DNA of 64,000 bases from Tessaracoccus antarcticus (GTDB lineage Bacteria; Actinomycetota; Actinomycetes; Propionibacteriales; Propionibacteriaceae), in contig NZ_REFW01000002.1 of the NCBI RefSeq assembly GCF_003688855.1, positions 310,001 to 374,000 of the forward strand, read 5' to 3'. Shown here one piece after another: positions 1 to 64,000 of this stretch (positions are counted from its first letter, which is position 1; each line of letters begins with the position of its first letter). A program made the position numbers and the translations under genes. The notes beneath the pieces were generated by a model that searched no databases, was not told the DNA's origin, and was given only the letters and a program-made list of their open reading frames with translations.

Positions 1-637
1 GCTTCGCCTCTGCCACGAAGGCGTTGCCGGCGCCGACGATCATGTCGACGGGTTCCAGACCCTTCAGCGCGCCGTAGGCCAGGGCGCCGAGTGCCTGCAC
101 GCCGCCCAGGGCGTAGATCTCATCGGCGCCGGCCGTGTGCATGGCGTACAGGGTGGGTGGGTGGATACCGCCCTCGGGTGTGGGGGCAGTCATGGCCACC
201 ACCTTCTCCACGCCGGCCGTCTTGGCTGTGAGGATGCTCATGAGCGCGGAGGAGATCAGCGGGTACCGTCCGCCGGGGATGTAGGCGCCCACCGAACGCA
301 CGGGCAACAGCCGGTGGCCCAGCACCTGACCGGGGGCGATCTCCACCTCCAGCGGTTGCAGGCAGGCGAGTTGTGCGCGGGCGAACGCGCCGACAGATGC
401 GTGTGCGGCGTCGATGTGGGCGCGCAACTCGGGAGCCACGTGCCGGATTGCGGCGTTGATGGTGTCATCGCTGATGCGAAAGCTGGGCGGGTCGTGGTGG
501 TCGAGGGCGCGGGAGAAGTCCCGGACCGCCGTCTCGCCACGCGCGGAGATGTCGCCGAGCATCTCAGCCACGCGGGCCTGCACTGCCGGGTCGGTGGTGG
601 TACCCGCTTCCCGGCCGCTCTTCAGGTACTCAGGCAT
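1..637 (-). CDS. Histidinol-dehydrogenase-family protein, HpsN-like (partial, runs off window)
   Basis: The first 212 residues of a HisD-family NAD-dependent dehydrogenase are present; the C-terminus lies beyond base 1. Visible family features are the YIPGG motif near residue 100, a GGVQALGALAYG block and the GAGNAFVAEAK segment that binds nucleotide in HisD. The wording of the block TLYAMHTAGADEIYALGG looks closer to the sulfopropanediol/sulfolactate dehydrogenase HpsN branch than to biosynthetic HisD, but that is from memory of the families. The ATG start overlaps the end of the CtaG-like gene by 8 bases, so it is translationally coupled to the gntR operon rather than to his genes. True substrate unknown; another C-terminal alcohol dehydrogenation is possible. 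Confidence 0.8.
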   Translation of the reverse strand, partial: MPEYLKSGREAGTTTDPAVQARVAEMLGDISARGETAVRDFSRALDHHDPPSFRISDDTINAAIRHVAPELRAHIDAAHASVGAFARAQLACLQPLEVEIAPGQVLGHRLLPVRSVGAYIPGGRYPLISSALMSILTAKTAGVEKVVAMTAPTPEGGIHPPTLYAMHTAGADEIYALGGVQALGALAYGALKGLEPVDMIVGAGNAFVAEAK

Positions 638-1589
638 GGGGGTGTGGGCTCCTCGTCGTAGTGGGTTTCCCGCTGGCCATCAACGGGAGGGTGCCGGGGT
701 TGTGGGGCTCGTCCGACCGGAGCTCGCGCCGCGCCCAGCGCCCGGCGATGACCAGCATCGCGCCCAGCAGGAGGGGCATGTCCACGACCATCATGATGAA
801 CCCGGCCAGCCGTTGGTCGTCCCACGGTGACAGGCCGAACCAGGGGCGCGCGTCGAGGTAACCGGTGTAGAGCAGGCTCGGCCACCAGATGAATGCTGCG
901 CCCACCACCCCGCCCACGGCCATGGCCACGGCGAGGGCGCCCACGCGCTCCCGGGTGGTGGTGTGGTGGAGGGACGGGAGTCGCCCGATGAGTACCACCC
1001 AGAACAGGATTCCCGCCCCCAGCAGGCTCAAGTGCTCGATGTTGTGGACCGTCCTGTTGGCCAGCGACAGGTTGTACATCACCGGCAGGTGCCATCCGAG
1101 GGTGACCACCGACCACACGCCCACGGCGAACCACGGGCTGCCCACCGTCAGCAATATTCGCCGCCACAGCCGGGCCGGCCGCGTGTGCGACCGGACGGGG
1201 CGCAACAGGAGGCGGGACACCGGCATCACGAGGCGCTGCTCCAACCCGGCTGCGATCAGGATCGAAGCCACCATGAGCAGCATCTCGTGCTGGATCATGT
1301 GCACGGCCGGGGATTGGGCCTCGCCGTACGGGTCGATGGGGGAGAACAACGCCACGACCACCACTGCCAGTCCGGCGGCGAACAGGACGAGCCGCCCTGG
1401 CGACACGGACTGCCCCCGCCTGTGAGCTGCCACGGCCAGCCCCGCGTAGACCAGTGCAACCACCACCAGTCCCATCAGGGGCAGCGGCTCGACGGCCCAC
1501 CCATAGGCCACGTCATGCTCATGGCCGGAGTGGGCAGGCAGGTGAACAACTCCGGTCACCGCTGCGATCACCCCCACCACGTCGCCCAT
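630..1589 (-). CDS. CtaG-like (caa3 oxidase assembly factor family) membrane protein
   Basis: A 319-residue polytopic membrane protein with the Caa3_CtaG signature: a HMIQHEML helix near residue 97, TLGWHLPVMYNL followed by VHNIEHL near 165-185, and DDQRLAGFIMM near 258. These His-rich transmembrane motifs are the basis for the family's proposed role in copper delivery to cytochrome oxidase. The gene starts one base after the stop of the CcdA-like gene and its end overlaps the HisD-family gene. Being beside a CcdA-like protein and a Cys-rich DUF1326 protein suggests metal or thiol handling at the membrane. Whether it serves a terminal oxidase is not shown: no oxidase gene is in view. Confidence 0.8.
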   Translation of the reverse strand: MGDVVGVIAAVTGVVHLPAHSGHEHDVAYGWAVEPLPLMGLVVVALVYAGLAVAAHRRGQSVSPGRLVLFAAGLAVVVVALFSPIDPYGEAQSPAVHMIQHEMLLMVASILIAAGLEQRLVMPVSRLLLRPVRSHTRPARLWRRILLTVGSPWFAVGVWSVVTLGWHLPVMYNLSLANRTVHNIEHLSLLGAGILFWVVLIGRLPSLHHTTTRERVGALAVAMAVGGVVGAAFIWWPSLLYTGYLDARPWFGLSPWDDQRLAGFIMMVVDMPLLLGAMLVIAGRWARRELRSDEPHNPGTLPLMASGKPTTTRSPHPHA

Positions 1590-1590
1590 G

Positions 1591-2385
1591 TCACCCCACC
1601 GCCGCAGCCACGACGACCGGGACCAGTGCCAGGCTCAGCCCAACGAGCATGAAACCTGTGGTCCGCTCCACGAGCGGTGCCACGCGGGATGCCTTGGCCC
1701 CCAGTTGCGCGTACGTCTCCGGTGCGAGGACGGCAGGTGCCAGGAAAGGAATGGCCATCACCACCGCGTAGCCGGCGACGATGCCCGCGCCCAGGGTGAA
1801 GTTCTTGCTGCCGCCCGCCAGCACAGCAATGGCCAGGATGTAGGGGCCGCAGCAGGTTGCGCAGTACTGTCCGAACGCCATCCCGGCCCGGACCGGACGG
1901 CGGAACGAGGCACGTCCGGAGCGCAGGAGCCACAGTGGTCCGCGGCAGCGAGACAATGCACCCAGGTTGACGGCTCCCAGTGCGGAAAGACCCAGCAGCA
2001 GCGACGCCACCGCGCCCAGTGCCACCGCGATCCACGCCCAGTCGCCCAGCAGGCGGGCCACACCGCCCAGAAGTACTGCGAAAGGAAGATAGAACCCGAC
2101 GTAGCCGACTGCGAACAGTCCGGCTGAGGTGCGGATGCCGTGTCGACGAGTGTCCTGTGTGCGCGTCACCACTCGGGACATGGTGAGAGCCATCTGCACG
2201 GAGCAGGGCGCCATCACGGCAAAGCCCACCACGAGCAGCACGCACCCGGCAAGCACTGGGGCCAGCTCCGGCCGGGCCAGCGCCCCCGCCGTGAGAACGA
2301 TAGTGGCGAGCACCCCGACGACGACGGGCACGAGGAAGCGCCTCGTACGCGTCGTCGACGGGGCGTCCGTGAGGTCTGCCGACAT
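1591..2385 (-). CDS. CcdA/DsbD-like transmembrane thiol-redox protein
   Basis: 264 residues, about seven hydrophobic helices. Two Cys/Pro sites stand where CcdA-type proteins carry their redox cysteines: MAPCSVQM near residue 50 and GQYCATCCGPYI near residue 165, the latter with three cysteines. This fits transfer of reducing equivalents across the membrane to a periplasm-facing partner. The ATG at 2385 was chosen over upstream in-frame starts because it overlaps the DUF1326 stop (TGATG). A LysE-like transporter fold is the main alternative. Function in this operon is inferred from neighbours only. Confidence 0.65.
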   Translation of the reverse strand: MSADLTDAPSTTRTRRFLVPVVVGVLATIVLTAGALARPELAPVLAGCVLLVVGFAVMAPCSVQMALTMSRVVTRTQDTRRHGIRTSAGLFAVGYVGFYLPFAVLLGGVARLLGDWAWIAVALGAVASLLLGLSALGAVNLGALSRCRGPLWLLRSGRASFRRPVRAGMAFGQYCATCCGPYILAIAVLAGGSKNFTLGAGIVAGYAVVMAIPFLAPAVLAPETYAQLGAKASRVAPLVERTTGFMLVGLSLALVPVVVAAAVG

Positions 2386-3038
2386 CAATCGCCCGCGTAG
2401 AACAGGTGGAAGTCGAGGCCCTGGATGGAGTTGCGCTTCTCGTAGGCCCACTCCATCTGGTGCTCCGGGATGGCGATCGTGTTGTGGGATGCCTTGCCGA
2501 CGAGTGCCTCGTTGCCGGGAATGGTGTTCCACGAGGAGTTCACCAGCTTGGTGGGGGAGCCGTCCGGCCCCCGGTAGGGCTCCATGAGGGCGTCGATGGC
2601 GAAGCCCTCCCCGCTGGGGTGGCCCACCTTCACGACGCCGGTGCCGTTGGAGATCGTGTACTCGATGGGAACCTTGTACGTGGCGACACGGTCGGTGATC
2701 AGCGCCGCCAGGTCGGCGAGAGGCCCACCGAGGCGGCCCTGCAGGGCGTCCATGAGTGCTTCCTGCTGCTCGTCGGTGGCGTTGTCGCTGATGAACATCA
2801 CCTCACGCCAGTTCCCGTCCGCGACATTGCCGGGGATCTGCACGAGGCTGACTGTCGTGATGCCGGAAACATCCACCCCGCGGGCAGTGCCGGAGTTGAA
2901 GTGGTAGCCCGTGAAGCTGTTGCACCGGCCGTCGTCGGGGTCGTCACCCACCCAGCAGGGGCAGGGGCCCATGCATGAACAGGCCTCGATCAGGTCCCCG
3001 TGCAGGTCGTACGGGGTCACCGTCTGTGTTGCTGTCAT
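2385..3038 (-). CDS. DUF1326 domain protein, Cys-rich N-terminus
   Basis: 217-residue soluble protein of the DUF1326 family. The diagnostic cluster CSCMGPCPCW lies at about residues 20-29, followed by a further Cys near residue 39, which looks like a metal or Fe-S/thiol site. The remainder (about 50-200) is a mixed domain without recognised catalytic motif. A clear Shine-Dalgarno sequence (GAGGAG) lies in the end of the gntR gene 2 bp upstream. Linked to CcdA-like and CtaG-like membrane proteins, so a copper or thiol-redox role is an inference. Biochemical function of DUF1326 is not established to my knowledge. Confidence 0.8.
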   Translation of the reverse strand: MTATQTVTPYDLHGDLIEACSCMGPCPCWVGDDPDDGRCNSFTGYHFNSGTARGVDVSGITTVSLVQIPGNVADGNWREVMFISDNATDEQQEALMDALQGRLGGPLADLAALITDRVATYKVPIEYTISNGTGVVKVGHPSGEGFAIDALMEPYRGPDGSPTKLVNSSWNTIPGNEALVGKASHNTIAIPEHQMEWAYEKRNSIQGLDFHLFYAGD

Positions 3039-3040
3039 CT

Positions 3041-3763
3041 CTACTCCTCATGGCTGGGATCAACGGGTTCTTGCGTGTGGACATCGGGCCCAGGGGTGGG
3101 CTCCTCGTGCGGGTCAAACAGTGCGTCGCGGGACAGTGCCGTGACCAGGATGTGGTGACCGGAGTCGACGTGGCGACGCATGGCCTCCTCGGCCGCAGGG
3201 CCGTCCCGGCTGCGAAATGCGTTCATGAGCACGCGGTGTTCACCGCTGGACTGGTCCATGCGGGAGCCGATGCGCAACTGGTAGCGGCGCAGGGCCAGCG
3301 TGATCAGCCGTAGGCGCTGCACCGTCTGGACGAGGCTGGCGTTGTTGGAAGTCATCAGGATGACGTCGTGAAATTGCTGGTTGGCCTCCACGAACGCTGC
3401 CGTGTCACCGGCCGCTGACATGTCCCGCATCCCGGCGTCCAGAGACTCCAGTTCCTCCAGCGTCGACGAGGTCATCTGCTCGGCGCAGAGCCGGGCGGCC
3501 AGGCCCTCCAGCACGGAGACGATCGGATAGATCTCATGGACCTGGTCGAGGGTGGGGAGGCTGATGCGCAGTCCGGAACCGTGCTTCTCGCAGAGCCCAT
3601 CCTGGACAAGCCGTCGCAGCGCCTCCCGCACCGGGGTCCGGCTCAGGCCGTACTGCTTCGCCAGCATGTCCTCCCGCACCACCTCTCCGGGACGCAGGAC
3701 CCGCCCCTGGATATCGGCGTAGACGGCTTGGTATACGCGCTCGGCTCCGGTGATTCGCGACAT
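3041..3763 (-). CDS. GntR-family (FCD/FadR subfamily) transcriptional regulator
   Basis: 240 residues: winged helix-turn-helix at about 5-75 with the typical LSRTPVREALRRL recognition segment, then an all-helical FCD ligand domain (about 85-215) whose D/H pattern (EANQQFHDVI; EHRVLMNAF) fits metal-assisted binding of an organic acid. I chose ATG 3763 rather than TTG 3772 because a GGGAG sequence is 9 bases before the ATG. First gene of the operon containing DUF1326, CcdA-like, CtaG-like and HisD-family genes, so probably its local regulator. Ligand unknown; FCD proteins often sense carboxylates. Confidence 0.88.
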   Translation of the reverse strand: MSRITGAERVYQAVYADIQGRVLRPGEVVREDMLAKQYGLSRTPVREALRRLVQDGLCEKHGSGLRISLPTLDQVHEIYPIVSVLEGLAARLCAEQMTSSTLEELESLDAGMRDMSAAGDTAAFVEANQQFHDVILMTSNNASLVQTVQRLRLITLALRRYQLRIGSRMDQSSGEHRVLMNAFRSRDGPAAEEAMRRHVDSGHHILVTALSRDALFDPHEEPTPGPDVHTQEPVDPSHEE

Positions 3764-3806
3764 GTGACTCAACTCCCAGGGCCACTGTATGCCAACTGGT
3801 TATTTC

Positions 3807-3816
3807 ATGTATACAT
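3807..3816. promoter_or_regulatory. Palindrome upstream of gntR, candidate autoregulatory operator
   Basis: ATGTATACAT is a perfect 10-bp palindrome 44 bp upstream of the chosen gntR start, in an AT-rich island inside GC-rich DNA. FCD-type GntR proteins often bind short GTATAC-centred palindromes, so this is a plausible site for the gene next to it. A 10-bp palindrome can arise by chance. Confidence 0.45.
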
Positions 3817-3946
3817 TGCCGTGCATTCGCCGGATGTGTTCGAACGATCGCACCTGCAGCGCAAGTTTTCGTTCGGAGTTGATGGGCGGGGCATGCTGGC
3901 GGTGGCGCCCGCCGGCGTCACACCCACTCACGAAGGCACAGCGTCC

Positions 3947-4594
3947 ATGACCCCGCTCGACCTTCTAGGCTGGCTCGCGGCCGCGCTCGGCATGTCCTCC
4001 ACCCTGCCGCAGTTGGTGCGTCTGTTCCGGGTGCGGCGTACCGAAGGATTGTCGCTCTCCCTGTTCCAGCTCAACGCGGCGGCATCGGCCGCCTGGGCCT
4101 TTCACGGCTACCTCGTGCAGCAGCCGCAACTGCAGTGGCCCAACATTGTGGTGCTCGTCCTCAGCCTGCTGGTGGTCGTCATGATCACGAGGGACCGCGG
4201 ACAGTCCTTCTGGGGGAAGCAGATCGTAGTGGCCCTGCTGGTGGCGGCGCTCATCTGCGTTGACCTGTGGCTCGGGCCCGTGGTGTTCGGCATCCTCGTT
4301 GCGCTGCCCTACGCCATCGGCGTTCTGTCCCAGCTGCGCTCCATGCATCGCGCCACGAGATTGTCGGGGGTCTCGCCCGTGTACCTGCTCGTGGCGTTCC
4401 TCGTGGAGGCGCTGTGGTTCATCTGGGGAGTACTGGTGTGGGAACTCGCCATCACTGTTTCCGCCGCCACCATGGGCGCCCTGTGTGCGGTCAACGTCGG
4501 GTACTGGGCGCACAGGCGATGGGGAAGAGGGCAAGGTCCCACCACCGGCGGGGGCGCCAGCCGGGAAACTGAGCCGGCGGACGCGCTGGCCTAG
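3947..4594 (+). CDS. PQ-loop/SWEET-like membrane transporter
   Basis: 215 residues with about seven predicted helices arranged as two PQ-loop repeats: LPQLVRLFR near residue 21 and a diverged LPYAIGVLSQL near residue 126. That is the duplicated SWEET/PQ-loop topology rather than the single-repeat bacterial SemiSWEET. Likely a small sugar or amino-acid facilitator in the cytoplasmic membrane; substrate cannot be read from the sequence. Start ATG 3947 gives a protein beginning just before the first helix; a GAAGG lies upstream. It ends 10 bp before proA and may be cotranscribed with it. Confidence 0.7.
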   Translation: MTPLDLLGWLAAALGMSSTLPQLVRLFRVRRTEGLSLSLFQLNAAASAAWAFHGYLVQQPQLQWPNIVVLVLSLLVVVMITRDRGQSFWGKQIVVALLVAALICVDLWLGPVVFGILVALPYAIGVLSQLRSMHRATRLSGVSPVYLLVAFLVEALWFIWGVLVWELAITVSAATMGALCAVNVGYWAHRRWGRGQGPTTGGGASRETEPADALA

Positions 4595-4604
4595 ACTGCC
4601 CCGC

Positions 4605-5846
4605 ATGACGTTCACGGACCAGGCCCGAGCTGCGCGACGCGCCAGCCTTGATCTCCAGATGCTGACCCGCGCCCAGAAGGACCAGGCACTGCAGGCGATG
4701 GCTGATTCCCTCGCCGCCGCCGAGTCCGAGGTTCTGGCCGCCAACACCGTCGACGTGGACGCGGCGCGCGCCTCCGGAACCAGCGACGCCATCATCGACC
4801 GCCTGAGCCTGGACCCTGCTCGCCTCTCAGGCATGGTGGAGGGGCTGCGTGACCTCGCGCTTCTCGGCGATCCCGTCGGCGACGTGGTGCGGGGCTGGAA
4901 GCTCGACAATGGCGTGTCCGTCACACAGGTGCGGGTGCCCTTCGGTGTGGTGGGCATCATCTACGAGGCACGCCCCAACGTCACGGCCGATGCGGCTGGC
5001 ATCTGCCTGAAGTCCGGCAACGCAGCGCTCCTTCGCGGGTCCAGTTCTGCCCTCAACACCAATCGCGCCACCGTCACGGCCCTGCGGAGAGGGCTCGAGT
5101 CTGTCGGCCTCAGCCCCGACGCCGTCCACCTCGTGGAGGGTGGGCGTGAGGTCACCGGCGAGATGATGGCCGCCCGTGGACTCGTCGACGTACTCATCCC
5201 GCGCGGTGGGGCGGGCCTGATCCAGGCGGTCGTTGACGGCGCCAAGGTCCCGGTCATTGAGACCGGTACCGGCAACTGCCATTTGTTCGTCGATGCCTCC
5301 GCGGACCTGGACATGGCGGTGGCGATCATGATCAACGCCAAGGCGCAGCGGTGCAGCGTCTGCAACGCACTGGAGACGGTGCTGGTTCACCGCGACACAG
5401 CGGCCGACTTCTGGGCGAAGGCACTGCCCGCCCTCGCCGAGGCGGGCGTGACGGTGCACGGCGACGATGCCACGCGGGCACGCGATGCCTCGATCGTCGC
5501 GGCCGCCCCGGACGAGTTCGACGCCGAGTACCTGTCCATGGATCTCGCCGCGAAGGAGGTGGGTTCCCTGGCGGAAGCACTGGAGCACATCCGCGAGCAC
5601 ACCACCGGTCACTCGGAGACCATCGTGACCCGCGACCAGACGTCGGCCAGGACGTTCGTCGCGCAGGTGGATGCCGCCGCCGTGCTGGTGAACGCCTCCA
5701 GCCGTTTCGTCGACGGCGGCGAATTCGGGTTCGGGGCGGAGATCGGGATCTCCACCCAGAAGCTGCACGCACGGGGGCCCATGGGTCTTCAGGAGATGAC
5801 GTCGACGAAGTACGTGGTGGAGGGCGACGGCCAGATTCGCGCGTGA
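4605..5846 (+). CDS. proA: Glutamate-5-semialdehyde dehydrogenase (gamma-glutamyl phosphate reductase)
   Basis: 413 residues, the usual ProA length. It reduces gamma-glutamyl phosphate with NADPH in proline synthesis. Family marks: GVVGIIYEARPNVT (about 114-127), LKSGNA, PRGGAGLIQAVV, the catalytic Cys253 in CSVCNALET, and EFGFGAEIGISTQKLHARGP near the C-terminus. Start ATG 4605 matches the conserved length. Its neighbours downstream (small membrane protein, nadD, rsfS) repeat an order common in actinobacteria; proB is not in the window. Confidence 0.97.
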   Translation: MTFTDQARAARRASLDLQMLTRAQKDQALQAMADSLAAAESEVLAANTVDVDAARASGTSDAIIDRLSLDPARLSGMVEGLRDLALLGDPVGDVVRGWKLDNGVSVTQVRVPFGVVGIIYEARPNVTADAAGICLKSGNAALLRGSSSALNTNRATVTALRRGLESVGLSPDAVHLVEGGREVTGEMMAARGLVDVLIPRGGAGLIQAVVDGAKVPVIETGTGNCHLFVDASADLDMAVAIMINAKAQRCSVCNALETVLVHRDTAADFWAKALPALAEAGVTVHGDDATRARDASIVAAAPDEFDAEYLSMDLAAKEVGSLAEALEHIREHTTGHSETIVTRDQTSARTFVAQVDAAAVLVNASSRFVDGGEFGFGAEIGISTQKLHARGPMGLQEMTSTKYVVEGDGQIRA

Positions 5847-5885
5847 GCGCGGGTCCGGACGCCTCCTCGCGTTAGGATGCCACCC

Positions 5886-6029
5886 ATGATCATCACGCTT
5901 CTTGAGACCGCGCAGTCGTCCGGGCCCGCCGTCCCCACCATCGTTGCGGGCATCCTGGCCTTCGCCGGCCTGATGGCTGCACTGGCCTGGGTCGTCGGCA
6001 TGGGATCGGGCAGGCCCAACTCCAAGTGA
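5886..6029 (+). CDS. 47-residue single-pass membrane protein
   Basis: A short frame [10 protein letters not shown]... with one hydrophobic helix (about residues 18-40, rich in Ala/Leu/Trp) and a basic tail GSGRPNSK. Its TGA overlaps the GTG start of nadD, so translation of the two is probably coupled, which supports it being real. Function unknown. Small membrane proteins in this position between proA and nadD occur in other actinobacteria as far as I recall. Confidence 0.65.
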
Positions 6030-6685
6030 CCAGTACCGAACTGGGCATCGCCCATACGACGAGCGGGCGACGCTACCGCCTCGGCGTCATGGGCGGTACG
6101 TTCGACCCCATCCACCACGGCCACCTGGTGGCTGGCAGTGAAGTGGCGGCCCAGTTCGACCTGGACGAGGTGGTCTTCGTCCCCACCGGCATGCCGTGGC
6201 AGAAGCGCGACCGTGAGGTCTCGATGCCTGAGGACCGCTACCTGATGACGGTTATCGCCACCGCGTCCAATCCGCGATTCTCGGTGTCCCGCGTGGACAT
6301 CGACCGCGACGGTGACACCTACACTGTCGACACCCTCAAGGATCTGCACGCGGAGCGGGGCCCGGAGGTGGACCTGTTCTTCATCACCGGAGCCGACGCC
6401 GTCCGCCAGATCCTGACCTGGTACGGAGCCGACGAGCTCTTCGACCTTGCGCACTTCGTGGGCGTCACCCGACCCGGTGTGCCCATGACGGCCGATGACC
6501 TGAAACATCTCCCCGCCGACCGTGTGACACTCATTGAGATCCCAGCCCTGGCGATCTCATCCACCGATTGCCGACACAGGGTGCGCGAGAACGCACCCAT
6601 CTGGTACCTCGTGCCCGACGGCATCGTGCAGTACATCGCCAAACGTGGCCTGTACCCCCACCCCGAAACAGGAGTCCGAAGTTGA
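6026..6685 (+). CDS. nadD: Nicotinate-nucleotide adenylyltransferase
   Basis: 219 residues. Adenylates nicotinate mononucleotide to deamido-NAD. The nucleotidyltransferase motif [12 protein letters not shown] with its HxGH lies at about 23-34, and the C-terminal signature [10 protein letters not shown] (ISSTxIR-like) near 188. The GTG start is set by overlap with the small membrane gene. Stop overlaps the TTG start of rsfS. This nadD-rsfS-phosphatase series matches the order of Rv2421c-Rv2420c-Rv2419c in Mycobacterium tuberculosis. Confidence 0.95.
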
Positions 6686-7074
6686 CAGCCACTGAAGAAG
6701 CCATCCGCACCGTCACCGTCGCCGCGCAGGCGGCAGCAGACAAGTTCGGTACCAGCGTCGTCGCGTTCGACGTCAGCGAGCAGCTGACCATCACCGACAT
6801 CTTCCTGATCGCCACCGGCAAGAACGAGCGGCAGGTCTCTGCCATCGTCGACGGTGTGGAGGAGGCCCTGCACAAGGTCGGACGCAAGGCCGCACGCCGG
6901 GAGGGTGACCGGGAGAACCGTTGGGTGCTGTTGGACTACGTGGACTTCGTCGTGCACGTGCAGCACACCGAGGAGCGGTCGCTGTACAACCTCGAGCGCC
7001 TGTGGAAGGACTGCCCGCAGATTCCCCTCGACATTGTCCAGCACGAACCGGAAGCCGACGACGACGCATCGTGA
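6682..7074 (+). CDS. rsfS: Ribosomal silencing factor RsfS
   Basis: 130 residues, RsfS/Iojap family, which binds ribosomal protein uL14 and blocks subunit joining in starvation. Motifs: [33 protein letters not shown], and the terminal block [24 protein letters not shown]. The start is a TTG overlapping the nadD stop, with GGAG 7 bases before it; no better in-frame start fits the family N-terminus. Confidence 0.95.
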
Positions 7075-7688
7075 GCATCACCAAGTTGGTCCTCCTCCGG
7101 CACGGACGCACCGCGTGGAATGACACGAGGCGACTCCAGGGCCAGGCCGACGTCGAGCTCGACAGGGTCGGGCTGCGGCAGGCGCAGGCTGCTGCGCATG
7201 CGCTGAGCACACGGGAGTTCTCCGCCGTCTACTCCTCGAACCTGCAGCGTGCGGCCGTGACGGCCCGCGCCGTCGCCGATGTTCTGGGGCTGGATGTGTC
7301 CATGGACAAACGCCTGCAGGAGATCAACGTGGGCAGCTGGAGCGGTAAGACGCGCTCGCAGGTGGAGGAGGAGTTCCCCGAATACGCGGCGTGGTACACG
7401 GAGGGTCGGGATTTTCGTCGCTCGGCATCCGGGGAGACGGAGGCCGACATGCTTGAGAGGGCGACGCCGGCCATCGACAGGATCCTGAAGCGCCACCGGG
7501 GCGAGGAGGTCCTCGTGGTGGGGCACGGTTTCCTGTTCTCGAAGCTGCTGCAACACCTTCTGGGCCTGCCCGCCGGTGCGAGAGTCCTCGGGTCGCTGGG
7601 GAACGCGCACTGGTCCGAGGTTGCATTCGCTGAACAGGCAACATGGCTGGTGGCGCACAACGTGGATACCCAGTTGCGCGATTGGTAA
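7071..7688 (+). CDS. Histidine phosphatase, GpgP/phosphoglycerate-mutase-like
   Basis: 205 residues of the histidine phosphatase superfamily: catalytic RHGRTAWN at about 10-17, a second Arg in SSNLQRAAVTA, an acidic EINVGSWSGK and the second His in VVGHGFLFSKLL. GTG start overlaps rsfS stop. In mycobacteria the gene in this position is glucosyl-3-phosphoglycerate phosphatase, part of methylglucose lipopolysaccharide synthesis; that function here is an inference from position and should be weighed against a generic phosphomonoesterase. Confidence 0.8.
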   Translation: MSITKLVLLRHGRTAWNDTRRLQGQADVELDRVGLRQAQAAAHALSTREFSAVYSSNLQRAAVTARAVADVLGLDVSMDKRLQEINVGSWSGKTRSQVEEEFPEYAAWYTEGRDFRRSASGETEADMLERATPAIDRILKRHRGEEVLVVGHGFLFSKLLQHLLGLPAGARVLGSLGNAHWSEVAFAEQATWLVAHNVDTQLRDW

Positions 7689-7701
7689 TGGTGTCCTCTG
7701 G

Positions 7702-7720
7702 TGCGCTAACATTGCCGAGT
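7702..7720 (+). promoter_or_regulatory. Promoter element of tRNA-Ala (copy 1)
   Basis: The 19 bases TGCGCTAACATTGCCGAGT occur identically, 15 bases before the tRNA, in front of both tRNA-Ala genes in this window. TAACAT (7707-7712) sits where a -10 box is expected. No convincing -35 is conserved. Conservation outside the mature tRNA is the evidence for function. Confidence 0.6.
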
Positions 7721-7735
7721 CGCTGAGGCGGCAGC

Positions 7736-7808
7736 GGGGCTATGGCGCAGTTGGTAGCGCGCTTCCATGGCATGGAAGAGGTCAGGAGTTCGAATCTCCT
7801 TAGCTCCA
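7736..7808 (+). tRNA. tRNA-Ala (anticodon GGC)
   Basis: 73 bases fold as a cloverleaf: acceptor GGGGCTA/TAGCTCC with discriminator A73, anticodon loop ATGGCAT giving GGC, T-loop TTCGAAT. The G3-U70 wobble pair, the main alanine identity element, is present. No CCA is encoded. It reads GCC/GCU codons. An identical copy lies at 39883-39955. Confidence 0.96.
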
Positions 7809-7819
7809 CAGCAGCACAA

Positions 7820-7855
7820 AGAAATCCCTGCCCGGGTGACCGGGCAGGGATTTCT
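7820..7855. terminator. Bidirectional intrinsic terminator
   Basis: A 16-bp perfect stem (AGAAATCCCTGCCCGG and its complement) with loop GTGA, flanked by A and T rich ends. It lies between tRNA-Ala and the converging fdhA and can end transcription from both sides. This is the strongest hairpin in the window. Confidence 0.85.
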
Positions 7856-7872
7856 CTGTGTCGGGTGGAGGC

Positions 7873-9084
7873 TCAGCCCACCATGCCGTGCGGGTCGATG
7901 ACGTACTTCGTGGCCGCGCCCTTGTCGAAGGCCTTGTAGCTCTCCGGTGCCTCGTCAAGGGAGATCGTCTTCGCGTTGACGGCCTTCGCAATGTTGGCCT
8001 TGTCGGCCAGGATGAGGTTCATGAGCTGGCGGTTGTACTTCTTGACGGGACACTGCCCCGTGGTGAAGGAGTGCGATTTCGCCCAACCCGTGCCCAGGTC
8101 CACGCCGATGCGCCCGGCCTTGGCGGCATCGTCCACCGCACCCGGGTCTCCCGTCACGTACAGTCCCGGGATGCCCAGTCCGGCACCGGCACGCGCGACG
8201 GTCATGATGTCGTTCAGCACGGTGGCGGGCGCTTCGGCCGCCCCAGCACCGTGTCCGCGGGCCTCGAAGCCGACGGCGTCGACGGCGGCGTCCACCAGCG
8301 GCTCCCCCAGGATCTGAGCGATCATCTCGCCCAGATCGTTGCCGGAGCTGAGGTCGACGGTTTCGCAACCGAAGCTCTCGGCCTGCCGCAGGCGGTCCGC
8401 GTTCATGTCGCCGACGATGACCGTCGACGCGCCCAGTATCTGAGCAGAGAAGGCCGCAGCGAGACCGACGGGGCCCGCCCCGGCGATGTAGGCCGTGGAT
8501 CCAGTGGTGACCCCCGCCGTGTAGGCCCCGTGGAATCCGGTGGGAAAGATGTCGGACAGCATCGTGAGGTCGAGGATCTTCTCCAGCGCCTGATCGCGGT
8601 CCGGGAACTTCAGGAGGTTGAAGTCGGCGAAGGGAACCATGACGTATTCTGCCTGGCCGCCGATCCACCCACCCATGTCCACGTAGCCGTAGGCGGCGCC
8701 GGGGCGGGCCGGGTTCACGTTCAGGCAGATGCCCGTCTTGCGCTCGTTGCACATCCGGCAGCGCCCGCAGGCAATGTTGAAGGGAACGGAGCAGATGTCG
8801 CCCTCGCGGAGGAAGAGCACGTCGTCGCCCACCTCCACCACCTCACCGGTGATCTCGTGGCCCAGGGTTTGCCCGATCGGGGCGGTGGTGCGGCCGCGCA
8901 CCATGTGTTGGTCGCTGCCGCAGATGTTGGTGGTGACGATTTTGAGGATGACGGCATGTGGCGCCTTCTTCTTCAGGCCCAATCCGCTGACGACGTCGCT
9001 GGGGAGCTCCAGCTTCGGATAGTCGATGGACTCCACTGCAGTTTCGCCGGGGCCCTTGTAGACAACTACTCGGTTTGTGGTCAT
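7873..9084 (-). CDS. fdhA: Glutathione-independent formaldehyde dehydrogenase
   Basis: 403 residues, close to the ~400 of the Pseudomonas putida enzyme. Zinc-dependent medium-chain dehydrogenase: catalytic zinc site NICGSDQHMVRG (Cys55) and GHE (His76-Glu77), structural zinc cysteines in CGRCRMCNERKTGIC, and the NAD site GAGPVGLAAAFSAQ. The tightly bound NAD of this family allows dismutation of aldehydes. Single gene with a GAGG ribosome site before ATG 9084, ending at the shared terminator. Role: formaldehyde detoxification; a mycothiol-dependent route would use a different family. Confidence 0.93.
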   Translation of the reverse strand: MTTNRVVVYKGPGETAVESIDYPKLELPSDVVSGLGLKKKAPHAVILKIVTTNICGSDQHMVRGRTTAPIGQTLGHEITGEVVEVGDDVLFLREGDICSVPFNIACGRCRMCNERKTGICLNVNPARPGAAYGYVDMGGWIGGQAEYVMVPFADFNLLKFPDRDQALEKILDLTMLSDIFPTGFHGAYTAGVTTGSTAYIAGAGPVGLAAAFSAQILGASTVIVGDMNADRLRQAESFGCETVDLSSGNDLGEMIAQILGEPLVDAAVDAVGFEARGHGAGAAEAPATVLNDIMTVARAGAGLGIPGLYVTGDPGAVDDAAKAGRIGVDLGTGWAKSHSFTTGQCPVKKYNRQLMNLILADKANIAKAVNAKTISLDEAPESYKAFDKGAATKYVIDPHGMVG

Positions 9085-9308
9085 GGTGTGTTCCCTCTTC
9101 CTGGTTGACGATGGGCCGGGACGCCACGGTGGGCGATCGGCATGGTCACTCTGATTGCGGCGCCCGAGGACAGCAGTGTGATGGGCGCGATTCAGCCGGA
9201 CACCCAGCGTCTCCCGCCTGACAGTGCTTTGTCAACGGTGGATAGTTGCCTCGGGAGGTGCTGGTGTGCGGGTGGGGTCCTTCGTCCCCGATGGCCACCG
9301 CCGCCGGG

Positions 9309-9322
9309 TAAGGGTAGCCTTA
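9309..9322 (+). promoter_or_regulatory. Candidate DtxR/IdeR iron box before siderophore-interacting protein
   Basis: TAAGG-GTAG-CCTTA is an inverted repeat ending 5 bases before the ATG. It matches the left and central part of the actinobacterial iron box (TTAGGTTAGSCTAACCTAA-like); the right half is degenerate. Placed to repress the downstream gene when iron is sufficient. Confidence 0.65.
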
Positions 9323-9327
9323 GTCGC

Positions 9328-10179
9328 ATGACTGACCAGGTGAGCATCAAGCCCGACAAGAAGGCCGTCAGGGAGGCCGAGGTGGTGAGCGTCACGTGGC
9401 TGACGCCGGGGATGGTGCGTTTGCAGTTCTCCGGTGACGCCCTGCGCAGCATGCCGCCGCTCGAGTACACCGACCACTACGTCAAGTTCTTCTTCCCGCC
9501 CCTGGGGGCCACCTACAGCTGGCCATTCGACCAGGAACAGATCCGCGCCACGCTGCCGCGGGAGCAGTGGCCGGTCACACGCACCTACACGATCCGCTCC
9601 TTTGATCGTGAGACCAACGTGATGACGATCGACTTCGTCGTCCACGGTGCCGACGGGCTGGCCGGACCGTGGGCCGCGTCGGTGGAGCCGGGCGCCCGTA
9701 TCGGCTTCCGGGGCCCTGGAGGCAAGTTCATGCCCGACCCCGGCGTGGACTCCCACCTCCTGGTGGGTGATGAGGCAGCGGTCCCTGCCATAGCGAGGAC
9801 GCTGGAGGCGCTGCCGCAGCACGCTGTTGCCGAGGTGTTCGTCGAGGTGGACAGCGAGGAGTACCGTCCGGAACTCCCCACCACCGCCCACACCACGGTG
9901 AACTGGATTCACCGGAAGGGGCACTCGCATGGAGTGACCCTGGCGGAGGCGGTCCGCAACGCTCCTGCAATGGCTGGGACGGTCCAGGCCTTCGTCCACG
10001 GGAACGCGCACATGGTGAAGGATCTCCGCCGCTACCTGTTCGTGGAGCGTGGCATGGACAAGTCGCAGGTGTCGATCTCCGGGTACTGGCGCACCGATTA
10101 CACGGAGGACGCCTGGCAGGCAAGCAAGAACGACTTCGTGGCAGCCATGGAGGCAGAGGAGGCAGCGGCGACCCCGTGA
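9328..10179 (+). CDS. Siderophore-interacting protein (ferric-siderophore reductase, ViuB/SIP family)
   Basis: 283 residues. SIP family flavoprotein that releases iron from siderophores by reduction in the cytoplasm. N-terminal FAD-binding barrel with TRTYTIRSF (about 90-98) and a GPGGKF flavin loop, then the C-terminal NAD(P)H-binding SIP domain with LLVGDEAAVPAIART, HRKGHSHG and the C-terminal SISGYWRTDYTEDAW. ATG 9328 follows the iron box. No siderophore synthesis or uptake genes are adjacent. Confidence 0.93.
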   Translation: MTDQVSIKPDKKAVREAEVVSVTWLTPGMVRLQFSGDALRSMPPLEYTDHYVKFFFPPLGATYSWPFDQEQIRATLPREQWPVTRTYTIRSFDRETNVMTIDFVVHGADGLAGPWAASVEPGARIGFRGPGGKFMPDPGVDSHLLVGDEAAVPAIARTLEALPQHAVAEVFVEVDSEEYRPELPTTAHTTVNWIHRKGHSHGVTLAEAVRNAPAMAGTVQAFVHGNAHMVKDLRRYLFVERGMDKSQVSISGYWRTDYTEDAWQASKNDFVAAMEAEEAAATP

Positions 10180-10262
10180 GCTTGATGTGACGAGACCATC
10201 GACGCCCGGTCAGTGGTGCGGGGTCTGGTTCCGCAGCGCTGGCGCCACGGTGTGTGCTCCGA

Positions 10263-10949
10263 TCAGACGCGCACAGGCTGACACACCGGCGACCAGTCGT
10301 CCCGCGTGAGGCGTGTCTCGTGGACGGCGTCTCGGCCCGAGAGCTCGCGGCACAGGTCGATGGCCTCGATGAGGAGGGCGCGGAGCCGTGCATCCGGGTC
10401 AGGCACGCAGGCGAAGGCAATGGACCGTGTGGCGCATTCGATCACCGGTGCGCCGGGGGACTGGCTCCCCGTGGTCCGGGACGTTGCCATGAACGAGCGG
10501 GCCCATTTTTCGGCCAACGGAACCTCGGCGAAAGCCTGTCGTGTTCTCGCCGACAGGCTCCCGGACGGGCGTCCCTGTACTTCTGCGTAGAGCCGTTCGC
10601 AGGCAAGCATGCCGACGGCGAGTGATCGCTGGCTGGACTCGGCGGCCACGGGCAGCGCATGCGCAGCCGCAAGGAGCGCGAGCTCGTGATCCCACCGGGG
10701 ATCGCTGCTCTGCAGGCCGATGACGGACGGGATCAGTGGTGCCAGCAGCGGGCGCTGGGCGTCGTCGGTGAAGTCGTTGACGAGTCGCGCCATGTGGGCC
10801 AGCAACCGGTGCGTGCACGTGGGGCTGTCGCTCCACCGTTCCCCCGCCAGGTAGGAGGCGAGTTCCATGAAGCAAGCGCCCCTGCGGGGGTTGCGGTGCT
10901 TCCCGCGCCCCAGGAGCGGGAGGAAGTCGTACTGGCCCGAATCCTTCAT
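10263..10949 (-). CDS. Hypothetical actinobacterial protein
   Basis: 228 residues, no signal peptide or membrane helix. The N-terminal segment RRGACFMELASYLAGERWSD and a following TCTHRLLAHMARLVND look like a conserved domain seen in other actinobacterial hypothetical proteins; the C-terminal half is variable, Ala/Arg-rich, with several cysteines. I chose ATG 10949 (AGGTGG 5 bases upstream) over GTG 10958 or 10952. Stands alone between a SIP gene and a divergent lipoprotein gene. I do not recognise a function. Confidence 0.7.
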   Translation of the reverse strand: MKDSGQYDFLPLLGRGKHRNPRRGACFMELASYLAGERWSDSPTCTHRLLAHMARLVNDFTDDAQRPLLAPLIPSVIGLQSSDPRWDHELALLAAAHALPVAAESSQRSLAVGMLACERLYAEVQGRPSGSLSARTRQAFAEVPLAEKWARSFMATSRTTGSQSPGAPVIECATRSIAFACVPDPDARLRALLIEAIDLCRELSGRDAVHETRLTRDDWSPVCQPVRV

Positions 10950-11097
10950 CACATCCACCTACCGTTGCAGTCGCCGCGTGTCATCCGTACGTTAGATTTT
11001 GCGCTCTCGGTCGCTTTCCCACAAGGGTTCCAGGCAAGTTCGTTCGATGACGAGGGTTAGCATGGGGTTTCGCCCACCTGAGTGGAGGGGATTGTCC

Positions 11098-12279
11098 ATG
11101 GCTTCCGGACTGCGGAAACTCTGCCCATCGATGGCGGTGCTCGTCCTGTGCCTGACGGGATGCAGCGGTGACACCACACCGATGATCCCGCCGCTGCAGG
11201 CTCCCGCGACGTCGGCACCGGTGGCGCCCACGTCCACCACCTCACAGGCCCCCGTCACATCCGGCACTGACACCACGACAGCACAGCCGTCCCCTGTGAT
11301 GAGTAGTCCGAAGGACGTCACCACCGGGCTGACCGCCCCGTGGTCGGTGGCCTTTGTGGATGGTGTGGCGCTCGTCAGCGAACGGGACTCAGGCCGCATC
11401 CTGGAACTGGGTGCGGACGGCACCGCGAGGGAGGTGGGCGTCATCGGCGACGTCCGTGCAGGAGGCGAAGGAGGCCTTCTCGGGTTGGCCGTGGACCAGC
11501 AGAAGATGCTCTACGCCTACTACACCACCGCACGGGACAACCGGATCGTCCGCTTTGACCTGGCCGGCTCGCCCGGGGACCTGGCACTGGGAGAGAAGAC
11601 GGTCATTGTTGAGGGCCTGCACAAGTCCAGCACCCACAACGGCGGCCGCATCGCCTTCGGCCCCGACGGCATGCTCTACGCCAGCGCCGGCGATGCGGGG
11701 GTTCCCCAACGCTCCCAGGACAGGCAGAGCCTTGCCGGGAAGATCCTGCGCATGACATCGGATGGAGCGGTGCCTCCCGGCAACCCTTTCGAGGGCTCGC
11801 TCGTCTGGTCGTTGGGTCACCGCAACGTGCAGGGAATGGCGTGGACCTCCGACGGGACCATGTTCGCCACAGAGTTCGGCCAGAACACCTGGGACGAGCT
11901 CAACATCATCGAACCCGGGAACAACTACGGCTGGCCGGTGGTGGAGGGCATCGCCCGACATGCCGACTTCGTGGACCCGGTCCAGCAGTGGACCCCGGGC
12001 GAGGCCAGCCCCAGCGGGATGGCGTATCTGGACGGCACCCTCTACATCGCCAACCTCAGGGGCCAGCGGCTGCGCGGCGTTGATGTGTCCGACCCCTCTT
12101 CGTCGCGCGATGTCTTCGACGGCACCTATGGCCGTCTCCGGGACGTGGCGGTGGCGCCCGACGGCGCGTTGTGGGTCATGACCAACAACACCGACGGCCG
12201 CGGCAATCCACACCCGGGCGACGACCGGATTGTGGCGGTTCCGCGTCTTCTCAATGCACCAGATCCACGGAACCCCTGA
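11098..12279 (+). CDS. Lipoprotein, PQQ-type glucose/sorbosone dehydrogenase family
   Basis: 393 residues. Signal peptide with lipobox LTGCSG (Cys about 22), a Thr/Ser/Pro-rich linker to about residue 80, then a six-bladed beta-propeller of the GSDH family: LTAPWSVAFVDG, GGEGGLLGLAVD, THNGGRIAFGPDGMLY, LGHRNVQGMAWTSDG, EFGQNTWDELNII. GGAGGGG lies 7 bases before ATG 11098. Predicted surface-anchored, soluble aldose sugar dehydrogenase; family members need PQQ and calcium. No pqq genes in view, so cofactor and substrate are unproved. Confidence 0.85.
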   Translation: MASGLRKLCPSMAVLVLCLTGCSGDTTPMIPPLQAPATSAPVAPTSTTSQAPVTSGTDTTTAQPSPVMSSPKDVTTGLTAPWSVAFVDGVALVSERDSGRILELGADGTAREVGVIGDVRAGGEGGLLGLAVDQQKMLYAYYTTARDNRIVRFDLAGSPGDLALGEKTVIVEGLHKSSTHNGGRIAFGPDGMLYASAGDAGVPQRSQDRQSLAGKILRMTSDGAVPPGNPFEGSLVWSLGHRNVQGMAWTSDGTMFATEFGQNTWDELNIIEPGNNYGWPVVEGIARHADFVDPVQQWTPGEASPSGMAYLDGTLYIANLRGQRLRGVDVSDPSSSRDVFDGTYGRLRDVAVAPDGALWVMTNNTDGRGNPHPGDDRIVAVPRLLNAPDPRNP

Positions 12280-12369
12280 CAACTGTCGAGCAGACCAAGC
12301 GCTCACGCACAATCCCGATGCCAAAGCTCTCTGCCCGATCGGACTCCTGCACCACGTGACGGCCGGGGG

Positions 12370-13083
12370 TCAGACAGTGGGTTGGCGGGACACCCACTCC
12401 GGCAACTCGACGCGGGGCCCGGTGTAGAACGGCGTCTCCTCCCGTACGTGGAGTCGTGCCTCAACGGAGCGCTGGTGGCGCATGGCGTCCGTGAGGCGGT
12501 GGAGTTCGTCGGCCTCGAACGCCAGAATCCATTCATAGTCGTTCAGGGCGAAGCTCGACAGTGTGGAGGCGACCACGTCGGGGAACTCGCGACCCGCGAT
12601 CCCGTGCTCATACAGCATCTTCGAGCGATGGTCGTTGTCCAGGTAGTACCACTCATAGCTACGGACGAACGGGTACACGCACAACCACGGCCGCGGCGCG
12701 AAGCCGGCGAAGCACGACGGCACGTGCATGCGGTTGAACTCGGCGGGGCGGTGGACGCCCATGACGGACCACACGGGATCCAGAAACCTGCCCAGGCCGC
12801 TGGTGCGGATGGCGTGGTAGCCGGCCTGAAGTTGGGCGGGGTCATGCGCTGTTGTCCAGACCATGAGGTCGGCGTCGGCACGGAAGCCGCCCACATCGTA
12901 GAAACCGCGGACCGTCACACCCGTGGCTTCGATGGCCGCCTGCAGTGAGCCGGCGCCAACGTCGGCCGCCAGCGGTGATGACGTCCTGAACACCGAGTAC
13001 AGGGCGTACAACGGCATGGCGTTGATGGCCTCGATGTCGACGTCGGTCTCGTCGCGGGCGTCGCGGCCGGGGTGGACTGTCAT
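12370..13083 (-). CDS. hemQ: Coproheme decarboxylase (chlorite-dismutase-like)
   Basis: 237 residues. HemQ decarboxylates coproheme to heme b with hydrogen peroxide, the last step of the Gram-positive coproporphyrin pathway. Conserved WSVMGVHRPAEFNRMHVP, the catalytic Tyr of YPFVRSYEWYYL (Tyr137) and the proximal heme ligand His160 in YEHGIAGREF are present. The chlorite-dismutase distal Arg is not apparent, consistent with decarboxylase. ATG overlaps the hemH stop (ATGA), third gene of the leftward heme operon. Its presence means the neighbouring hemY, hemH act on copro-forms. Confidence 0.95.
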   Translation of the reverse strand: MTVHPGRDARDETDVDIEAINAMPLYALYSVFRTSSPLAADVGAGSLQAAIEATGVTVRGFYDVGGFRADADLMVWTTAHDPAQLQAGYHAIRTSGLGRFLDPVWSVMGVHRPAEFNRMHVPSCFAGFAPRPWLCVYPFVRSYEWYYLDNDHRSKMLYEHGIAGREFPDVVASTLSSFALNDYEWILAFEADELHRLTDAMRHQRSVEARLHVREETPFYTGPRVELPEWVSRQPTV

Positions 13084-14171
13084 ACGGTGGCTCCTTCTGC
13101 GGTGGGGGTGCTTGCCGGCGGGCGGGTGTGACGCGGGGGCGCCTTGCAGCAGTCCACCGGGCAGGTCTGGGCGGCGCAGGTGACGTCGTCCAGTTCGCCG
13201 CGGGCGGCGGCGGCGCGCTCAAGCAGCAGGTCCACGAGGAGGGCGTGGAACTCGGGGTCGTCGTTCACGGTGGCGGCACGTTGGAACGGCAGTTCGAGTT
13301 CCCTGGCGGTGGCACGAGCCTCGGTGTCGAGGTCGTAGAGCACTTCCATGTGGTCGTTGAGGAACCCTATGGGGGCGGCCACGACGCCAGCGATCCCCTC
13401 CTCCTTCACCTCGGCCATGCGGTCGTTGATGTCGGGTTCCAGCCATGGGACGTGCGGAGGCCCGGAGCGGGAGCAGTACGTCAGCTCCCACTCGAGGGTT
13501 TCACCGAGTTCCGCAGAGGCGATGGCAGCCACCCGCGTGGCCACACGCAGATGCTGCGTTTCGTAGGTGCCACGGACGATGCCTGAGGTGGCGTTCATGC
13601 TGATGGGGATGGAGTGCGTGACGAACAGGACGCGCAGGGCGTCGTCGCCGATGCGTCCCCGCAGGTCACGGACGGCTGCCACGAGTGAGCGGGCATTGGC
13701 GTTGACGAAGCCGTCACGGTCGGAGTAGGGCGTGATCTTGTCGATCGACACGACGCCATCCGTGCTGGCCTCCGCGGCCTGCATGTCCTCCCTGTACTGC
13801 CTGCAGCCCGAGTAGGACCCATAGGCGGAGGTGGCCATGCCCACCACGCGACGGTGCCCATCGGCAGCCAACTGACCAACGGTCTCGGCGTTGTAGGGCA
13901 GCCAGTTGCGGTTCCCGATGACGACGGGCACGTCGAGCCCGCGTCGATCCAATTCCGCGCGTACATGGTCCAGCAGCCGCGCGTTGAGCTCATTGATGGG
14001 GGAGCGGCCGCCGAACATCATGTAGTGCTCGGAGACCTCGAGGAGGCGCTCGTCAGGGATCCCGCGGCCGGCTGTTGCGTTGCGCATGAACGGCAGGACG
14101 TCGTCGGGTTCGTTGGGGCCGCCGTATGAGGTGACCAGGACTGCGGTGTACGGGCTGAGATCGGCGTTCAC
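13080..14171 (-). CDS. hemH: Coproporphyrin III ferrochelatase
   Basis: 363 residues (also called cpfC). Inserts ferrous iron into coproporphyrin III. Conserved: TSYGGPN, MMFGGRSPIN, catalytic His186 in VTHSIP, and HMEVLYDLDTEA with the catalytic Glu (Glu276). Cys123 in SGCRQY plus a C-terminal cluster CAAQTCPVDCC (Cys332, 337, 341, 342) suits the [2Fe-2S] centre described for actinobacterial ferrochelatases. The GTG start at 14171 overlaps the hemA stop. The last ~20 residues are a Pro/Thr-rich tail. Confidence 0.95.
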   Translation of the reverse strand: MNADLSPYTAVLVTSYGGPNEPDDVLPFMRNATAGRGIPDERLLEVSEHYMMFGGRSPINELNARLLDHVRAELDRRGLDVPVVIGNRNWLPYNAETVGQLAADGHRRVVGMATSAYGSYSGCRQYREDMQAAEASTDGVVSIDKITPYSDRDGFVNANARSLVAAVRDLRGRIGDDALRVLFVTHSIPISMNATSGIVRGTYETQHLRVATRVAAIASAELGETLEWELTYCSRSGPPHVPWLEPDINDRMAEVKEEGIAGVVAAPIGFLNDHMEVLYDLDTEARATARELELPFQRAATVNDDPEFHALLVDLLLERAAAARGELDDVTCAAQTCPVDCCKAPPRHTRPPASTPTAEGATV

Positions 14172-15457
14172 ATTGCCTCCAGACGTGGGCGGGGATCGAG
14201 ATCGCTGAGAGCCAGTCCGGTGACGGGGCAGTGCTGCGATTCAAGGTCATCGGGGTTGAGTTCAGGGGAGGGGGCGGCGGCGCTGATGCCGTAGACCTCG
14301 TTCAATGCGCTGAGGTACTCCTCGCTGCGGCCGGCCTCGGCTGCCTCGCGGGCGCGCATCGAGGGGGTGTGGAGCAGCCGGGTTGCGAGGCGGCGGAGGG
14401 CGTGGGCGCACTCGTCGCGGTCGAGGGATCGTCCGCGGGGGAGACGCTCGACCTCGTCGGCCACCAGTTCGAGGACGGCTTGACGCAGCTCGACGACGGC
14501 GGGATCCACCAGCCGGGACCGCATCCGGGCCAGCGCACCCTCCACGCCCTCGGACACCAGTGCGGCGGCGTGTTCCGTGTCCCGGTCCCACCGGGGTGCG
14601 ACGTCTCGCTGGATGAGGGCAAGGTCCACGGCGGTGACATGCGGCAGCGCGGCCACCTCCGGGGCGACGTCTCGCGACAGGGACAGATCGATGACGGCCA
14701 CGGGCCGAGGGCAGGCCAGCATGTCGGCCGTGATGGTGTGGCCACCGGTGCCACGGCAGGTGACGATGACGTCGGCGTCGTGCAGGGCGCGGGGCAGGTC
14801 GTCGACGCAGACCATCTGGTGTGATTCGGCGAACCGCGGACCGCGTCCGGAGGAGGAGTGGACCCTCAGATTCCGGGCGCCCCGTGAGCGCACGGCGCTG
14901 ACCACCGCGCCGGCGAAGGATCCGGTACCCACCACGAGGACGCGCTGGCTGGCCCAGTCGAGCGGACCGAGCATGTCCAGACCCTCGGAGACGACGGATC
15001 GGCCGGCCGCATGCAGGGATGTCTCGCGGGCGATGCGTCGCGACGTGCGCAGAGCCTCCTCCACGCACAGGGTGACCGACGGGCTGGCGTGGCCGTTGTC
15101 CTGGGCGTCGTTGAGCGCACGGCGCAACTGGCCGGCGATTTCCCGCTCGCCCACCACCATGGACTCCAAGCCAGCAGCGACGCGGAAGAGGTGCGTGAGC
15201 GCCTCGTCGCCTTCACGGACATCCCAGGCCATGGGCGCTGCACCGACCCGGGAGAGACGCAGCCGCGCGTGGGCGGTGGTGAGCGTGGGGGCGTCGAGGA
15301 GGACTTCCACGCGGTTGCACGTGGCGAGGACGACGACGCCGTCCACGTCCCGGATCTCACGCAGCTGGTCCGCCAGGAGGGGCGCATTCTCTGATGCACG
15401 CTGCACCTCGGCGAGGCCGTGGGTGTCGTGCTGAATGGAGAAGATTCGGAGGTTCAC
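14168..15457 (-). CDS. hemA: Glutamyl-tRNA reductase
   Basis: 429 residues. First committed step of C5-pathway heme synthesis: reduces glutamyl-tRNA to glutamate-1-semialdehyde. Nucleophile Cys47 in VVLATCNRVEV, substrate segment ESMVVGEREIAGQ, NADPH site VLVVGTGSFAGAVV (Gly-rich, with a Phe/Ala variant) and DLSLSRDVAPEV. The GTG start at 15457 puts the conserved NLRIFSIQH at the N-terminus. Leads the leftward hemA-hemH-hemQ operon, 48 bp from hemE. The last ~40 residues after NEVYGI are a non-conserved tail. Confidence 0.95.
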   Translation of the reverse strand: MNLRIFSIQHDTHGLAEVQRASENAPLLADQLREIRDVDGVVVLATCNRVEVLLDAPTLTTAHARLRLSRVGAAPMAWDVREGDEALTHLFRVAAGLESMVVGEREIAGQLRRALNDAQDNGHASPSVTLCVEEALRTSRRIARETSLHAAGRSVVSEGLDMLGPLDWASQRVLVVGTGSFAGAVVSAVRSRGARNLRVHSSSGRGPRFAESHQMVCVDDLPRALHDADVIVTCRGTGGHTITADMLACPRPVAVIDLSLSRDVAPEVAALPHVTAVDLALIQRDVAPRWDRDTEHAAALVSEGVEGALARMRSRLVDPAVVELRQAVLELVADEVERLPRGRSLDRDECAHALRRLATRLLHTPSMRAREAAEAGRSEEYLSALNEVYGISAAAPSPELNPDDLESQHCPVTGLALSDLDPRPRLEAM

Positions 15458-15505
15458 GATGGGCCCAGTGAACCACGGTTTTCCCCATGGGGCAGAATCG
15501 AACCC
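15458..15505. promoter_or_regulatory. Divergent promoter region of the two heme operons
   Basis: Only 48 bp separate the hemA and hemE GTG codons, so both promoters overlap. It contains a perfect 10-bp palindrome CCCCATGGGG at 15483-15492. CAGAAT (15493-15498) is a possible -10 for hemE ending 7 bases before the GTG, implying a leaderless or near-leaderless mRNA; no good Shine-Dalgarno precedes either start. Promoter calls are by eye. Confidence 0.5.
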
Positions 15506-16528
15506 GTGACTTCCTTTGATGTGCCCCCTCTGCTCCAGGCCCTGTCCGGGCAGCGCCCCCAGCGACTCCCCGTGTGGTTCATGCGCCAAGCAGGCAGGTC
15601 GCTCCCCGAGTACAAAAAGGTGCGACGCGGCGTCGCCATGTTGGATGCCTGTTTGCGCCCGGAACTGGCTGCGGAGATCACCCTGCAGCCCGTGCGCCGT
15701 CACGCAGTGGACGCGGCCATCTTCTTCTCCGACATCATGACCCCCCTGAAGCTGGCGGAGGTGGGCGTCGACATCGTCGCCAACGTGGGCCCAGTAATCG
15801 AACATCCCGTCCGGAATGCCTCCGACGTCGACGCCCTCGTGGCCCACGAGATCAGTGACGCGAGCCCCATCTCCGAAGCCATTGCACTGGTGTGCGCGGA
15901 GCTTGGGGAGGCGACGCCGCTCATCGGTTTCGCCGGTGCACCATTCACCCTGGCCGCGTATCTGGTGGAGGGTCGCGGGACGCGGGACCACCTCGCTGCG
16001 CGGGCCATGATGCACGCCGATCCAGAGTCCTGGCGCCGGCTGCTCGAGTGGTGCGGCCGGATCTCGGGGGAGTTCCTGAAGGTGCAGGTGGACGCCGGTG
16101 CACGCGTGGTGCAGTTGTTCGACTCCTGGGCCGGATCCCTGTCACGGGCCGACTACGTGGAGCACGTCGCCCCGCATTCCGCCGCCGCACTCGCGGCCGT
16201 CGAGGGCAGGGTGCCACGCATCCATTTCGGCACGGGCACGCGACACCTGCTCGGGGACATGGCCGCCTGCGGCGTCGAGGCCATGGGCATCGACTACCGG
16301 ACACCGCTCGACGAGGCCGCAGAGGCGCTGCCGGGACTGCCTCTGCAGGGCAACATCGACCCGGCGCTGCTGGCGGCCGGCTGGGACGCCCTGGAGGCTC
16401 ACACCCGCGACGTCGTGGAGCGTGGGCGACGTGCCCCGGCGCACGTCGTCAACCTCGGTCATGGCGTGCCACCCGACACAGATCCTGACGTACTGACCCG
16501 CCTCGTCGACCTCGTCCACTCACTGTGA
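15506..16528 (+). CDS. hemE: Uroporphyrinogen III decarboxylase
   Basis: 340 residues, standard length. Decarboxylates four acetates of uroporphyrinogen III to give coproporphyrinogen III. Family signature FMRQAGRSLPEY near residue 25, the Asp of FFSDIMTP, GFAGAPFTLAAYLVEG, and LQGNIDPALLAAG. Begins with GTG at 15506; first gene of the rightward operon, overlapping hemY by GTGA. Confidence 0.96.
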   Translation: MTSFDVPPLLQALSGQRPQRLPVWFMRQAGRSLPEYKKVRRGVAMLDACLRPELAAEITLQPVRRHAVDAAIFFSDIMTPLKLAEVGVDIVANVGPVIEHPVRNASDVDALVAHEISDASPISEAIALVCAELGEATPLIGFAGAPFTLAAYLVEGRGTRDHLAARAMMHADPESWRRLLEWCGRISGEFLKVQVDAGARVVQLFDSWAGSLSRADYVEHVAPHSAAALAAVEGRVPRIHFGTGTRHLLGDMAACGVEAMGIDYRTPLDEAAEALPGLPLQGNIDPALLAAGWDALEAHTRDVVERGRRAPAHVVNLGHGVPPDTDPDVLTRLVDLVHSL

Positions 16529-17808
16529 GTGCCGTCGTCGTCGGCGGCGGCCTCGCCGGGCTGGTGGCGGCCCGTGAACTCCTGCAGGCGGGCGAGTCGG
16601 TTGACCTGTACGAGGCCGACGACTTCCTGGGCGGGCTCGTGGCACGCCAACCCCTGGGCGGAACCCTCGTCGACGGCGGCGCCGAGGCATTCGCCGTGCG
16701 CACGAGCATTGTGGCCGACCTCTGCGCCGAATTGGGCCTGGAGGTGGCTGAGCCTCAGGGCCAGCCACACATCTGGTGGCCTGAGGCGCCGCACGTGTGG
16801 CCCATGGCCAACGGGGTGCTGGGCATCCCCGGCAGTCTCGACGACCCATCCCTCCTTGGCGCACTGACCCCTGAGGAGCGCGCCGAGGCGGGTCGCGACG
16901 CCATCATGGGCGGCGACGTCGCCGCCGACGAGACGCGTCTGGGCCCGCTTGTCGAGGCCCGTCTGGGACGTGCAGTGGTGGAGAGGCTCGTGGAGCCCGT
17001 GACACGCGGCGTCTACGGTCGCTCCCCGTACGACATGGACGTGGACAGGTCGGCACCCGGATTGCGTGACGCCATGCGGGAGCACGGATCTCTCATGGCC
17101 GCAGTGTCAGCGATACGTCAGCCCGGGAAGGCCGCCGTGGCGCAACCCGTCGGGGGTCTCTTCCGACTCATCGACGCGCTGGCCGCCGACATCCAACGAC
17201 TGGGAGGACGGATCCACACCGGGCTCGACGTGCGGCAGGTGCAGCGCGACGGCTACGGCTGGGAGATCCGCACCCGCTCCGGGCCATTGCGCGCCGACAG
17301 GGTGTTGCTGGCCGTCGGAGCACGTGCCGCTGAGCGGTTGCTCACGCCGCTCGGTATCTCGTTCGAGATGCCACCCACCCATCCCAGCTTCCAGGCGCTG
17401 CTGTCGCTGCGCCACCCGGGTCTGGCGTCCGGACCCGTGGGGTCGGGGGTCATCGTCGGTCGTCGGGACCCTCGACTGGTGGCCCGCGCACTCACCCACT
17501 ACTCCGTGAAGTGGCCGTGGGCTGGCCACGACGGACGCCATGTGGTGCGACTCGCCTACGCCGCATCCCCGACCCTCACGCAGGCCCTCGCCGATGCGTC
17601 CCTCCTGCTCGGCATCGAACTGGCGGAGCGCGACGTGGTGGACTTTGCCGTACTCGACTGGGAGATGCCGACGGCCATGCCCCCCGAAGACCTCGCGGTG
17701 CTCACCGAGGGGTTGGCCCACGTCGACGGCCTTGCGGTGACCGGGGCGTGGGTGGCTGGCAACGGCATCGCCGCCGTCGTCAAGGCCGCGCAGGATGTGG
17801 TGGCATGA
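16525..17808 (+). CDS. hemY: Coproporphyrinogen III oxidase (HemY-type flavoprotein)
   Basis: 427 residues (cgoX in newer naming). Oxidises coproporphyrinogen III to coproporphyrin III with FAD and oxygen. Dinucleotide fold VVVGGGLAGLVAARELL at 4-20, EADDFLGG, DGGAEAFAV, and the C-terminal VTGAWVAGNGIAAVVKA FAD segment. Slightly shorter than the usual ~450-470. Assigned to the copro rather than proto branch because hemQ is in the same cluster. Overlaps hemE and hemCD by 4 bases each. Confidence 0.93.
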   Translation: MSAVVVGGGLAGLVAARELLQAGESVDLYEADDFLGGLVARQPLGGTLVDGGAEAFAVRTSIVADLCAELGLEVAEPQGQPHIWWPEAPHVWPMANGVLGIPGSLDDPSLLGALTPEERAEAGRDAIMGGDVAADETRLGPLVEARLGRAVVERLVEPVTRGVYGRSPYDMDVDRSAPGLRDAMREHGSLMAAVSAIRQPGKAAVAQPVGGLFRLIDALAADIQRLGGRIHTGLDVRQVQRDGYGWEIRTRSGPLRADRVLLAVGARAAERLLTPLGISFEMPPTHPSFQALLSLRHPGLASGPVGSGVIVGRRDPRLVARALTHYSVKWPWAGHDGRHVVRLAYAASPTLTQALADASLLLGIELAERDVVDFAVLDWEMPTAMPPEDLAVLTEGLAHVDGLAVTGAWVAGNGIAAVVKAAQDVVA

Positions 17809-19649
17809 AACTCCGACTCGGAACTCGCGGCTCCACCCTCGCCGTCACCCAGTCCACACACGTGGCCGACGCCCTGCGGGCACTCGGACACGAGGTGGAG
17901 TTGGTGCGCATCAGAACCCATGGCGACAAGGCACGCGGATCCCTCCTGGCCATGGCGGGCCTCGGAGTGTTCGCCGCCGAACTACGACGCGCACTGCTGG
18001 AGGGCGAGTGTGATTTCGCCGTCCATTCCCTGAAGGACCTGCCCGTCGACGGCGTCCCCGGCCTGCTGGTGGCGGCCATCCCCGAGCGGGAGGACCCCCG
18101 CGATGCCCTGTGCTCCCGTGACGACCGTCGTCTCGCCGAACTTGCCCCCGGGGCGCGGGTGGGTACCGGCTCGCCGCGCCGCATCGCCCAACTCCGCGGG
18201 ATCCGCCCGGATCTGGACTACGTGGACATCCGCGGCAACATCGACACCCGCCTGTCCCGGGTGGCTCCCGGCGATCTCGACGCCGTCGTCCTGGCAGCCG
18301 CCGGGCTGAACCGTCTGGGGCTGCACGACCGCATCTCCGAGATCCTGGACATCCTGCCGTCGCCCGGCCAGGGGGCGCTTGCGCTGGAGTGCCGTCGCGA
18401 CAACCGTGCAGTCATTGAGGTACTCGAGCTGCTGGATCATGCCGACACCCGCACCGCAGTCACGGCCGAACGGGCGCTGCTGAAGGCGCTGGGCGGCGGT
18501 TGCGCCGCCCCCATCGCCGCACTCGGCACGCCCGCCCAGTCCGTGGGGGGCTCCTCCTCGACCCGCACCGTGGGCGCCGGTCAACCCTCCGCCTCCCTGA
18601 GTGCTGGACCCTCCGCCCGCACGCTAAGTGTTCGCAACGTCGTCGCCGGCGCATCGGAGGGCGACCAACCCGACACCCCCCACCTCACCGGCGGTGTGTT
18701 CGCCCTCGACGGCAGCCGGAACCTGATCCTCTCCGTGTCCGTCTCCACTCCCGAGGCCGCAGGGCAGTGGATGGCCCAGGAACTGGTGATTCGCGGTGCC
18801 GGTGACATCTGTGACATCTCTGCGGCACGGGAATCGCGACTGGAGGACCTGCACGACGACGCCCCGGAGACCACGCAGGGAAACATTTTCCGTGACATTC
18901 GCGAGGACGCTCACGCGGGGGGAGACCTGTGGCCGCGCGGCACCCAACTCCGCTCCGCCAGCGTGTTCCTTCCACGGGAGGAGGGTGGCCTGAGCGCCGC
19001 CATCGAGGCGGCCGGCCCGTCGGTGTTCTGCGAGCCATTGATCCAGCGCCGCACCCTGCCGGTCAGGGGGACCCTGGCAGGTGCGGACTGGGTGGCCATC
19101 ACCTCAGCCCGCACCGTCGACACGTTGATCGAAATTGGCTGGCGCATCCCCGAGGGCGCCCGCGTCGCCGCCGTGGGCGCGGCCACAGCCCGTGCGCTCG
19201 AGGCCGCCGGCCACACCGTCGACCTCGTCCCGGACGGGCCCTCCAGCGCCGCCGACCTGCTGCGCGTGTTTCCCGAGGGCACCGGTCGCGTGGTGATCCC
19301 GGGCTCCGCGTTGTCATCGACGGAACTGGTGGACGGTCTGCGCCACAAGGGGTGGGACGCACAAGCGTTACCCATCTACACCGTCGACCCGGTGCATGCA
19401 CCGAGCCCCGACCTGTGGGACCGCTGGAGCGCCGGCGAGTTCGACGCCGTCGTGGTCACCTCCGGTTCCATCGCCCGCGCCATCGACGACCTGCTGGGCT
19501 GGCCGCCCGCCACCCGGGTGCTGGCCTTCGGGCAGCCCACCGCCATGGTGCTGGCCAAGCTCGGCGTCCCCAACGCTGTCGTGTCCAGCCAGGACCCGGA
19601 CTCCGTCGTGGGCGCCCTCACCGACATCCTCACGAAGGGCCAGGCATGA
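17805..19649 (+). CDS. hemCD: Fused hydroxymethylbilane synthase / uroporphyrinogen III synthase
   Basis: 614 residues combining HemC and HemD. HemC part (about 1-340): LGTRGSTLAVTQS, HSLKDLP, GTGSPRRIAQLR, DIRGNIDTRL, and Cys233 in GGGCAAPIAAL for the dipyrromethane cofactor. HemD part (about 383-614): WVAITSARTVDTL, VAAVGAATARALEAAG, VVVTSGSIARAIDD. Between Cys233 and the rest of HemC domain 3 (LDGSRNLILSVSV, about 301) lies a ~50-residue Ser/Gly/Thr-rich stretch (about 245-298) absent from ordinary HemC. No frame disruption is visible, so it is translated as one chain. Fusion should pass the unstable hydroxymethylbilane directly on. Confidence 0.93.
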   Translation: MKLRLGTRGSTLAVTQSTHVADALRALGHEVELVRIRTHGDKARGSLLAMAGLGVFAAELRRALLEGECDFAVHSLKDLPVDGVPGLLVAAIPEREDPRDALCSRDDRRLAELAPGARVGTGSPRRIAQLRGIRPDLDYVDIRGNIDTRLSRVAPGDLDAVVLAAAGLNRLGLHDRISEILDILPSPGQGALALECRRDNRAVIEVLELLDHADTRTAVTAERALLKALGGGCAAPIAALGTPAQSVGGSSSTRTVGAGQPSASLSAGPSARTLSVRNVVAGASEGDQPDTPHLTGGVFALDGSRNLILSVSVSTPEAAGQWMAQELVIRGAGDICDISAARESRLEDLHDDAPETTQGNIFRDIREDAHAGGDLWPRGTQLRSASVFLPREEGGLSAAIEAAGPSVFCEPLIQRRTLPVRGTLAGADWVAITSARTVDTLIEIGWRIPEGARVAAVGAATARALEAAGHTVDLVPDGPSSAADLLRVFPEGTGRVVIPGSALSSTELVDGLRHKGWDAQALPIYTVDPVHAPSPDLWDRWSAGEFDAVVVTSGSIARAIDDLLGWPPATRVLAFGQPTAMVLAKLGVPNAVVSSQDPDSVVGALTDILTKGQA

Positions 19650-20614
19650 CCCCCACCATCCGCCCACGCCGTCTGCGCACCACCCCGGCCATGCGCCGGC
19701 TGGTGGCCGAGACCCGTCTGCACCCCCACCAACTCGTGTGGCCGCTGTTCGTCGGTCGAGACGCCGCACCCATCTCCTCCATGCCGGGGGTGATGCGCCA
19801 CGACGTCCACTCCGTCGCAGAGGTTGCACGGCAGGCCGTCCACGCCGGGCTGGGCGGCGTGATGCTCTTCGGTGTCCCCGACGACGCCGACAAGGACGAG
19901 ATGGGCACCCACGGCTGGCTGCCCGAGGGCATGGGCCAGCGCGCCGTGAACGCCGTGCGGGACGCCGTCGGTGATGATCTGGTGGTCATGGTGGACACCT
20001 GCCTCGACGAGTTCACCACCCACGGCCACTGCGGGGTACTCGACGACGGCGGCCGCGTGGACAACGACGCCACCCTCGAGTTGTACGCCCGGATGGCTGT
20101 GGCCCAGGCACGGGCGGGGGCGCACGTGGTGTCACCGTCGGGGATGATGGACGGCCAGGTGGCGGTGATCCGCGAGGCGCTGGACGCTGACGGGCACCAC
20201 GACGTGGCCATCCTCGCGTACGCCGCCAAGTACGCCTCCGCGTTCTACGGGCCCTTCCGTGAAGCGGTCGCGTCCACGCTGCAGGGTGATCGGCGCACGT
20301 ATCAGCAGGACCCCGGCAACCGTCGCGAGGGACTGCGGGAGACCCGCCTTGACCTCGCGGAGGGCGCCGACATGGTGATGGTGAAGCCGGCCAGCCACTA
20401 CCTGGACGTGCTGGCCGACGTGGCCGCCATCTCCGAGGTGCCGGTGGCGGCGTACCAGGTGTCGGGGGAGTACTCCATGGTGGAGGCGGCCGCCGAGCGT
20501 GGCTGGATCAACAGACGGATGGCCGTGGAGGAGTCGGTGGGCAGCATTGTGCGCGCCGGCGCGGACATTGTGCTGACGTATTGGGCGAAGGAGCTTGCAG
20601 GATGGCTGAAGTGA
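19646..20614 (+). CDS. hemB: Delta-aminolevulinic acid dehydratase (porphobilinogen synthase)
   Basis: 322 residues. Condenses two ALA to porphobilinogen. Schiff-base lysines Lys195 ([14 protein letters not shown]) and Lys247 (MVMVKPAS). The metal-site segment is [14 protein letters not shown] (residues 117-130): Cys119 and Cys129 are kept but the middle ligand of the three-Cys zinc site is Asp121, so this is a mixed site, not the full zinc or the magnesium type. ATG overlaps hemCD stop by 4 bases. Confidence 0.96.
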
Positions 20615-21933
20615 ACAAGACCACCGGAACCCAGGACCGGCTGATGGCGCGCGCCAGGGCCATCATCCCCGGGGGCGTGTCCTCCCCGGTGCGTGCATTC
20701 GGGTCCGTGGGTGGCACGCCCGTGTTCGTGGCCCGCGCCGAGGGTCCCCGGGTGTTCGACGTCGACGGCGTCGACTACGTGGACCTTGTCTGCTCCTGGG
20801 GTCCGGCACTGCTGGGCCATGCGCACCCACAGGTGGTGGGGGCTGTGCAGGCCGCTGCTGCGCGCGGCCTGTCCTTCGGTGCACCCACCTCCGCCGAGGT
20901 GGACCTGGCGACGCTGATCCGTGACAGGGTTCCTGCGGCTGAACGTGTTCGGTTCGTCTCCACAGGCACCGAGGCCACCATGACCGCCATCCGTCTGGCT
21001 CGCGGCGCCACGGGTCGCGACCTCATCATCAAGTTCGCCGGCCTGTACCACGGCCACAGCGATGCACTGCTCGCGGCTGCGGGCTCAGGCCTCGCCACTG
21101 CCGGCCTTCCCGGCTCCGCCGGCGTCACAGCGGCAACGGCCGCCGAGACCATCGTCCTGCCCTACAACGACGTCACCGCGCTGGAGGGGGCATTCGCCCT
21201 GCAGGGGGAGCGGATCGCCGCCGTCATCACCGAGGCCGTTCCTGCCAACATGGGTGTGGTGCCGCCCGCCGCCGGCTTCAACGAGGCCATCCGGCGAGTG
21301 ACCGCCCAGTACGGGGCGCTCATGATCTTCGACGAGGTGATGACAGGCTTCCGTGTGGGACCCGCCGGGTGGTGGGGCGTTGAGGCGGGGGTCGAGAACC
21401 CCACCTACACCCCGGACATCTTCACGTTCGGCAAGGTCGTGGGCGGCGGGATGCCCCTGGCCGCACTGGGTGGACGCGCCGACGTCATGGAGTTGCTTGC
21501 CCCCGTCGGTCCCGTCTACCAGGCGGGGACGCTGTCCGGGAACCCGCTGGCCACGGCTGCCGGGATGGCCACGCTGAACCTGGCCGACGACGCCGTGTAC
21601 GCGCACGTGGACCGTCGCTCCGCGGAGCTGCAGAGCGCGGTGGACGAAGCATTGACGGCGGCCGGTGTCCCGCACGTGGTGCAGAACGCTGGCAACTTGT
21701 TCTCGGTGTTCTTCCGCGACGAGCCCGTGCTCGACTACGACGATGCGCGGGACCAGGACACGGCGGCCTTCGCCCGCTTCTTCCACTCCATGCTGGATCA
21801 GCGGGTGGCGCTCCCGCCGTCGGCCTTCGAGGCATGGTTCCTCTCGGCAGCCCACGACGACGGGGCCATGTCCAGAATCATCGGAGCCCTCCCGGCTGCG
21901 GCCCGAGCCGCAGCGCGAGCCCTGACCACGTAG
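20602..21933 (+). CDS. hemL: Glutamate-1-semialdehyde 2,1-aminomutase
   Basis: 443 residues. PLP enzyme converting glutamate-1-semialdehyde to ALA, second step after HemA. PLP lysine Lys278 in [24 protein letters not shown] near the N-terminus, [16 protein letters not shown], and [14 protein letters not shown] 20602 has GGAG 8 bases upstream and overlaps the hemB end by 13 bases. Last gene of the rightward heme operon; only 8 bp separate it from the converging secreted-protein gene, with no terminator visible between. Confidence 0.96.
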
Positions 21934-21941
21934 CGCCCGCG

Positions 21942-24197
<2,256 letters not shown>

Positions 24198-24264
24198 CGT
24201 CGACCTGCTTTCGTCGGGGGGTGGGAGCCCTCTGGTGAGGAAGGCTCTGCCCGTAATAGTCATC

Positions 24265-24282
24265 CATGACGGGAGTGTCATG
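24265..24282. promoter_or_regulatory. Inverted repeat in the secreted-protein/ABC importer divergent region
   Basis: CATGAC-N6-GTCATG, a perfect 6-bp-arm inverted repeat in the 239-bp gap between the secreted-protein gene and the solute-binding protein gene. It lies 67 bp before the former and could be an operator or a weak hairpin. The rest of the gap holds a possible -10 (TAGCAT at 24398-24403) and AAAGGGGG before ATG 24437. No regulator gene is next to it. Confidence 0.35.
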
Positions 24283-24436
24283 TGCGTTTAACGGCAGAAT
24301 CGATGGAATCCGCGGTGGGGGCAACAGAGATTCCACCACCGGACGCGACTCCGTAGATCCATCTCGCAACTACCCCGTCAATGCCACCCGATGGGGCTAG
24401 CATGCAGGAACAAAGCTTGTCAAAAGGGGGCCTTCA

Positions 24437-25726
24437 ATGAAGAAGCGAACAGCAATTACCGCCATGGTGGGTGCAACGGCACTACTGCTGGCAGCCTGCG
24501 GCAACGGGGGTGGTGGTGGTTCGGAGGAGACTGCGAACACCACAACCGGACCCATCACCGTCTGGTTCTCCAACAACGAGCAAGAGCTTGCCTGGGGCAA
24601 GAGCGTCACCGAGCAATGGAACAAGGACCATGCCGACCAGAAGGTCACGGCACAGGAGATTCCTGCTGGCGCCAGTTCGGAGGAGGCCATCACAGCGGCC
24701 ATCACCGCTGGAACGGCCCCTTGCCTGGTGTACAACATCTCGGCGGCTGCGGCTCCCCAGTGGGAGCGTCAGGGCGGCCTCATCGACCTCAAGACGTTCT
24801 CGGACGGCGAGGACTACCTCACCAAGCGCAGTGGGGACCTCCTCAACGGGTACAAGGGTCAGGACGGCGGTCTGTTCCAGGTGCCGTGGAAGTCGAACCC
24901 CGTGATGGTCATGTACAACAAGGACCTGTTCAAGAAGGCCGGGATCGACCCCGAGAAGCCGGACATGGACACGTTCGACAAGTTCATCGCCGCCTCCCAG
25001 AAGATTGTGTCCTCCGGCGCCGCCAAGGCGGCCATCTGGCCCTCGCCCACCAGCGAGTTCTTCCAGCCCTGGTTCGACTTCTACCCCGTCTACATCGCGC
25101 AGACCGGCGGCACCAACTTCGTGAAGGACGGCAAGGCGACGTTCAACGACGACAACGGCAAGGCTGTCTGGGAGTTCTTCCACACGCTGTACGCCGATGG
25201 CGTGTCACCCAAGGAGAAGTCGAACGACGACGCCATGGGAACAGGGGCGGCCGCCATGCAGATGGCCGGTCCGTGGGCCATCGCCTCGTACAAGGGGAAG
25301 ATCGATTACGGTTTCATGCCCGTCCCCACCAAGGATGGAAAGACCGCCGACGAGACATACACATTTGCCGACTCCAAGAACATTTCGATGTTCACGAGCT
25401 GCAAGGCCAACGGCACCGCGTGGGAGTTCCTGAAGTACACCACCAGCGAGGAGAACGACGGCGCTTTCCTGGAGGCGACGGGACAGATGCCCATCAGGCC
25501 GGGGTTGGAAAAGGCCTATCCCGAGTACTTCAAGGCCAACCCCGACTATGTGGCATTCGCCAGTCAGGCGTCCCGCACCGTCGACGTTCCCAACGTGGCC
25601 AATTCGGTGGAGATGTGGCAGGACTTCCGGAACAAGTACTCCGCCTCCGTGATTTTCGGCACCACCCCCATTCCGGACGGATTGGCCGCTGCAGAGAAGT
25701 CGGTCAACGACCTCATCTCCCAATAG
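24437..25726 (+). CDS. ABC sugar-binding lipoprotein (CUT1 type)
   Basis: 429 residues. Lipoprotein signal with lipobox LLAACG (Cys about 21) and a Gly-rich linker, then an extracellular solute-binding protein family 1 fold: TVWFSNNEQELAWGKSVTEQW, VPWKSNPVMVMYNKDLFKKAG, MQMAGPWAIASYKGKIDYG. Captures an oligosaccharide for the two downstream permeases. The GH130 gene at the end of the operon suggests a beta-mannoside or related glycan. No ATPase is encoded nearby, so a shared MsmK-like ATPase elsewhere is expected. Confidence 0.92.
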   Translation: MKKRTAITAMVGATALLLAACGNGGGGGSEETANTTTGPITVWFSNNEQELAWGKSVTEQWNKDHADQKVTAQEIPAGASSEEAITAAITAGTAPCLVYNISAAAAPQWERQGGLIDLKTFSDGEDYLTKRSGDLLNGYKGQDGGLFQVPWKSNPVMVMYNKDLFKKAGIDPEKPDMDTFDKFIAASQKIVSSGAAKAAIWPSPTSEFFQPWFDFYPVYIAQTGGTNFVKDGKATFNDDNGKAVWEFFHTLYADGVSPKEKSNDDAMGTGAAAMQMAGPWAIASYKGKIDYGFMPVPTKDGKTADETYTFADSKNISMFTSCKANGTAWEFLKYTTSEENDGAFLEATGQMPIRPGLEKAYPEYFKANPDYVAFASQASRTVDVPNVANSVEMWQDFRNKYSASVIFGTTPIPDGLAAAEKSVNDLISQ

Positions 25727-25733
25727 GTGTGCA

Positions 25734-26690
25734 ATGAGCACCTCGACCACGTCGCAGCGCCCACCCGATGACACGTTCACAGAGCCTCAACGCTCTCGCA
25801 GCCTGAAGGAGCGGCTGCTGGGCAAGCAGCCGTTGGGGCTGGTTTTCAGCGCACCGTATGTAGTCTTCCTGGCTGTGGTGTTCGCCTATCCCTTCGGGTT
25901 GGCCATCTGGATCTCGTTCCACGACTACATTTTCACCGCGCCCAACGTCAGCGTCCCGCATCCCTTCGTGGGCCTGCAGAACTACGTGACGGCCCTCACC
26001 GATCCCGCCGTCCTGCGGTCGTTCCTCAACACGCTGATCTTCCTGGTGATCAATGTGCCCATCACGGTGGTCCTGTCCATCGTTCTTGCCGCTGCCCTCA
26101 ACACCGGTATCCGGTGGGCGAGCGCCTTCCGTGTCGCGTTCTACGTTCCCTACGTCACAGCCAGCGTGTCCCTCATCGGCGTGTGGCTCCTGCTCTTCTC
26201 CCAGGGTGGGCTCATCAACAGCATCCTCGGCCCACTGGCCCCGGATCCGTCATGGCTCATCAACTCGAAGCTGGCCATGCCGTCCATCGCCATCTACGTC
26301 GCATGGAAGCAGCTCGGCTTCTACATCCTGTTGTACCTGGCGGCTCTGCAGGCCATCCCCAAAGAACTCTACGAGGCGGCATCCATCGACGGCTCGGGCA
26401 CCTTGGGCAAGTTCTGGAATGTCACGGTGCCGGGGGTGCGCTCAGCCACCGTCCTGGTGCTGATCCTCGCCATCATCACCGGGGCGAACCTGTTCACCGA
26501 GCCGTACCTGCTGACCAACGGCGGCGGGCCCGACGGTGCGTCGGCCACCCCCGTCCTCCTCATCTATCAAAAGGCGTTGCAGCAGACGAATCCCGACGTG
26601 GCATCCGCCATCGGGGTGGTTCTGGTGATCGCCGTCGGGATCCTGTCGGCATTGGCCAATCGTGTGGGGGGAGGGAGTGACGATGAATGA
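25734..26690 (+). CDS. ABC sugar permease, MalF-like
   Basis: 318 residues, six predicted helices after a polar N-terminus of ~35 residues. Carries the EAA loop YEAASIDGSGTLGKFWNVTVP (about 216-236) that contacts the ATPase. Pairs with the next permease to form the channel. Starts 7 bp after the binding-protein stop. Confidence 0.92.
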   Translation: MSTSTTSQRPPDDTFTEPQRSRSLKERLLGKQPLGLVFSAPYVVFLAVVFAYPFGLAIWISFHDYIFTAPNVSVPHPFVGLQNYVTALTDPAVLRSFLNTLIFLVINVPITVVLSIVLAAALNTGIRWASAFRVAFYVPYVTASVSLIGVWLLLFSQGGLINSILGPLAPDPSWLINSKLAMPSIAIYVAWKQLGFYILLYLAALQAIPKELYEAASIDGSGTLGKFWNVTVPGVRSATVLVLILAIITGANLFTEPYLLTNGGGPDGASATPVLLIYQKALQQTNPDVASAIGVVLVIAVGILSALANRVGGGSDDE

Positions 26691-27516
26691 TCGAGGACGA
26701 CGTGTGCTGCTCCACGTGGCGCTGGCCGCTGCGGCCCTGGTGTTCATCTTCCCGTTCTACTTCATGGTCATCGGGGCGTTCCAGGAGAATCCCACGAATG
26801 ACCCGTCGAGCCTCTTTCCCATCGGCGGATGGACCACACGCAACTTCAGCGACATCAACTCCCGCGTGCCGTTGGGGACCGCACTCCTGAACTCCGCCAT
26901 CTTCACGATCGGTGTTCTGCTGGGAACCCTGACGTTCGGCCTGCTGGCCGGCTATGCGTCGGCGCGGCTACGGTTCCGGGGTCGCTCCGTGGTGTTCGTG
27001 GCGATGCTGCTGGTCCAGATGATCCCATTCCAGTTGCTCATGGTCCCGTTGTACGTGCTTCTCACACGCACCTACGGCCTGGGTGACACCCACATCGGCA
27101 TCATCCTGCCGTTCCTGGTCAACACCACAGCGGTGTTCATCTTCCGGCAGTTCTTCCTGGGGCTACCCGAATCAATCTTCGAGTCGGCACGCCTCGACGG
27201 TGCGAGCGAGCTGAGAACGCTGTGGTCCATCGCTCTGCCGCTGGTGCGCCCCGCGTTCGTCACTGTCATCCTGGTGACCTTCATCGGGCCCTGGAACGAG
27301 TTCCTGTGGCCGTTCCTCATCACCAAGGACGTCACCATGCAGCCGCTGGCTGTTGCCCTGGCGAACTACATCACCAACGTGTCACAGACCGCGTCCAACC
27401 CCAATGGTGCAATCCTGGCCGGCGCCTGCGTGCTGGCGTTCCCTGTCGTCCTGCTCTTCTGCCTGTTCCAGCGCTACTTCACATCGACCGACGTCGGCTC
27501 CGGCGTCAAGGGTTGA
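26683..27516 (+). CDS. ABC sugar permease, MalG-like
   Basis: 277 residues, six helices, EAA loop ESARLDGASELRTLWSIALP at about 173-192. The ATG overlaps the previous permease by 8 bases. With 24437-26690 it makes a CUT1 importer lacking its own ATP-binding subunit. Confidence 0.92.
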   Translation: MNDRGRRVLLHVALAAAALVFIFPFYFMVIGAFQENPTNDPSSLFPIGGWTTRNFSDINSRVPLGTALLNSAIFTIGVLLGTLTFGLLAGYASARLRFRGRSVVFVAMLLVQMIPFQLLMVPLYVLLTRTYGLGDTHIGIILPFLVNTTAVFIFRQFFLGLPESIFESARLDGASELRTLWSIALPLVRPAFVTVILVTFIGPWNEFLWPFLITKDVTMQPLAVALANYITNVSQTASNPNGAILAGACVLAFPVVLLFCLFQRYFTSTDVGSGVKG

Positions 27517-27538
27517 CCCACCCCAAGGAGATCGCCCC

Positions 27539-28525
27539 GTGACCACCGTCTCCATCTTCGAGCACGCCACGTTCCCGCTGGGGCCGTTCGAACCGTACGA
27601 GCACAACCCCATCCTGCGCCCCGTGGGGGACACTTGGGAGTCCGCCAACCTCTACAACCCCGCCGCGTTGGTCGTTGACGACAAGGTGGTGCTGCTGTAC
27701 CGCGCCCATGCGGCGGACATCGTCTCCCACATCGGCATTGCCACCAGCGATGATGGCTTCCACTTCGAGCGGGAGGCAGCGCCGATCCTGTCCCCGGAGC
27801 ACGACTACGAGCGGTTCGGGTGCGAGGACCCGCGAGTGGTGTTCATCGACGGGACCTACTACCTCACCTACACCGGATGGGACAGACACCAAGCCCGATT
27901 GTGTCTGGCCACCTCCACGAATCTGCGGTCCTGGACCAAGCACGGCCCCCTGTTCGAGGACTTCGACACCTTCGCCACCGTCGCTCCGTGGGGCCACGGC
28001 TGGAGCAAGGCCGGCGTCATCGTGCCGTTCATGATGCAGGGCACGTGGTGGATGTACTTCGGCGAGGGCGCCATCTACTGGGCCACCAGCGACGACCTCA
28101 TCCACTGGACACCGGGAACGAGGGACACCGAGCCCATGTACACCCCGACGCCGTGGTCCTTCGACCGGGACCTCGTGGAGATCGGCACCTCACCCGTTCT
28201 CACCGACGGTGGCCTGCTGGTGATGCTCACCAACGGTGCCATCCGCCGCTGGCGGGGTGACCGGATGGACGTCGACTACCGCTGCGGGCAGATCGCCATA
28301 GACCCCAGCAACCCCAGGAAGGTCATGGCCCGCACGCAGGAGCCGTGGCTGGAGCCACAGTCGTTCGAGGAGAAACACGGGTTGGTTTCCAACGTCACGT
28401 TCGTGGAGGGGCTCGTCTTCTTCAAGGGCCGCTGGTTGGCCTACTACGGCCAGAGTGACACCACGTTGGCCGTCGCCATCCATGATCCGGCCCAGCCGTG
28501 GAGCACGGTGGGCTCGGGCGGCTGA
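27539..28525 (+). CDS. GH130-family glycoside phosphorylase/hydrolase
   Basis: 328 residues, five-bladed propeller of GH130 (formerly DUF377). HNPIL near residue 22, LYNPAALVVDDKVVLLYRA (38-56), and GCEDPRV (residues 94-100) with the GH130 general acid Asp97. GTG start with AAGGAG 8 bases upstream. GH130 phosphorylases split beta-1,4-mannosides to mannose 1-phosphate; some members hydrolyse. No signal peptide, so it acts in the cytoplasm on imported substrate. Phosphorylase versus hydrolase depends on phosphate-binding Arg/His residues I cannot place safely. Confidence 0.85.
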   Translation: MTTVSIFEHATFPLGPFEPYEHNPILRPVGDTWESANLYNPAALVVDDKVVLLYRAHAADIVSHIGIATSDDGFHFEREAAPILSPEHDYERFGCEDPRVVFIDGTYYLTYTGWDRHQARLCLATSTNLRSWTKHGPLFEDFDTFATVAPWGHGWSKAGVIVPFMMQGTWWMYFGEGAIYWATSDDLIHWTPGTRDTEPMYTPTPWSFDRDLVEIGTSPVLTDGGLLVMLTNGAIRRWRGDRMDVDYRCGQIAIDPSNPRKVMARTQEPWLEPQSFEEKHGLVSNVTFVEGLVFFKGRWLAYYGQSDTTLAVAIHDPAQPWSTVGSGG

Positions 28526-28546
28526 TGTCCGTGGAGGGCGATCACG

Positions 28547-28575
28547 GCGCCCACGGCCCACCAATCCGTGGGCGC
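28547..28575. terminator. Hairpin between converging GH130 and MtlD-like genes
   Basis: GCGCCCACGG and CCGTGGGCGC form a 10-bp perfect stem with a 9-base loop in the 55-bp convergent gap. No U-tract follows, so termination is presumed from position and stem strength. Confidence 0.55.
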
Positions 28576-28580
28576 TCGGC

Positions 28581-29843
28581 CTACTCAGACGCAGGCACAT
28601 CGAGCAAGGCAATGAACTGGTCGAGTACTGCACCGTTGCGCAGCGAGGTCACGAGTTCGTCGAAGCACTCCACCAGGTCCGGGACGATGCGGGAGACTTC
28701 CGCTCGCACTGGGGCGACCATGGCCATCGGGTTCTCCTTGGGCCTGGACAGCGTCAGTTGGTGCACCGCAAGCGCGACGCCAGGGATCACCACCTGTGGC
28801 TCACCCCACTGAGCCGTGAGGGAGAGTGCACCGAGAAACCGTTCACCTGGATTCAATTTGCGTTCGGGATCCCGTCCGACCCGCTCCACTGTGTCGTGCA
28901 GAGAAGTGTTGGCGAATCGCTCCATCAAGTCGTCCGAGTGGTGGATGAGGGCCGGAAGGGGTTGACCGTACTTCCTCGAAAGCGATCGTGCTGTGGCATA
29001 CATCGCACCACGGACGACACCGGCTATGCGGGGATCCAGGATGGACGGTGCAATCTCATCCTGACCCGCCAGCGCGCCCAGATACGCCGTCATGCAATGG
29101 CCGAGGTTGTGAATGTAGAGCTTGCGGTCGCTGTAGAACGAGAAGTCCACGTCGTGCCGCCCGAGTAACTCGGGGACGTCAGGGACGTCGGCGCGGCATG
29201 CAGCCACGTCGAAGGGGAGTTGCCGGTACGGCTCGACAGCCACGAGTGCCGCATGCTGCCTCTCTTGCGCCGCCGTCGGGACGGGAATCATGCGCCCGAT
29301 AGAGGTTTCAACGATGCCGATCCGCTCCAGGACGACAGCGACGTCGGGGACCTGCTGGCGGCTGAGTTCCTCCGTCAGCAGGCCGCGCATGATCGTGGCA
29401 CCGTCGTGAATGTTCTCGGCGAGGAACACATCCAGTGGTCCGTACCCCTTGGCGTGACGATCCGCGAGGCCGGCGGCAAGCGCTGCTGCCACCTGTGGCA
29501 AATTTCGGGCGCCGACGCTGGTGAACACCACGTCTGCCCCGAGGACTTCGCGGCGGACTGCGTCGGTGTCCTGGGCCGAGACGGCCGTGCATCCTGAGAG
29601 AGTCTTGCGGTGCACTCCAGAACTGGTCACAGTGTCGTGCCGGTAGGTGCCTGCTCCCAGCGCCGCGACGAGCGCGGCGGAGGACTCGACGAAGATGACG
29701 TTCCAGCCCGCGTCAAGAAGAATCTCCCCGATGAACCCCCGACCGACGGCGCCACCACCGAAGATGACTCCGCGTTTGCGCGGGTCTGGTGGGATGGCGG
29801 CTGCGTGGCAATCAGATGTCGACGGCATGTTCTGGTGATTCAT
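28581..29843 (-). CDS. Mannitol-1-phosphate 5-dehydrogenase-like polyol-phosphate dehydrogenase
   Basis: 420 residues, long-chain mannitol dehydrogenase family. Rossmann motif FGGGAVGRGFIGEILLDAG (about 28-46) and the catalytic/substrate segment SDRKLYIHNLGHCMTAYLG (about 238-256) with the family Lys, Asn and His. This KLYIHNLGH form is of the phosphate-using MtlD branch rather than of free-mannitol dehydrogenases. It would interconvert mannitol 1-phosphate (or another hexitol phosphate) and fructose 6-phosphate with NAD. ATG overlaps the lacI stop; last gene of the pfkB-lacI-mtlD unit. No mannitol PTS component is in the window. Confidence 0.85.
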   Translation of the reverse strand: MNHQNMPSTSDCHAAAIPPDPRKRGVIFGGGAVGRGFIGEILLDAGWNVIFVESSAALVAALGAGTYRHDTVTSSGVHRKTLSGCTAVSAQDTDAVRREVLGADVVFTSVGARNLPQVAAALAAGLADRHAKGYGPLDVFLAENIHDGATIMRGLLTEELSRQQVPDVAVVLERIGIVETSIGRMIPVPTAAQERQHAALVAVEPYRQLPFDVAACRADVPDVPELLGRHDVDFSFYSDRKLYIHNLGHCMTAYLGALAGQDEIAPSILDPRIAGVVRGAMYATARSLSRKYGQPLPALIHHSDDLMERFANTSLHDTVERVGRDPERKLNPGERFLGALSLTAQWGEPQVVIPGVALAVHQLTLSRPKENPMAMVAPVRAEVSRIVPDLVECFDELVTSLRNGAVLDQFIALLDVPASE

Positions 29844-30826
29844 CAGTGAATTCTCAGCGCGGTTTCGACGACGATGTGTCTGGTGGCACGACCGGGATCA
29901 GCGAGTCTGTCGAAGAGCAGTTGCGCTGCCATGGCGCCCATGGCGCGGTCGTCGTGCTCGATCACGAGGACGGGGCCGTTTTGCGTGTGACTCAGAGGGA
30001 ACTCGTCGAATGCGACGATGGCCACGTTCAGCCCCGATGTGTGAATCTCTGCGGCCGCGCCCAGTGCGCTGACATTGTTGGCGCAGAAAATGGCGTCCGG
30101 TGGTCGGGGGAGAGACAGAATCCGTGCGGTGGCAGCGCGAGCCTGGGACTCGGTGTGGATGTCCGGGATTGTCATCCCCGGTCGGACACGCAGCCCCTTC
30201 GCGGCAAGCGCTTCCTTGGCCCCCACGACCCTGGGCGCCATCGTCCTGAGCGCTGCGCTGTCGCTGAGTATCGCGAAGTCCCGCCTACCGATCGACACCG
30301 CGGCTGTGACAGCCTCACGCGTCGAGAGGAGGTTGTCGAATCCGACGCTGTCCACGTCCAGCCCCTCGAGCGGCTCGTCGATTGCCACCACCGGTGTGCC
30401 GAATGAGACCTCGGTGCAGATCAGGGGCGCCGTCATGGAGGTCGGCGTGATGAGAAGGCCCCGGGGCCGCTGCGAGAAGATGGCTTCGGTGAGCTGCGCT
30501 TCTCGTTCGGAAGAACCTTCGGAGCTGCAGGTGATGACGAGACAGCCGTGTTTCTGCGCCTCGTCGGCGGCCCCGGCAGCAAGGGAGGAGTAGAAGTTGT
30601 TGGACATGTCCCGGATGATCATGCCGACCATGTCGGAGGTGCCTGAGCGCATGGTCGCGGCTCCGCGGTGGGGGCGATATCCAAGCAGCGATGCGGCGGC
30701 CAGCACCCGAGCTCGCATGTGTGGAGCGACGGTCTCGACGCCGTTGAGGACACGGGACGCCGTCTTGATGCTCACGCGGGCCTCGTGTGCCACGTCGGTG
30801 AGGGTGGCGCGACGGCTCACGTTCAT
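29843..30826 (-). CDS. LacI-family transcriptional regulator
   Basis: 327 residues. HTH at about 8-29 (TLTDVAHEARVSIKTASRVLNG region) with the Leu-hinge, then a periplasmic-binding-like sugar domain (about 65-325). Overlaps the kinase stop and the dehydrogenase start, so it is made with the enzymes it probably controls. The 14-bp palindrome at 31862-31875 is the natural candidate operator for both arms of the divergon. The recognition-helix residues are the common VSIKTASR type. Confidence 0.92.
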   Translation of the reverse strand: MNVSRRATLTDVAHEARVSIKTASRVLNGVETVAPHMRARVLAAASLLGYRPHRGAATMRSGTSDMVGMIIRDMSNNFYSSLAAGAADEAQKHGCLVITCSSEGSSEREAQLTEAIFSQRPRGLLITPTSMTAPLICTEVSFGTPVVAIDEPLEGLDVDSVGFDNLLSTREAVTAAVSIGRRDFAILSDSAALRTMAPRVVGAKEALAAKGLRVRPGMTIPDIHTESQARAATARILSLPRPPDAIFCANNVSALGAAAEIHTSGLNVAIVAFDEFPLSHTQNGPVLVIEHDDRAMGAMAAQLLFDRLADPGRATRHIVVETALRIH

Positions 30827-31803
30827 CGGAGCGGGATCTGCCGCAGGTGGCGTCCGACCACGGTGCGTGCGTGCATCCCGGCCTCCATCGGCGTCATCCC
30901 ATTGATGATCGCGTGCAGGAGTCCGGCCGTCAATGAATCACCGGCTCCGACTGTGGTGACCGGGTTTTCCGAGCGGTCTGCCGGGAACCATAGTTGCTGG
31001 TCAGCCCACGCATCAGCGTGTCCGGAGAGTGCCATCCCCGCCTCGCGCAGGCGCTCCGCCGAACCAGTGTGAAGTGCGAAACCGAGACTCCCCGCGGAGA
31101 GGGACACCACTGCCACCCCCCAGGCCAACAACTCCTCGGCAGCCTGCTCGAGCTTCTCTCGGGTTGGCTCGGAGTGGTTGTGGAGGGCGCTGGTGACGTC
31201 GTCCCAGCTGGGAGTGCAGACGTCGACGAACGGCAGGGTCAGCGCGAACCAGGCCCGCCAGTCAACCTTGGAGGCGACCGAACCTTCGCCCACATGGGCC
31301 AGGTCGAGCGACGTGGTGATACCCCGCTGTTTGGCGGCGGCGAAGGTTTCGGCCATGGCGTTGGGCTGTTCGCAGGTCAGGGGGAGCAGGGATGGGTAGC
31401 CGATGTGAAGGACCCCGGGTGCCGAACTGTCAAGGTCGATCTGTCGCGGATCGAAAGTGGCGTTCGAGCCCTCGTGCTGCCAAAAGGTTCTGTCGTGTTG
31501 TCCGTGCTCCACCACGATGCTGTAGGAGGAGGACAGCGGGGAATCGACCATGCGTACCCTGCCTCCCCGAGCGGCAAGCTGTGTGCGGCAGATCTGGCCG
31601 AGTTCGTCTTCACCCATGGTGACGGCGAGTTCGGTGTCGGCACCCAGGGCGAGCAACGTCCCGCTGGTGTTGGGACCGGACCCTCCGACCTTGAACCGGA
31701 GGGGACCCGCGGGGTAGAGGATGCCGGGCTCCAGACCTGGGCGCCTGTCACCAAGCTCCGGTGTGATGTCCATACAACAGTGACCTGCCACCAGTACCAG
31801 CAT
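30823..31803 (-). CDS. PfkB-family carbohydrate kinase
   Basis: 326 residues from ATG 31803, set by a very strong AAAGGAGG. Ribokinase/PfkB fold: N-terminal GHCCMDITP and KVGGSGPNTSGTLLALG (Gly-Gly substrate site, about 38-54), C-terminal VTTVGAGDSLTAG with catalytic Asp289. Substrate cannot be assigned by sequence; in this unit, a polyol or hexose taken up unphosphorylated is the likely one, giving the phosphate used by the MtlD-like enzyme or ManA. First gene of the minus-strand unit. Confidence 0.88.
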   Translation of the reverse strand: MLVLVAGHCCMDITPELGDRRPGLEPGILYPAGPLRFKVGGSGPNTSGTLLALGADTELAVTMGEDELGQICRTQLAARGGRVRMVDSPLSSSYSIVVEHGQHDRTFWQHEGSNATFDPRQIDLDSSAPGVLHIGYPSLLPLTCEQPNAMAETFAAAKQRGITTSLDLAHVGEGSVASKVDWRAWFALTLPFVDVCTPSWDDVTSALHNHSEPTREKLEQAAEELLAWGVAVVSLSAGSLGFALHTGSAERLREAGMALSGHADAWADQQLWFPADRSENPVTTVGAGDSLTAGLLHAIINGMTPMEAGMHARTVVGRHLRQIPLR

Positions 31804-31861
31804 GTCGCATCCCTCCTTTGGGTCGGACCATAACGAACTTGTCTCAGTCGTGAACAATCCT

Positions 31862-31875
31862 AGACAACGTTGTCT
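31862..31875. promoter_or_regulatory. LacI-type operator, perfect 14-bp palindrome
   Basis: AGACAACGTTGTCT is fully self-complementary with the central CG typical of LacI-family sites. It is 58 bp upstream of the kinase ATG and 100 bp upstream of the binding-protein ATG, central in the 172-bp divergent gap. A further half-site-like ACTTGTCTC is at about 31838-31846. The regulator gene is the second gene of the leftward operon. Confidence 0.75.
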
Positions 31876-31975
31876 CGTCTGTGTAAAGCTATCGCTCAGC
31901 TCAATGACGAGAATGAAAGCCGGGCTGTCCTTGAGCCCTCGTAACCCGGCAGACAACCCAACCCAAGGGGCAACG

Positions 31976-32935
31976 ATGAAGTTCATCCCACGCAAGACAC
32001 TCGTAGCCATCGCTGCGGTGTCGCTGTTGGCCTCGGCCTGCACCACCGGCGACGAGACCGACGCAAATACTCCCGGAGAAGGAAAGGCCAAGGTCGAGAG
32101 CGTCGGCCTCATGCTCCAGGACATCTCCAACCCGTTCTTCGCTGCGATGCAGACGTCGATGACCGAAGAAGCGAAGAAGCAGGACTTCAAGCTGAACGTT
32201 CAGGACGGACGTCAGGATCTTGCGGCACAGAATGACCAGATCGACGCGTTCATCCAACAGGGCGTCGATCTGATCCTCATCAATGCCGTCGACAGTGAGG
32301 GCATCGCCTCCGGTGTCGCACGCGCACAGGCCGCTGGCGTGACCGTCGTAGCGGTGGACGTCGATGCCACAGGAGCCGACGCAGCCGTGACAACGGACAA
32401 TGTTGAGGCCGGGCGCCTGGCGTGCCAGTCGCTGGTGGACAAGCTCGGCGGCAAGGGCAACATCCTCATCGTCGAGGGCACTCCCACGACGGCCCCACAG
32501 GAACGTGTCAAGGGTTGCGAGGAAGTGCTCGCTAAGAACCCGGACATCATGGTTGTCGGCCGCCAGGCCGGCAAGAACGACCGTGCGAGCGGTTTGGCCC
32601 TGACCACCGACATGCTGACGGCCAACGCGGACGTCAACGGAATCTTTGCGATCAATGACCCGGAGGGGTTGGGCGCAGACCTGGCCGTCCAGCAGGCGGG
32701 CCGGGATGGCATCGTCATCGTCGGCGTGGATGGGTCACCCGAGGCGGTTCTTGCACTGAAGGACGACAAGTCCAACTTCTGGGCAACTCCTGCCCAGGAT
32801 CCAGGTGGCATGGCTCTCAAGGCACTGGAGGTTGGACAGGAGATCGTGGGCGGCAACAAACCGGCAGATCGTGTAACGCTCCTCAACCCCACTATCGTCG
32901 ATCGCGACAACGTTGGCGAGTACGGCGGCTGGTGA
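31976..32935 (+). CDS. CUT2 ABC sugar-binding lipoprotein (RbsB-like)
   Basis: 319 residues with lipobox LLASACTT (Cys about 22). Type I periplasmic-binding fold of the ribose class: VGLMLQDISNPFFAAMQTSM, LILINAVDSEGIASGVARAQ, FAINDPEGLGADLAVQQAG and VGVDGSPEAV. AAGGGG is 5 bases before the ATG. First gene of the rightward arm; such proteins bind monosaccharides or polyols. It starts 100 bp after the palindromic operator. Confidence 0.93.
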   Translation: MKFIPRKTLVAIAAVSLLASACTTGDETDANTPGEGKAKVESVGLMLQDISNPFFAAMQTSMTEEAKKQDFKLNVQDGRQDLAAQNDQIDAFIQQGVDLILINAVDSEGIASGVARAQAAGVTVVAVDVDATGADAAVTTDNVEAGRLACQSLVDKLGGKGNILIVEGTPTTAPQERVKGCEEVLAKNPDIMVVGRQAGKNDRASGLALTTDMLTANADVNGIFAINDPEGLGADLAVQQAGRDGIVIVGVDGSPEAVLALKDDKSNFWATPAQDPGGMALKALEVGQEIVGGNKPADRVTLLNPTIVDRDNVGEYGGW

Positions 32936-32962
32936 TCTGACTCGTCGGAGAGAAGGACGCAC

Positions 32963-34519
32963 ATGGACCAAGTCCTGGAAGATTCCCCCCTCTTGGAAGT
33001 CAGGGGCATCAGCAAGCGTTTCGGTGCAACACAAGCACTGAGCGACGTGAGCTTCGACCTCCGGCCTGGTGAGGTTCATGCGCTCATGGGTGAGAATGGT
33101 GCCGGCAAGTCGACACTGATGAAGATCATTGCCGGCACCTACAGCCCTGATTCCGGCTCCATTCACATGATGGGCAATCAGATAGTCATGGCATCCCCCA
33201 GAGATGCCATGACTGCCAAGGTTGGGATCATTCACCAAGAGCTCAACACGTTCCCCGAAATGTCGGTGGCGGAGAACTTGGCGGTGGGAAACGAGCCCAC
33301 CACTTCGTTCATGCTGAATCGTCGGAAGATGATCAGCGATGCCCGGGAGAAGCTCGAGCGGGTCGGTGCCGTCAACATCGATCCCAGGACCCCCATAGGG
33401 CGACTCAGCGTCGGTATGCAACAAATGGTGGAGATCGCCCGGGCCGTGGCGGAAGACGTCAAGGTCCTGGTCCTCGATGAGCCGACCGCGGCCCTGTCGA
33501 TGAGCGAGTCCAAACAACTCTTCGGGCTCATTCACCAAATGCGTGACAGGGGGATGGGGCTGATCTACATCTCCCACCGTATGGAGGAGGTATGGGAACT
33601 CGCTGACCGTGTCACTGTCTTTCGGGACGGCAAGCTCGTCGGTACCAAGGACATGCGCGCGGCGGGCCGCGACGCCGTCTCCCCGAACGACATCGTCAGA
33701 ATGATGGTGGGTCGCGACGTCGATGACCTCTATGGTCGCGAGGAACGCGAACTGGACAAGGTGCGCCTCGAGGTACGCGATCTCACCGACGGCGGGGCCA
33801 TTGGTCCGGTGTCATTCGACGTTCGTGCTGGGGAGATCGTGACGATGGTCGGACTCATCGGCGCCGGTCGCACTGAGGTGGGCCGTTTGCTGTACGGAGC
33901 CGACAAAGTGGCCGCCGGCACCATCTCGCTGGATGGGCGACAGATCCGGGTCAGGAATCCGGGTGACGCCGTTGCCAAGGGCATCGGCATGTTGCCGGAG
34001 AGCCGCAAGGATCAGGCGCTGTTCTTGGAGATGTCGGTGCGTGACAACACGGCCATGTCCACACTTGGGGCTTTCTCCACCTTCGGGGTGCTGAACTTCC
34101 GCAGGATGAAGAGCAAGGTGGATGAAATCTTCACCTCACTCCGCGTGCGGGCGGCTTCGCAGAGCATCGAATCGCGCAGTCTGTCCGGTGGCAATCAGCA
34201 GAAACTGGTGCTCGGCCGCCTCATGTTGGAAAAACCCGCGCTCATGATTCTCGACGAGCCCACGCGCGGCGTTGACATCGGGGCAAAGAGTGAGATCTAC
34301 CGCATCATCAAGGAGATCGCCGCAACCGGTACAGCGGTGCTGGTGATCTCCTCCGATCTCCCCGAAGCACTGGGCATCAGCGATCGACTACTCGTCATGC
34401 GCGAAGGCCGGATCGTCGCTGAAATGGACGCCCAGAGCGCTACCGAGGAAGTCGTCATGGAACACGCAACCGGCGTGTACGCCGATCAAAACCCGAGGAT
34501 GACACATGAGCAGCCCTGA
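32963..34519 (+). CDS. CUT2 ABC sugar-importer ATPase (RbsA-like, two NBDs)
   Basis: 518 residues with tandem ATPase domains. NBD1: Walker A GENGAGKST (about 43-51), signature LSVGMQQMVEIARA, Walker B VLVLDEPTAAL. NBD2: degenerate Walker A GLIGAGRTE, signature LSGGNQQKLVLGR, Walker B LMILDEPTRGVD. This asymmetry is normal for the family. Overlaps the permease start by 14 bases. Confidence 0.95.
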   Translation: MDQVLEDSPLLEVRGISKRFGATQALSDVSFDLRPGEVHALMGENGAGKSTLMKIIAGTYSPDSGSIHMMGNQIVMASPRDAMTAKVGIIHQELNTFPEMSVAENLAVGNEPTTSFMLNRRKMISDAREKLERVGAVNIDPRTPIGRLSVGMQQMVEIARAVAEDVKVLVLDEPTAALSMSESKQLFGLIHQMRDRGMGLIYISHRMEEVWELADRVTVFRDGKLVGTKDMRAAGRDAVSPNDIVRMMVGRDVDDLYGREERELDKVRLEVRDLTDGGAIGPVSFDVRAGEIVTMVGLIGAGRTEVGRLLYGADKVAAGTISLDGRQIRVRNPGDAVAKGIGMLPESRKDQALFLEMSVRDNTAMSTLGAFSTFGVLNFRRMKSKVDEIFTSLRVRAASQSIESRSLSGGNQQKLVLGRLMLEKPALMILDEPTRGVDIGAKSEIYRIIKEIAATGTAVLVISSDLPEALGISDRLLVMREGRIVAEMDAQSATEEVVMEHATGVYADQNPRMTHEQP

Positions 34520-35507
34520 CATCGCGGCCGCGTCCGCGGTACCGCAGAAGACCCGCAGCATTCTGGCCCAGATGGGCTTCTGGTGGGACAAGGTCGGCAT
34601 CTTCGCTGTCCTGGTTCTACTGTGCATTTTCATGTCCATCATGGCGCCGTACTTCCTCAGCATCGACAACGGCCTCAACGTGGCGCGATCTGTCTCGATC
34701 AACGCCATTCTTGCTGCAGGCATGACGATGATCATCATCACGGGAGGCATCGACCTCTCCGTCGGATCCATCCTTGCCGTCTCCGGCGTCACTGGGGTCC
34801 TCCTGTTCGTCGCCGGAGTGCCAAGCCCCTTGGCGTTGTTGGGTGGCGTCGCTGCGGGGGCCCTTGCAGGATTCATCAATGGCGCTTTCGTCGCCTGGCT
34901 GGCACTGCCCGCCTTCATCGTGACGCTGGGTTCCATGACCTATCTCCGAGGCATCGCCTATTCGCTCCTCGAAGGGCAGCCACTCATCAGCTCAGACCTC
35001 GGTTACCGAGCCATTGGCAATGGAGCGGTAGCGGGCATCCCGACACCCGTTGTCGTGATGGTCGTCGTCTATCTCGTGTTCTGGTTCATTCTCGAACGCA
35101 CGAAGTTCGGGCGCCATGTCTACGCCGTCGGCGGGAACATGGAAGCCGCGCGGCTGGCCGGTATCAACGTGAAGAAGGTCCTCCTTGCTGTGTACACCAT
35201 CGGTGGCGCGGCAGCTGGACTTGCGGGCATCATCTTCTCCGCACGAGTGCTCTCTGCGCAGCCAACGGCGGGGCAGAGCTACGAACTCGATGCCATCGCA
35301 GCCGTTGTGTTGGGTGGCACATCGCTCATGGGGGGCCGTGGGCGAGTCATCGGAACCCTCGTCGGGGCCCTGATCATCGGCGTTCTCACCAACGGTCTTG
35401 TCCTCATGAATGTCCCGTTCTTCTATCAGCTGATAGTCAAGGGAGTCGTGATCGTGATCGCGGTCGCAATCGACAGTCTTCGCCGATTCGGCAAGTCGGG
35501 CACCTGA
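34506..35507 (+). CDS. CUT2 ABC sugar permease (RbsC-like)
   Basis: 333 residues, about ten helices, with the RbsC hallmark GGIDLSVGSILAVSG (about 79-93) and YAVGGNMEAARLAGINV, ISSDL-type loops. Forms the membrane channel with the RbsA-like ATPase. Overlaps the ATPase gene. Confidence 0.95.
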   Translation: MSSPDIAAASAVPQKTRSILAQMGFWWDKVGIFAVLVLLCIFMSIMAPYFLSIDNGLNVARSVSINAILAAGMTMIIITGGIDLSVGSILAVSGVTGVLLFVAGVPSPLALLGGVAAGALAGFINGAFVAWLALPAFIVTLGSMTYLRGIAYSLLEGQPLISSDLGYRAIGNGAVAGIPTPVVVMVVVYLVFWFILERTKFGRHVYAVGGNMEAARLAGINVKKVLLAVYTIGGAAAGLAGIIFSARVLSAQPTAGQSYELDAIAAVVLGGTSLMGGRGRVIGTLVGALIIGVLTNGLVLMNVPFFYQLIVKGVVIVIAVAIDSLRRFGKSGT

Positions 35508-35641
35508 CCGTCATCGGGGCGCACCAGCCTCTTTGACACGCCATGGGGGTCCTGCACCGAATTGGCCCCTCTCGAAGCGGGATTCCGAGGTGATGACTCG
35601 CTTGCGGATTCCGCACCCTCTCGACAAGGAGCGAAAAAACC

Positions 35642-36652
35642 ATGCAACCACTCCTCCTGCCCGCCAACCAACCTGCTGACCGGTTCTACCGTGGTGGACC
35701 AGCCATCAGGGCGTTTCGTCGCGGTCAGGGGGCAGCTGGCGACTTCGTCCCCGAGGACTGGGTGGGTTCCACAACGACTCTGTTCGGGGAGGACAGGCTG
35801 GGACTTACCACCCTTCCCGACGGGAAGGTCCTTCGTGATGCGATTCTCGAAGAACCGGGCCGGTGGCTCGGGCAGAATCATCTGGATAGTTTCGGCGTCG
35901 ATCCAAAGATCCTCGTGAAATTGTTGGATGCGGGTGAACGGCTTCCAGTCCATGCTCACCCGGATGTCTCCTTCGCCGCTGAACATCTGGGGGCTGCGCA
36001 CGGCAAGGCTGAGGCATGGTTTGCTCTGGCCCCCGGGACGGTCCATGTGGGCCTCAAGCGCGACATCTCCCGGCAAGAACTCCTGGATCTGATGTCCAGT
36101 CAGAACACCACTGAACTCCTTGGACTGTTACACGAGAGGAGGCTGGAGCCGGGGGACACGTTATTCGTGCCCCCGGGCACCCTCCATGCCATCGGTGAGG
36201 GCAACTTCGTCGTCGAGGTGCAGGAACCGGAGGACATGTCGATTCTGGCGGAGTGGAAGACGTTCGCCATCGACGGGGCCAAGGACGGTCATCTGGGGCT
36301 GGGGTTCAACCGTGCGGTGGACGCGATCGATCGCCGCGGATACTCCGACGCCGAAGTGGATTCTCTGATTACTCGGCAGCGCACAGGACCCAGCATCCTC
36401 TCGCCGTTGGCCGACGACTATTTCTGCGTCGCACGCTGCGATGTCGACGGTGAAGCCCTCATGCTCCCGGCGATGTTTCAGGTGCTCATCATGGTGAGCG
36501 GAGAAGTGGAGCTCGCGAGTCAGGGGGGCGACATTGCCATGCGCAAGGGAGACACCGTCCTCGTGGGTCATGGGTGTGGGGATGTCAGACTCACCGGCAG
36601 CGGCTCCGTGGTCGCGGTTCTGCCACCGCTGAGGGCTGCCGCACCCAGTTGA
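35642..36652 (+). CDS. manA: Mannose-6-phosphate isomerase, class I
   Basis: 336 residues, zinc cupin. Metal ligands in LPVHAHPD (about 100-107), the Glu of GKAEAWF (about 121-127) and the His of VPPGTLHAIGEG (about 175-186). Converts mannose 6-phosphate to fructose 6-phosphate. AAGGAG is 9 bases before the ATG. Located 134 bp after the permease, same strand; with the kinase and MtlD-like enzyme on the other arm it points to a hexitol or mannose route. It is shorter than E. coli ManA, as many actinobacterial and firmicute forms are. Confidence 0.88.
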   Translation: MQPLLLPANQPADRFYRGGPAIRAFRRGQGAAGDFVPEDWVGSTTTLFGEDRLGLTTLPDGKVLRDAILEEPGRWLGQNHLDSFGVDPKILVKLLDAGERLPVHAHPDVSFAAEHLGAAHGKAEAWFALAPGTVHVGLKRDISRQELLDLMSSQNTTELLGLLHERRLEPGDTLFVPPGTLHAIGEGNFVVEVQEPEDMSILAEWKTFAIDGAKDGHLGLGFNRAVDAIDRRGYSDAEVDSLITRQRTGPSILSPLADDYFCVARCDVDGEALMLPAMFQVLIMVSGEVELASQGGDIAMRKGDTVLVGHGCGDVRLTGSGSVVAVLPPLRAAAPS

Positions 36653-36809
36653 CCCGCCCACCGTGCCGCATGGTGGTGAAGGCTGCGGGGAGAAATTGGG
36701 TCATCCACGATCAGCAGTCATACCCAGACACGACATTGCAGATGCTGTCAATGGTTGTGGACCATGACCATGCGGACGCCCGCGGCGGAGGAGGCGTGGA
36801 GCTGAGAGG

Positions 36810-37076
36810 CTAGAAGCCCAGCTCCCAACCGAAGCCCGACGCCACGATGGCGCCGACTCCTGCGATCACCGCAGCGATCACAATGGCGAAGCAGAACCCG
36901 GCCATGATCTTGCCGATGAGGTGGGGTTCATGCGCCTCGATGTCGGCTGCCCCGCCCACCCCGTAGGAGAGGGACCGGATACCGAGGGCGAAGATGGTGG
37001 GGAGCCCGGCGCCGAGGAGGATGCCCACCACCAGCACCTGCCATGCGCCTTCCAGCGCCAGGACGATGTTGCTCAT
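36810..37076 (-). CDS. 88-residue membrane protein linked to Pit transporter
   Basis: Two hydrophobic helices (about 8-35 and 56-85) joined by a polar loop. Its ATG overlaps the pit stop codon, so it is translationally coupled. Small genes in this position after actinobacterial pit genes are common; function unknown. The 157 bp between manA and this gene hold an imperfect CCACC/GGTGG hairpin and nothing else I can support. Confidence 0.75.
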   Translation of the reverse strand: MSNIVLALEGAWQVLVVGILLGAGLPTIFALGIRSLSYGVGGAADIEAHEPHLIGKIMAGFCFAIVIAAVIAGVGAIVASGFGWELGF

Positions 37077-38326
37077 GCCGTTTCCCCCTCCGTGCCGGTG
37101 GGCGTCGACGTCGCGCCCACGAGGGTGGGTTCGGGGCGCAGATCGGCGGGGATCCAGTCGTCGTTCACGTTCTTGGAATCAACGGGATTCTTGCGCGAAT
37201 GCCGGTACATGAGGGTCGCAAGCGCCACCAGGAGGCTGAACACCACGAGTGTTCCGAAGAGTCCCCCCAGCGTGTGCCCGATGAGCCACATGAGTGCTCC
37301 GACGAGCCCTGCGGCGGGGAGCGTGATGCCCCATGCCAGCAGCATGCGTCCGGCGACCTTCCAGTTGACCTTCGCGCCCCGCTTGCCCAGGCCGGAGCCG
37401 AGAATGGAGCCGGTGGCGACGTGTGTGGTGGACAGTGCGAAGCCGAGGTGGCTGGATGCAAGGATGACGGCAGCGGAGGAGGCTTCAGCGGCCATGCCCT
37501 GCGGTGCGGCGATCTCCACGAGACCCTTGCCGAGAGTACGGATGATGCGCCAGCCACCGATGTAGGTGCCGGCGGCGATGGCCAGGGCGCAAGCGACCTT
37601 GACCCACAGCGGGACCGACGTGAGGTCGGTCCAGTGGCCGGTGGCGATCAGTGCGAGGGTGATGACGCCCATGGTCTTCTGGGCGTCGTTGGTGCCGTGT
37701 GCCAGAGACACCAGGGATGCGGAGCCGATCTGGCCCCATCGGAAACTGGTGTTGCGGTACTTCTCCGCCACACCCTTGGTGATGCGGTAGACCATCGCGG
37801 TGCCGATGGTCGCGACGATGAGCGCGATGACCGGCGACATCAGCCCGGGCAGGATCACCTTCCCCACCACGCCGTCGAGTGTGGTGCCGTCACCGACCCA
37901 CTTCACGCCCTGCACACCGAGACCGGCGATGGTTGCGCCGATGAGGCCACCGAAAAGTGCATGGGAGGAACTCGACGGCAGGCCCAGCAACCACGTCAGC
38001 AGGTTCCAGACCACGCCTCCCACAAGCCCGGCCAGCACGATGAGGAGAAGAGCCTGCCCGCCATCGGCGAGGAACTCTGGGCGCGGGGCGCCCGCGGCGT
38101 CCTGGATATTGATGACGGCGTTGGTGACGGTCAGAGCCACCTCCACCGACAGGAACGCACCCACCAGGTTCAGGACTGCCGACAGTGCCACGGCGGTGCG
38201 TGGAGGCAACGCCTTGGTGGCAATGGAGGTAGCCATGGCGTTGCCGGTGTCGTGGAAACCGTTGGTGAAGTCGAACACCAGGGCCGTGATGACCACTAGC
38301 ACGAGGGTCACGAGTTCGAGGCTCAC
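37073..38326 (-). CDS. pitA: Low-affinity inorganic phosphate transporter (Pit family)
   Basis: 417 residues from GTG 38326, about ten helices. Duplicated Pit signature: DFTNGFHDTGNAMATS near residue 19 and LAHGTNDAQKTMG near 208; also LPSSSSHALFGG. Proton- or metal-phosphate symport in the cytoplasmic membrane. The C-terminal ~40 residues are polar. Divergent from glycerate kinase over 229 bp. Confidence 0.93.
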   Translation of the reverse strand: MSLELVTLVLVVITALVFDFTNGFHDTGNAMATSIATKALPPRTAVALSAVLNLVGAFLSVEVALTVTNAVINIQDAAGAPRPEFLADGGQALLLIVLAGLVGGVVWNLLTWLLGLPSSSSHALFGGLIGATIAGLGVQGVKWVGDGTTLDGVVGKVILPGLMSPVIALIVATIGTAMVYRITKGVAEKYRNTSFRWGQIGSASLVSLAHGTNDAQKTMGVITLALIATGHWTDLTSVPLWVKVACALAIAAGTYIGGWRIIRTLGKGLVEIAAPQGMAAEASSAAVILASSHLGFALSTTHVATGSILGSGLGKRGAKVNWKVAGRMLLAWGITLPAAGLVGALMWLIGHTLGGLFGTLVVFSLLVALATLMYRHSRKNPVDSKNVNDDWIPADLRPEPTLVGATSTPTGTEGETA

Positions 38327-38555
38327 AATGCAACTATGCCTGTTGGCGGCCCAGACAAGGAATCGGGGTCCGAAACCGGCAGGATTCTCCTCGACCCGGC
38401 GGGTCAATAAGTGACCGGAGCGCCGGAGCGCCGGAGCGGCGGGGTGAACGGGCGTGATGGCAGGCCGCTCTGAGTCGCCCACCACAAGCCCAACCAAAAG
38501 CCCCGCCCCGGGCAACCCTCACCTAGGCTCTGATCAAGGCGAAGGAGACCCAGAC

Positions 38556-39635
38556 ATGCGGGTGGTTGTGGCACCGGACTCATTCAAGGGCACCTGCACG
38601 GCCCGGAATGCGGCAAGAGCGATCGGCGATGGCTGGCTCAGCGTCCGACGCAACGACGACCTCGTCCTCATTCCCCTGGCAGACGGCGGCGAGGGAACAC
38701 TCGATGCCCTGGAGTCGGTGCACGGCGCCGAGCGGTGCACGGCCGAGGTCACCGGCCCCAACGGTCGGCCTGTCTCCGCAGACTGGCTCCGACTCCCCTC
38801 CGGGGAAGCAGTCATCGAACTGGCCCAGGCTTGCGGACTCCCACTCATGGACCCGCTCGACCCCCTGAACGCCACCACCCGGGGCGTGGGGGAACTGATC
38901 AGGATCGCGCTGGAGGCAGGGGTCACCTCCATCACCGTCGCACTCGGCGGTTCGGCCACGACCGACGGAGGCGCGGGTGCACTCGCAGCACTGGGGGCGA
39001 GGTTCTTCGACGATGCAGGTCTTCCACTCCCTGAGGGCGGGGGAGCGCTGCAACGATTGGCGTGGTTCGACGACCATGACCTCATCCCGCCACCGGTGGG
39101 TGGTGTCAGGCTCCTCACCGACGTCACCAACCCCCTGCTCGGCCCCGGTGGAGCGGCCGCCATCTTCGGGCCCCAGAAGGGCGCAACGCCGCACCAGGTC
39201 GACGAGTTGGAAGCAGGCCTCGGCAGGTTGGTGCAAGTACTCGGGGCCGACCCTGCCGTCGCGGGTATGGGGGCGGCGGGAGGCACGGCGTACGGACTCG
39301 CCACACTCTGGGGAGCCACGGTCGTGCCGGGAGCTGCGGAGGTGGCCAGTCTCTCCGGCCTGGTGGCTGAGCTCGGGACCGCGGAAGTGGTCATCACCGG
39401 TGAGGGCTGCTTCGACACCACCTCGCAGGGCGGCAAGGTGGTGGGCAACGTTCTCGCAGAGGCGAAGGACAAGACCATCGTCATCGCCGGCTCCGTCGCC
39501 ACCGACTGCCCGGTTGCGTCCATCTCGCTCGAAAGGCTGGCTGGCTCATCCGCGGCAGCCCGAACGGATGCGGAGCACTGGCTGAGCGTCGCAGGCGCAG
39601 CGGCTGCGACGCACTTCAGCCCGCGGCAACCATGA
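38556..39635 (+). CDS. glxK: Glycerate kinase (GlxK/GarK family)
   Basis: 359 residues. Phosphorylates D-glycerate to 2-phosphoglycerate with ATP. Family marks: APDSFKGT (6-13), IPLADGGEGTLDAL, ALGGSATTDGGAGALAALGARF, TDVTNPLLGPGGAA and ITGEGCFDTTSQGGKV. AAGGAG precedes ATG 38556. Single gene; no glyoxylate or glycerate pathway neighbours. Confidence 0.93.
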   Translation: MRVVVAPDSFKGTCTARNAARAIGDGWLSVRRNDDLVLIPLADGGEGTLDALESVHGAERCTAEVTGPNGRPVSADWLRLPSGEAVIELAQACGLPLMDPLDPLNATTRGVGELIRIALEAGVTSITVALGGSATTDGGAGALAALGARFFDDAGLPLPEGGGALQRLAWFDDHDLIPPPVGGVRLLTDVTNPLLGPGGAAAIFGPQKGATPHQVDELEAGLGRLVQVLGADPAVAGMGAAGGTAYGLATLWGATVVPGAAEVASLSGLVAELGTAEVVITGEGCFDTTSQGGKVVGNVLAEAKDKTIVIAGSVATDCPVASISLERLAGSSAAARTDAEHWLSVAGAAAATHFSPRQP

Positions 39636-39653
39636 GGCATGAGTTGCCCTGCT

Positions 39654-39770
39654 CACCGATCCCTGAGCACTCCGCGTCTCCCACCGATGTCTGAGTGCCC
39701 GTCGTTCACCGATCCAGGAGTGCCCCGCGTTCACCGATGCCGGAGTGCCTCTGCGTTCCACCAATCCGCG
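39654..39770 (+). repeat. Degenerate ~25-28 bp intergenic tandem repeat
   Basis: Four to five imperfect units start at 39654, 39682, 39707, 39732 and 39759, each beginning CACCGATSY and continuing GAGTGCC...CGCGTT. They fill much of the gap between glycerate kinase and the second tRNA-Ala. The units have no ORF, no constant spacer and are too divergent for CRISPR. Following them, 39770-39840 is GC-rich with a GCCGGCCG repeat. Confidence 0.7.
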
Positions 39771-39848
39771 TAGGTGCAGCGAGGAATGAGCGCACCGCAG
39801 CGAAGGGCTGCCGGCCGACTGCCGGCCGCGCTCACACACCGAACACCA

Positions 39849-39867
39849 TGCGCTAACATTGCCGAGT
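39849..39867 (+). promoter_or_regulatory. Promoter element of tRNA-Ala (copy 2)
   Basis: Identical 19-base block to that before copy 1, again 15 bases before the tRNA, with TAACAT at 39854-39859 as -10. Surrounding bases differ between the two copies. Confidence 0.6.
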
Positions 39868-39882
39868 TGCCTCGGCGACAGC

Positions 39883-39955
39883 GGGGCTATGGCGCAGTTG
39901 GTAGCGCGCTTCCATGGCATGGAAGAGGTCAGGAGTTCGAATCTCCTTAGCTCCA
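39883..39955 (+). tRNA. tRNA-Ala (anticodon GGC), second copy
   Basis: All 73 bases are identical to 7736-7808, including the G3-U70 pair and anticodon GGC; no encoded CCA. Flanks differ, apart from the promoter block. It converges on the SPFH gene with a 31-bp gap and no clear terminator. Confidence 0.96.
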
Positions 39956-39986
39956 CCCCTCTGGCCCATCGGGCCTCGATGGTCGC

Positions 39987-41129
39987 TCACTTGGTACTCG
40001 TTGCGTGGCCCCCCACGGCTGCTTCCACTGCCCTGACCTCCGCCTTGGCCTCGTTGACGGCGTCCTCCGCCTTCTTTGCCACCTCGTCGGCCGCCCGGGC
40101 CGCATCGAGGGACTCGAGCTCCTCCTGGTGCCCGTTGCGTTCCAGCTGAAGCGTTGCGTCGTATCCGAGCTGCGGTGCCTCGTCCCCTCTCGGTGGCGTC
40201 TCGTCGACCTCGGTCTCGGTCTCGGCCACTGTGCCCGTAGCGGGTTTCGCCGTGCTCGGGGTCTTGTCCCCGAAGGCTTCGGTGACGGTGCGGATGGCCT
40301 CGGTGAACTCACCGGGGATCACCCAGAACGTGTTGTTCTGGCCGTTTGCCAGCGCCGGAAGCGTCTCGAGGTACTTGTAGGCGAGGAGCTTGGGGTCCGC
40401 ATCGTTGGCATGGACGGCCTGGAAGACACGCTCGATGGCTTTGGCCTCGCCGTCGGCCCGCAGGATCCTCGCCTGCTGTTCGCCCTGGGCCAGCAGGATC
40501 TCCTGCTGGCGGGTGCCCTCAGCGGTGAGGATCCGCGACTGACGCTCGCCCTCGGCGTGCAGGATGGTGGCGCGCTTGTCCCGTTCTGCACGCATCTGCT
40601 TCTCCATGGCTTCCTTGATGCTGCCAGGAGGGTCGATGGCCTTGATCTCGACGCGGTTCACGCGAATGCCCCACTTGCCGGTGGCCTCGTCCAGCACACT
40701 GCGCAGCTGGGCGTTGATGGCCTCACGGGACGTCAGTGCCTGCTCCAGGTCCATGCTGCCGATCAGGTTGCGCAACGTCGTCACCGTGAGCTGGTCGATG
40801 GCCTGCAAATAGTTGGCCACCTCATACGCCGCGGCACGCGGTTCGGTGATCTGGTAGTAGAGGACCGTGTCGATGTTGACCACGAGGTTGTCCTCGGTGA
40901 TCACCGGTTGTGGCGTCGAGGGGAACACCTGCTCGCGGATGTCGAGCTTGTCGCGCACCCGGTCGGCGATCGGAATGATGAAGTTCAGGCCGGGCTGGAG
41001 TGTGACACGGTATCGGCCGAATCGCTCGATGTTGAAGCGGTGGGCCTGCGGGACGATCTTCACGGTCATCATCACGAGATAGACCACCAACAGCGCCACG
41101 ACGATGATCGGCACCAGAAAGAACTCCAT
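39987..41129 (-). CDS. SPFH/Band 7 (stomatin-like) membrane protein
   Basis: 380 residues. One N-terminal membrane helix (about 3-22), SPFH domain (about 25-190: VPQAHRFNIERFGRYRVTLQPG, DIREQVFPSTPQPVITEDN), then a long coiled coil rich in RAERDKRA, EGERQSRILTAEG (about 190-260), and an acidic, Ala/Glu-rich tail (about 300-380). QmcA/stomatin type; forms oligomeric membrane rings. The NfeD-like gene directly upstream is the usual partner. The divergent charged tail is unusual in length. Confidence 0.92.
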   Translation of the reverse strand: MEFFLVPIIVVALLVVYLVMMTVKIVPQAHRFNIERFGRYRVTLQPGLNFIIPIADRVRDKLDIREQVFPSTPQPVITEDNLVVNIDTVLYYQITEPRAAAYEVANYLQAIDQLTVTTLRNLIGSMDLEQALTSREAINAQLRSVLDEATGKWGIRVNRVEIKAIDPPGSIKEAMEKQMRAERDKRATILHAEGERQSRILTAEGTRQQEILLAQGEQQARILRADGEAKAIERVFQAVHANDADPKLLAYKYLETLPALANGQNNTFWVIPGEFTEAIRTVTEAFGDKTPSTAKPATGTVAETETEVDETPPRGDEAPQLGYDATLQLERNGHQEELESLDAARAADEVAKKAEDAVNEAKAEVRAVEAAVGGHATSTK

Positions 41130-41149
41130 GACACAACTTCCTTTCGCTC

Positions 41150-41587
41150 TTACGGCAGAAGCTCACGCGGATAAACGATGGCGGTGGCGCCCTGGATCTC
41201 CATCACATCGACGGCCGCCCCGGGGGGGATGATGAGTTGGTCGTCCAGCGAACGCGCCGTCCAGTCCTCCCCCGAGAGATGGATCAGCCCGTGTTCGGCG
41301 CTGATCTCCTCGAGGACCGTGGCGGTCCTGCCGACGAGGGCGTCGGTGCCGTCACGGGTGAGTGCAGGCTGTGAGGCGTGTCGTAGCGCAATGGGTCGCA
41401 CCACCAGGAGGCCCAGCATCGACGCGGCAGCGAAGGACAACAGCTGCAGGATCCAGGGAGCATCGAAACCGGCGACGACTGCGGCCAGCAGGGCTGCGGC
41501 GCTGAAGATGCCGAACGCCAGGGTCAGAGAGAAGGCCTCAGCGACACCGAGGGCCACCGCCGCTATCAGCCAAGCGAGCCACCACAT
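41150..41587 (-). CDS. NfeD-like membrane protein
   Basis: 145 residues from ATG 41587 (AGGAGGTG upstream). Three hydrophobic helices (about 2-75) followed by the OB-fold domain (about 85-145: LVGRTATVLEEISAEHGLIHLSGEDWTARS). NfeD proteins pair with SPFH proteins in bacteria. The upstream DNA has TATATC within CTTATATCAC as a possible -10. Lies 20 bp ahead of the SPFH gene in one operon. Confidence 0.9.
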   Translation of the reverse strand: MWWLAWLIAAVALGVAEAFSLTLAFGIFSAAALLAAVVAGFDAPWILQLLSFAAASMLGLLVVRPIALRHASQPALTRDGTDALVGRTATVLEEISAEHGLIHLSGEDWTARSLDDQLIIPPGAAVDVMEIQGATAIVYPRELLP

Positions 41588-41837
41588 CGTGCACCTCCTG
41601 TCCAGCCGTGATATAAGTCTACGTGGCAGCCCTAAATGGCGACGGACATGGGCCAAGCTGTGCAGGTGCGTGGGTGTGGAATGGGTGGAGAATCCCGGTT
41701 TTGCCCAGGGGATGCCACTGGCTCCACGAAATGCGGCTCACAACGTGTGTCATGCGAGCACGACCATCGAGTGCTGCATGGGCCGGGGCCACACCGCGGG
41801 AACACCTGTGCCGGTGCGGTCCGTAGACTCATTCCTT

Positions 41838-42563
41838 GTGAATGCATCGACGCCGTCGCGAAGGGGCGGAAACCTCCTCCTCGTGCCCGCCGTCGCACTC
41901 GTGGTCCTCCTGCTCGTCACGCTGGGTGCGACCAGCCCCCGACCCGCTGCCGTCGAGATCATTCCCAGACCCGCCCCGACCGAGATCCTCGAGCCGGAGG
42001 CGCCGCCCACTGTCAGCGCCGCCCCGTCGCCGTCCCCCATGTTCCCGGTTCCCGAGCAGAAACCGTTCATCGTTCCGGGATGGGTGGGCGACGTGATCCG
42101 GACCGTGGCCGTCGTCGTGGTTCTCGCGCTCATTGCGCTCCTCATCCTGCGCCTTGCAGGCGTGATGGTGCGGACGGACCGCCGCCAGGCAGCCGACCCG
42201 AGCGGAAACCAGTCAGACATCCCCGAGATCGACGATGAGGCGTTGGCGGCCACTGTGGCCGACACCGTCGCCTCGCTCAGACAGGGCATCCCCGTCGACG
42301 GCGCCGTCATCGAATGCTGGCGGCGTCTGGAGCGCGTGGCCTCCGACTCCGGCATCGTGCGCCGCCCCGCGCAGACTTCGCAGGAGTTCACCGTCGAAGT
42401 CCTCGGCCACGCCGTCGTCGACGCAGCGGCACTCCAGGACCTCGCCGAGCTCTACCGCCAGGCGTTGTTCTCCACCCACCAGCTCACCGATGTGCATCGT
42501 GATCGCGCCATCGCCGCCCTCGAGGCCCTCAGCGACCAGCTCGCCCGACGGGAGCAGACGTGA
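41838..42563 (+). CDS. DUF4129 domain membrane protein
   Basis: 241 residues from GTG 41838. An N-terminal helix (about 14-31), Pro-rich outer segment (about 33-72), a second helix (about 82-107) and a cytoplasmic DUF4129-type domain (about 130-241: DGAVIECWRRLERVASDSG, RPAQTSQEFTVEVL, LAELYRQALFS). TAGACT at 41824-41829 ends 8 bases before the GTG and no Shine-Dalgarno is seen, suggesting a leaderless mRNA. First gene of the MoxR/DUF58 operon. The 250 bp between the nfeD start and this gene contain no gene I can support. Confidence 0.8.
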   Translation: MNASTPSRRGGNLLLVPAVALVVLLLVTLGATSPRPAAVEIIPRPAPTEILEPEAPPTVSAAPSPSPMFPVPEQKPFIVPGWVGDVIRTVAVVVVLALIALLILRLAGVMVRTDRRQAADPSGNQSDIPEIDDEALAATVADTVASLRQGIPVDGAVIECWRRLERVASDSGIVRRPAQTSQEFTVEVLGHAVVDAAALQDLAELYRQALFSTHQLTDVHRDRAIAALEALSDQLARREQT

Positions 42564-43075
42564 GCGCCTGGCGGGGCCTCGTCCTCCGCCTGGGCATCGG
42601 GATCGCCGCGGCGTCACTCGTCGTCGCGCTCGACGGCGTCGTCAGCCTTCGCGTCGAGCCCATCCAGGCATTCATCGCCGGAACGCTCGCCGCGGTCACC
42701 TCCTGGGTCCTCACGTACCTCCCACCGCCGGGGGCCACCACGGAGTGGGAGCAGCCCTCCTGGCACACCCGCTCCCCGCGCCTCCAAGCCGACATCCGGA
42801 CCCGCCGACTCGCATCCGTCCTCGCCCACGCCCAGCCCGGTCGTGCTTTCGAGGCCCGCAGCTTCGCCCGCACCCTGGCCCTGCTCACCGCCAGACGGCT
42901 CGTCACCTCCGGGCGGATACCCCGCCCCGCAGAAGGCGAGGGCCCCCTGGCGTCCGCCGCCCCCCACCTCTCGGGCGCGCTCCTGACGTACCTCCGCAGC
43001 GCAGAGTCAGAGCGCCCCCAGGTCCTCAACCGCACGACACTGCAGGCCCACCTCAAGGAGATCGATTCGCTATGA
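42560..43075 (+). CDS. Small membrane protein of MoxR/DUF58 operon
   Basis: 171 residues, two N-terminal helices (about 8-28 and 34-54), then a basic cytoplasmic region. GTG start overlaps the DUF4129 stop, and the stop overlaps moxR. No family recognised; position is typical of accessory genes in actinobacterial MoxR clusters. Confidence 0.75.
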   Translation: MSAWRGLVLRLGIGIAAASLVVALDGVVSLRVEPIQAFIAGTLAAVTSWVLTYLPPPGATTEWEQPSWHTRSPRLQADIRTRRLASVLAHAQPGRAFEARSFARTLALLTARRLVTSGRIPRPAEGEGPLASAAPHLSGALLTYLRSAESERPQVLNRTTLQAHLKEIDSL

Positions 43076-44052
43076 GCACCCCCACCTCGACGGCGCTCAC
43101 CCAGGCCCAGGCCACCGTCCTCGTGCACCAGGTCCTCGATGCCGTCGACACCGCCCTGGTGGGCAAACGCGACCAGATGACACTGGTGCTCGCGGGTGTG
43201 CTCGCCGGGGGTCACGTGCTGCTGGAGGACCTCCCCGGGTTGGGCAAAACCCTGGCGGCGAGGTCCCTGGCGCAAGCACTGGGGCTGGAGTTCACCCGCG
43301 CCCAGTTCACGCCGGACCTGTTGCCTGCCGACCTCACCGGCTCCTACACCTTTGACCAGAACACGAGCGAGTTCAGCTTCCGGGAGGGCCCGATCTTCAC
43401 AGGCCTGCTGCTCGCCGACGAGATCAACCGCACCCCTCCCAAGACGCAGTCCGCGTTGTTGGAGGCGATGCAGGAGCGGCAGGTCACGGTCGAGGGGCAC
43501 ACCTTCGTGCTGCCCCGGCCGTTCCACGTCCTCGCCACCGCGAACCCCATCGAACACGAGGGCACCTACCCGCTGCCGGAGGCACAACTCGACCGCTTCC
43601 TGCTGCGCCTCGCCTTCGGCTACCCGTCGCTGGACGAGGAGTGGGACGTGCTGGGTCGACGGATGGATCGGCGAGCTGAAGAGGTCGTCGTGGGCGCGGT
43701 GCTCGACTCCGACGGCCTGCTGGCCGTGCAGGACTGCGTGGAGGACATCCACGTGGCCGAATCGGTGGGCCGCTACGCCATCGACCTGGTGCGCGCCACC
43801 CGGGACCACCAGGACACCCTCGTGGGGGCGTCGCCGCGGGGATCGCTGGCCCTGCTGCTGTGCTCGCGAGCCCTGGCGCTCATCGAGGGTCGCGATTTCG
43901 TCATCCCGGAGGACATCAAGCGCCTCGCGGTGCCCGCGCTCGGTCACCGGATCGTGATCAGGCCAGAACTGTGGCTCAACAACGTGGCCCCCGAGTCGGT
44001 CGTCCGGGCGGTGCTGGACCAGGTTCCGGTGCCTGATGCGGAGACCTCGTGA
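43072..44052 (+). CDS. MoxR-family AAA+ ATPase
   Basis: 326 residues. Walker A EDLPGLGKTLAARSLA (about 53-68), Walker B LLADEINRTPPKTQSALLEAMQE (about 114 on), sensor ATANPIEHEGTYPLPEAQLDRF. MoxR ATPases act as chaperone-like factors, here with DUF58 and DUF4129 partners, usually for assembly of surface or redox complexes. ATG overlaps the upstream gene. Confidence 0.95.
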   Translation: MSTPTSTALTQAQATVLVHQVLDAVDTALVGKRDQMTLVLAGVLAGGHVLLEDLPGLGKTLAARSLAQALGLEFTRAQFTPDLLPADLTGSYTFDQNTSEFSFREGPIFTGLLLADEINRTPPKTQSALLEAMQERQVTVEGHTFVLPRPFHVLATANPIEHEGTYPLPEAQLDRFLLRLAFGYPSLDEEWDVLGRRMDRRAEEVVVGAVLDSDGLLAVQDCVEDIHVAESVGRYAIDLVRATRDHQDTLVGASPRGSLALLLCSRALALIEGRDFVIPEDIKRLAVPALGHRIVIRPELWLNNVAPESVVRAVLDQVPVPDAETS

Positions 44053-45335
44053 TGCATCTCTCGCACACCCCTGCCCTGCTCCGATCCCTCGTGGCGGCGG
44101 CGGTGCTGGGAGTGGTCGCCGTCATGGTGCAGCGCGTCGACGTCGTGGTGCTGATGGTGCCCTTCGTCGTTCACCTGGCATGGGGGTGGCGAAGCCGACC
44201 ACACGTAGACCTGGTGGTGGAGTCGCGGCCGAAGGCGGTGGTGATCCCGGAGGGGGAGTCGGTTTCCATGGTGACGCATGCCACCCATGCGTGGCGCTCA
44301 GCCCTCGTCACGCTCCAGTGGCCGGTGCGCCCGGGAATCTCCCTGGATCCGGACTCGGGCACCGTGCTGGATGCAGCTGTCCCGGAGGGCGTGCGCGTGG
44401 CGGTACAGCCCGAGCGGTGGGGTCGCTACGACGTGGGACCGGGCACCGTCGCCGTCTGCGATCCCAGTGGGAGTTGGCGCGCCTCGACGACGACGCCTCG
44501 CGTCACCGTCACCGTCAGGCCCACATCGTCGAGCCTGGAGGGCGGCAGCGGGGTGGCGCACCCGATCGGGATCGTCGGCATGCATCGCTCGAGGCGCCGA
44601 GGGGATGGCAGCGACCTGGCAGAAGTGCGCGAGTTCCGCCCCGGCGATCGCCTGCGGCGCATCAACTGGCGGGTGACGTCGCGGCTGGGCGCATTGCACG
44701 TGAACTCGACACTCACCGAGCGCGACACCGATGTCCTCATCGTGGCCGACACTCTTGTGGACATCGTCCCTGCCAGACCGGAGGCTCCGACGAGCCTGGA
44801 TGCCACGGTGCGGGCGATCGCCGCGATCTCGCGACATTACGGTGGCTTCGGTGATCGCGTGGCCATCCACGACCTGGGCCGACGCATAGGCCACGTTCGT
44901 CCCGGGACCGGGCCGAGGCACGCACGGATGGTGCTGAATGTGTTGTCGAGGGCGAACCGCGACGTGCCGGACTGGGACAGGCTTCGGCCGGTGGGCACCG
45001 TGACCAGCGGGATGCTGGTGTTCTTCTGCTCCCCACTCTTGGAGCGCGAATCCCAGGATGAACTGGTGCGGCTCCGACGTCTCGGTGCGGAGGTGATTGG
45101 CGTGGACACGCTGCCAGAGGGTGTCGGGCAGTTCGGGGACATCCGCTCGTTTCGCCGCGACACCTTCCTGGGCGAGGCGTGGATGATCCGCCGCATGGAG
45201 CGCGACGAGGCCCTCGCACGGCTGCGAAGCATCGGCATTCCGGTCACGCCCTGGCGGGGGACGAGCAGCCTGGCGAGCGTGCTGCTGTCAATGGAAGCGG
45301 CCCGCTCGGCCCCGCGGCGGGTGCCGGGGCGATGA
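44049..45335 (+). CDS. DUF58 domain protein
   Basis: 428 residues: two N-terminal helices (about 8-45), a beta domain, and the DUF58 segment with DGSDLAEVREFRPGDRLRRINWR around 195-217, then a von Willebrand-like fold (DVLIVADTLVDI). Constant partner of MoxR. GTG 44049 overlaps the moxR stop; ATG 44052 is the alternative start. Confidence 0.93.
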   Translation: MMHLSHTPALLRSLVAAAVLGVVAVMVQRVDVVVLMVPFVVHLAWGWRSRPHVDLVVESRPKAVVIPEGESVSMVTHATHAWRSALVTLQWPVRPGISLDPDSGTVLDAAVPEGVRVAVQPERWGRYDVGPGTVAVCDPSGSWRASTTTPRVTVTVRPTSSSLEGGSGVAHPIGIVGMHRSRRRGDGSDLAEVREFRPGDRLRRINWRVTSRLGALHVNSTLTERDTDVLIVADTLVDIVPARPEAPTSLDATVRAIAAISRHYGGFGDRVAIHDLGRRIGHVRPGTGPRHARMVLNVLSRANRDVPDWDRLRPVGTVTSGMLVFFCSPLLERESQDELVRLRRLGAEVIGVDTLPEGVGQFGDIRSFRRDTFLGEAWMIRRMERDEALARLRSIGIPVTPWRGTSSLASVLLSMEAARSAPRRVPGR

Positions 45336-45919
45336 GGGATCTCGCGGAGGTTCTCGCAGGCTGGATCTACGCCCTCCAGATCACGAGCGGGCAGCAATGG
45401 GTCCTTCGGTTGACCGTGCTGTCCTCCGGGGTTGGGGCCGCCGTGCTCTGCAACCTCTGGTTCCCGGTGCTGATCTCGCCGGCCCTGCTGGTGACGGCCC
45501 TGGTGATGGCCTTCGCGTCGGTGATCCGTCCGGACTCGGTGGCGCCGCTGTTCTTCGTCGCGGCCGTGGGCCTGTGGTGGTTGGCCGGGGCAGCGGCTGC
45601 GTCACAGCCCGACGGAGGTGGTGGGACCCCAGGGAGGTGGCTGGGCGTCACGGTACTTGTGGCTGTCTTCCACCTCTCCACGGCGTTTGCTGCTGCGGCG
45701 CCGTCGTATGCCCGCGTCACGGGGCGGGCGGCCAAGCTGTTGTCGCTGGCAGGGGTGGGTTACGTGGCTGTCAGTGTCGCGGTCGGCATGGCGGTCCTGG
45801 GCCTCGCGGCCCTGCCACGCCACGTGCTTGGCCCGGGGTGGGTCGTGGCGGGCGCGCTGTCGGTGAGCGTTGCGACGGTGGCCCTCGTCGCTGCACTGCG
45901 CCCACGCAGGGCGCACTGA
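45332..45919 (+). CDS. Polytopic membrane protein of MoxR/DUF58 operon
   Basis: 195 residues with about five hydrophobic helices, Ala/Val/Gly-rich. ATG overlaps the DUF58 stop. No family recognised. Probably the last gene of the operon; it converges on a NUDIX gene 42 bp away. Confidence 0.75.
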   Translation: MRDLAEVLAGWIYALQITSGQQWVLRLTVLSSGVGAAVLCNLWFPVLISPALLVTALVMAFASVIRPDSVAPLFFVAAVGLWWLAGAAAASQPDGGGGTPGRWLGVTVLVAVFHLSTAFAAAAPSYARVTGRAAKLLSLAGVGYVAVSVAVGMAVLGLAALPRHVLGPGWVVAGALSVSVATVALVAALRPRRAH

Positions 45920-45961
45920 GGAGCACGTCGTGGGGTGGCGCGTGGTGCACTGTTTGAGTGG

Positions 45962-46435
45962 TCACCCCGTGGGGTCGGTCAGGCGAGTCGCCAGTGCGTC
46001 CAGGAAGGCGACCTGACCGGCGACAAGCTTCCCGCGCGCCTCGGCGAGGGTGAACCACTGCGCGCCATCGATCTCCGGGAACTCTGCGAGGCGGCCGCTC
46101 CGTGGCGGCCATTCCATCGTGAACGCATTGCTGGCGACGAACGCGAGGCCTGGATCGCCCTTGACGGCGAAGGCGCGGACAACCTTGCCCGAGCGTTGCC
46201 TGACCTCCCCGAGATCGGTCAGGACTCCCGCCGGCGCCATCACACCCACCTCTTCCTCGAACTCGCGTCGGGCCGCGTCCTCCGGCTCTTCGTCCGGGTC
46301 GTGGAGTCCCTTCGGGATCGACCACGCGCCACTGTCCTTGCGGGCCCACAGCGGACCACCCATGTGGGCGAGGAACACGCGGACTTCTGCGCCCGAATCG
46401 TCGAAGACCAGCAGCCCGGCGCTGTGGAGGGGCAC
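45962..46435 (-). CDS. NUDIX hydrolase
   Basis: 157 residues from a GTG. The NUDIX box GLHDPDEEPEDAARREFEEEVGV spans about 43-65 with its Gx5Ex7REUxEExGU pattern. The N-terminal SAGLLVFDDSG and WSIPKG match the small diadenosine-polyphosphate/ADP-ribose-like group in NHEJ-linked loci. Divergent from the LigD-type polymerase, which may or may not be meaningful. Substrate unknown. Confidence 0.88.
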   Translation of the reverse strand: MPLHSAGLLVFDDSGAEVRVFLAHMGGPLWARKDSGAWSIPKGLHDPDEEPEDAARREFEEEVGVMAPAGVLTDLGEVRQRSGKVVRAFAVKGDPGLAFVASNAFTMEWPPRSGRLAEFPEIDGAQWFTLAEARGKLVAGQVAFLDALATRLTDPTG

Positions 46436-46572
46436 GGTCTATCCCTGCCGTCGCGACGGGCGGGGACTCGGGCCGCAGAGGGGGTGGCAAGCGCTCATGA
46501 AGTGAAACTACTCCACGACCGTGCGGGGCAGAACCCGCTTGGTGCGGTGGCAAATGCTCTAGCGTCGTGCGT

Positions 46573-47598
46573 ATGGCGAGCAAGCAGAACGCGGTCGAGC
46601 TTGAGGTGGGCGACAAGACGGTGCGGTTGAGCAGTCCCGATCGGGTGTACTTCCCCGAGCACGGCTGGACGAAGCTGGACGTTGCGAACTATTACATCTC
46701 CGTGGGCGACGGGGTGCTGCGCGGGTTGCGGGATCGGCCCACGATGCTGCACCGGTTCCCGAAGGGGCTGGCAGGGGAGAAGGTGCACCAGAAGCGACTG
46801 CCGAACGGTGCCCCCGACTGGATCGAGACCGTTGAGCTGTCCTTTCCCCGCTTCGGACTGACAGCCGATGAGTTGTGCCCCACCGAAGTGGCGCAGATTG
46901 TGTGGGCAGTGCAGATGAGCACCGTCGAGTTCCACCCCTGGAACGTTCGGCGCGCCGACGTGGACAGACCGGATGAGTGGCGCATTGACCTCGACCCCAT
47001 GCCGGAGGCGACCTTCGCCCAGGTCCGGAAAGTGGCTGAGGCGTCGCGGGAGGTGCTGGCTGAGTTGGGCATCACCGGCTACCCGAAGACCTCTGGCGGT
47101 AACGGGATGCACGTCTACGTGCGGGTGGTTCCGGAATGGAGCTTCGCCGACGTCCGTCGCGCCGCCTGGGCGTTCGCCCGTGAGGTGGAGCGGAGAATGC
47201 CACGAGACGTCACCACCACGTGGTGGCGCAAGGACCGTGACCCGCGGACCGTGTTCGTCGACTACAACCAGAATGCCCGCGACCACACCATGGCCTGCGC
47301 CTACTCGCTGCGCGGCGTCCCCGACGGGACCGCCTCGACACCGGTGGCCTGGGACGAGGTGGCCGACGTGGAACCCCACGACTTCACCCTCGCCACCGTC
47401 CCTGACCGCCTACGCCAGCTCGGGGACCTGCACGCGAGCATCGACGACGAGGCCTTCCGACTCGACACGTTACTGGAGTGGGCCGCGCGGGACGAGAAGG
47501 ATGACCCGTCCTCGCTCGCGCATGACGACGAACCCCATCACGGCGGGTCCGGGCCGGCGAGGGTCCGTCAACAGCCCCGCCGGGCCCCCCAGCCGTAG
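46573..47598 (+). CDS. Stand-alone LigD-type DNA polymerase/primase domain (PolDom)
   Basis: 341 residues. The archaeo-eukaryotic-primase-like polymerase of bacterial end joining: VYFPEHGWTKLDVANYY, HRFPKG, the catalytic Asp pair in RIDLDPMP, KTSGGNGMHVYV, and FVDYNQNARDHTMACAYSLR. It lacks ligase and phosphoesterase domains, as in split actinobacterial systems. The C-terminal 50 residues are polar and disordered. ATG 46573 chosen; GTG 46567 is possible, and TAGCGT just upstream could make it leaderless. No ku or ligase gene is adjacent. Confidence 0.9.
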   Translation: MASKQNAVELEVGDKTVRLSSPDRVYFPEHGWTKLDVANYYISVGDGVLRGLRDRPTMLHRFPKGLAGEKVHQKRLPNGAPDWIETVELSFPRFGLTADELCPTEVAQIVWAVQMSTVEFHPWNVRRADVDRPDEWRIDLDPMPEATFAQVRKVAEASREVLAELGITGYPKTSGGNGMHVYVRVVPEWSFADVRRAAWAFAREVERRMPRDVTTTWWRKDRDPRTVFVDYNQNARDHTMACAYSLRGVPDGTASTPVAWDEVADVEPHDFTLATVPDRLRQLGDLHASIDDEAFRLDTLLEWAARDEKDDPSSLAHDDEPHHGGSGPARVRQQPRRAPQP

Positions 47599-47675
47599 CC
47601 GTCGCCGGCGTAGCGGACACGCTGGCCCCCAGGAGTTGTCGACAGCTGCCCGGATGGGCACGGGGGTACGGGAGG

Positions 47676-48188
47676 TCAGAGCTGGCCAGCTTCGTCCAGG
47701 GCCGTGATGTCGGCCCGGTTCACTCGAACGCCCCACGTGCCCGTTGTCCAGTTGAGTACCCTGCGCAGTTCGGTGCCGATCACCTGGCTGGACATGAGTG
47801 CCTCCTCACGATCCATGCCGCCGATCACTGTTCGCAGAGTCGAGACGGTGATCGTGTCCAGCGCCTGCAGATGGTCTGCGACCTCGTAGACGGCGGCGCG
47901 TGGGTCGGTGATCTCGTAGTGGACGCCTGCATCGACGGCGAGTACGTGGTTGTCCTTCGTGACCACGGGTTCGCGTGACGTCGAGAACATCTGCTCCCGG
48001 GTGTCCAGCGTGGCGCGGACAGTGTCGATCACCGGAACCGTGAGATGAATCCCGGGTTTCAGCGACGTGCGGTAGCGGCCGAGGCGCTCGACGAGGAAGA
48101 CGTGGCCCACCGGAACGACCTTCGACGCCCTGAACAGAAGGAGCATCACGACCACGGCGATGACAAGTGGCAGCCAGAGGGGTTCCAT
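47676..48188 (-). CDS. Truncated SPFH protein, paralogue of 39987-41129
   Basis: 170 residues: N-terminal helix (about 4-21) and an SPFH domain clearly related to the other copy (VERLGRYRTSLKPGIHL, DTREQMFSTSREPVVTKDN, GMDREEALMSS), ending at RVNRADITALDEAGQL, where the full-length copy continues into its coiled coil. The frame stops cleanly. No NfeD partner. Either a domain-only paralogue or a decaying copy; the intact SPFH reading frame favours the former. Confidence 0.8.
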   Translation of the reverse strand: MEPLWLPLVIAVVVMLLLFRASKVVPVGHVFLVERLGRYRTSLKPGIHLTVPVIDTVRATLDTREQMFSTSREPVVTKDNHVLAVDAGVHYEITDPRAAVYEVADHLQALDTITVSTLRTVIGGMDREEALMSSQVIGTELRRVLNWTTGTWGVRVNRADITALDEAGQL

Positions 48189-48472
48189 GAAACATCTTTT
48201 CTTGAGCGGTGGTGCCTGGAGCGGTGGCCATTGCCGACGAGATACTAGAAGCACGGTCGACGATTGTCACGTCGTGCGGGGGACAGAAGAAACTGACGGA
48301 CTTCACGACAGGTGGCCCGGCCTCGCGCGCGGGTGACGTCATCCACACGGTGACCCTCGTTCGGAAAGTGCGTAACCGATGAGAACCACAACCTCGGCCC
48401 GTAGAGTTGGCCCCCACAGCCGTTGGGGTGTGGGACAAGGTGGTCCCGCCAGTGGCGGGGATGGCGGGACAC

Positions 48473-48952
48473 ATGTCAGAGTCGTCGGCCAGGGCTTCCA
48501 CGCACCGACCCACCTTGCGTGCCCTCCTTGACCAGATGTTGGAGGCCACCATGGCCAAGGACAAGGCAGCAGTGCTGGCGACCTTCGCGCCGGATGCCGT
48601 CTTCACCGATCCCCACTACCCCAACCCCGAGATGCGTGGTCTGGATGACATCGCAGCGGGGCTGGACTGGGGATTCCTCGGTATGGAGCGCTTCGGATTC
48701 ACCGTGGTTGGCTCATTCATGTCCGAGGACGGCAACTCCGGTGCCATCGAAATGGACTGCGAGCATGTCCTGGCCAGTGGCCGGACGCTCACGTTCCCAC
48801 AGGTGTTCGTGGCGGGGATGGAGGAGGGCCTGCTCGTCCGTGTGCGCGCCTACGAGCCCTACGGGCCGGGAGGCGTCGCCATGGCCGCGATACGGGTGCA
48901 GAACTGGTTGCTGAGGCTACGGCGCAAGACTGCCGGAGGCGGCCGGAGCTGA
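48473..48952 (+). CDS. SnoaL-like/NTF2-fold protein
   Basis: 159 residues; about 12-130 fits the NTF2/SnoaL fold (LDQMLEATMAKDKAAVLATFAPDAVFTDPHYPNPEMRG pattern with the usual W/F cavity and PFxF-type DAVFTDP). These are small ligand-binding or isomerase domains. ATG 48473 chosen; ATG 48461 also fits. The 284 bp between the truncated SPFH gene and this one hold no gene I can support. Terminator follows. Confidence 0.8.
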   Translation: MSESSARASTHRPTLRALLDQMLEATMAKDKAAVLATFAPDAVFTDPHYPNPEMRGLDDIAAGLDWGFLGMERFGFTVVGSFMSEDGNSGAIEMDCEHVLASGRTLTFPQVFVAGMEEGLLVRVRAYEPYGPGGVAMAAIRVQNWLLRLRRKTAGGGRS

Positions 48953-48959
48953 CGCGGTG

Positions 48960-49001
48960 CCCCCGTGAGCCGGCCGCTGGTCGGCGTGCCGCTCACGGGG
49001 G
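48960..49001. terminator. Bidirectional hairpin between converging SnoaL-like and SRPBCC genes
   Basis: CCCCCGTGAGC (48960-48970) pairs with GCTCACGGGGG (48991-49001), 11-bp perfect stem with a 20-base loop that has further pairing. No long U-tract. Confidence 0.65.
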
Positions 49002-49023
49002 TCGCGCAGCTCATCGTCTGGAC

Positions 49024-49998
49024 TCAGGCCATCGCCATCAGTTCTGACTCCATCCGCGCGTAGCTGGCCTCCATGCCCTCGGTCATGCCCGTGGCGAGGA
49101 TGATGTCGCGGGTGGTGGCGTCCGGGTAGGTGATCAGCACCGACAGCAGTGTGCCGTCGTCGACGGGAATGAGTGTCAGCTCGTTGGTGGTGACCGTATC
49201 CATGCCGATCATCTGCTCAGTGGTCACCGCCCTGTAGGGGTGTGCAGACTCCACCAGTTCGCCCGTGAACCCGAACCGGTTCTCGCCGTTCTCGTCCACC
49301 CACTCGTAGCGATACGTGTCACCGACGCTGGCAGCGACGTCACACACAGGCATGGTCCATCCGTCAGGGCCCAGCAACCAGCGCTTCATGAGCTCCGGCT
49401 CGTGGTGGGCGTCCCACACCTTCTCGATGGGGCCGCGAATGACGCGACTGACACGAATGTGGGTGTCGTCGAGAATTTGCGTGGTGGTACCGACTCCGGC
49501 GGCAAACGATGTGAGGTCGGCCAGCACCTGGTCGATCTGGCCCATGGCGGTGGTGAGGCCCTCCTCCATCCCCATCTCGACGAGCTGTTCGAGGTCGGCC
49601 ACCGAGCCGAACCATGTCGTGGTGGTGAGGCGGGAGCCGGCGTCGGTGTCGTCGAAGGCGAAGACCACGCGCATGGAGGGCATGTCGTCGTCGACGCTGC
49701 CGTCCTCGCGGGCGAAGCGATCGCGGACCTCCAGTGTGCGTGGTGCATCGACGCCGATGATCTCCCAGAGGCCGTTCATGCGTTGTCCCTCGGGTCCGCT
49801 CATGTAGTACCTGGACAGGCCGCCGGGGGCCATGTCGTGGCGGCTGAAGGTGGCGGGCCAGTCCGGCGGCCCCCAGAACTTCTCGAGCTGCCGCGGATCG
49901 GAGTACGCCTCCCACAGGCGGCGGGCGGGGACGGTGAAGTCGGCCACGACGGTCATCGTGAGGGCCTCGACATCGGTGTCGATGGATGTGATGGGCAT
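49024..49998 (-). CDS. Tandem SRPBCC (AHSA1/START-like) protein
   Basis: 324 residues with two similar SRPBCC domains: first about 10-150 (FTVPARRLWEAYSDPRQLEKFWGP), second about 165-324 (RVIRGPIEKVWDAHHEPELMKRWLLGPDGW). Each ends with the GMEEGL/GMTEGM helix signature of the AHSA1 group. Hydrophobic-cavity ligand binders; ligand unknown. AAGGA precedes the ATG. Follows the ArsR gene by 20 bp in one operon, the classic ArsR-AHSA1 pairing. Confidence 0.9.
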   Translation of the reverse strand: MPITSIDTDVEALTMTVVADFTVPARRLWEAYSDPRQLEKFWGPPDWPATFSRHDMAPGGLSRYYMSGPEGQRMNGLWEIIGVDAPRTLEVRDRFAREDGSVDDDMPSMRVVFAFDDTDAGSRLTTTTWFGSVADLEQLVEMGMEEGLTTAMGQIDQVLADLTSFAAGVGTTTQILDDTHIRVSRVIRGPIEKVWDAHHEPELMKRWLLGPDGWTMPVCDVAASVGDTYRYEWVDENGENRFGFTGELVESAHPYRAVTTEQMIGMDTVTTNELTLIPVDDGTLLSVLITYPDATTRDIILATGMTEGMEASYARMESELMAMA

Positions 49999-50018
49999 GG
50001 TGGTTCCTTGTCTGTGGG

Positions 50019-50363
50019 TCAGTCGTCTTCAAGGAGGTCGTCGAGGCGCGCGATGCGGCCACGCCAGATGTCCTCGTAGCGGCCCAGGAGTGCCTGGGCG
50101 CGCTTCAGTGTTTCGGGATTGCCGCGAACCCTGCGTTCACGGCCATGGGGATGCTTGGTCACCAGTCCTGCCCCTTCCAGCACGACGACGTGCTTCTGCA
50201 CCGCCGCGAATGACATGTCGTAGAACGCGGCGAGCTGTGAGACCGAGACCTCACCGTCGAGGGTTCGGCGAAGGATGTCGCGACGGGTGGAGTCGGCGAG
50301 GGCTCGGAAGATGCGATCCACCCCGTCGTCGGTGAGCCGTGGGTCCGCATGATGTACAACCAT
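50019..50363 (-). CDS. ArsR-family transcriptional repressor
   Basis: 114 residues from ATG 50363. Winged helix: RIFRALADSTRRDILRRTL and VSVSQLAAFYDMSFAAVQKHVVVLEGAGLV, with a basic wing KHPHGRERRV. No metal-binding cysteines, so it belongs to the SRPBCC-linked ArsR group. TAAGAT ends 8 bases before the ATG, giving a leaderless transcript, and the operator covers the start codon. Confidence 0.92.
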   Translation of the reverse strand: MVVHHADPRLTDDGVDRIFRALADSTRRDILRRTLDGEVSVSQLAAFYDMSFAAVQKHVVVLEGAGLVTKHPHGRERRVRGNPETLKRAQALLGRYEDIWRGRIARLDDLLEDD

Positions 50364-50372
50364 TTGGTTGTA
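50355..50372. promoter_or_regulatory. ArsR operator overlapping its own start codon
   Basis: TACAACCA-TT-TGGTTGTA: 8-bp perfect arms around a 2-base centre. The ArsR ATG (minus strand 50363-50361) lies inside it, as does the base just after the -10 TAAGAT. A dimeric repressor bound here would block its own transcription initiation. Confidence 0.75.
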
Positions 50373-50556
50373 TCTTACGACACTTGTGCACAGTCGGCAA
50401 GGGGATTGTGCGACCACTACCCCCGCCGCCGCTCCCACGATGCTGATCAGCGTCCTGGATGTATCAGCGCGTCCGGGTTCTCCTCCTCACGAAGTAGCAA
50501 GCCAGGACCCACTCACACCGCCCGTCAGATTCCGATAAACAGAAAGGCAGCCCACG

Positions 50557-51786
50557 ATGCTCAAGCTGAACACCCTCATGGACATGGAGGACCACCAGGT
50601 CCACGGAAGCAATGATCTGCGCTACGAGGCAGGGGTGGCGCCCAGCAAGTTCTTCGCCAGCCCCGACCATGGAGACGAGACTGCCACCCACAGCGTCCAG
50701 GTCATGGACAAGCCTCGCGAGGAGACGGTGACCCACCACACGGCACTGCCGGATGGATGCACGACACAGGGTCTCCTCCAGCCCCCGCGGTGTCATCGCT
50801 TCGAGTACACCGATCGGTGGGCCGATTCCGACAAGGCGAGGATCGATGCCCGGATCCGGGATCTCATCGCCCTCGGATACCACGGCGATCCTGCCAAGGA
50901 CCTCACGAGATCCAGGACAGTCATCGACATGAGCAACCCGGCCACCCAGGAGTTGGGCAGGACCATGCCCACCATTGTCGAGTGGTTCAAGCTGATACCG
51001 CGCGCAGTCGCGCTGGACATCATCTACGACCCGGAGAAGGGGCGTCTCTTCAACGGTGTCGTCCTTGATGACGAGGCGGTCAGGTGGTTCAAGAACATTG
51101 ACGACGCCATCGGCATCAGGAGTCGCGCGGCGGTTCTACGGAAGCTCCTGCAGCACGAGGCGGCCAACGAGGGCCGCCTCGCCGTGGCGTCCCTCGCCTG
51201 CGGAGCGGCCCAACCTGTCCTGGAGACCATGGCTGGGCTCCTCCGGGACGCGCGATCCGCGGAGTCCACCGTCACGCTCGTCGATCTGGACCGCGAATCC
51301 CTCGAGATGGCCGTCGGCCTTGCCTCAAGCCACGGAATCGCTGATCGTGTCACCACGGCCACGAAGAACATCCTGGGGCTCCAGGGCATCGACATCGATC
51401 CGGGTTCCACGGACGGGAGGGTGGGGTATGACGTCGTCGAGGCGCTGGGGTTCCTCGAATACCTCCCGCCGGAGAACCAGGAGTCCTACACCTACAACGG
51501 CGTTGTGGACGAGAAACGGAGCCGGGCCGGTGCCATCGTGTTTCTGAAGAACGCATACGACCTGGTCAGGCCGGGAGGGCTGCTGATCTTCGGCAACATG
51601 CTCGATGAGACGCACAAACAACTGGAGTTCACCCTCAACACGGTGCAGTGGCCACACATCCAGCCCCGCTCCATCAACCAGATGCTGCAGATCATTGCTG
51701 CTGCCGGGATCGACGATGCTGCCGAACTGGACATCTACTGCCCCACCGACGGCGTTTATGCGGTCTACGCCATCAGGAAGCCCTGA
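50557..51786 (+). CDS. Class I SAM-dependent methyltransferase-like protein
   Basis: 409 residues. N-terminal ~95 residues have no recognised domain; about 195-400 is a Rossmann methyltransferase: motif I-like VASLACGAAQPVLE, acidic loop VTLVDLDRESLEMA, motif IV-like GYDVVEALGFLEYL, and VRPGGLLIFGNML. Substrate unknown. GAAAGGC lies upstream of the ATG. Stands alone, divergent from the ArsR gene over 193 bp; that gap contains GATAAA as a possible -10. Similar proteins sit in various specialised-metabolism loci, but nothing here supports that. Confidence 0.75.
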   Translation: MLKLNTLMDMEDHQVHGSNDLRYEAGVAPSKFFASPDHGDETATHSVQVMDKPREETVTHHTALPDGCTTQGLLQPPRCHRFEYTDRWADSDKARIDARIRDLIALGYHGDPAKDLTRSRTVIDMSNPATQELGRTMPTIVEWFKLIPRAVALDIIYDPEKGRLFNGVVLDDEAVRWFKNIDDAIGIRSRAAVLRKLLQHEAANEGRLAVASLACGAAQPVLETMAGLLRDARSAESTVTLVDLDRESLEMAVGLASSHGIADRVTTATKNILGLQGIDIDPGSTDGRVGYDVVEALGFLEYLPPENQESYTYNGVVDEKRSRAGAIVFLKNAYDLVRPGGLLIFGNMLDETHKQLEFTLNTVQWPHIQPRSINQMLQIIAAAGIDDAAELDIYCPTDGVYAVYAIRKP

Positions 51787-51988
51787 CAGCGGAGCGACGC
51801 GCGTGGCCGCAGGGCGCCAGCGACGGACAACTCCTGTGAGTCCGCGAAACAGACCGCCGAGGGGGCTGATTCGCAATCTGGCCGCACTTTTTCGTCACGA
51901 TGGCTGTGGCTGCTGCGTGAACGGAACGACCGTGGATGCCACACTGGAGCCCGGGACGAGAGGCCGGGTGGGACACAGTGGATGAGGC

Positions 51989-53524
51989 GTGGCGAATGGG
52001 GACGTTGGCGATGGCCGGGCGGAACCAGTGAAGGCGACGGCTGTCCTCGCGACGCGCAACCTCAGCAAGGACTACGGCCCCATCCGGGTGGTGGCGGAGG
52101 TCTCCCTGGATTTCCATGCCGGCTCCATCCACGCACTGCTCGGGGAGAACGGCGCCGGCAAGTCCACGCTCATCAAGATGATCGCCGGGGTCCTCCAGCC
52201 CAGTGACGGCACCGTGGAGGTCGACGGCGTTCCGGTGAGATTCCGCTCCGTGAAGGAGGGCCAGGCCGCCGGCATCGTCGCCCTGCCGCAGGAGCTGATG
52301 CTGGTGCCCACACTGGGTGCGGCGGAGAACATCTTCCTCGGCATGCGCCGGCCGGGCCTCCCCGGACTGCTGGGGCGGCGCCGCCTCACCGCCGACGCCC
52401 AAGAGCAATTGGCCCGCCTCGGGCAGACGTTCAACGTGAACACGCCGGTGGCGGAGCTGTCGGCGGTGCAGCAGACCATGGTGGCGCTGGCCCGCGCCCT
52501 TGCCCGCGAGGCGCGTGTTCTGGTCCTGGACGAACCGACGGCGGCGCTGACCGACACCGAGACCGAACTGTTGTTCAGTGTGCTGCGGGGTCTCCGCGAC
52601 CGCGGCACCGCCATCATCTACGTCTCGCACCGACTGGAAGAAGTGTTCGCACTGGCCGACACCGCCACGGTTCTGCGCAACGGCCAGCACGTCTGGACCA
52701 AACCCATGGGGCAGACCCGGCATGACGAGGTCGTTGCCTCCATGATCGGCCGGGCCCCGGAACAGGAGTTCCCGCCCCGCGCCACCTCTGATGGCGAGCC
52801 GGTGCTGCGCGTGACGGAGCTCTCAGGCTGGACCCTGCGTGGCGTCAGCGTGCAGGCGCGCTCGGGCAGGGTGCTGGGTGTCGCCGGTCTAGCAGGGGCG
52901 GGCCGCACCGAGCTCCTGCGGCTCATTGCCGGTGTCGAGCGGCCCCAGGGTGGCACCGTCGAACTCGACGGCATCGACATCACCCGCTCATCCGTCGCGC
53001 GCAGCATGGCGGCCGGGGTGGTGCTGGTGCCGGAGGAGCGACGACGCCAGGGACTCGTGATGAACGCCAGCATCGCCACCAACATCGGTCTCGGCAGCCT
53101 GAAGGCGCTCAGCAGTGGCGGTGTCATGCAGCCCCACCGGGAACGGTCATTGGCCCGCAGGCAGGCTGAGGAGCTGCAGATCCGCGCCACCTCGGTGCTG
53201 CAGGATGTCGCAGAACTCTCCGGCGGCAACCAGCAGAAGGTGGTGCTCGGCAAGTACCTGGCACGAACGCCACGTGTCCTGCTGCTGGACGAACCCACCC
53301 GCGGCATCGACGTCGGCACCAAGTCCGAGATCTACCATCTCATCCGCAGGCTGACCGCAGACGGGGTTGCCGTCGTGGTGGTCTCCAGCGAGATCTCCGA
53401 ACTACTGGGGCTCGCTGACGAGGTGGCCGTCCTCCACGAGGGCCGCCTGGCCGGCATCGTCGACGCCGCCAGCACCGACCAGCAGACCATCCTCCACCTT
53501 TGTTACGGGAGACTTGACGCATGA
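51989..53524 (+). CDS. CUT2 ABC sugar-importer ATPase, second system
   Basis: 511 residues from GTG 51989 (GTG 52028 is an alternative). Tandem NBDs: Walker A GENGAGKST and LVLDEPTAAL in the first; GLAGAGRTE, LSGGNQQKVVLGK, LLLDEPTRGIDVG in the second. About 50% like the other CUT2 ATPase by eye. First gene of an operon ATPase-permease-kinase-binding protein with 4-bp overlaps. The ~200 bp before it carry no clear operator. Confidence 0.93.
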   Translation: MANGDVGDGRAEPVKATAVLATRNLSKDYGPIRVVAEVSLDFHAGSIHALLGENGAGKSTLIKMIAGVLQPSDGTVEVDGVPVRFRSVKEGQAAGIVALPQELMLVPTLGAAENIFLGMRRPGLPGLLGRRRLTADAQEQLARLGQTFNVNTPVAELSAVQQTMVALARALAREARVLVLDEPTAALTDTETELLFSVLRGLRDRGTAIIYVSHRLEEVFALADTATVLRNGQHVWTKPMGQTRHDEVVASMIGRAPEQEFPPRATSDGEPVLRVTELSGWTLRGVSVQARSGRVLGVAGLAGAGRTELLRLIAGVERPQGGTVELDGIDITRSSVARSMAAGVVLVPEERRRQGLVMNASIATNIGLGSLKALSSGGVMQPHRERSLARRQAEELQIRATSVLQDVAELSGGNQQKVVLGKYLARTPRVLLLDEPTRGIDVGTKSEIYHLIRRLTADGVAVVVVSSEISELLGLADEVAVLHEGRLAGIVDAASTDQQTILHLCYGRLDA

Positions 53525-54507
53525 CCGCCACCACGACGGCCGGGCCGCAGCGCGCCCCGCATCGACGCTCTGCCCTTCCTGCACGGCTCGCCTCCTACGG
53601 GACGCTGCTGGGCCTGCTGGTCCTGATCATGTTGTTCACCGTGCTGGATGAGAAGGGCATCTTCCTCACCGCCGGCAACTTCACCAACATCCTGGAGCAG
53701 GTGGCCGTTCTGGCCATGGTGGCGTCCGTCCAGACGGTGGTGATGGTGGTGGGTGACTTCGACCTGTCGGTGGGGGCGCTCGCCAGCCTCGTCGGGGTAC
53801 TGGTGGCACAGCTCCTGACCGCCGGCGTACCCGTGGTGCCGGCCATCGCAGCGGGGCTTGCCGCCGGGTTGCTGGCGGGGGCCATCAACGGCTTCCTCGT
53901 GGCCTATCTGGGGTTGTCCGCGTTCATCGCGACCCTCGCCGCCATGACCTCCTTCACCGGCCTCGCGCTCCTGCTGTCGAACGGCGCCACCATCTTTGGT
54001 CTCCCCGCGGGGTTCGTCGCCCTGGGGCAGGGCCGGCTGGGACCGGTCCCGATGCCGGTGATCATCGCCCTCGCCCTCGCCGTGATGGTGTGGTTCGTTC
54101 TGTCGCGCACCGTGCTCGGCAGGCAGTGGTACGCCGTCGGCGGTAACGCGGAGGCCTCCCGGCTCTCGGGCGTCAACACCCGTGCCGTGCGGTTCAGTGC
54201 CTTCCTGGTCTCCGGACTGGGCTCCGCGCTGGCCGGAATCATCCTGACCGCACGCCTGGCATCTGCACACCCGACGGCGGGCGATCCCCTCATGCTGTCC
54301 TCCATCGCCGCCGTGTTCCTGGGCGTCACCCTGTCCCGCGTCGGGCAACCCACCATCGGGGGCACAGCCGTCGGGCTGGGCATCGTCGGCGTCCTCGGCA
54401 ACGGCCTCAACCTGCTGCAGGTCAACAGCTACGTGCAGCAGGTGCTGACCGGTCTCATCATCGTGTTGGCCGTCAGCCTGTCGCAGATCGTCAGGCGGCG
54501 GCGCTGA
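53521..54507 (+). CDS. CUT2 ABC sugar permease, second system
   Basis: 328 residues, about ten helices; RbsC motif VVGDFDLSVGALASLVG (about 77-93) and YAVGGNAEASRLSGVNTRAV. The Gly-Ile of GGIDLS is replaced by Asp-Phe here, a mild variation. GTGA-type coupling with the ATPase and 1-base overlap with the kinase. Confidence 0.93.
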   Translation: MTATTTAGPQRAPHRRSALPARLASYGTLLGLLVLIMLFTVLDEKGIFLTAGNFTNILEQVAVLAMVASVQTVVMVVGDFDLSVGALASLVGVLVAQLLTAGVPVVPAIAAGLAAGLLAGAINGFLVAYLGLSAFIATLAAMTSFTGLALLLSNGATIFGLPAGFVALGQGRLGPVPMPVIIALALAVMVWFVLSRTVLGRQWYAVGGNAEASRLSGVNTRAVRFSAFLVSGLGSALAGIILTARLASAHPTAGDPLMLSSIAAVFLGVTLSRVGQPTIGGTAVGLGIVGVLGNGLNLLQVNSYVQQVLTGLIIVLAVSLSQIVRRRR

Positions 54508-56009
54508 TGCCGCTGGTGGCGGGACTCGACCTGGGCACATCCAGCGCCAAGCTCGTGGTGGTGGACCTCGACGGCACCCTGGTGGCCGAGGCGTCCCAGC
54601 CCTACCCGACGCACACCGCCCCCGGCGGGATCGTCGAACAGGACCCCGATCAGTGGTGGTCTGCCGCGTGCGCCGTCCTCGGGCGCTGCGGTGTGGCAGG
54701 CGACGTGGTGGCACTGGGCCTCACGGGCCAGATGCAGGACCTGATCCCGGTCGCCGACGGACGGGCACTTCGCCCCGCGATGCTGTACTCCGACACCCGG
54801 GCAGTCGCCCAGCACCGACGCCTCGCGGCGGCCGTTGTGCGGTGGGAGGCCCGCACCGGCAACCATCAGGACGTGTCGGCCGTGGCTGCCAAGATCGCGT
54901 GGCTCGCCGAGCACCACCCGGAGGTCCTGCGCGACGCTGAACACCTGCTGCTCGGGCCCGCAGGCTACGTGGCGTGGCGGGCCGGGGCGGCCGCCGCCTG
55001 CGATGTGACCACGGCATCCACCACGGGTCTGCTCGACGTCACGACGCGCAGTTGGCTCTCCGATGCCGCCACGGAGGCGGGTGCGTGGTTCGAGCAACTT
55101 CCGCGACTCGTCGGCTCCGTCCCCGGCGACTCACTCGTGGGGGAGGTCAGTGCAGGGGCCGCCGCCCAGATGGGTGTCAGAGCCGGCACCCCTCTCGTGC
55201 TGGCCATGGGCGACGCCGGCTCCACCACCGACGGGCTCGTCGGCTCGGAGCCCGGCGACGCGTATCTCTACCTCGGCACCACCGGCTGGCTGGCCGGCAT
55301 CACGCCTGCCACCCGCGCCGAGCCCTCAGCCATCCACTCCCTCGTCATGCCGGGTTGGGACAAGCGGCTCCGCATCGGGGCGGTCCAGTCCGCCGGATCG
55401 GCGGCCGCCTGGGCGCTGGGGACGCTCCTGCCGGGGCGAAGCTTCGCCGAGGCCGAGATCATCGCCGCGCCCCGCCTGCGCCTCGTCCGCGACCGCCCAC
55501 TCGGCCTGCCAGGACTGGCGGGGGAGCGGACACCGGTCCGCGACGGGGACCTCCGCGGGGCCTTCATCGGGGTGGAGGAATCCACCACTGCCGCCGATCT
55601 GTACCTGGCGGTACTGACCGGTGTCGCCATGGGGCTGCGGCACGCCGCCGACGCCATGGGCATCCGTCAGGGCCGCATCCCCCTGGTGGGCGGTGCTTCG
55701 GGCAGCCACATCTGGCGGCAACTGCTGGCCGACGTGTTCGAGGCCACCATCGTGACGGGTCATGCGGAGGCGCCGGGCGCGCACTCCGCCGCCCGTGCCG
55801 CCGCCGACTCGGTGGGCCTGAGGCACGGAATGCAGCCCGTCTTCGACCACGGCGATCACACTGAAACCACCCCGTCGGATGTCCACGGGGACTACCAGGG
55901 GCTGTTGGCCATCCACCGGGGCCTCTACGATGCCCTCACACCCGCGTTCGCTCAGCTGGCACACGCCCGCTCCGGTCGCGATCACACAGCCAGGAAGGGC
56001 ACACCATGA
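54507..56009 (+). CDS. FGGY-family carbohydrate kinase (xylulokinase-like)
   Basis: 500 residues. Actin-like kinase: N-terminal AGLDLGTSSAKLVVVDLDG (about 5-23), GLTGQMQDLIPV with the Asp/Gln site, ATPase block GDAGSTTDGLVGSEPGDAYLYLGTTGW, and C-terminal PLVGGASGSHIWRQLLADV. Xylulokinase-like by gross features, but polyol and other ketose kinases of this family are not separated by eye. Encoded inside the CUT2 operon, so it phosphorylates the imported sugar. No isomerase or dehydrogenase gene is present, implying the product enters metabolism directly. Confidence 0.9.
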   Translation: MPLVAGLDLGTSSAKLVVVDLDGTLVAEASQPYPTHTAPGGIVEQDPDQWWSAACAVLGRCGVAGDVVALGLTGQMQDLIPVADGRALRPAMLYSDTRAVAQHRRLAAAVVRWEARTGNHQDVSAVAAKIAWLAEHHPEVLRDAEHLLLGPAGYVAWRAGAAAACDVTTASTTGLLDVTTRSWLSDAATEAGAWFEQLPRLVGSVPGDSLVGEVSAGAAAQMGVRAGTPLVLAMGDAGSTTDGLVGSEPGDAYLYLGTTGWLAGITPATRAEPSAIHSLVMPGWDKRLRIGAVQSAGSAAAWALGTLLPGRSFAEAEIIAAPRLRLVRDRPLGLPGLAGERTPVRDGDLRGAFIGVEESTTAADLYLAVLTGVAMGLRHAADAMGIRQGRIPLVGGASGSHIWRQLLADVFEATIVTGHAEAPGAHSAARAAADSVGLRHGMQPVFDHGDHTETTPSDVHGDYQGLLAIHRGLYDALTPAFAQLAHARSGRDHTARKGTP

Positions 56010-56962
56010 AGCCGAGGAACCTTTGGAGCGCCGTCGCCGTGACTGTCGTCGCCAGCCTGTCGCTGATCTCCTGCGGCAGCGACGAGGGCGGCGCCACCGC
56101 CGACCCCTCGACCACTGCGCCCGGTGCGGCGCAGAGCGTCAGCGTTCAGGTGCTCACCCCCTACCTCGCCAATGCAGCCACCAAGGAGGTCATCGACCTC
56201 TTCCAGGCCGACGGCGAGAAGCGCGGTTGGGACGTCAGTGTCGTCGACACCGCGGGGGACATGAGCAAGCTGAACAGCGCCTTCCAGGATGCCGCCGCGC
56301 AGAAGCCCGACGCCATCGTTTTGGGCACGGGTGACCCGACGCAGATCTCGCTGGGCCTCAAGGCCGCCGCCGATGCGGGTGTGCCCGTCTTCGCCATCGA
56401 CGCAGGTGCGGCCGACGGCATCGTTGCCAACGTCACCAGTGACAACGCCGACCTCGGCAAGAAGAGCGCGGAGGCCCTCATCGACGCCATGGGCGGCAAG
56501 GGCGCCGTCGTCATGCTCACCCACGATCCCCATCCCGGTGTGCGGGCCCGCGCAGAAGGCGCCAAGAAGACTTTCGAGGACGCCGGTATCACCGTGCTGG
56601 AAGCCAAGCACGTCGAGGTCCCCGGACCCGTCGAGAATGCACGCGCCTCCGTGCAGGACATCATGTCGGCCCGCGCCGACGAGGTGACAGGCATCTGGGG
56701 TGGCTGGGACGAGCCGGCGCTCGGCGCCGTTCAGGCGCTGGAGGCAGCAGGCATCACCGACGTCCCCGTCGTCGGCGTCGACGGGCAGGACTTCGCGCTC
56801 GCCGAGATCGAGAAGGGCGGCCCGTTCGTGGCCACCGTGAAGCAGGACTGGCCCGCCATCGCCACCAAGGTCGCTGACCTCGTGGAGGCGAAGGTCGTCG
56901 ACAGCAAGGACCCGGAGACCAACAACTTCGAGTTGCCGGGGAGCCTCATCACGGGCAAGTGA
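56006..56962 (+). CDS. CUT2 ABC sugar-binding lipoprotein, second system
   Basis: 318 residues; lipobox LSLISCGS (Cys about 23), Ser/Thr/Ala linker, then RbsB-type domain (LTPYLANAATKEVIDLFQADGEKRGW, DAIVLGTGDPTQISLGLKAA, VVGVDGQDFALAEI). Unusual in being the last gene of its operon, after the kinase. ATG overlaps the kinase stop. Confidence 0.93.
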   Translation: MKPRNLWSAVAVTVVASLSLISCGSDEGGATADPSTTAPGAAQSVSVQVLTPYLANAATKEVIDLFQADGEKRGWDVSVVDTAGDMSKLNSAFQDAAAQKPDAIVLGTGDPTQISLGLKAAADAGVPVFAIDAGAADGIVANVTSDNADLGKKSAEALIDAMGGKGAVVMLTHDPHPGVRARAEGAKKTFEDAGITVLEAKHVEVPGPVENARASVQDIMSARADEVTGIWGGWDEPALGAVQALEAAGITDVPVVGVDGQDFALAEIEKGGPFVATVKQDWPAIATKVADLVEAKVVDSKDPETNNFELPGSLITGK

Positions 56963-57056
56963 ACCTGCACTCACGGGGTCGCGCACATGTCGAGGGAAGG
57001 GAACCTCCTCACGGTTCTTGCGGCATCCCCACGATGCGCAGTGGCACGGTCATCGC

Positions 57057-57692
57057 TCAACGCTGGCTGGCGAAGTCTTCCGCGCCCGGGCCGGTCAGAT
57101 CCGCCCGGCCCACGGGTCGGCCGGACACTGCGAGCAGCAGCGTCAGTGCGGTGCCATGGATCTCCGGACCGGACCCGTGGGCGAATTCGGCGTCCGTGGT
57201 GATGAGACGCCAGCCAGCAGCGGACTCCTTGCCACCGCCCATCCCGGTGCTCGTGCGCAGCTGATACGCCAGCGCGTCGATCACCTGGGCGACCGGGTAG
57301 TGGCTGGTGAGTCCGAGGGGCCTGCGGATGTCCTCACCGTGCAGGAAGATCTCCACGAGCCGGGTGGGAAGCGGCGCCGGTGGGGTGTTCGTGCTGGGGA
57401 GCACTGCCTCGAATGCCGCGAGCGTGTCCTGCGGGTCCGCGCGCCGCTCGCGCTCGACGCCGGCCGCGGTCTCCTTGTCGAAGTCGAACCGGGCCACCAG
57501 CATGCGGCGGATGAACCCACGTCTCGTCGTCTTGGCGCCATCCACCAGGTGGGCCAGCACGTCATGGATGTCCCATTGCGTGCAGAGCGATGGCGTGTGC
57601 CACTGCTCCGGATGCAACCGGCGCAGGTCGGCGACGAGTGCGCGGCGCTCATCGTGCACAACCGACCAGATGTGGTGTCCTCGGGATGTCAT
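57057..57692 (-). CDS. Maleylpyruvate isomerase/DinB-family mycothiol-type enzyme
   Basis: 211 residues from ATG 57692. TIGR03083-like DinB fold: TQWDIHDVLAHLVDGA with the first metal His (about 47-51) and EIFLHGEDIRRPLGL with the second (about 135-142). Family includes mycothiol-dependent maleylpyruvate isomerase. C-terminal 60 residues are SCP2-like (ALTLLLAVSGRPVGRADLTGPG). Specific reaction unknown. Confidence 0.82.
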   Translation of the reverse strand: MTSRGHHIWSVVHDERRALVADLRRLHPEQWHTPSLCTQWDIHDVLAHLVDGAKTTRRGFIRRMLVARFDFDKETAAGVERERRADPQDTLAAFEAVLPSTNTPPAPLPTRLVEIFLHGEDIRRPLGLTSHYPVAQVIDALAYQLRTSTGMGGGKESAAGWRLITTDAEFAHGSGPEIHGTALTLLLAVSGRPVGRADLTGPGAEDFASQR

Positions 57693-57782
57693 GGGGCCAT
57701 TAGATCGTGATCTCGGGTGACGATGCCCGCCCTTGCCCACTCCGGGGTCGGGCGGCACGGCCATCGCTGATGTCTCGGTGGG

Positions 57783-58547
57783 TCAGTCGGCCAGAATCAG
57801 GTAGAGCGCCCGGCGCGCCTCGTCGAGCGTCTGCGTGGCCGCAGTGCGCTGTGCGTCGGTGGCTGCGAGCCGGAACTGCTGGATGACGCCCTTCAACTTG
57901 GTCACGCTTTCGTGGAACGCGACCTCGGACTCGTTGCGCCCGGGCGTTGCGGCCCAGGCCTGCGTGATGGCGGCCTCGTTCTCCTGCACGTAGGTGCGCC
58001 CGGCCTCGGTGAGTTCGTACGCCGTGCCGCGCCCCTCACCACTGGAGACGATCAGCTCCTCGTCGACGAGCTGCTGCAGGGTCGGGTAGACCGAACCGGA
58101 ACTGGGCCGCCAGGCATTGCCCGTGCGCTCGGCGACGGCGCTGATGAGGCCGTACCCGTTGGACGGGGCATCGGCCAGTAGCGAGAGGATGGCGAGGCGT
58201 ACGTCGCCCCGGCCAGCTCGTCGTGGACCACGTGGGCCGAACCCGCGCCCGTGGCCCGGCCCTCGGTGCATCCCTTCGCGGCTGATGCCGTCGAATGCAC
58301 CCTCGAAAGCGTCGCCGAAGGCGTCGCGCTGGCCATCGTGTCGACCGCCCGGGCCTCGACCACCGGGGCCGCGTCCGCGTCCTCGGCCTCGGCCGAACTC
58401 TGATGCGTCATCCGGCTCGTGGGGGCCGGGGCCGTCGGGCGTGTGGTGCACATGCTCGCTGAAGGGGTTGAACTGTGAATTGCGTCGGTTCCTCAAGGGA
58501 TTGTCCTTCGTTCGTGCCGGGGTGACGGTCACCTCGGCGATACCCAA
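57783..58547 (-). CDS. PadR-family regulator with Gly/Arg/His-rich N-terminus
   Basis: Up to 254 residues. Winged helix at about 118-195 (VRLAILSLLADAPSNGYGLISAV, SSGSVYPTLQQLVDEELI, GRGTAYELTEAG) and a C-terminal helical dimer segment. Residues 50-115 are a GRGRGRGPGG / GPGHGRGFGPRG low-complexity stretch, as in several PadR proteins of actinobacteria. The start is uncertain: the frame opens with TTG 58547, while GTG 58532 or GTG 58451 are possible; no clear ribosome site. A 24-bp inverted repeat overlaps the first codon. Confidence 0.82.
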   Translation of the reverse strand: MGIAEVTVTPARTKDNPLRNRRNSQFNPFSEHVHHTPDGPGPHEPDDASEFGRGRGRGRGPGGRGPGGRHDGQRDAFGDAFEGAFDGISREGMHRGPGHGRGFGPRGPRRAGRGDVRLAILSLLADAPSNGYGLISAVAERTGNAWRPSSGSVYPTLQQLVDEELIVSSGEGRGTAYELTEAGRTYVQENEAAITQAWAATPGRNESEVAFHESVTKLKGVIQQFRLAATDAQRTAATQTLDEARRALYLILAD

Positions 58548-58569
58548 CGATATGTCGTTGAGTATCGTT
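58546..58569. promoter_or_regulatory. Inverted repeat, candidate PadR operator
   Basis: AACGATA-N10-TATCGTT, perfect 7-bp arms, located between the PadR gene and the DksA-like gene and overlapping the first codon of the former. Size and position fit a dimeric PadR autoregulator. Confidence 0.6.
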
Positions 58570-58629
58570 CGTCAAGTGGTCGTCGTCGGAGACGCGTTCT
58601 GGAGGAGGGGCAATGGAACAATCGACCGC

Positions 58630-58962
58630 ATGGACAACATGGACCTCGCCGCCATCGCAACGGAGCTCGAGACCAAGCGTGCGGAGCTGCATGCCAAAAT
58701 TGCAGATCTGACGCGTCCCGTCGAGGCGGGTGCGACCATCGGGTTCGGCAAGCGCATCGGGGACGGCACCACCCAGGCCATTCAGCAGATGGCGGACGCA
58801 TCGACGGCCGAGTCGTTGCAGCGGACGCTCAACGAGGTCCGCGGCGCGCAGGAGCGGCTCGAGGCGGGCACCTACGGGCTGTGCGTGGTGTGCGGTGAGC
58901 CCATCCCCGCGGCCCGGCTGGAGTTCCGTCCGTGGGCCGCCACGTGCGTGGAGCACGCCTGA
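58630..58962 (+). CDS. DksA/TraR-family zinc-finger protein
   Basis: 110 residues. Helical hairpin (about 4-75) followed by the finger LCVVCGEPIPAARLEFRPWA..TCVEHA. The usual fourth Cys is His (C-x2-C, then C-x2-H), so a C3H site. DksA-like proteins act on RNA polymerase. The strongest Shine-Dalgarno (GGAGGAGGGG, 58601-58610) is followed by ATG 58613 in a different frame; the domain frame starts at ATG 58630 (or 58639). Divergent from PadR, sharing its inverted repeat. Confidence 0.85.
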   Translation: MDNMDLAAIATELETKRAELHAKIADLTRPVEAGATIGFGKRIGDGTTQAIQQMADASTAESLQRTLNEVRGAQERLEAGTYGLCVVCGEPIPAARLEFRPWAATCVEHA

Positions 58963-58963
58963 A

Positions 58964-59560
58964 TCAGATGCCGGTGATCATCCCGTGGGGCTGCCGGAGG
59001 CGGAGCTGGTCCAGCATGCTCGCAATGCGCCGTGGCATCGAGCCCGCCAGCTTCTGGGGGAGGGCGTTGACGGTGAACCACGCCACCTCTTCGCTCTCGT
59101 GGCTCACACGCGGCGGTGACAACGGCGACAGTGCCGCGATGCCGACGTCCCAGTGGGTGCGGCAGCGGCCGAATGCGGAGCCGAGATCGTGACTGTCGAG
59201 GTCGAGGACTCCGTCCACCACCGTCAGCTCGGTGAGCCCGGATTCCTCACGCGCCTCGCGCAGTGCGGCGACCACAAGGGTGTCGTCGGCGGCGTCGATG
59301 TGCCCGCCCACCTGCACCCAGAACTGCCCCTTGCGGTGAAAGCACAACAGGACGTGGGTGAGCGCTGTGTTGAAGATGAAGCAGCTCGCCGTCAGGTGCA
59401 CGGGTCCGCCATCGCGATCCATGGCCGCGGCTCCACGATCCCGGAGGAGCGCGACGTAGTCGTTGCGGGTCGCGGCAAAGGATGACGGCGCCTCCCAGTC
59501 GCGCAGGAGGGCCATCGCGCTGGAGACCCGGGGAGTGGTCGCGTGGGCGTGGTTCGTCAC
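58964..59560 (-). CDS. NUDIX hydrolase
   Basis: 198 residues from GTG 59560. NUDIX box GGHIDAADDTLVVAALREAREESGL at about 85-109; N-terminal ~55 residues form a helical extension (LLRDWEAPSSFAATRNDYVALL) typical of a sub-group with FHRKGQFWVQVGGH. Ends one base after the DksA-like stop on the opposite strand. Substrate unknown. Confidence 0.88.
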   Translation of the reverse strand: MTNHAHATTPRVSSAMALLRDWEAPSSFAATRNDYVALLRDRGAAAMDRDGGPVHLTASCFIFNTALTHVLLCFHRKGQFWVQVGGHIDAADDTLVVAALREAREESGLTELTVVDGVLDLDSHDLGSAFGRCRTHWDVGIAALSPLSPPRVSHESEEVAWFTVNALPQKLAGSMPRRIASMLDQLRLRQPHGMITGI

Positions 59561-59564
59561 GGGG

Positions 59565-60995
59565 TCAGCCCCTCACGAGGAGTTTTCTGGTGAGCCAGCT
59601 GAAGGGCGGCCTCGCCAGCGCCATGGGGTCCGTGCCGGGCCGCTTGTGGAGTACAGCCTTCTCGTGGCTGAACGTTGTGACGCTGAACTCCCCGTGGTAT
59701 CTGCCCATGCCACTGCCCCCGACCCCTCCGAAGGGAAGGCTCGGTACGCCCAACTGCGTGATGACGAGGTTGAACCCCACGCCGCCGGAGGAGGTCCGCC
59801 GCAGAAGTTGCTCCCTCACCGCATCGCGTGTGGTGAATCCGTAGAGCGCGAGAGGTTTGGGTCGGGCGTTGATGAAGTCGATGGCGTCGTCGAGCCCGGC
59901 GACGGCCACGATGGGAAGGATCGGTCCGAAGATTTCGTCCTGCATGACAGGGGAGTCGGGCGCTACGTCGAGGAGGACCGTGGGTGCAACATAGCGATCG
60001 GCAACATCGACGTCGCCGCCCAGAAATGCCCGGCCGCTGTCGAGCAGACCCGCGAGTCGCTCGGTGTGCAACGCATTGATGATGCGGCCGTAGTCATGGG
60101 ATTCCTGCGCATCCGGACCATACATCTGCCTGGCGGCGCGGGAGATGGCCTGCGCCAGCGGTTCCACGAGTTCTGGGGTGGTGAGGACGTAGTCGGGGGC
60201 GACGCAGGTCTGGCCGCAGTTGCTGAACTTGCCCCAGGCAATGGTCCTGGCTGCGGCATCCAGCTGCGCCGAATCGTCAACCCACACGGGAGATTTCCCA
60301 CCGAGTTCCAACGTGACGGGGGTGAGCGTGCGCGCCGCGGCGGCCATGACGATGGAGCCCACAGCGCCGTTGCCGGTGTAGAAGATGTGGTCGAAGGAGT
60401 GCTCCAGCAGTCGCGTTGTCTCTTCCACACCCCCCTCGACCACCTGGACGGCGTCCGCGTCGAGGAAGCGCGGCAGCACGTCGGCCATCAGAGCGGAGCA
60501 GGCAGGCGCCACCTCGCTCGGCTTCAGGACGACGGCGTTGCCGGCTGCCAGGGCACCGATCAGTGGCATGAGCAACAGGTGGATCGGGTAGTTCCAGGGG
60601 CCGATGATCAACACCGTCCCGAGGGGCTCCCGGCGGATCATCGCGCGGGCGGTCCCGAGAACCAGCGGGGTTCTGACCTTCCTGTCCCGCGTCCACCGCT
60701 CGAGGTTGCGCAGTGTCGTCCTGGCCTCCATGATGACCGATTCGATCTCGGTGACCTGCGACTCCACCTCGTTCTTCGCAAGATCGGTCATCAGTGCGCC
60801 GCGGATGCGCGGGGCACACTCCGAGAGCATCCGGTTCAGTGCCTCCAGCTGGTGACGACGCCACGCCAACGGCCGTGTCCTGCCCGAGGAGAACGCGTGA
60901 CGGGCGAGGGCAACCTGCTGCTCGATGGTGGCCGAGGCGTCCGTGGAGGCACCACCGCCCACAGCAGCGGGTCTCCCAGTCTGTTCCGCGATCAT
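59565..60995 (-). CDS. Aldehyde dehydrogenase, class 3 type
   Basis: 476 residues from ATG 60995 (GGAGGTG 7 bases upstream). NAD(P)-dependent ALDH of the ALDH3 group: IIGPWNYPIHLLLMPLIGALAAGN, VVLKPSEVAP, FTGN-type FYTGNGAVGSIVMAAA, LELGGKSPVWV with the general base Glu, and catalytic Cys in KFSNCGQTCVAPDY. C-terminal SWLTRKLL hydrophobic/basic end suggests membrane association, as in fatty aldehyde dehydrogenases. Downstream of an SDR on the same strand; the pair could handle a fatty alcohol/aldehyde. Confidence 0.92.
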   Translation of the reverse strand: MIAEQTGRPAAVGGGASTDASATIEQQVALARHAFSSGRTRPLAWRRHQLEALNRMLSECAPRIRGALMTDLAKNEVESQVTEIESVIMEARTTLRNLERWTRDRKVRTPLVLGTARAMIRREPLGTVLIIGPWNYPIHLLLMPLIGALAAGNAVVLKPSEVAPACSALMADVLPRFLDADAVQVVEGGVEETTRLLEHSFDHIFYTGNGAVGSIVMAAAARTLTPVTLELGGKSPVWVDDSAQLDAAARTIAWGKFSNCGQTCVAPDYVLTTPELVEPLAQAISRAARQMYGPDAQESHDYGRIINALHTERLAGLLDSGRAFLGGDVDVADRYVAPTVLLDVAPDSPVMQDEIFGPILPIVAVAGLDDAIDFINARPKPLALYGFTTRDAVREQLLRRTSSGGVGFNLVITQLGVPSLPFGGVGGSGMGRYHGEFSVTTFSHEKAVLHKRPGTDPMALARPPFSWLTRKLLVRG

Positions 60996-61061
60996 CGGGA
61001 TGCACCTCCGTGCCCATCGTGTGTCCTCCACGGGACTGTACCCGCGCCCCGCAGAGCCGGG

Positions 61062-61904
61062 TCAGGTCCTCCCCGTGAAGTGGTCCATGGACGAGTAGAC
61101 GTGGAACACCTTGTCAGCGACGATGTCCCATGCCGGCGTCGGCAGGACCCCCCGGAAGGCCATCCCGAGTTTCACGGTCCAGGGTTTGAGGACCATGGGC
61201 CGCCCCGCGACCATCCCGCGCCATGCAGCGTCCGATGCGCTGTCGGGGGTCATGATGGGCGTCAGCAATGGTCCCCGCGCACCAGCGAACATGCCGGTGG
61301 ACACGAAGCTGGGGCAGAATGTGGTCACCGCGACGTGGTCGTTACCGCTGCGGACCAACTCGAGCCGCAGCGACTCGCTCCACCCGATCACGGCCCATTT
61401 TGATGCCGCGTAGACGCTCATGTTGGGATTGGCCAGCGTTCCGGCTGCCGACGCGATGTTCAGGATGCGATGGTGCCTGGACCGATCGGCGATCATGCCG
61501 GGCAGGAACTCCCGCGTCACCAGCATGGGTGCCAGCGCATTGATGCTCATCGTCTGTTCGATGTCACGGGACGGGTCCTGGTCCGCGAACTGCCCTGCGC
61601 GCACGATCCCGGCGTTGTTGATCACGATGCTGGGGCAACCCAGCTCATCGCGGGTCCGCTGCGCCATTGCCGCGATCTGCGCCGCGGAGTCGAGGTCGAC
61701 CCCACAGGCCACCACACGGCACCGCGAGGTGCCCAACTCCTCTGCCAGCTCGGCCGCCAGTGCCTCGTCGACGTCCCACAACGCAACGGCGCTCGCGCCC
61801 TCCCGCACGGCGCGCCGTGCATAAATGGCTCCCATGCCGCGGGCGGCACCGGTGATGACCACCGTCGCCCCTGCGAGCACGTCTCGATGGGATGTTCGGA
61901 TCAT
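61062..61904 (-). CDS. Short-chain dehydrogenase/reductase
   Basis: 280 residues. Cofactor site VVITGAARGMGAIYARRA (about 15-32), NNAG (about 95), Ser of IASAAG and the YAASK catalytic Tyr/Lys (about 163-167). Strong AGGAGGAG before the ATG. The C-terminal ~40 residues (VMLKPWTVKLGMAFRGVLP-like) suggest membrane contact, as in retinol/fatty-acyl SDRs. 66 bp upstream of the ALDH, same strand. Confidence 0.9.
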   Translation of the reverse strand: MIRTSHRDVLAGATVVITGAARGMGAIYARRAVREGASAVALWDVDEALAAELAEELGTSRCRVVACGVDLDSAAQIAAMAQRTRDELGCPSIVINNAGIVRAGQFADQDPSRDIEQTMSINALAPMLVTREFLPGMIADRSRHHRILNIASAAGTLANPNMSVYAASKWAVIGWSESLRLELVRSGNDHVAVTTFCPSFVSTGMFAGARGPLLTPIMTPDSASDAAWRGMVAGRPMVLKPWTVKLGMAFRGVLPTPAWDIVADKVFHVYSSMDHFTGRT

Positions 61905-62069
61905 CCTGACTCCTCCTGGTCGGCAGACGGGGCCGTCATTGATCCCGTGCCATCACACTAGGGGGCTGTGGCCGTTTGTGGTCGCGGCGAGGCTGCATGA
62001 CGCAGCATCATCACGCACCATCCGCGGCGAGCGCTTGTCATATGGGTTGCGCCGACGTGGAATGGGGGC

Positions 62070-62591
62070 ATGGCGAACTTTCAGATGATCCATTCACCCA
62101 TCAGCGGCATCGTCGTCGACGACTCCGCCTGCGAACTCGACGATCTCGCGTCCTGCGGTGGCATCCAGGTGACGGTCCCGGCGGGGGAGTCGTGGGACGC
62201 GCTGGCCGAGCGGGCAGTCACCTCCGAGTGGGTGGGGGTTGAGGCGCTGTCGTGGATCGATGGCACCGTCGGGGACGCAGTCCGCATCAACGCCGCCGCC
62301 CACGGCCAGGCCGTGTCTGACACCGTCGTCTCCGTCCGGACATGGGACCGGCTGACTGATGCGCAGAAGACGTTCCCGCTCGCAGACTGCGCGTTGGGCA
62401 CCGACACCTCCCGCTTCCTGGAAGTCCTCCCCGACGCGTCGGATCGCTTCGAGATCCTGGACGTGTCCTTCCTGTTCAGGCAGGGTGACCTGAGTGCCCC
62501 GATCCGGGATGCGGACCTGGCCGCCACGCTCGGCATCCAGATGGGTGCCCGTGTCCCACTTGGCGCCGTGCGTGAGGCGGTGCGACGCTAA
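62070..62591 (+). CDS. MurB-core-like protein, lacks N- and C-terminal MurB parts
   Basis: 173 residues resembling the middle FAD-binding domain of UDP-N-acetylenolpyruvoylglucosamine reductase: VTVPAGESWDALAERAV, GVEALSWIDGTVGDAVRIN, AHGQAVSDTVVSVRTWDRL, ADCALGTDTSRF, LDVSFLFRQGDLSAPIR, ending at APLGAVREAVRR-type PLGAVREAVRR. The N-terminal GGGSNL segment and the whole C-terminal substrate/catalytic domain are missing, and the family Tyr of GAYGQ is His. The frame is intact with its own GGGGGC ribosome site, so it may be a repurposed paralogue rather than debris. Confidence 0.75.
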   Translation: MANFQMIHSPISGIVVDDSACELDDLASCGGIQVTVPAGESWDALAERAVTSEWVGVEALSWIDGTVGDAVRINAAAHGQAVSDTVVSVRTWDRLTDAQKTFPLADCALGTDTSRFLEVLPDASDRFEILDVSFLFRQGDLSAPIRDADLAATLGIQMGARVPLGAVREAVRR

Positions 62592-62622
62592 CGGTCGACA
62601 TCGCTTGTGAGAAGGGCACCCC

Positions 62623-63033
62623 ATGAGACAGGCCACCCGTTGGTCAATTCTGCTGAGCGTGGCCTTGGCGACGGTCATAGCGCTCCTGACGCTGATGCCT
62701 CCCACGCAGGTGGACGTGCCGGCCGGCGGCGACAAGTTCTACCACTTCACGGCCTTCGTGGCATTGGCGTTTCCCCTTGCCGTTGTCAGGCCGCGCTGGA
62801 GCGTGGTGTTGTTCGTCGTGTACTCGGCCTACGGTGCAGCCATCGAGATCATTCAGCCCTACGTGGGACGCTCCCGCGAGGTGGCCGACCTGCTTGCCGA
62901 CATGGTGGGCATCGCCGTCGGCATGCTTCTGGGGCTGCTGGTGCGGCGGCTCGTCGAGCACGTGCACCCCAGGGTGCAACCCTCGGGCGATGCCTCCCCG
63001 TCAAAGGCGTGGTCCGGTCCCGGGCGTCATTGA
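62623..63033 (+). CDS. VanZ-like family membrane protein
   Basis: 136 residues, four hydrophobic helices. VanZ motifs: DKFYHFTAFVALAFPLA (about 37-53), EIIQPYVGRSREVADLLADMVGIAVG (about 75-100). Members are associated with glycopeptide tolerance or are of unknown function. C-terminal ~25 residues are polar. Starts 31 bp after the MurB-like gene, possibly cotranscribed. Confidence 0.88.
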   Translation: MRQATRWSILLSVALATVIALLTLMPPTQVDVPAGGDKFYHFTAFVALAFPLAVVRPRWSVVLFVVYSAYGAAIEIIQPYVGRSREVADLLADMVGIAVGMLLGLLVRRLVEHVHPRVQPSGDASPSKAWSGPGRH

Positions 63034-63148
63034 GAGCAGTCCCCGGTCCTGACGGGCAATCCGCATGCGAAGTGCCCCTTTTATTGGGCCCCCGCGTGCG
63101 CCCCACAAGGTCTCGAAGTAGGTTGGAGGCATCTGGCAGGAGGTGGCA

Positions 63149-63949
63149 GTGACGTCATCACGTGTTGGCCGAGGACGGCATGCACACGGCGCGCTCGTGG
63201 AAGGCGGAACCACAGATCGTGACGCCCTGGGGATGGGGATCGTCCGCTCGGCACGGCTGAAGCCGCCGCCGAGAATCCCCAGCTGGGTACTCAAGGTGGT
63301 CATGGCCGTCACCGGCGTGGTGTTTGCCCTGTTCGTCCTCGTGCACATGATCGGCAACCTCAAGGTCTTCACCGGCGCTGAGCACTTCAACGAGTACGCA
63401 CACTGGCTCCGCACCGTTCTACAACCGTTCCTGCCCTACGAGGGCCTGCTGTGGATTCTGCGGATCGCGCTCATGGTGGCCCTGGTGGCGCACGTGTGGT
63501 CAGCCGCTCTCATCTGGCGACGCGGACGTGCTTCGCGGGGCAGGCACCGCCGGCCCGGTATGTGGGTCAAGAATTTCACTGCACGCACCATGGTGGTCAC
63601 CGGCATCGTGCTGCTGGGATTCGTCGTCTTCCACGTCCTCGACCTGACCACCGGCACCGCCGGTGTTGCCGTGGACACGTTCCAGCCAGCGACACCTTCG
63701 ACTGCCCACGCCTACGAGAACCTGGTCTCAAGCCTGCAGCGGCCATGGGTCGCGCTCGCCTACATGGTGTCGATGCTCGCCCTTTTTCTGCACTTGGCCC
63801 ACGGTCTCTGGACAGTGGTCAGCGACGTCGGCTTCACGGGCGTGCGGCTGCGCACCGTCGCCTGGTGGGTGGCCGGGGTGGTCGCCCTTGCCGTGATGCT
63901 GGGCAACATCCTCATCCCCATTGCCGTGCTGATGGGAGTCGTGGCGTGA
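63149..63949 (+). CDS. sdhC: Succinate dehydrogenase cytochrome b subunit
   Basis: 266 residues from GTG 63149 (AGGAGG 5 bases upstream; MGIVRS at 63233 is an alternative). Five helices typical of the fused type-B diheme membrane anchor: KVVMAVTGVVFALFVLVHMIGNLKVFTG with a heme His, EYAHWLRTVLQPFLPYEGLLWILR, VVFHVLDLTTG and FLHLAHGLWTVV. Carries electrons between quinone and the flavoprotein; sdhA and sdhB are expected just beyond the right edge. The last 51 bases hold nothing I can support. Confidence 0.88.
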   Translation: MTSSRVGRGRHAHGALVEGGTTDRDALGMGIVRSARLKPPPRIPSWVLKVVMAVTGVVFALFVLVHMIGNLKVFTGAEHFNEYAHWLRTVLQPFLPYEGLLWILRIALMVALVAHVWSAALIWRRGRASRGRHRRPGMWVKNFTARTMVVTGIVLLGFVVFHVLDLTTGTAGVAVDTFQPATPSTAHAYENLVSSLQRPWVALAYMVSMLALFLHLAHGLWTVVSDVGFTGVRLRTVAWWVAGVVALAVMLGNILIPIAVLMGVVA

Positions 63950-64000
63950 GGGGGCGTTGGAGGGGGCCGTCCTCACACGTCGACGGGGTCACGGTGGGAG

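Follow-up and report, generated by a model that had tools for sequence, protein, structure and literature searches.

How would a bacterium take up and break down a sugar through a gene cluster that pairs a PfkB-family kinase with a relative of mannitol-1-phosphate dehydrogenase (MtlD), and that holds no gene of a phosphotransferase system (PTS) among its seven genes? The cluster lies in the window, by which we mean the entire 64,000-nucleotide stretch of Tessaracoccus antarcticus DNA analysed here, and its genes were assigned to families by Pfam and NCBIfam profile scans. The kinase, a LacI-family regulator and the MtlD-like dehydrogenase form one arm; a complete CUT2 importer and a manA homologue form a second, divergent arm, with a perfect 14-bp palindrome between the two. 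The earlier note had described this divergon, its palindrome and the lack of a PTS gene correctly. Our leading reading, to which we give a probability of about one half, is that the divergon serves, under LacI control and without a PTS, to break down a monosaccharide of mannose configuration, D-mannose being the most likely substrate and D-lyxose a second one; the free sugar would be imported, isomerised and only then phosphorylated.

The palindrome, AGACAACGTTGTCT, lies at 31862-31875 in the divergent promoter region and has a central CG. By itself it is weak evidence for an operator, because the window holds seven perfect 14-bp palindromes; its conservation across loci makes the evidence strong. 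With at most one mismatch it occurs within 8 kb of the kinase gene in 17 of 22 kinase-bearing genomes, a sample picked by the kinase in which many members are closely related and hence not independent. The exact sequence is found once in its own genome and in none of the other 395 genomes of a 396-genome phylum sample. When two mismatches are allowed, the own genome offers eight further operator places against one for a reversed control, and of the 22 operator-bearing stretches retrieved from Microbacteriaceae, six (L147, L149, L150, L151, L152 and L166) have neither the kinase family nor the importer. Part of a published account describes LacI-family operators as even palindromes with a central CG in promoter regions (PMC4052901), and the present site has this form and position and is kept across related loci. 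The regulator itself (29843-30826, reverse strand; PF00356 and Peripla_BP domains) reached no NCBIfam cut-off; its gene overlaps the dehydrogenase gene by 1 bp and is overlapped by the kinase gene by 4 bp. LacI would sit on the palindrome and be released by the sugar or a derivative of it.

The importer has the make-up of a CUT2 system, with a Peripla_BP_4 binding protein (31976-32935, forward strand; PF13407, 191 bits), an ATPase with two ABC domains (32963-34519, forward; PF00005 in two stretches) and a BPD_transp_2 permease (34506-35507, forward; PF02653, 156 bits). These are respectively 46-48%, 46% and 50% identical to LmuZ, LmuX and LmuY of Escherichia coli, and the binding protein shares 31% identity with ribose-binding protein; judged by sequence, the importer resembles the mannose/lyxose importer more closely than it does the ribose-binding proteins in the comparison. 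Across 16 pocket positions, as known for ribose-binding protein, 13 are identical to LmuZ (D10, V90 and V214 being common to both), and six differ from ribose-binding protein (S9Q, T10D, R90V, S103T, F164N and F214V) in all nine group proteins. Ribose is disfavoured as the ligand, given that these six positions, one of them conservatively changed, differ in every member. A related importer in Agrobacterium (binding protein 42% identical), with a different pocket, is accompanied by a gene whose annotation places it in the mannitol dehydrogenase family. Homology and pocket suggest that the CUT2 importer would take up a free sugar, and the proposal of the earlier note that an unphosphorylated sugar enters without a PTS under one LacI operator is supported.

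The last gene of the forward arm (35642-36652, forward strand) encodes a ManA-family cupin isomerase (PF21621, 39.6 bits) that scores below the TIGR00218 cut-off (71.7 against 116.2 bits); a second ManA of the same genome lies above it. All nine aligned members of the subfamily, from five lineages, carry Leu at the position of an arginine in Bacillus subtilis ManA (1qwr), and a motif check found the same Leu in the ManA-like genes of L148, L159 and L160; the ManA of L153 falls outside the motif pattern and those of L063-L066 carry another motif there. This arginine, like R274 of Salmonella ManA, whose R274A structure is among the listed fold matches, is presumably the phosphate-contacting residue of type I phosphomannose isomerases. 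The housekeeping ManA of the same genome has a VLRGG motif at this point, a match made by eye that is out of register in the subfamily alignment. In addition, HxH replaces K/Q-x-H, which we take to be the metal motif. The window protein is thus like 1qwr and Salmonella ManA in cupin fold and family and unlike them in the Leu, the HxH motif and the TIGR00218 score. Its model matches phosphomannose isomerase structures in fold, and, at a pLDDT of 76 with low-confidence stretches, no active-site geometry is claimed from it.

Loss of the arginine does not exclude phosphate binding through other residues. The enzyme is predicted from its sequence to be a free-sugar mannose/lyxose isomerase, and would convert mannose to fructose and lyxose to xylulose. 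Isomerisation is placed before phosphorylation because the presumed phosphate arginine is lost, because the ManA-like gene and importer occur in two genomes without the window's kinase family, and because D-mannose or D-lyxose isomerase genes replace ManA near related kinases.

The earlier note had proposed a search for co-occurrence of the seven genes elsewhere, and they are indeed found together in three further genomes, all congeneric. Eight loci have a window-type CUT2 importer and the operator (one mismatched); among them LacI is present in eight, the ManA-like gene in seven, the kinase in six, MtlD in four and a xylulokinase in three. The second CUT2 importer of G028 (L093) and a contig-end match of G023 (L094) were left out of this count, the operator being absent. 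L159 and L160 hold operator, importer, LacI and ManA with no MtlD in the stretch, and the kinase profile at E 1e-20 found no match in either genome. A ribokinase-like PfkB gene (TIGR02152, 215 against 299.65 bits) lies 1.3 kb from the permease in L160, and in L159 a similar gene lies some 5 kb away from ManA, so that absence of the kinase here means absence of the window's kinase family.

Genes of the D-mannose isomerase family lie within 2.2 kb of the kinase in L051, L057, L169 and L172 (two called by profile scan, at 356 and 387 of 600 bits, and the others by similarity). A D-lyxose isomerase gene (PF07385), its product 49% identical to LmuI, adjoins the kinase in L084, and L075, which lacks ManA, carries a gene resembling psicose epimerase. 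A candidate mutarotase between isomerase and kinase (L054/L169, L057 and L172) scored too low to be used as evidence (the L054 protein matches PF01263 at E 0.017, with 14.9 of 27 bits, and the L085 protein has no Pfam match).

The kinase (30823-31803, reverse strand) is a divergent member of the PfkB family of carbohydrate kinases, with PF00294 above cut-off (56.9 bits), a ribokinase fold and a GAGD motif, and reached no NCBIfam cut-off. Its AlphaFold2 model (pLDDT 94) shares at most 22% identity with the solved structures listed. The Foldseek/VIA matches listed are ribokinase-fold kinases of many specificities, from which the substrate is not deducible. E. coli LmuK scores 88 bits against a profile of 43 kinases, eight of the nine other own-genome PfkB matches reaching at most 65.6, and aligns directly with the window kinase at 25% over 232 residues (E 0.027). 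The direct match is marginal and the profile link only 22 bits over the next PfkB, and fructokinase activity is therefore assigned by analogy; by that analogy the kinase would phosphorylate a ketohexose. A plasmid search with the kinase gave two weak matches, one of which, when examined, carried no annotation. In the kinase tree, MtlD-linked and aldolase-linked kinases are separate, with one change each. The window-clade kinase may make a product other than that of its aldolase-linked sisters, whose partner aldolase would fit a kinase with a 1-phosphate product.

The dehydrogenase (28581-29843, reverse strand) has both Mannitol_dh (PF01232, 83.2 bits; cut-off 27) and Mannitol_dh_C (PF08125, 72.1 bits; cut-off 30.7) domains, and is filed as MtlD-like only, since it lies below every MtlD NCBIfam cut-off listed (best 176.8 of 368 bits). 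It matches PDB 3h2z (E 2e-47), at 165 bits against 20 bits for mannitol 2-dehydrogenase 1lj8, and on these similarities is a member of the phosphate-using branch. An excerpted description of Staphylococcus aureus M1PDH gives Arg283, Arg287 and Arg294 as its phosphate site (PMC6623548). By alignment, R324, R328 and R335 of the window protein match this triad, and K241, N246 and H249 correspond to Lys200, Asn205 and His208; R328 and R335 are invariant in all 12 aligned MtlD-like rows, and Gln takes the place of R324 in L055 and L056. The retained arginines favour the earlier note's view that the enzyme would act on a phosphorylated substrate. They are shared with the MtlA-MtlD pathway, exemplified in the genus group by L058; that pathway, unlike the present unit, is PTS-based, and the window protein is 28% identical to the L058 protein.

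An MtlD-like gene adjoins the kinase in all nine kinase-bearing genomes of the genus group. In a neighbour count over 43 kinase loci, which took in genes within 8 kb that passed a bit-score threshold (70 bits for MtlD), phosphate-type MtlD was found in eight, every one from the genus group, and in none of the remaining 35; L086 (G008), whose frames are split, stands outside this count and is included among the nine. Fourteen of the 43 loci (L148, L153-L158, L161-L165, L167 and L168) were fetched for the operator, and the operator frequency is therefore given from the 22 kinase-chosen genomes. A first scan of the genome collection with the dehydrogenase as query gave no matches.

These data bear on the route that the earlier note had placed foremost, in which mannitol or another hexitol enters free, is phosphorylated by the PfkB kinase to mannitol 1-phosphate and is oxidised by MtlD to fructose 6-phosphate, ManA serving a side substrate. 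The intact phosphate triad, the nine-of-nine adjacency and the split in the kinase tree, with a possible difference in product, speak for it, and breakdown of free mannose would require no role for MtlD, which counts against our own reading. Polyol-type dehydrogenases beside related kinases and the related importer point the same way: in 15 of the 35 loci without phosphate-type MtlD, all of them among the 24 aldolase-linked loci, a long-type gene of the mannitol dehydrogenase family lies at a distance of 3.8-7.6 kb from the kinase (one match partial). These genes resemble fructuronate reductase or D-arabinitol dehydrogenase, below cut-offs, and were under the threshold of the neighbour count, being found on a separate check; they would still be in favour of a link between polyols and this kinase family. 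However, phosphate-type MtlD is missing within 8 kb of the kinase in 35 of 43 loci, the core of importer, LacI and ManA exists in L159 and L160 without the window's kinase family or MtlD, the importer pocket is of the mannose/lyxose type, and aldose isomerases lie near the kinase in several lineages. We consequently give up the polyol kinase as the main route and consider it unlikely. In the free-mannose reading, the MtlD-like dehydrogenase would be a later addition to the mannose unit in the Tessaracoccus group. A further reading, likewise unlikely, is that the PfkB kinase of the Tessaracoccus clade became a hexitol kinase, a PTS-free mannitol 1-phosphate route sharing importer and LacI operator with the free-mannose pathway. 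Were this so, the swap from aldolase to phosphate-type MtlD on the kinase tree would mark a change of kinase product, the long-type dehydrogenases near sister kinases would reflect an older polyol link, and an intermediate usually tied to a PTS would be reached without one.

It is improbable that phosphorylation comes first, with the PfkB protein acting as a mannokinase and the ManA homologue converting mannose 6-phosphate to fructose 6-phosphate. The fold is that of phosphomannose isomerase, and kinase and ManA (at least 45% identity) lie within 8 kb of each other in 10 of the 43 loci; against this stand the presumed phosphate arginine lost in nine of nine members, the above-cut-off ManA elsewhere in the genome, the two genomes with ManA and importer and without the window's kinase family, and the free-sugar isomerase families that replace ManA elsewhere.

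The mannitol/sorbitol system of Pseudomonas fluorescens has a PF01232/PF08125 dehydrogenase and a CUT1 importer, where the present unit has a CUT2 importer. It is described as combining a single ABC transporter with a mannitol/sorbitol dehydrogenase and, as fructokinase, MtlZ (PMC11519228). The present unit resembles it in having an ABC importer, a dehydrogenase of that family and a putative fructokinase, and some relatives of the locus also have a xylulokinase. Oxidation of free mannitol or arabitol to fructose or xylulose, followed by a PfkB fructokinase and a xylulokinase, would suit the xylulokinase 3' of the permease in L049 (above the TIGR01312 cut-off) and L050 (by similarity), and the long-type dehydrogenases of the 15 aldolase-linked loci would suit such chemistry there. 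For the window we think it very unlikely, as its dehydrogenase, with triad intact, falls by score in the phosphate-using branch and not with free-polyol enzymes. A sulfoglycolysis-like route for a sugar with sulfonate in place of phosphate is scarcely credible: an isomerase (PF07221), PfkB and a DeoC/LacD aldolase (PF01791) are the E. coli yih families in the part of the account used (PMC9594981) and recur around the window's kinase family, but the aldolase is absent from the seven genes, R90V removes rather than adds positive charge in the binding-protein pocket, and no sulfonate-family gene occurs among the scanned window genes.

The closest parallel to the free-mannose reading is the lyxose/mannose system lmuKAIZYX on OI-167 of E. 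coli. The locus is reported to support growth on lyxose and, where manA is mutated and the regulator overexpressed, on mannose as well; LmuI is described as an isomerase that makes fructose from mannose, and LmuK as having fructokinase activity (PMC10128022). The two share a PTS-independent design, a CUT2 importer at 46-50% identity with 13 of 16 pocket positions in common, a PfkB-family kinase and, in the lmu authors' model, a free-sugar isomerase. The lmu system differs in its PF07385 lyxose/mannose isomerase, class II aldolase (PF01116) and two-component regulator; the seven window genes include neither a PF07385 isomerase nor a ketose aldolase, and have instead a ManA-family isomerase, an MtlD-like dehydrogenase and LacI with its 14-bp operator. 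By this analogy the unit is predicted to work like the Lmu system without being a member of its type.

A search of open-licence literature yielded no account that we recognised of the PfkB-MtlD pairing or of this LacI regulon, which is no proof of novelty. If the free-mannose reading holds, the locus would represent a regulon, defined by its operator, through which Actinomycetota use mannose (lyxose) without a PTS, and a ManA subfamily annotated as mannose-6-phosphate isomerase may consist of free-mannose isomerases, which would have practical value for mannose/fructose conversion. Across these loci one kinase family also changes its downstream partner between an aldolase and phosphate-type MtlD.

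The earlier note had also read a lower third-position GC, relative to heme genes, as a hint of transfer. The difference is correct: GC3 is 0.71-0.79 in the seven genes and 0.85-0.89 in two presumed heme genes, one scanned as an aminotransferase class III and the other presumably a heme gene by the earlier note's naming. As evidence of transfer it is weak; GC3 is 0.78-0.91 in seven other flanking genes, and the L053 orthologues of the low-GC3 arm have low GC3 too.

The seven genes at 28581..36652 form a real, conserved and operator-defined unit. Its minus-strand arm carries the PfkB kinase, LacI regulator and MtlD-like genes, overlapping by 4 bp (PfkB/LacI) and 1 bp (LacI/MtlD-like), and faces a plus-strand arm of binding protein, ATPase, permease and ManA-like genes. 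Gene content, co-occurrence, operator and residue states were computed directly. Family scans upheld all seven names at family level, while in the model scan of window genes none of the three enzymes (PfkB, MtlD-like, ManA-like) attained an NCBIfam cut-off; their exact functions are thus not readable from annotation. The 3.65-Mb source genome also holds a second ManA above the TIGR00218 cut-off, so the ManA-like gene need not be the housekeeping copy.

We give roughly even odds (about 0.5) to PTS-free use of mannose (lyxose) through a free-sugar ManA-type isomerase and the PfkB kinase, with the MtlD-like enzyme added in the Tessaracoccus group. Free mannose (lyxose) would enter by the CUT2 importer without a PTS, be isomerised by the ManA-type enzyme and then be phosphorylated by the PfkB kinase; in the Tessaracoccus group, the MtlD-like enzyme would act on fructose 6-phosphate/mannitol 1-phosphate. 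We infer all substrates, the sequence of the steps and what MtlD does.

The closest characterised system is lmuKAIZYX of E. coli OI-167. As described for that system (PMC10128022), a CUT2 importer takes up the aldose, the D-lyxose/D-mannose isomerase LmuI yields the ketose and LmuK, to which the authors ascribe fructose kinase activity, phosphorylates it. According to the same source, the locus allows growth on lyxose, for which LmuI and the importer mattered and lmuK and lmuA could be dispensed with; on mannose, an effect appeared only when manA was mutant and the regulator was overexpressed. The window importer shares 48% of residues with LmuZ (binding protein), 46% with LmuX (ATPase) and 50% with LmuY (permease). 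Compared directly, the window kinase and LmuK match barely (E 0.027, with 25% identity across 232 residues). The kinase profile gives LmuK 88 bits, and other own-genome PfkB matches (8 of 9 tested) at most 65.6. In a Chloroflexota relative, the gene adjoining the kinase encodes a PF07385 isomerase with 49% identity to LmuI. The unit would be a variant close to known lmu-type PTS-free lyxose/mannose use, with a ManA-type isomerase and an added MtlD-like enzyme.

Residue states bear on the isomerase and the importer. The ManA-like protein, whose metal motif is HxH, has Leu in place of the arginine in the TYR motif of B. subtilis ManA (1qwr), as do all nine aligned subfamily members and, by motif, the ManA-like proteins of loci L148, L159 and L160. 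We take this arginine to be a phosphate contact; among the structures listed in the fold search was Salmonella ManA with the mutation R274A. Of 16 pocket positions in the binding protein, six depart from ribose-binding protein in every one of the nine members compared, and 13 agree with LmuZ. A relative in Agrobacterium, whose neighbour is annotated as mannitol dehydrogenase family, is unlike both the window type and LmuZ at positions 10, 15 and 90. On Citrobacter and Pseudarthrobacter plasmids (L177, L175), a related importer is accompanied by LacI, by a PfkB kinase and by a ~450-residue protein that has no Pfam match at E 0.001.

Among the 36 genus-group genomes (G000-G035), the kinase profile matches nine, and in all nine an MtlD-like gene neighbours the kinase. 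One is Tessaracoccus coleopterorum (G008, L086), where stops or frameshifts split the kinase, MtlD and adjoining frames, reflecting either a decayed locus or assembly errors. The earlier note had proposed looking for the seven genes together elsewhere, and the complete set recurs in G026 (L049), G025 (L050) and G007 (L053), the first two of the same genus as the source genome. In these three, content is the same and gene order unlike the window, ManA sitting between LacI and MtlD. A xylulokinase lies 3' of the permease in L049 (TIGR01312, 380.8 bits against a cut-off of 380.25), and L050 has a gene resembling it. At a contig end in G029 (L056), LacI, ManA and MtlD are visible. A second architecture (L051, L054/L169, L057) joins a D-mannose isomerase family gene, under cut-off, to kinase and MtlD; L051 and L169 carry a CUT2 importer of another kind. 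A second window-type importer (L093, G028 C1:806000-825900; binding protein 76%) lies 5' of dapB with no recognised sugar enzymes, and dapB adjoins the permease also in L052 and L053.

The operator is the perfect 14-bp palindrome at 31862..31875. The window by itself proves little, since it holds seven such palindromes. The exact site occurs once in its own genome, and the 395 others in the phylum sample lack it. Of 22 genomes chosen by presence of the kinase, 18 have a copy with no more than one mismatch, within 8 kb of the kinase in 17; the reversed control matched in four places. The exact operator occurs in 25 of 398 genomes from the family of the Microbacterium genome, the reversed control in none. 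Among 22 of these places, fetched from 21 genomes, the operator accompanies the kinase at 14, a CUT2-LacI-ManA divergon at two and neither at six. LacI-type regulators as a rule have operators that are even palindromes centred on CG (PMC4052901). Given these searches, their controls and this rule, the operator marks a real regulon across several families, and the palindrome claimed in the earlier note holds up.

Eight loci combine the window CUT2 type with the operator: the window, L049, L050 (counted with one mismatch), L053, L083 (Mobilicoccus), L075 (Microbacterium), L159 and L160. LacI is present in all eight, ManA-like in seven, the kinase in six, MtlD in four and xylulokinase in three. 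The kinase profile had no match at E 1e-20 in the genome of either L159 or L160. In L160, however, the permease has a ribokinase-like PfkB gene 1.3 kb away, and in L159 a gene like it lies ~5 kb from ManA. Beside its importer and kinase, L075 carries genes for a D-psicose 3-epimerase-like protein and a DeoC/LacD aldolase (3394-4347 and 399-1274); it has no ManA, an absence that weakens the mannose reading.

Within 8 kb at 43 kinase loci, a DeoC/LacD aldolase (its family set by Pfam in four loci) accompanies the kinase in 24, a phosphate-type MtlD in eight, neither in 11 and both in none. MtlD-linked and aldolase-linked kinases split in the tree with one change each (support 96/95; long branches flagged). 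In Microbacteriaceae (L073, L076, L078, L080, L081, L154-L158, L161-L165, L167, L168), kinase and aldolase stand under this operator together with an oxidoreductase of the Gfo/Idh/MocA family, a kinase-aldolase pathway without a name.

The MtlD-like enzyme should take a phosphorylated substrate, judging from its alignment with S. aureus mannitol-1-phosphate dehydrogenase. The phosphate-binding Arg283, Arg287 and Arg294 of that enzyme, described in part of its report (PMC6623548) as not conserved in mannitol 2-dehydrogenases, correspond to R324, R328 and R335, and its Lys200, Asn205 and His208 to K241, N246 and H249. A reductive role is possible by analogy, because the same portion of that report has the S. 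aureus enzyme favouring fructose 6-phosphate reduction at neutral pH. The mannose reading is further weakened in that mannose catabolism does not call for MtlD.

Of the 24 aldolase-linked loci, 15 have a mannitol dehydrogenase family gene of the long type (PF01232 and PF08125) at 3.8-7.6 kb from the kinase, one match (L162) being partial; most of the Microbacteriaceae loci listed above have such a gene at this distance. For six scanned, the best NCBIfam models were fructuronate reductase, at 343-353 of 603 bits, and D-arabinitol dehydrogenase, at 320-342 of 600 bits. These proteins are only ~25% identical to the window MtlD-like protein and fall in the branch using free substrates. They count against a simple mannose reading and keep a polyol in play in sister systems, most simply oxidised to a ketose before the kinase. 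The earlier note had a PfkB-type polyol kinase feed MtlD. With mannitol as the polyol, we consider this route unlikely; it retains a minor share of our confidence because the kinase-MtlD link is strict inside the genus group and because relatives of the kinase, and of the importer too, have polyol-type dehydrogenases close by.

Two further observations concern glycans. At 24437-28525 (+), convergent with the MtlD arm, are genes for a CUT1 binding protein, for two permeases and for a GH130 enzyme that resembles a beta-1,2-mannosidase or mannobiose phosphorylase and scores under NCBIfam cut-offs. They may supply mannosides next to a mannose unit; GH130 and CUT1 queries had no match in L049, L050 or L053. 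A Schumannella MAG (G461; L170, L171) has ten operator sites with 0-1 mismatch on two contigs, near GH2-type, GH36 and CUT1 genes, and perhaps represents a wider glycan regulon with the same operator.
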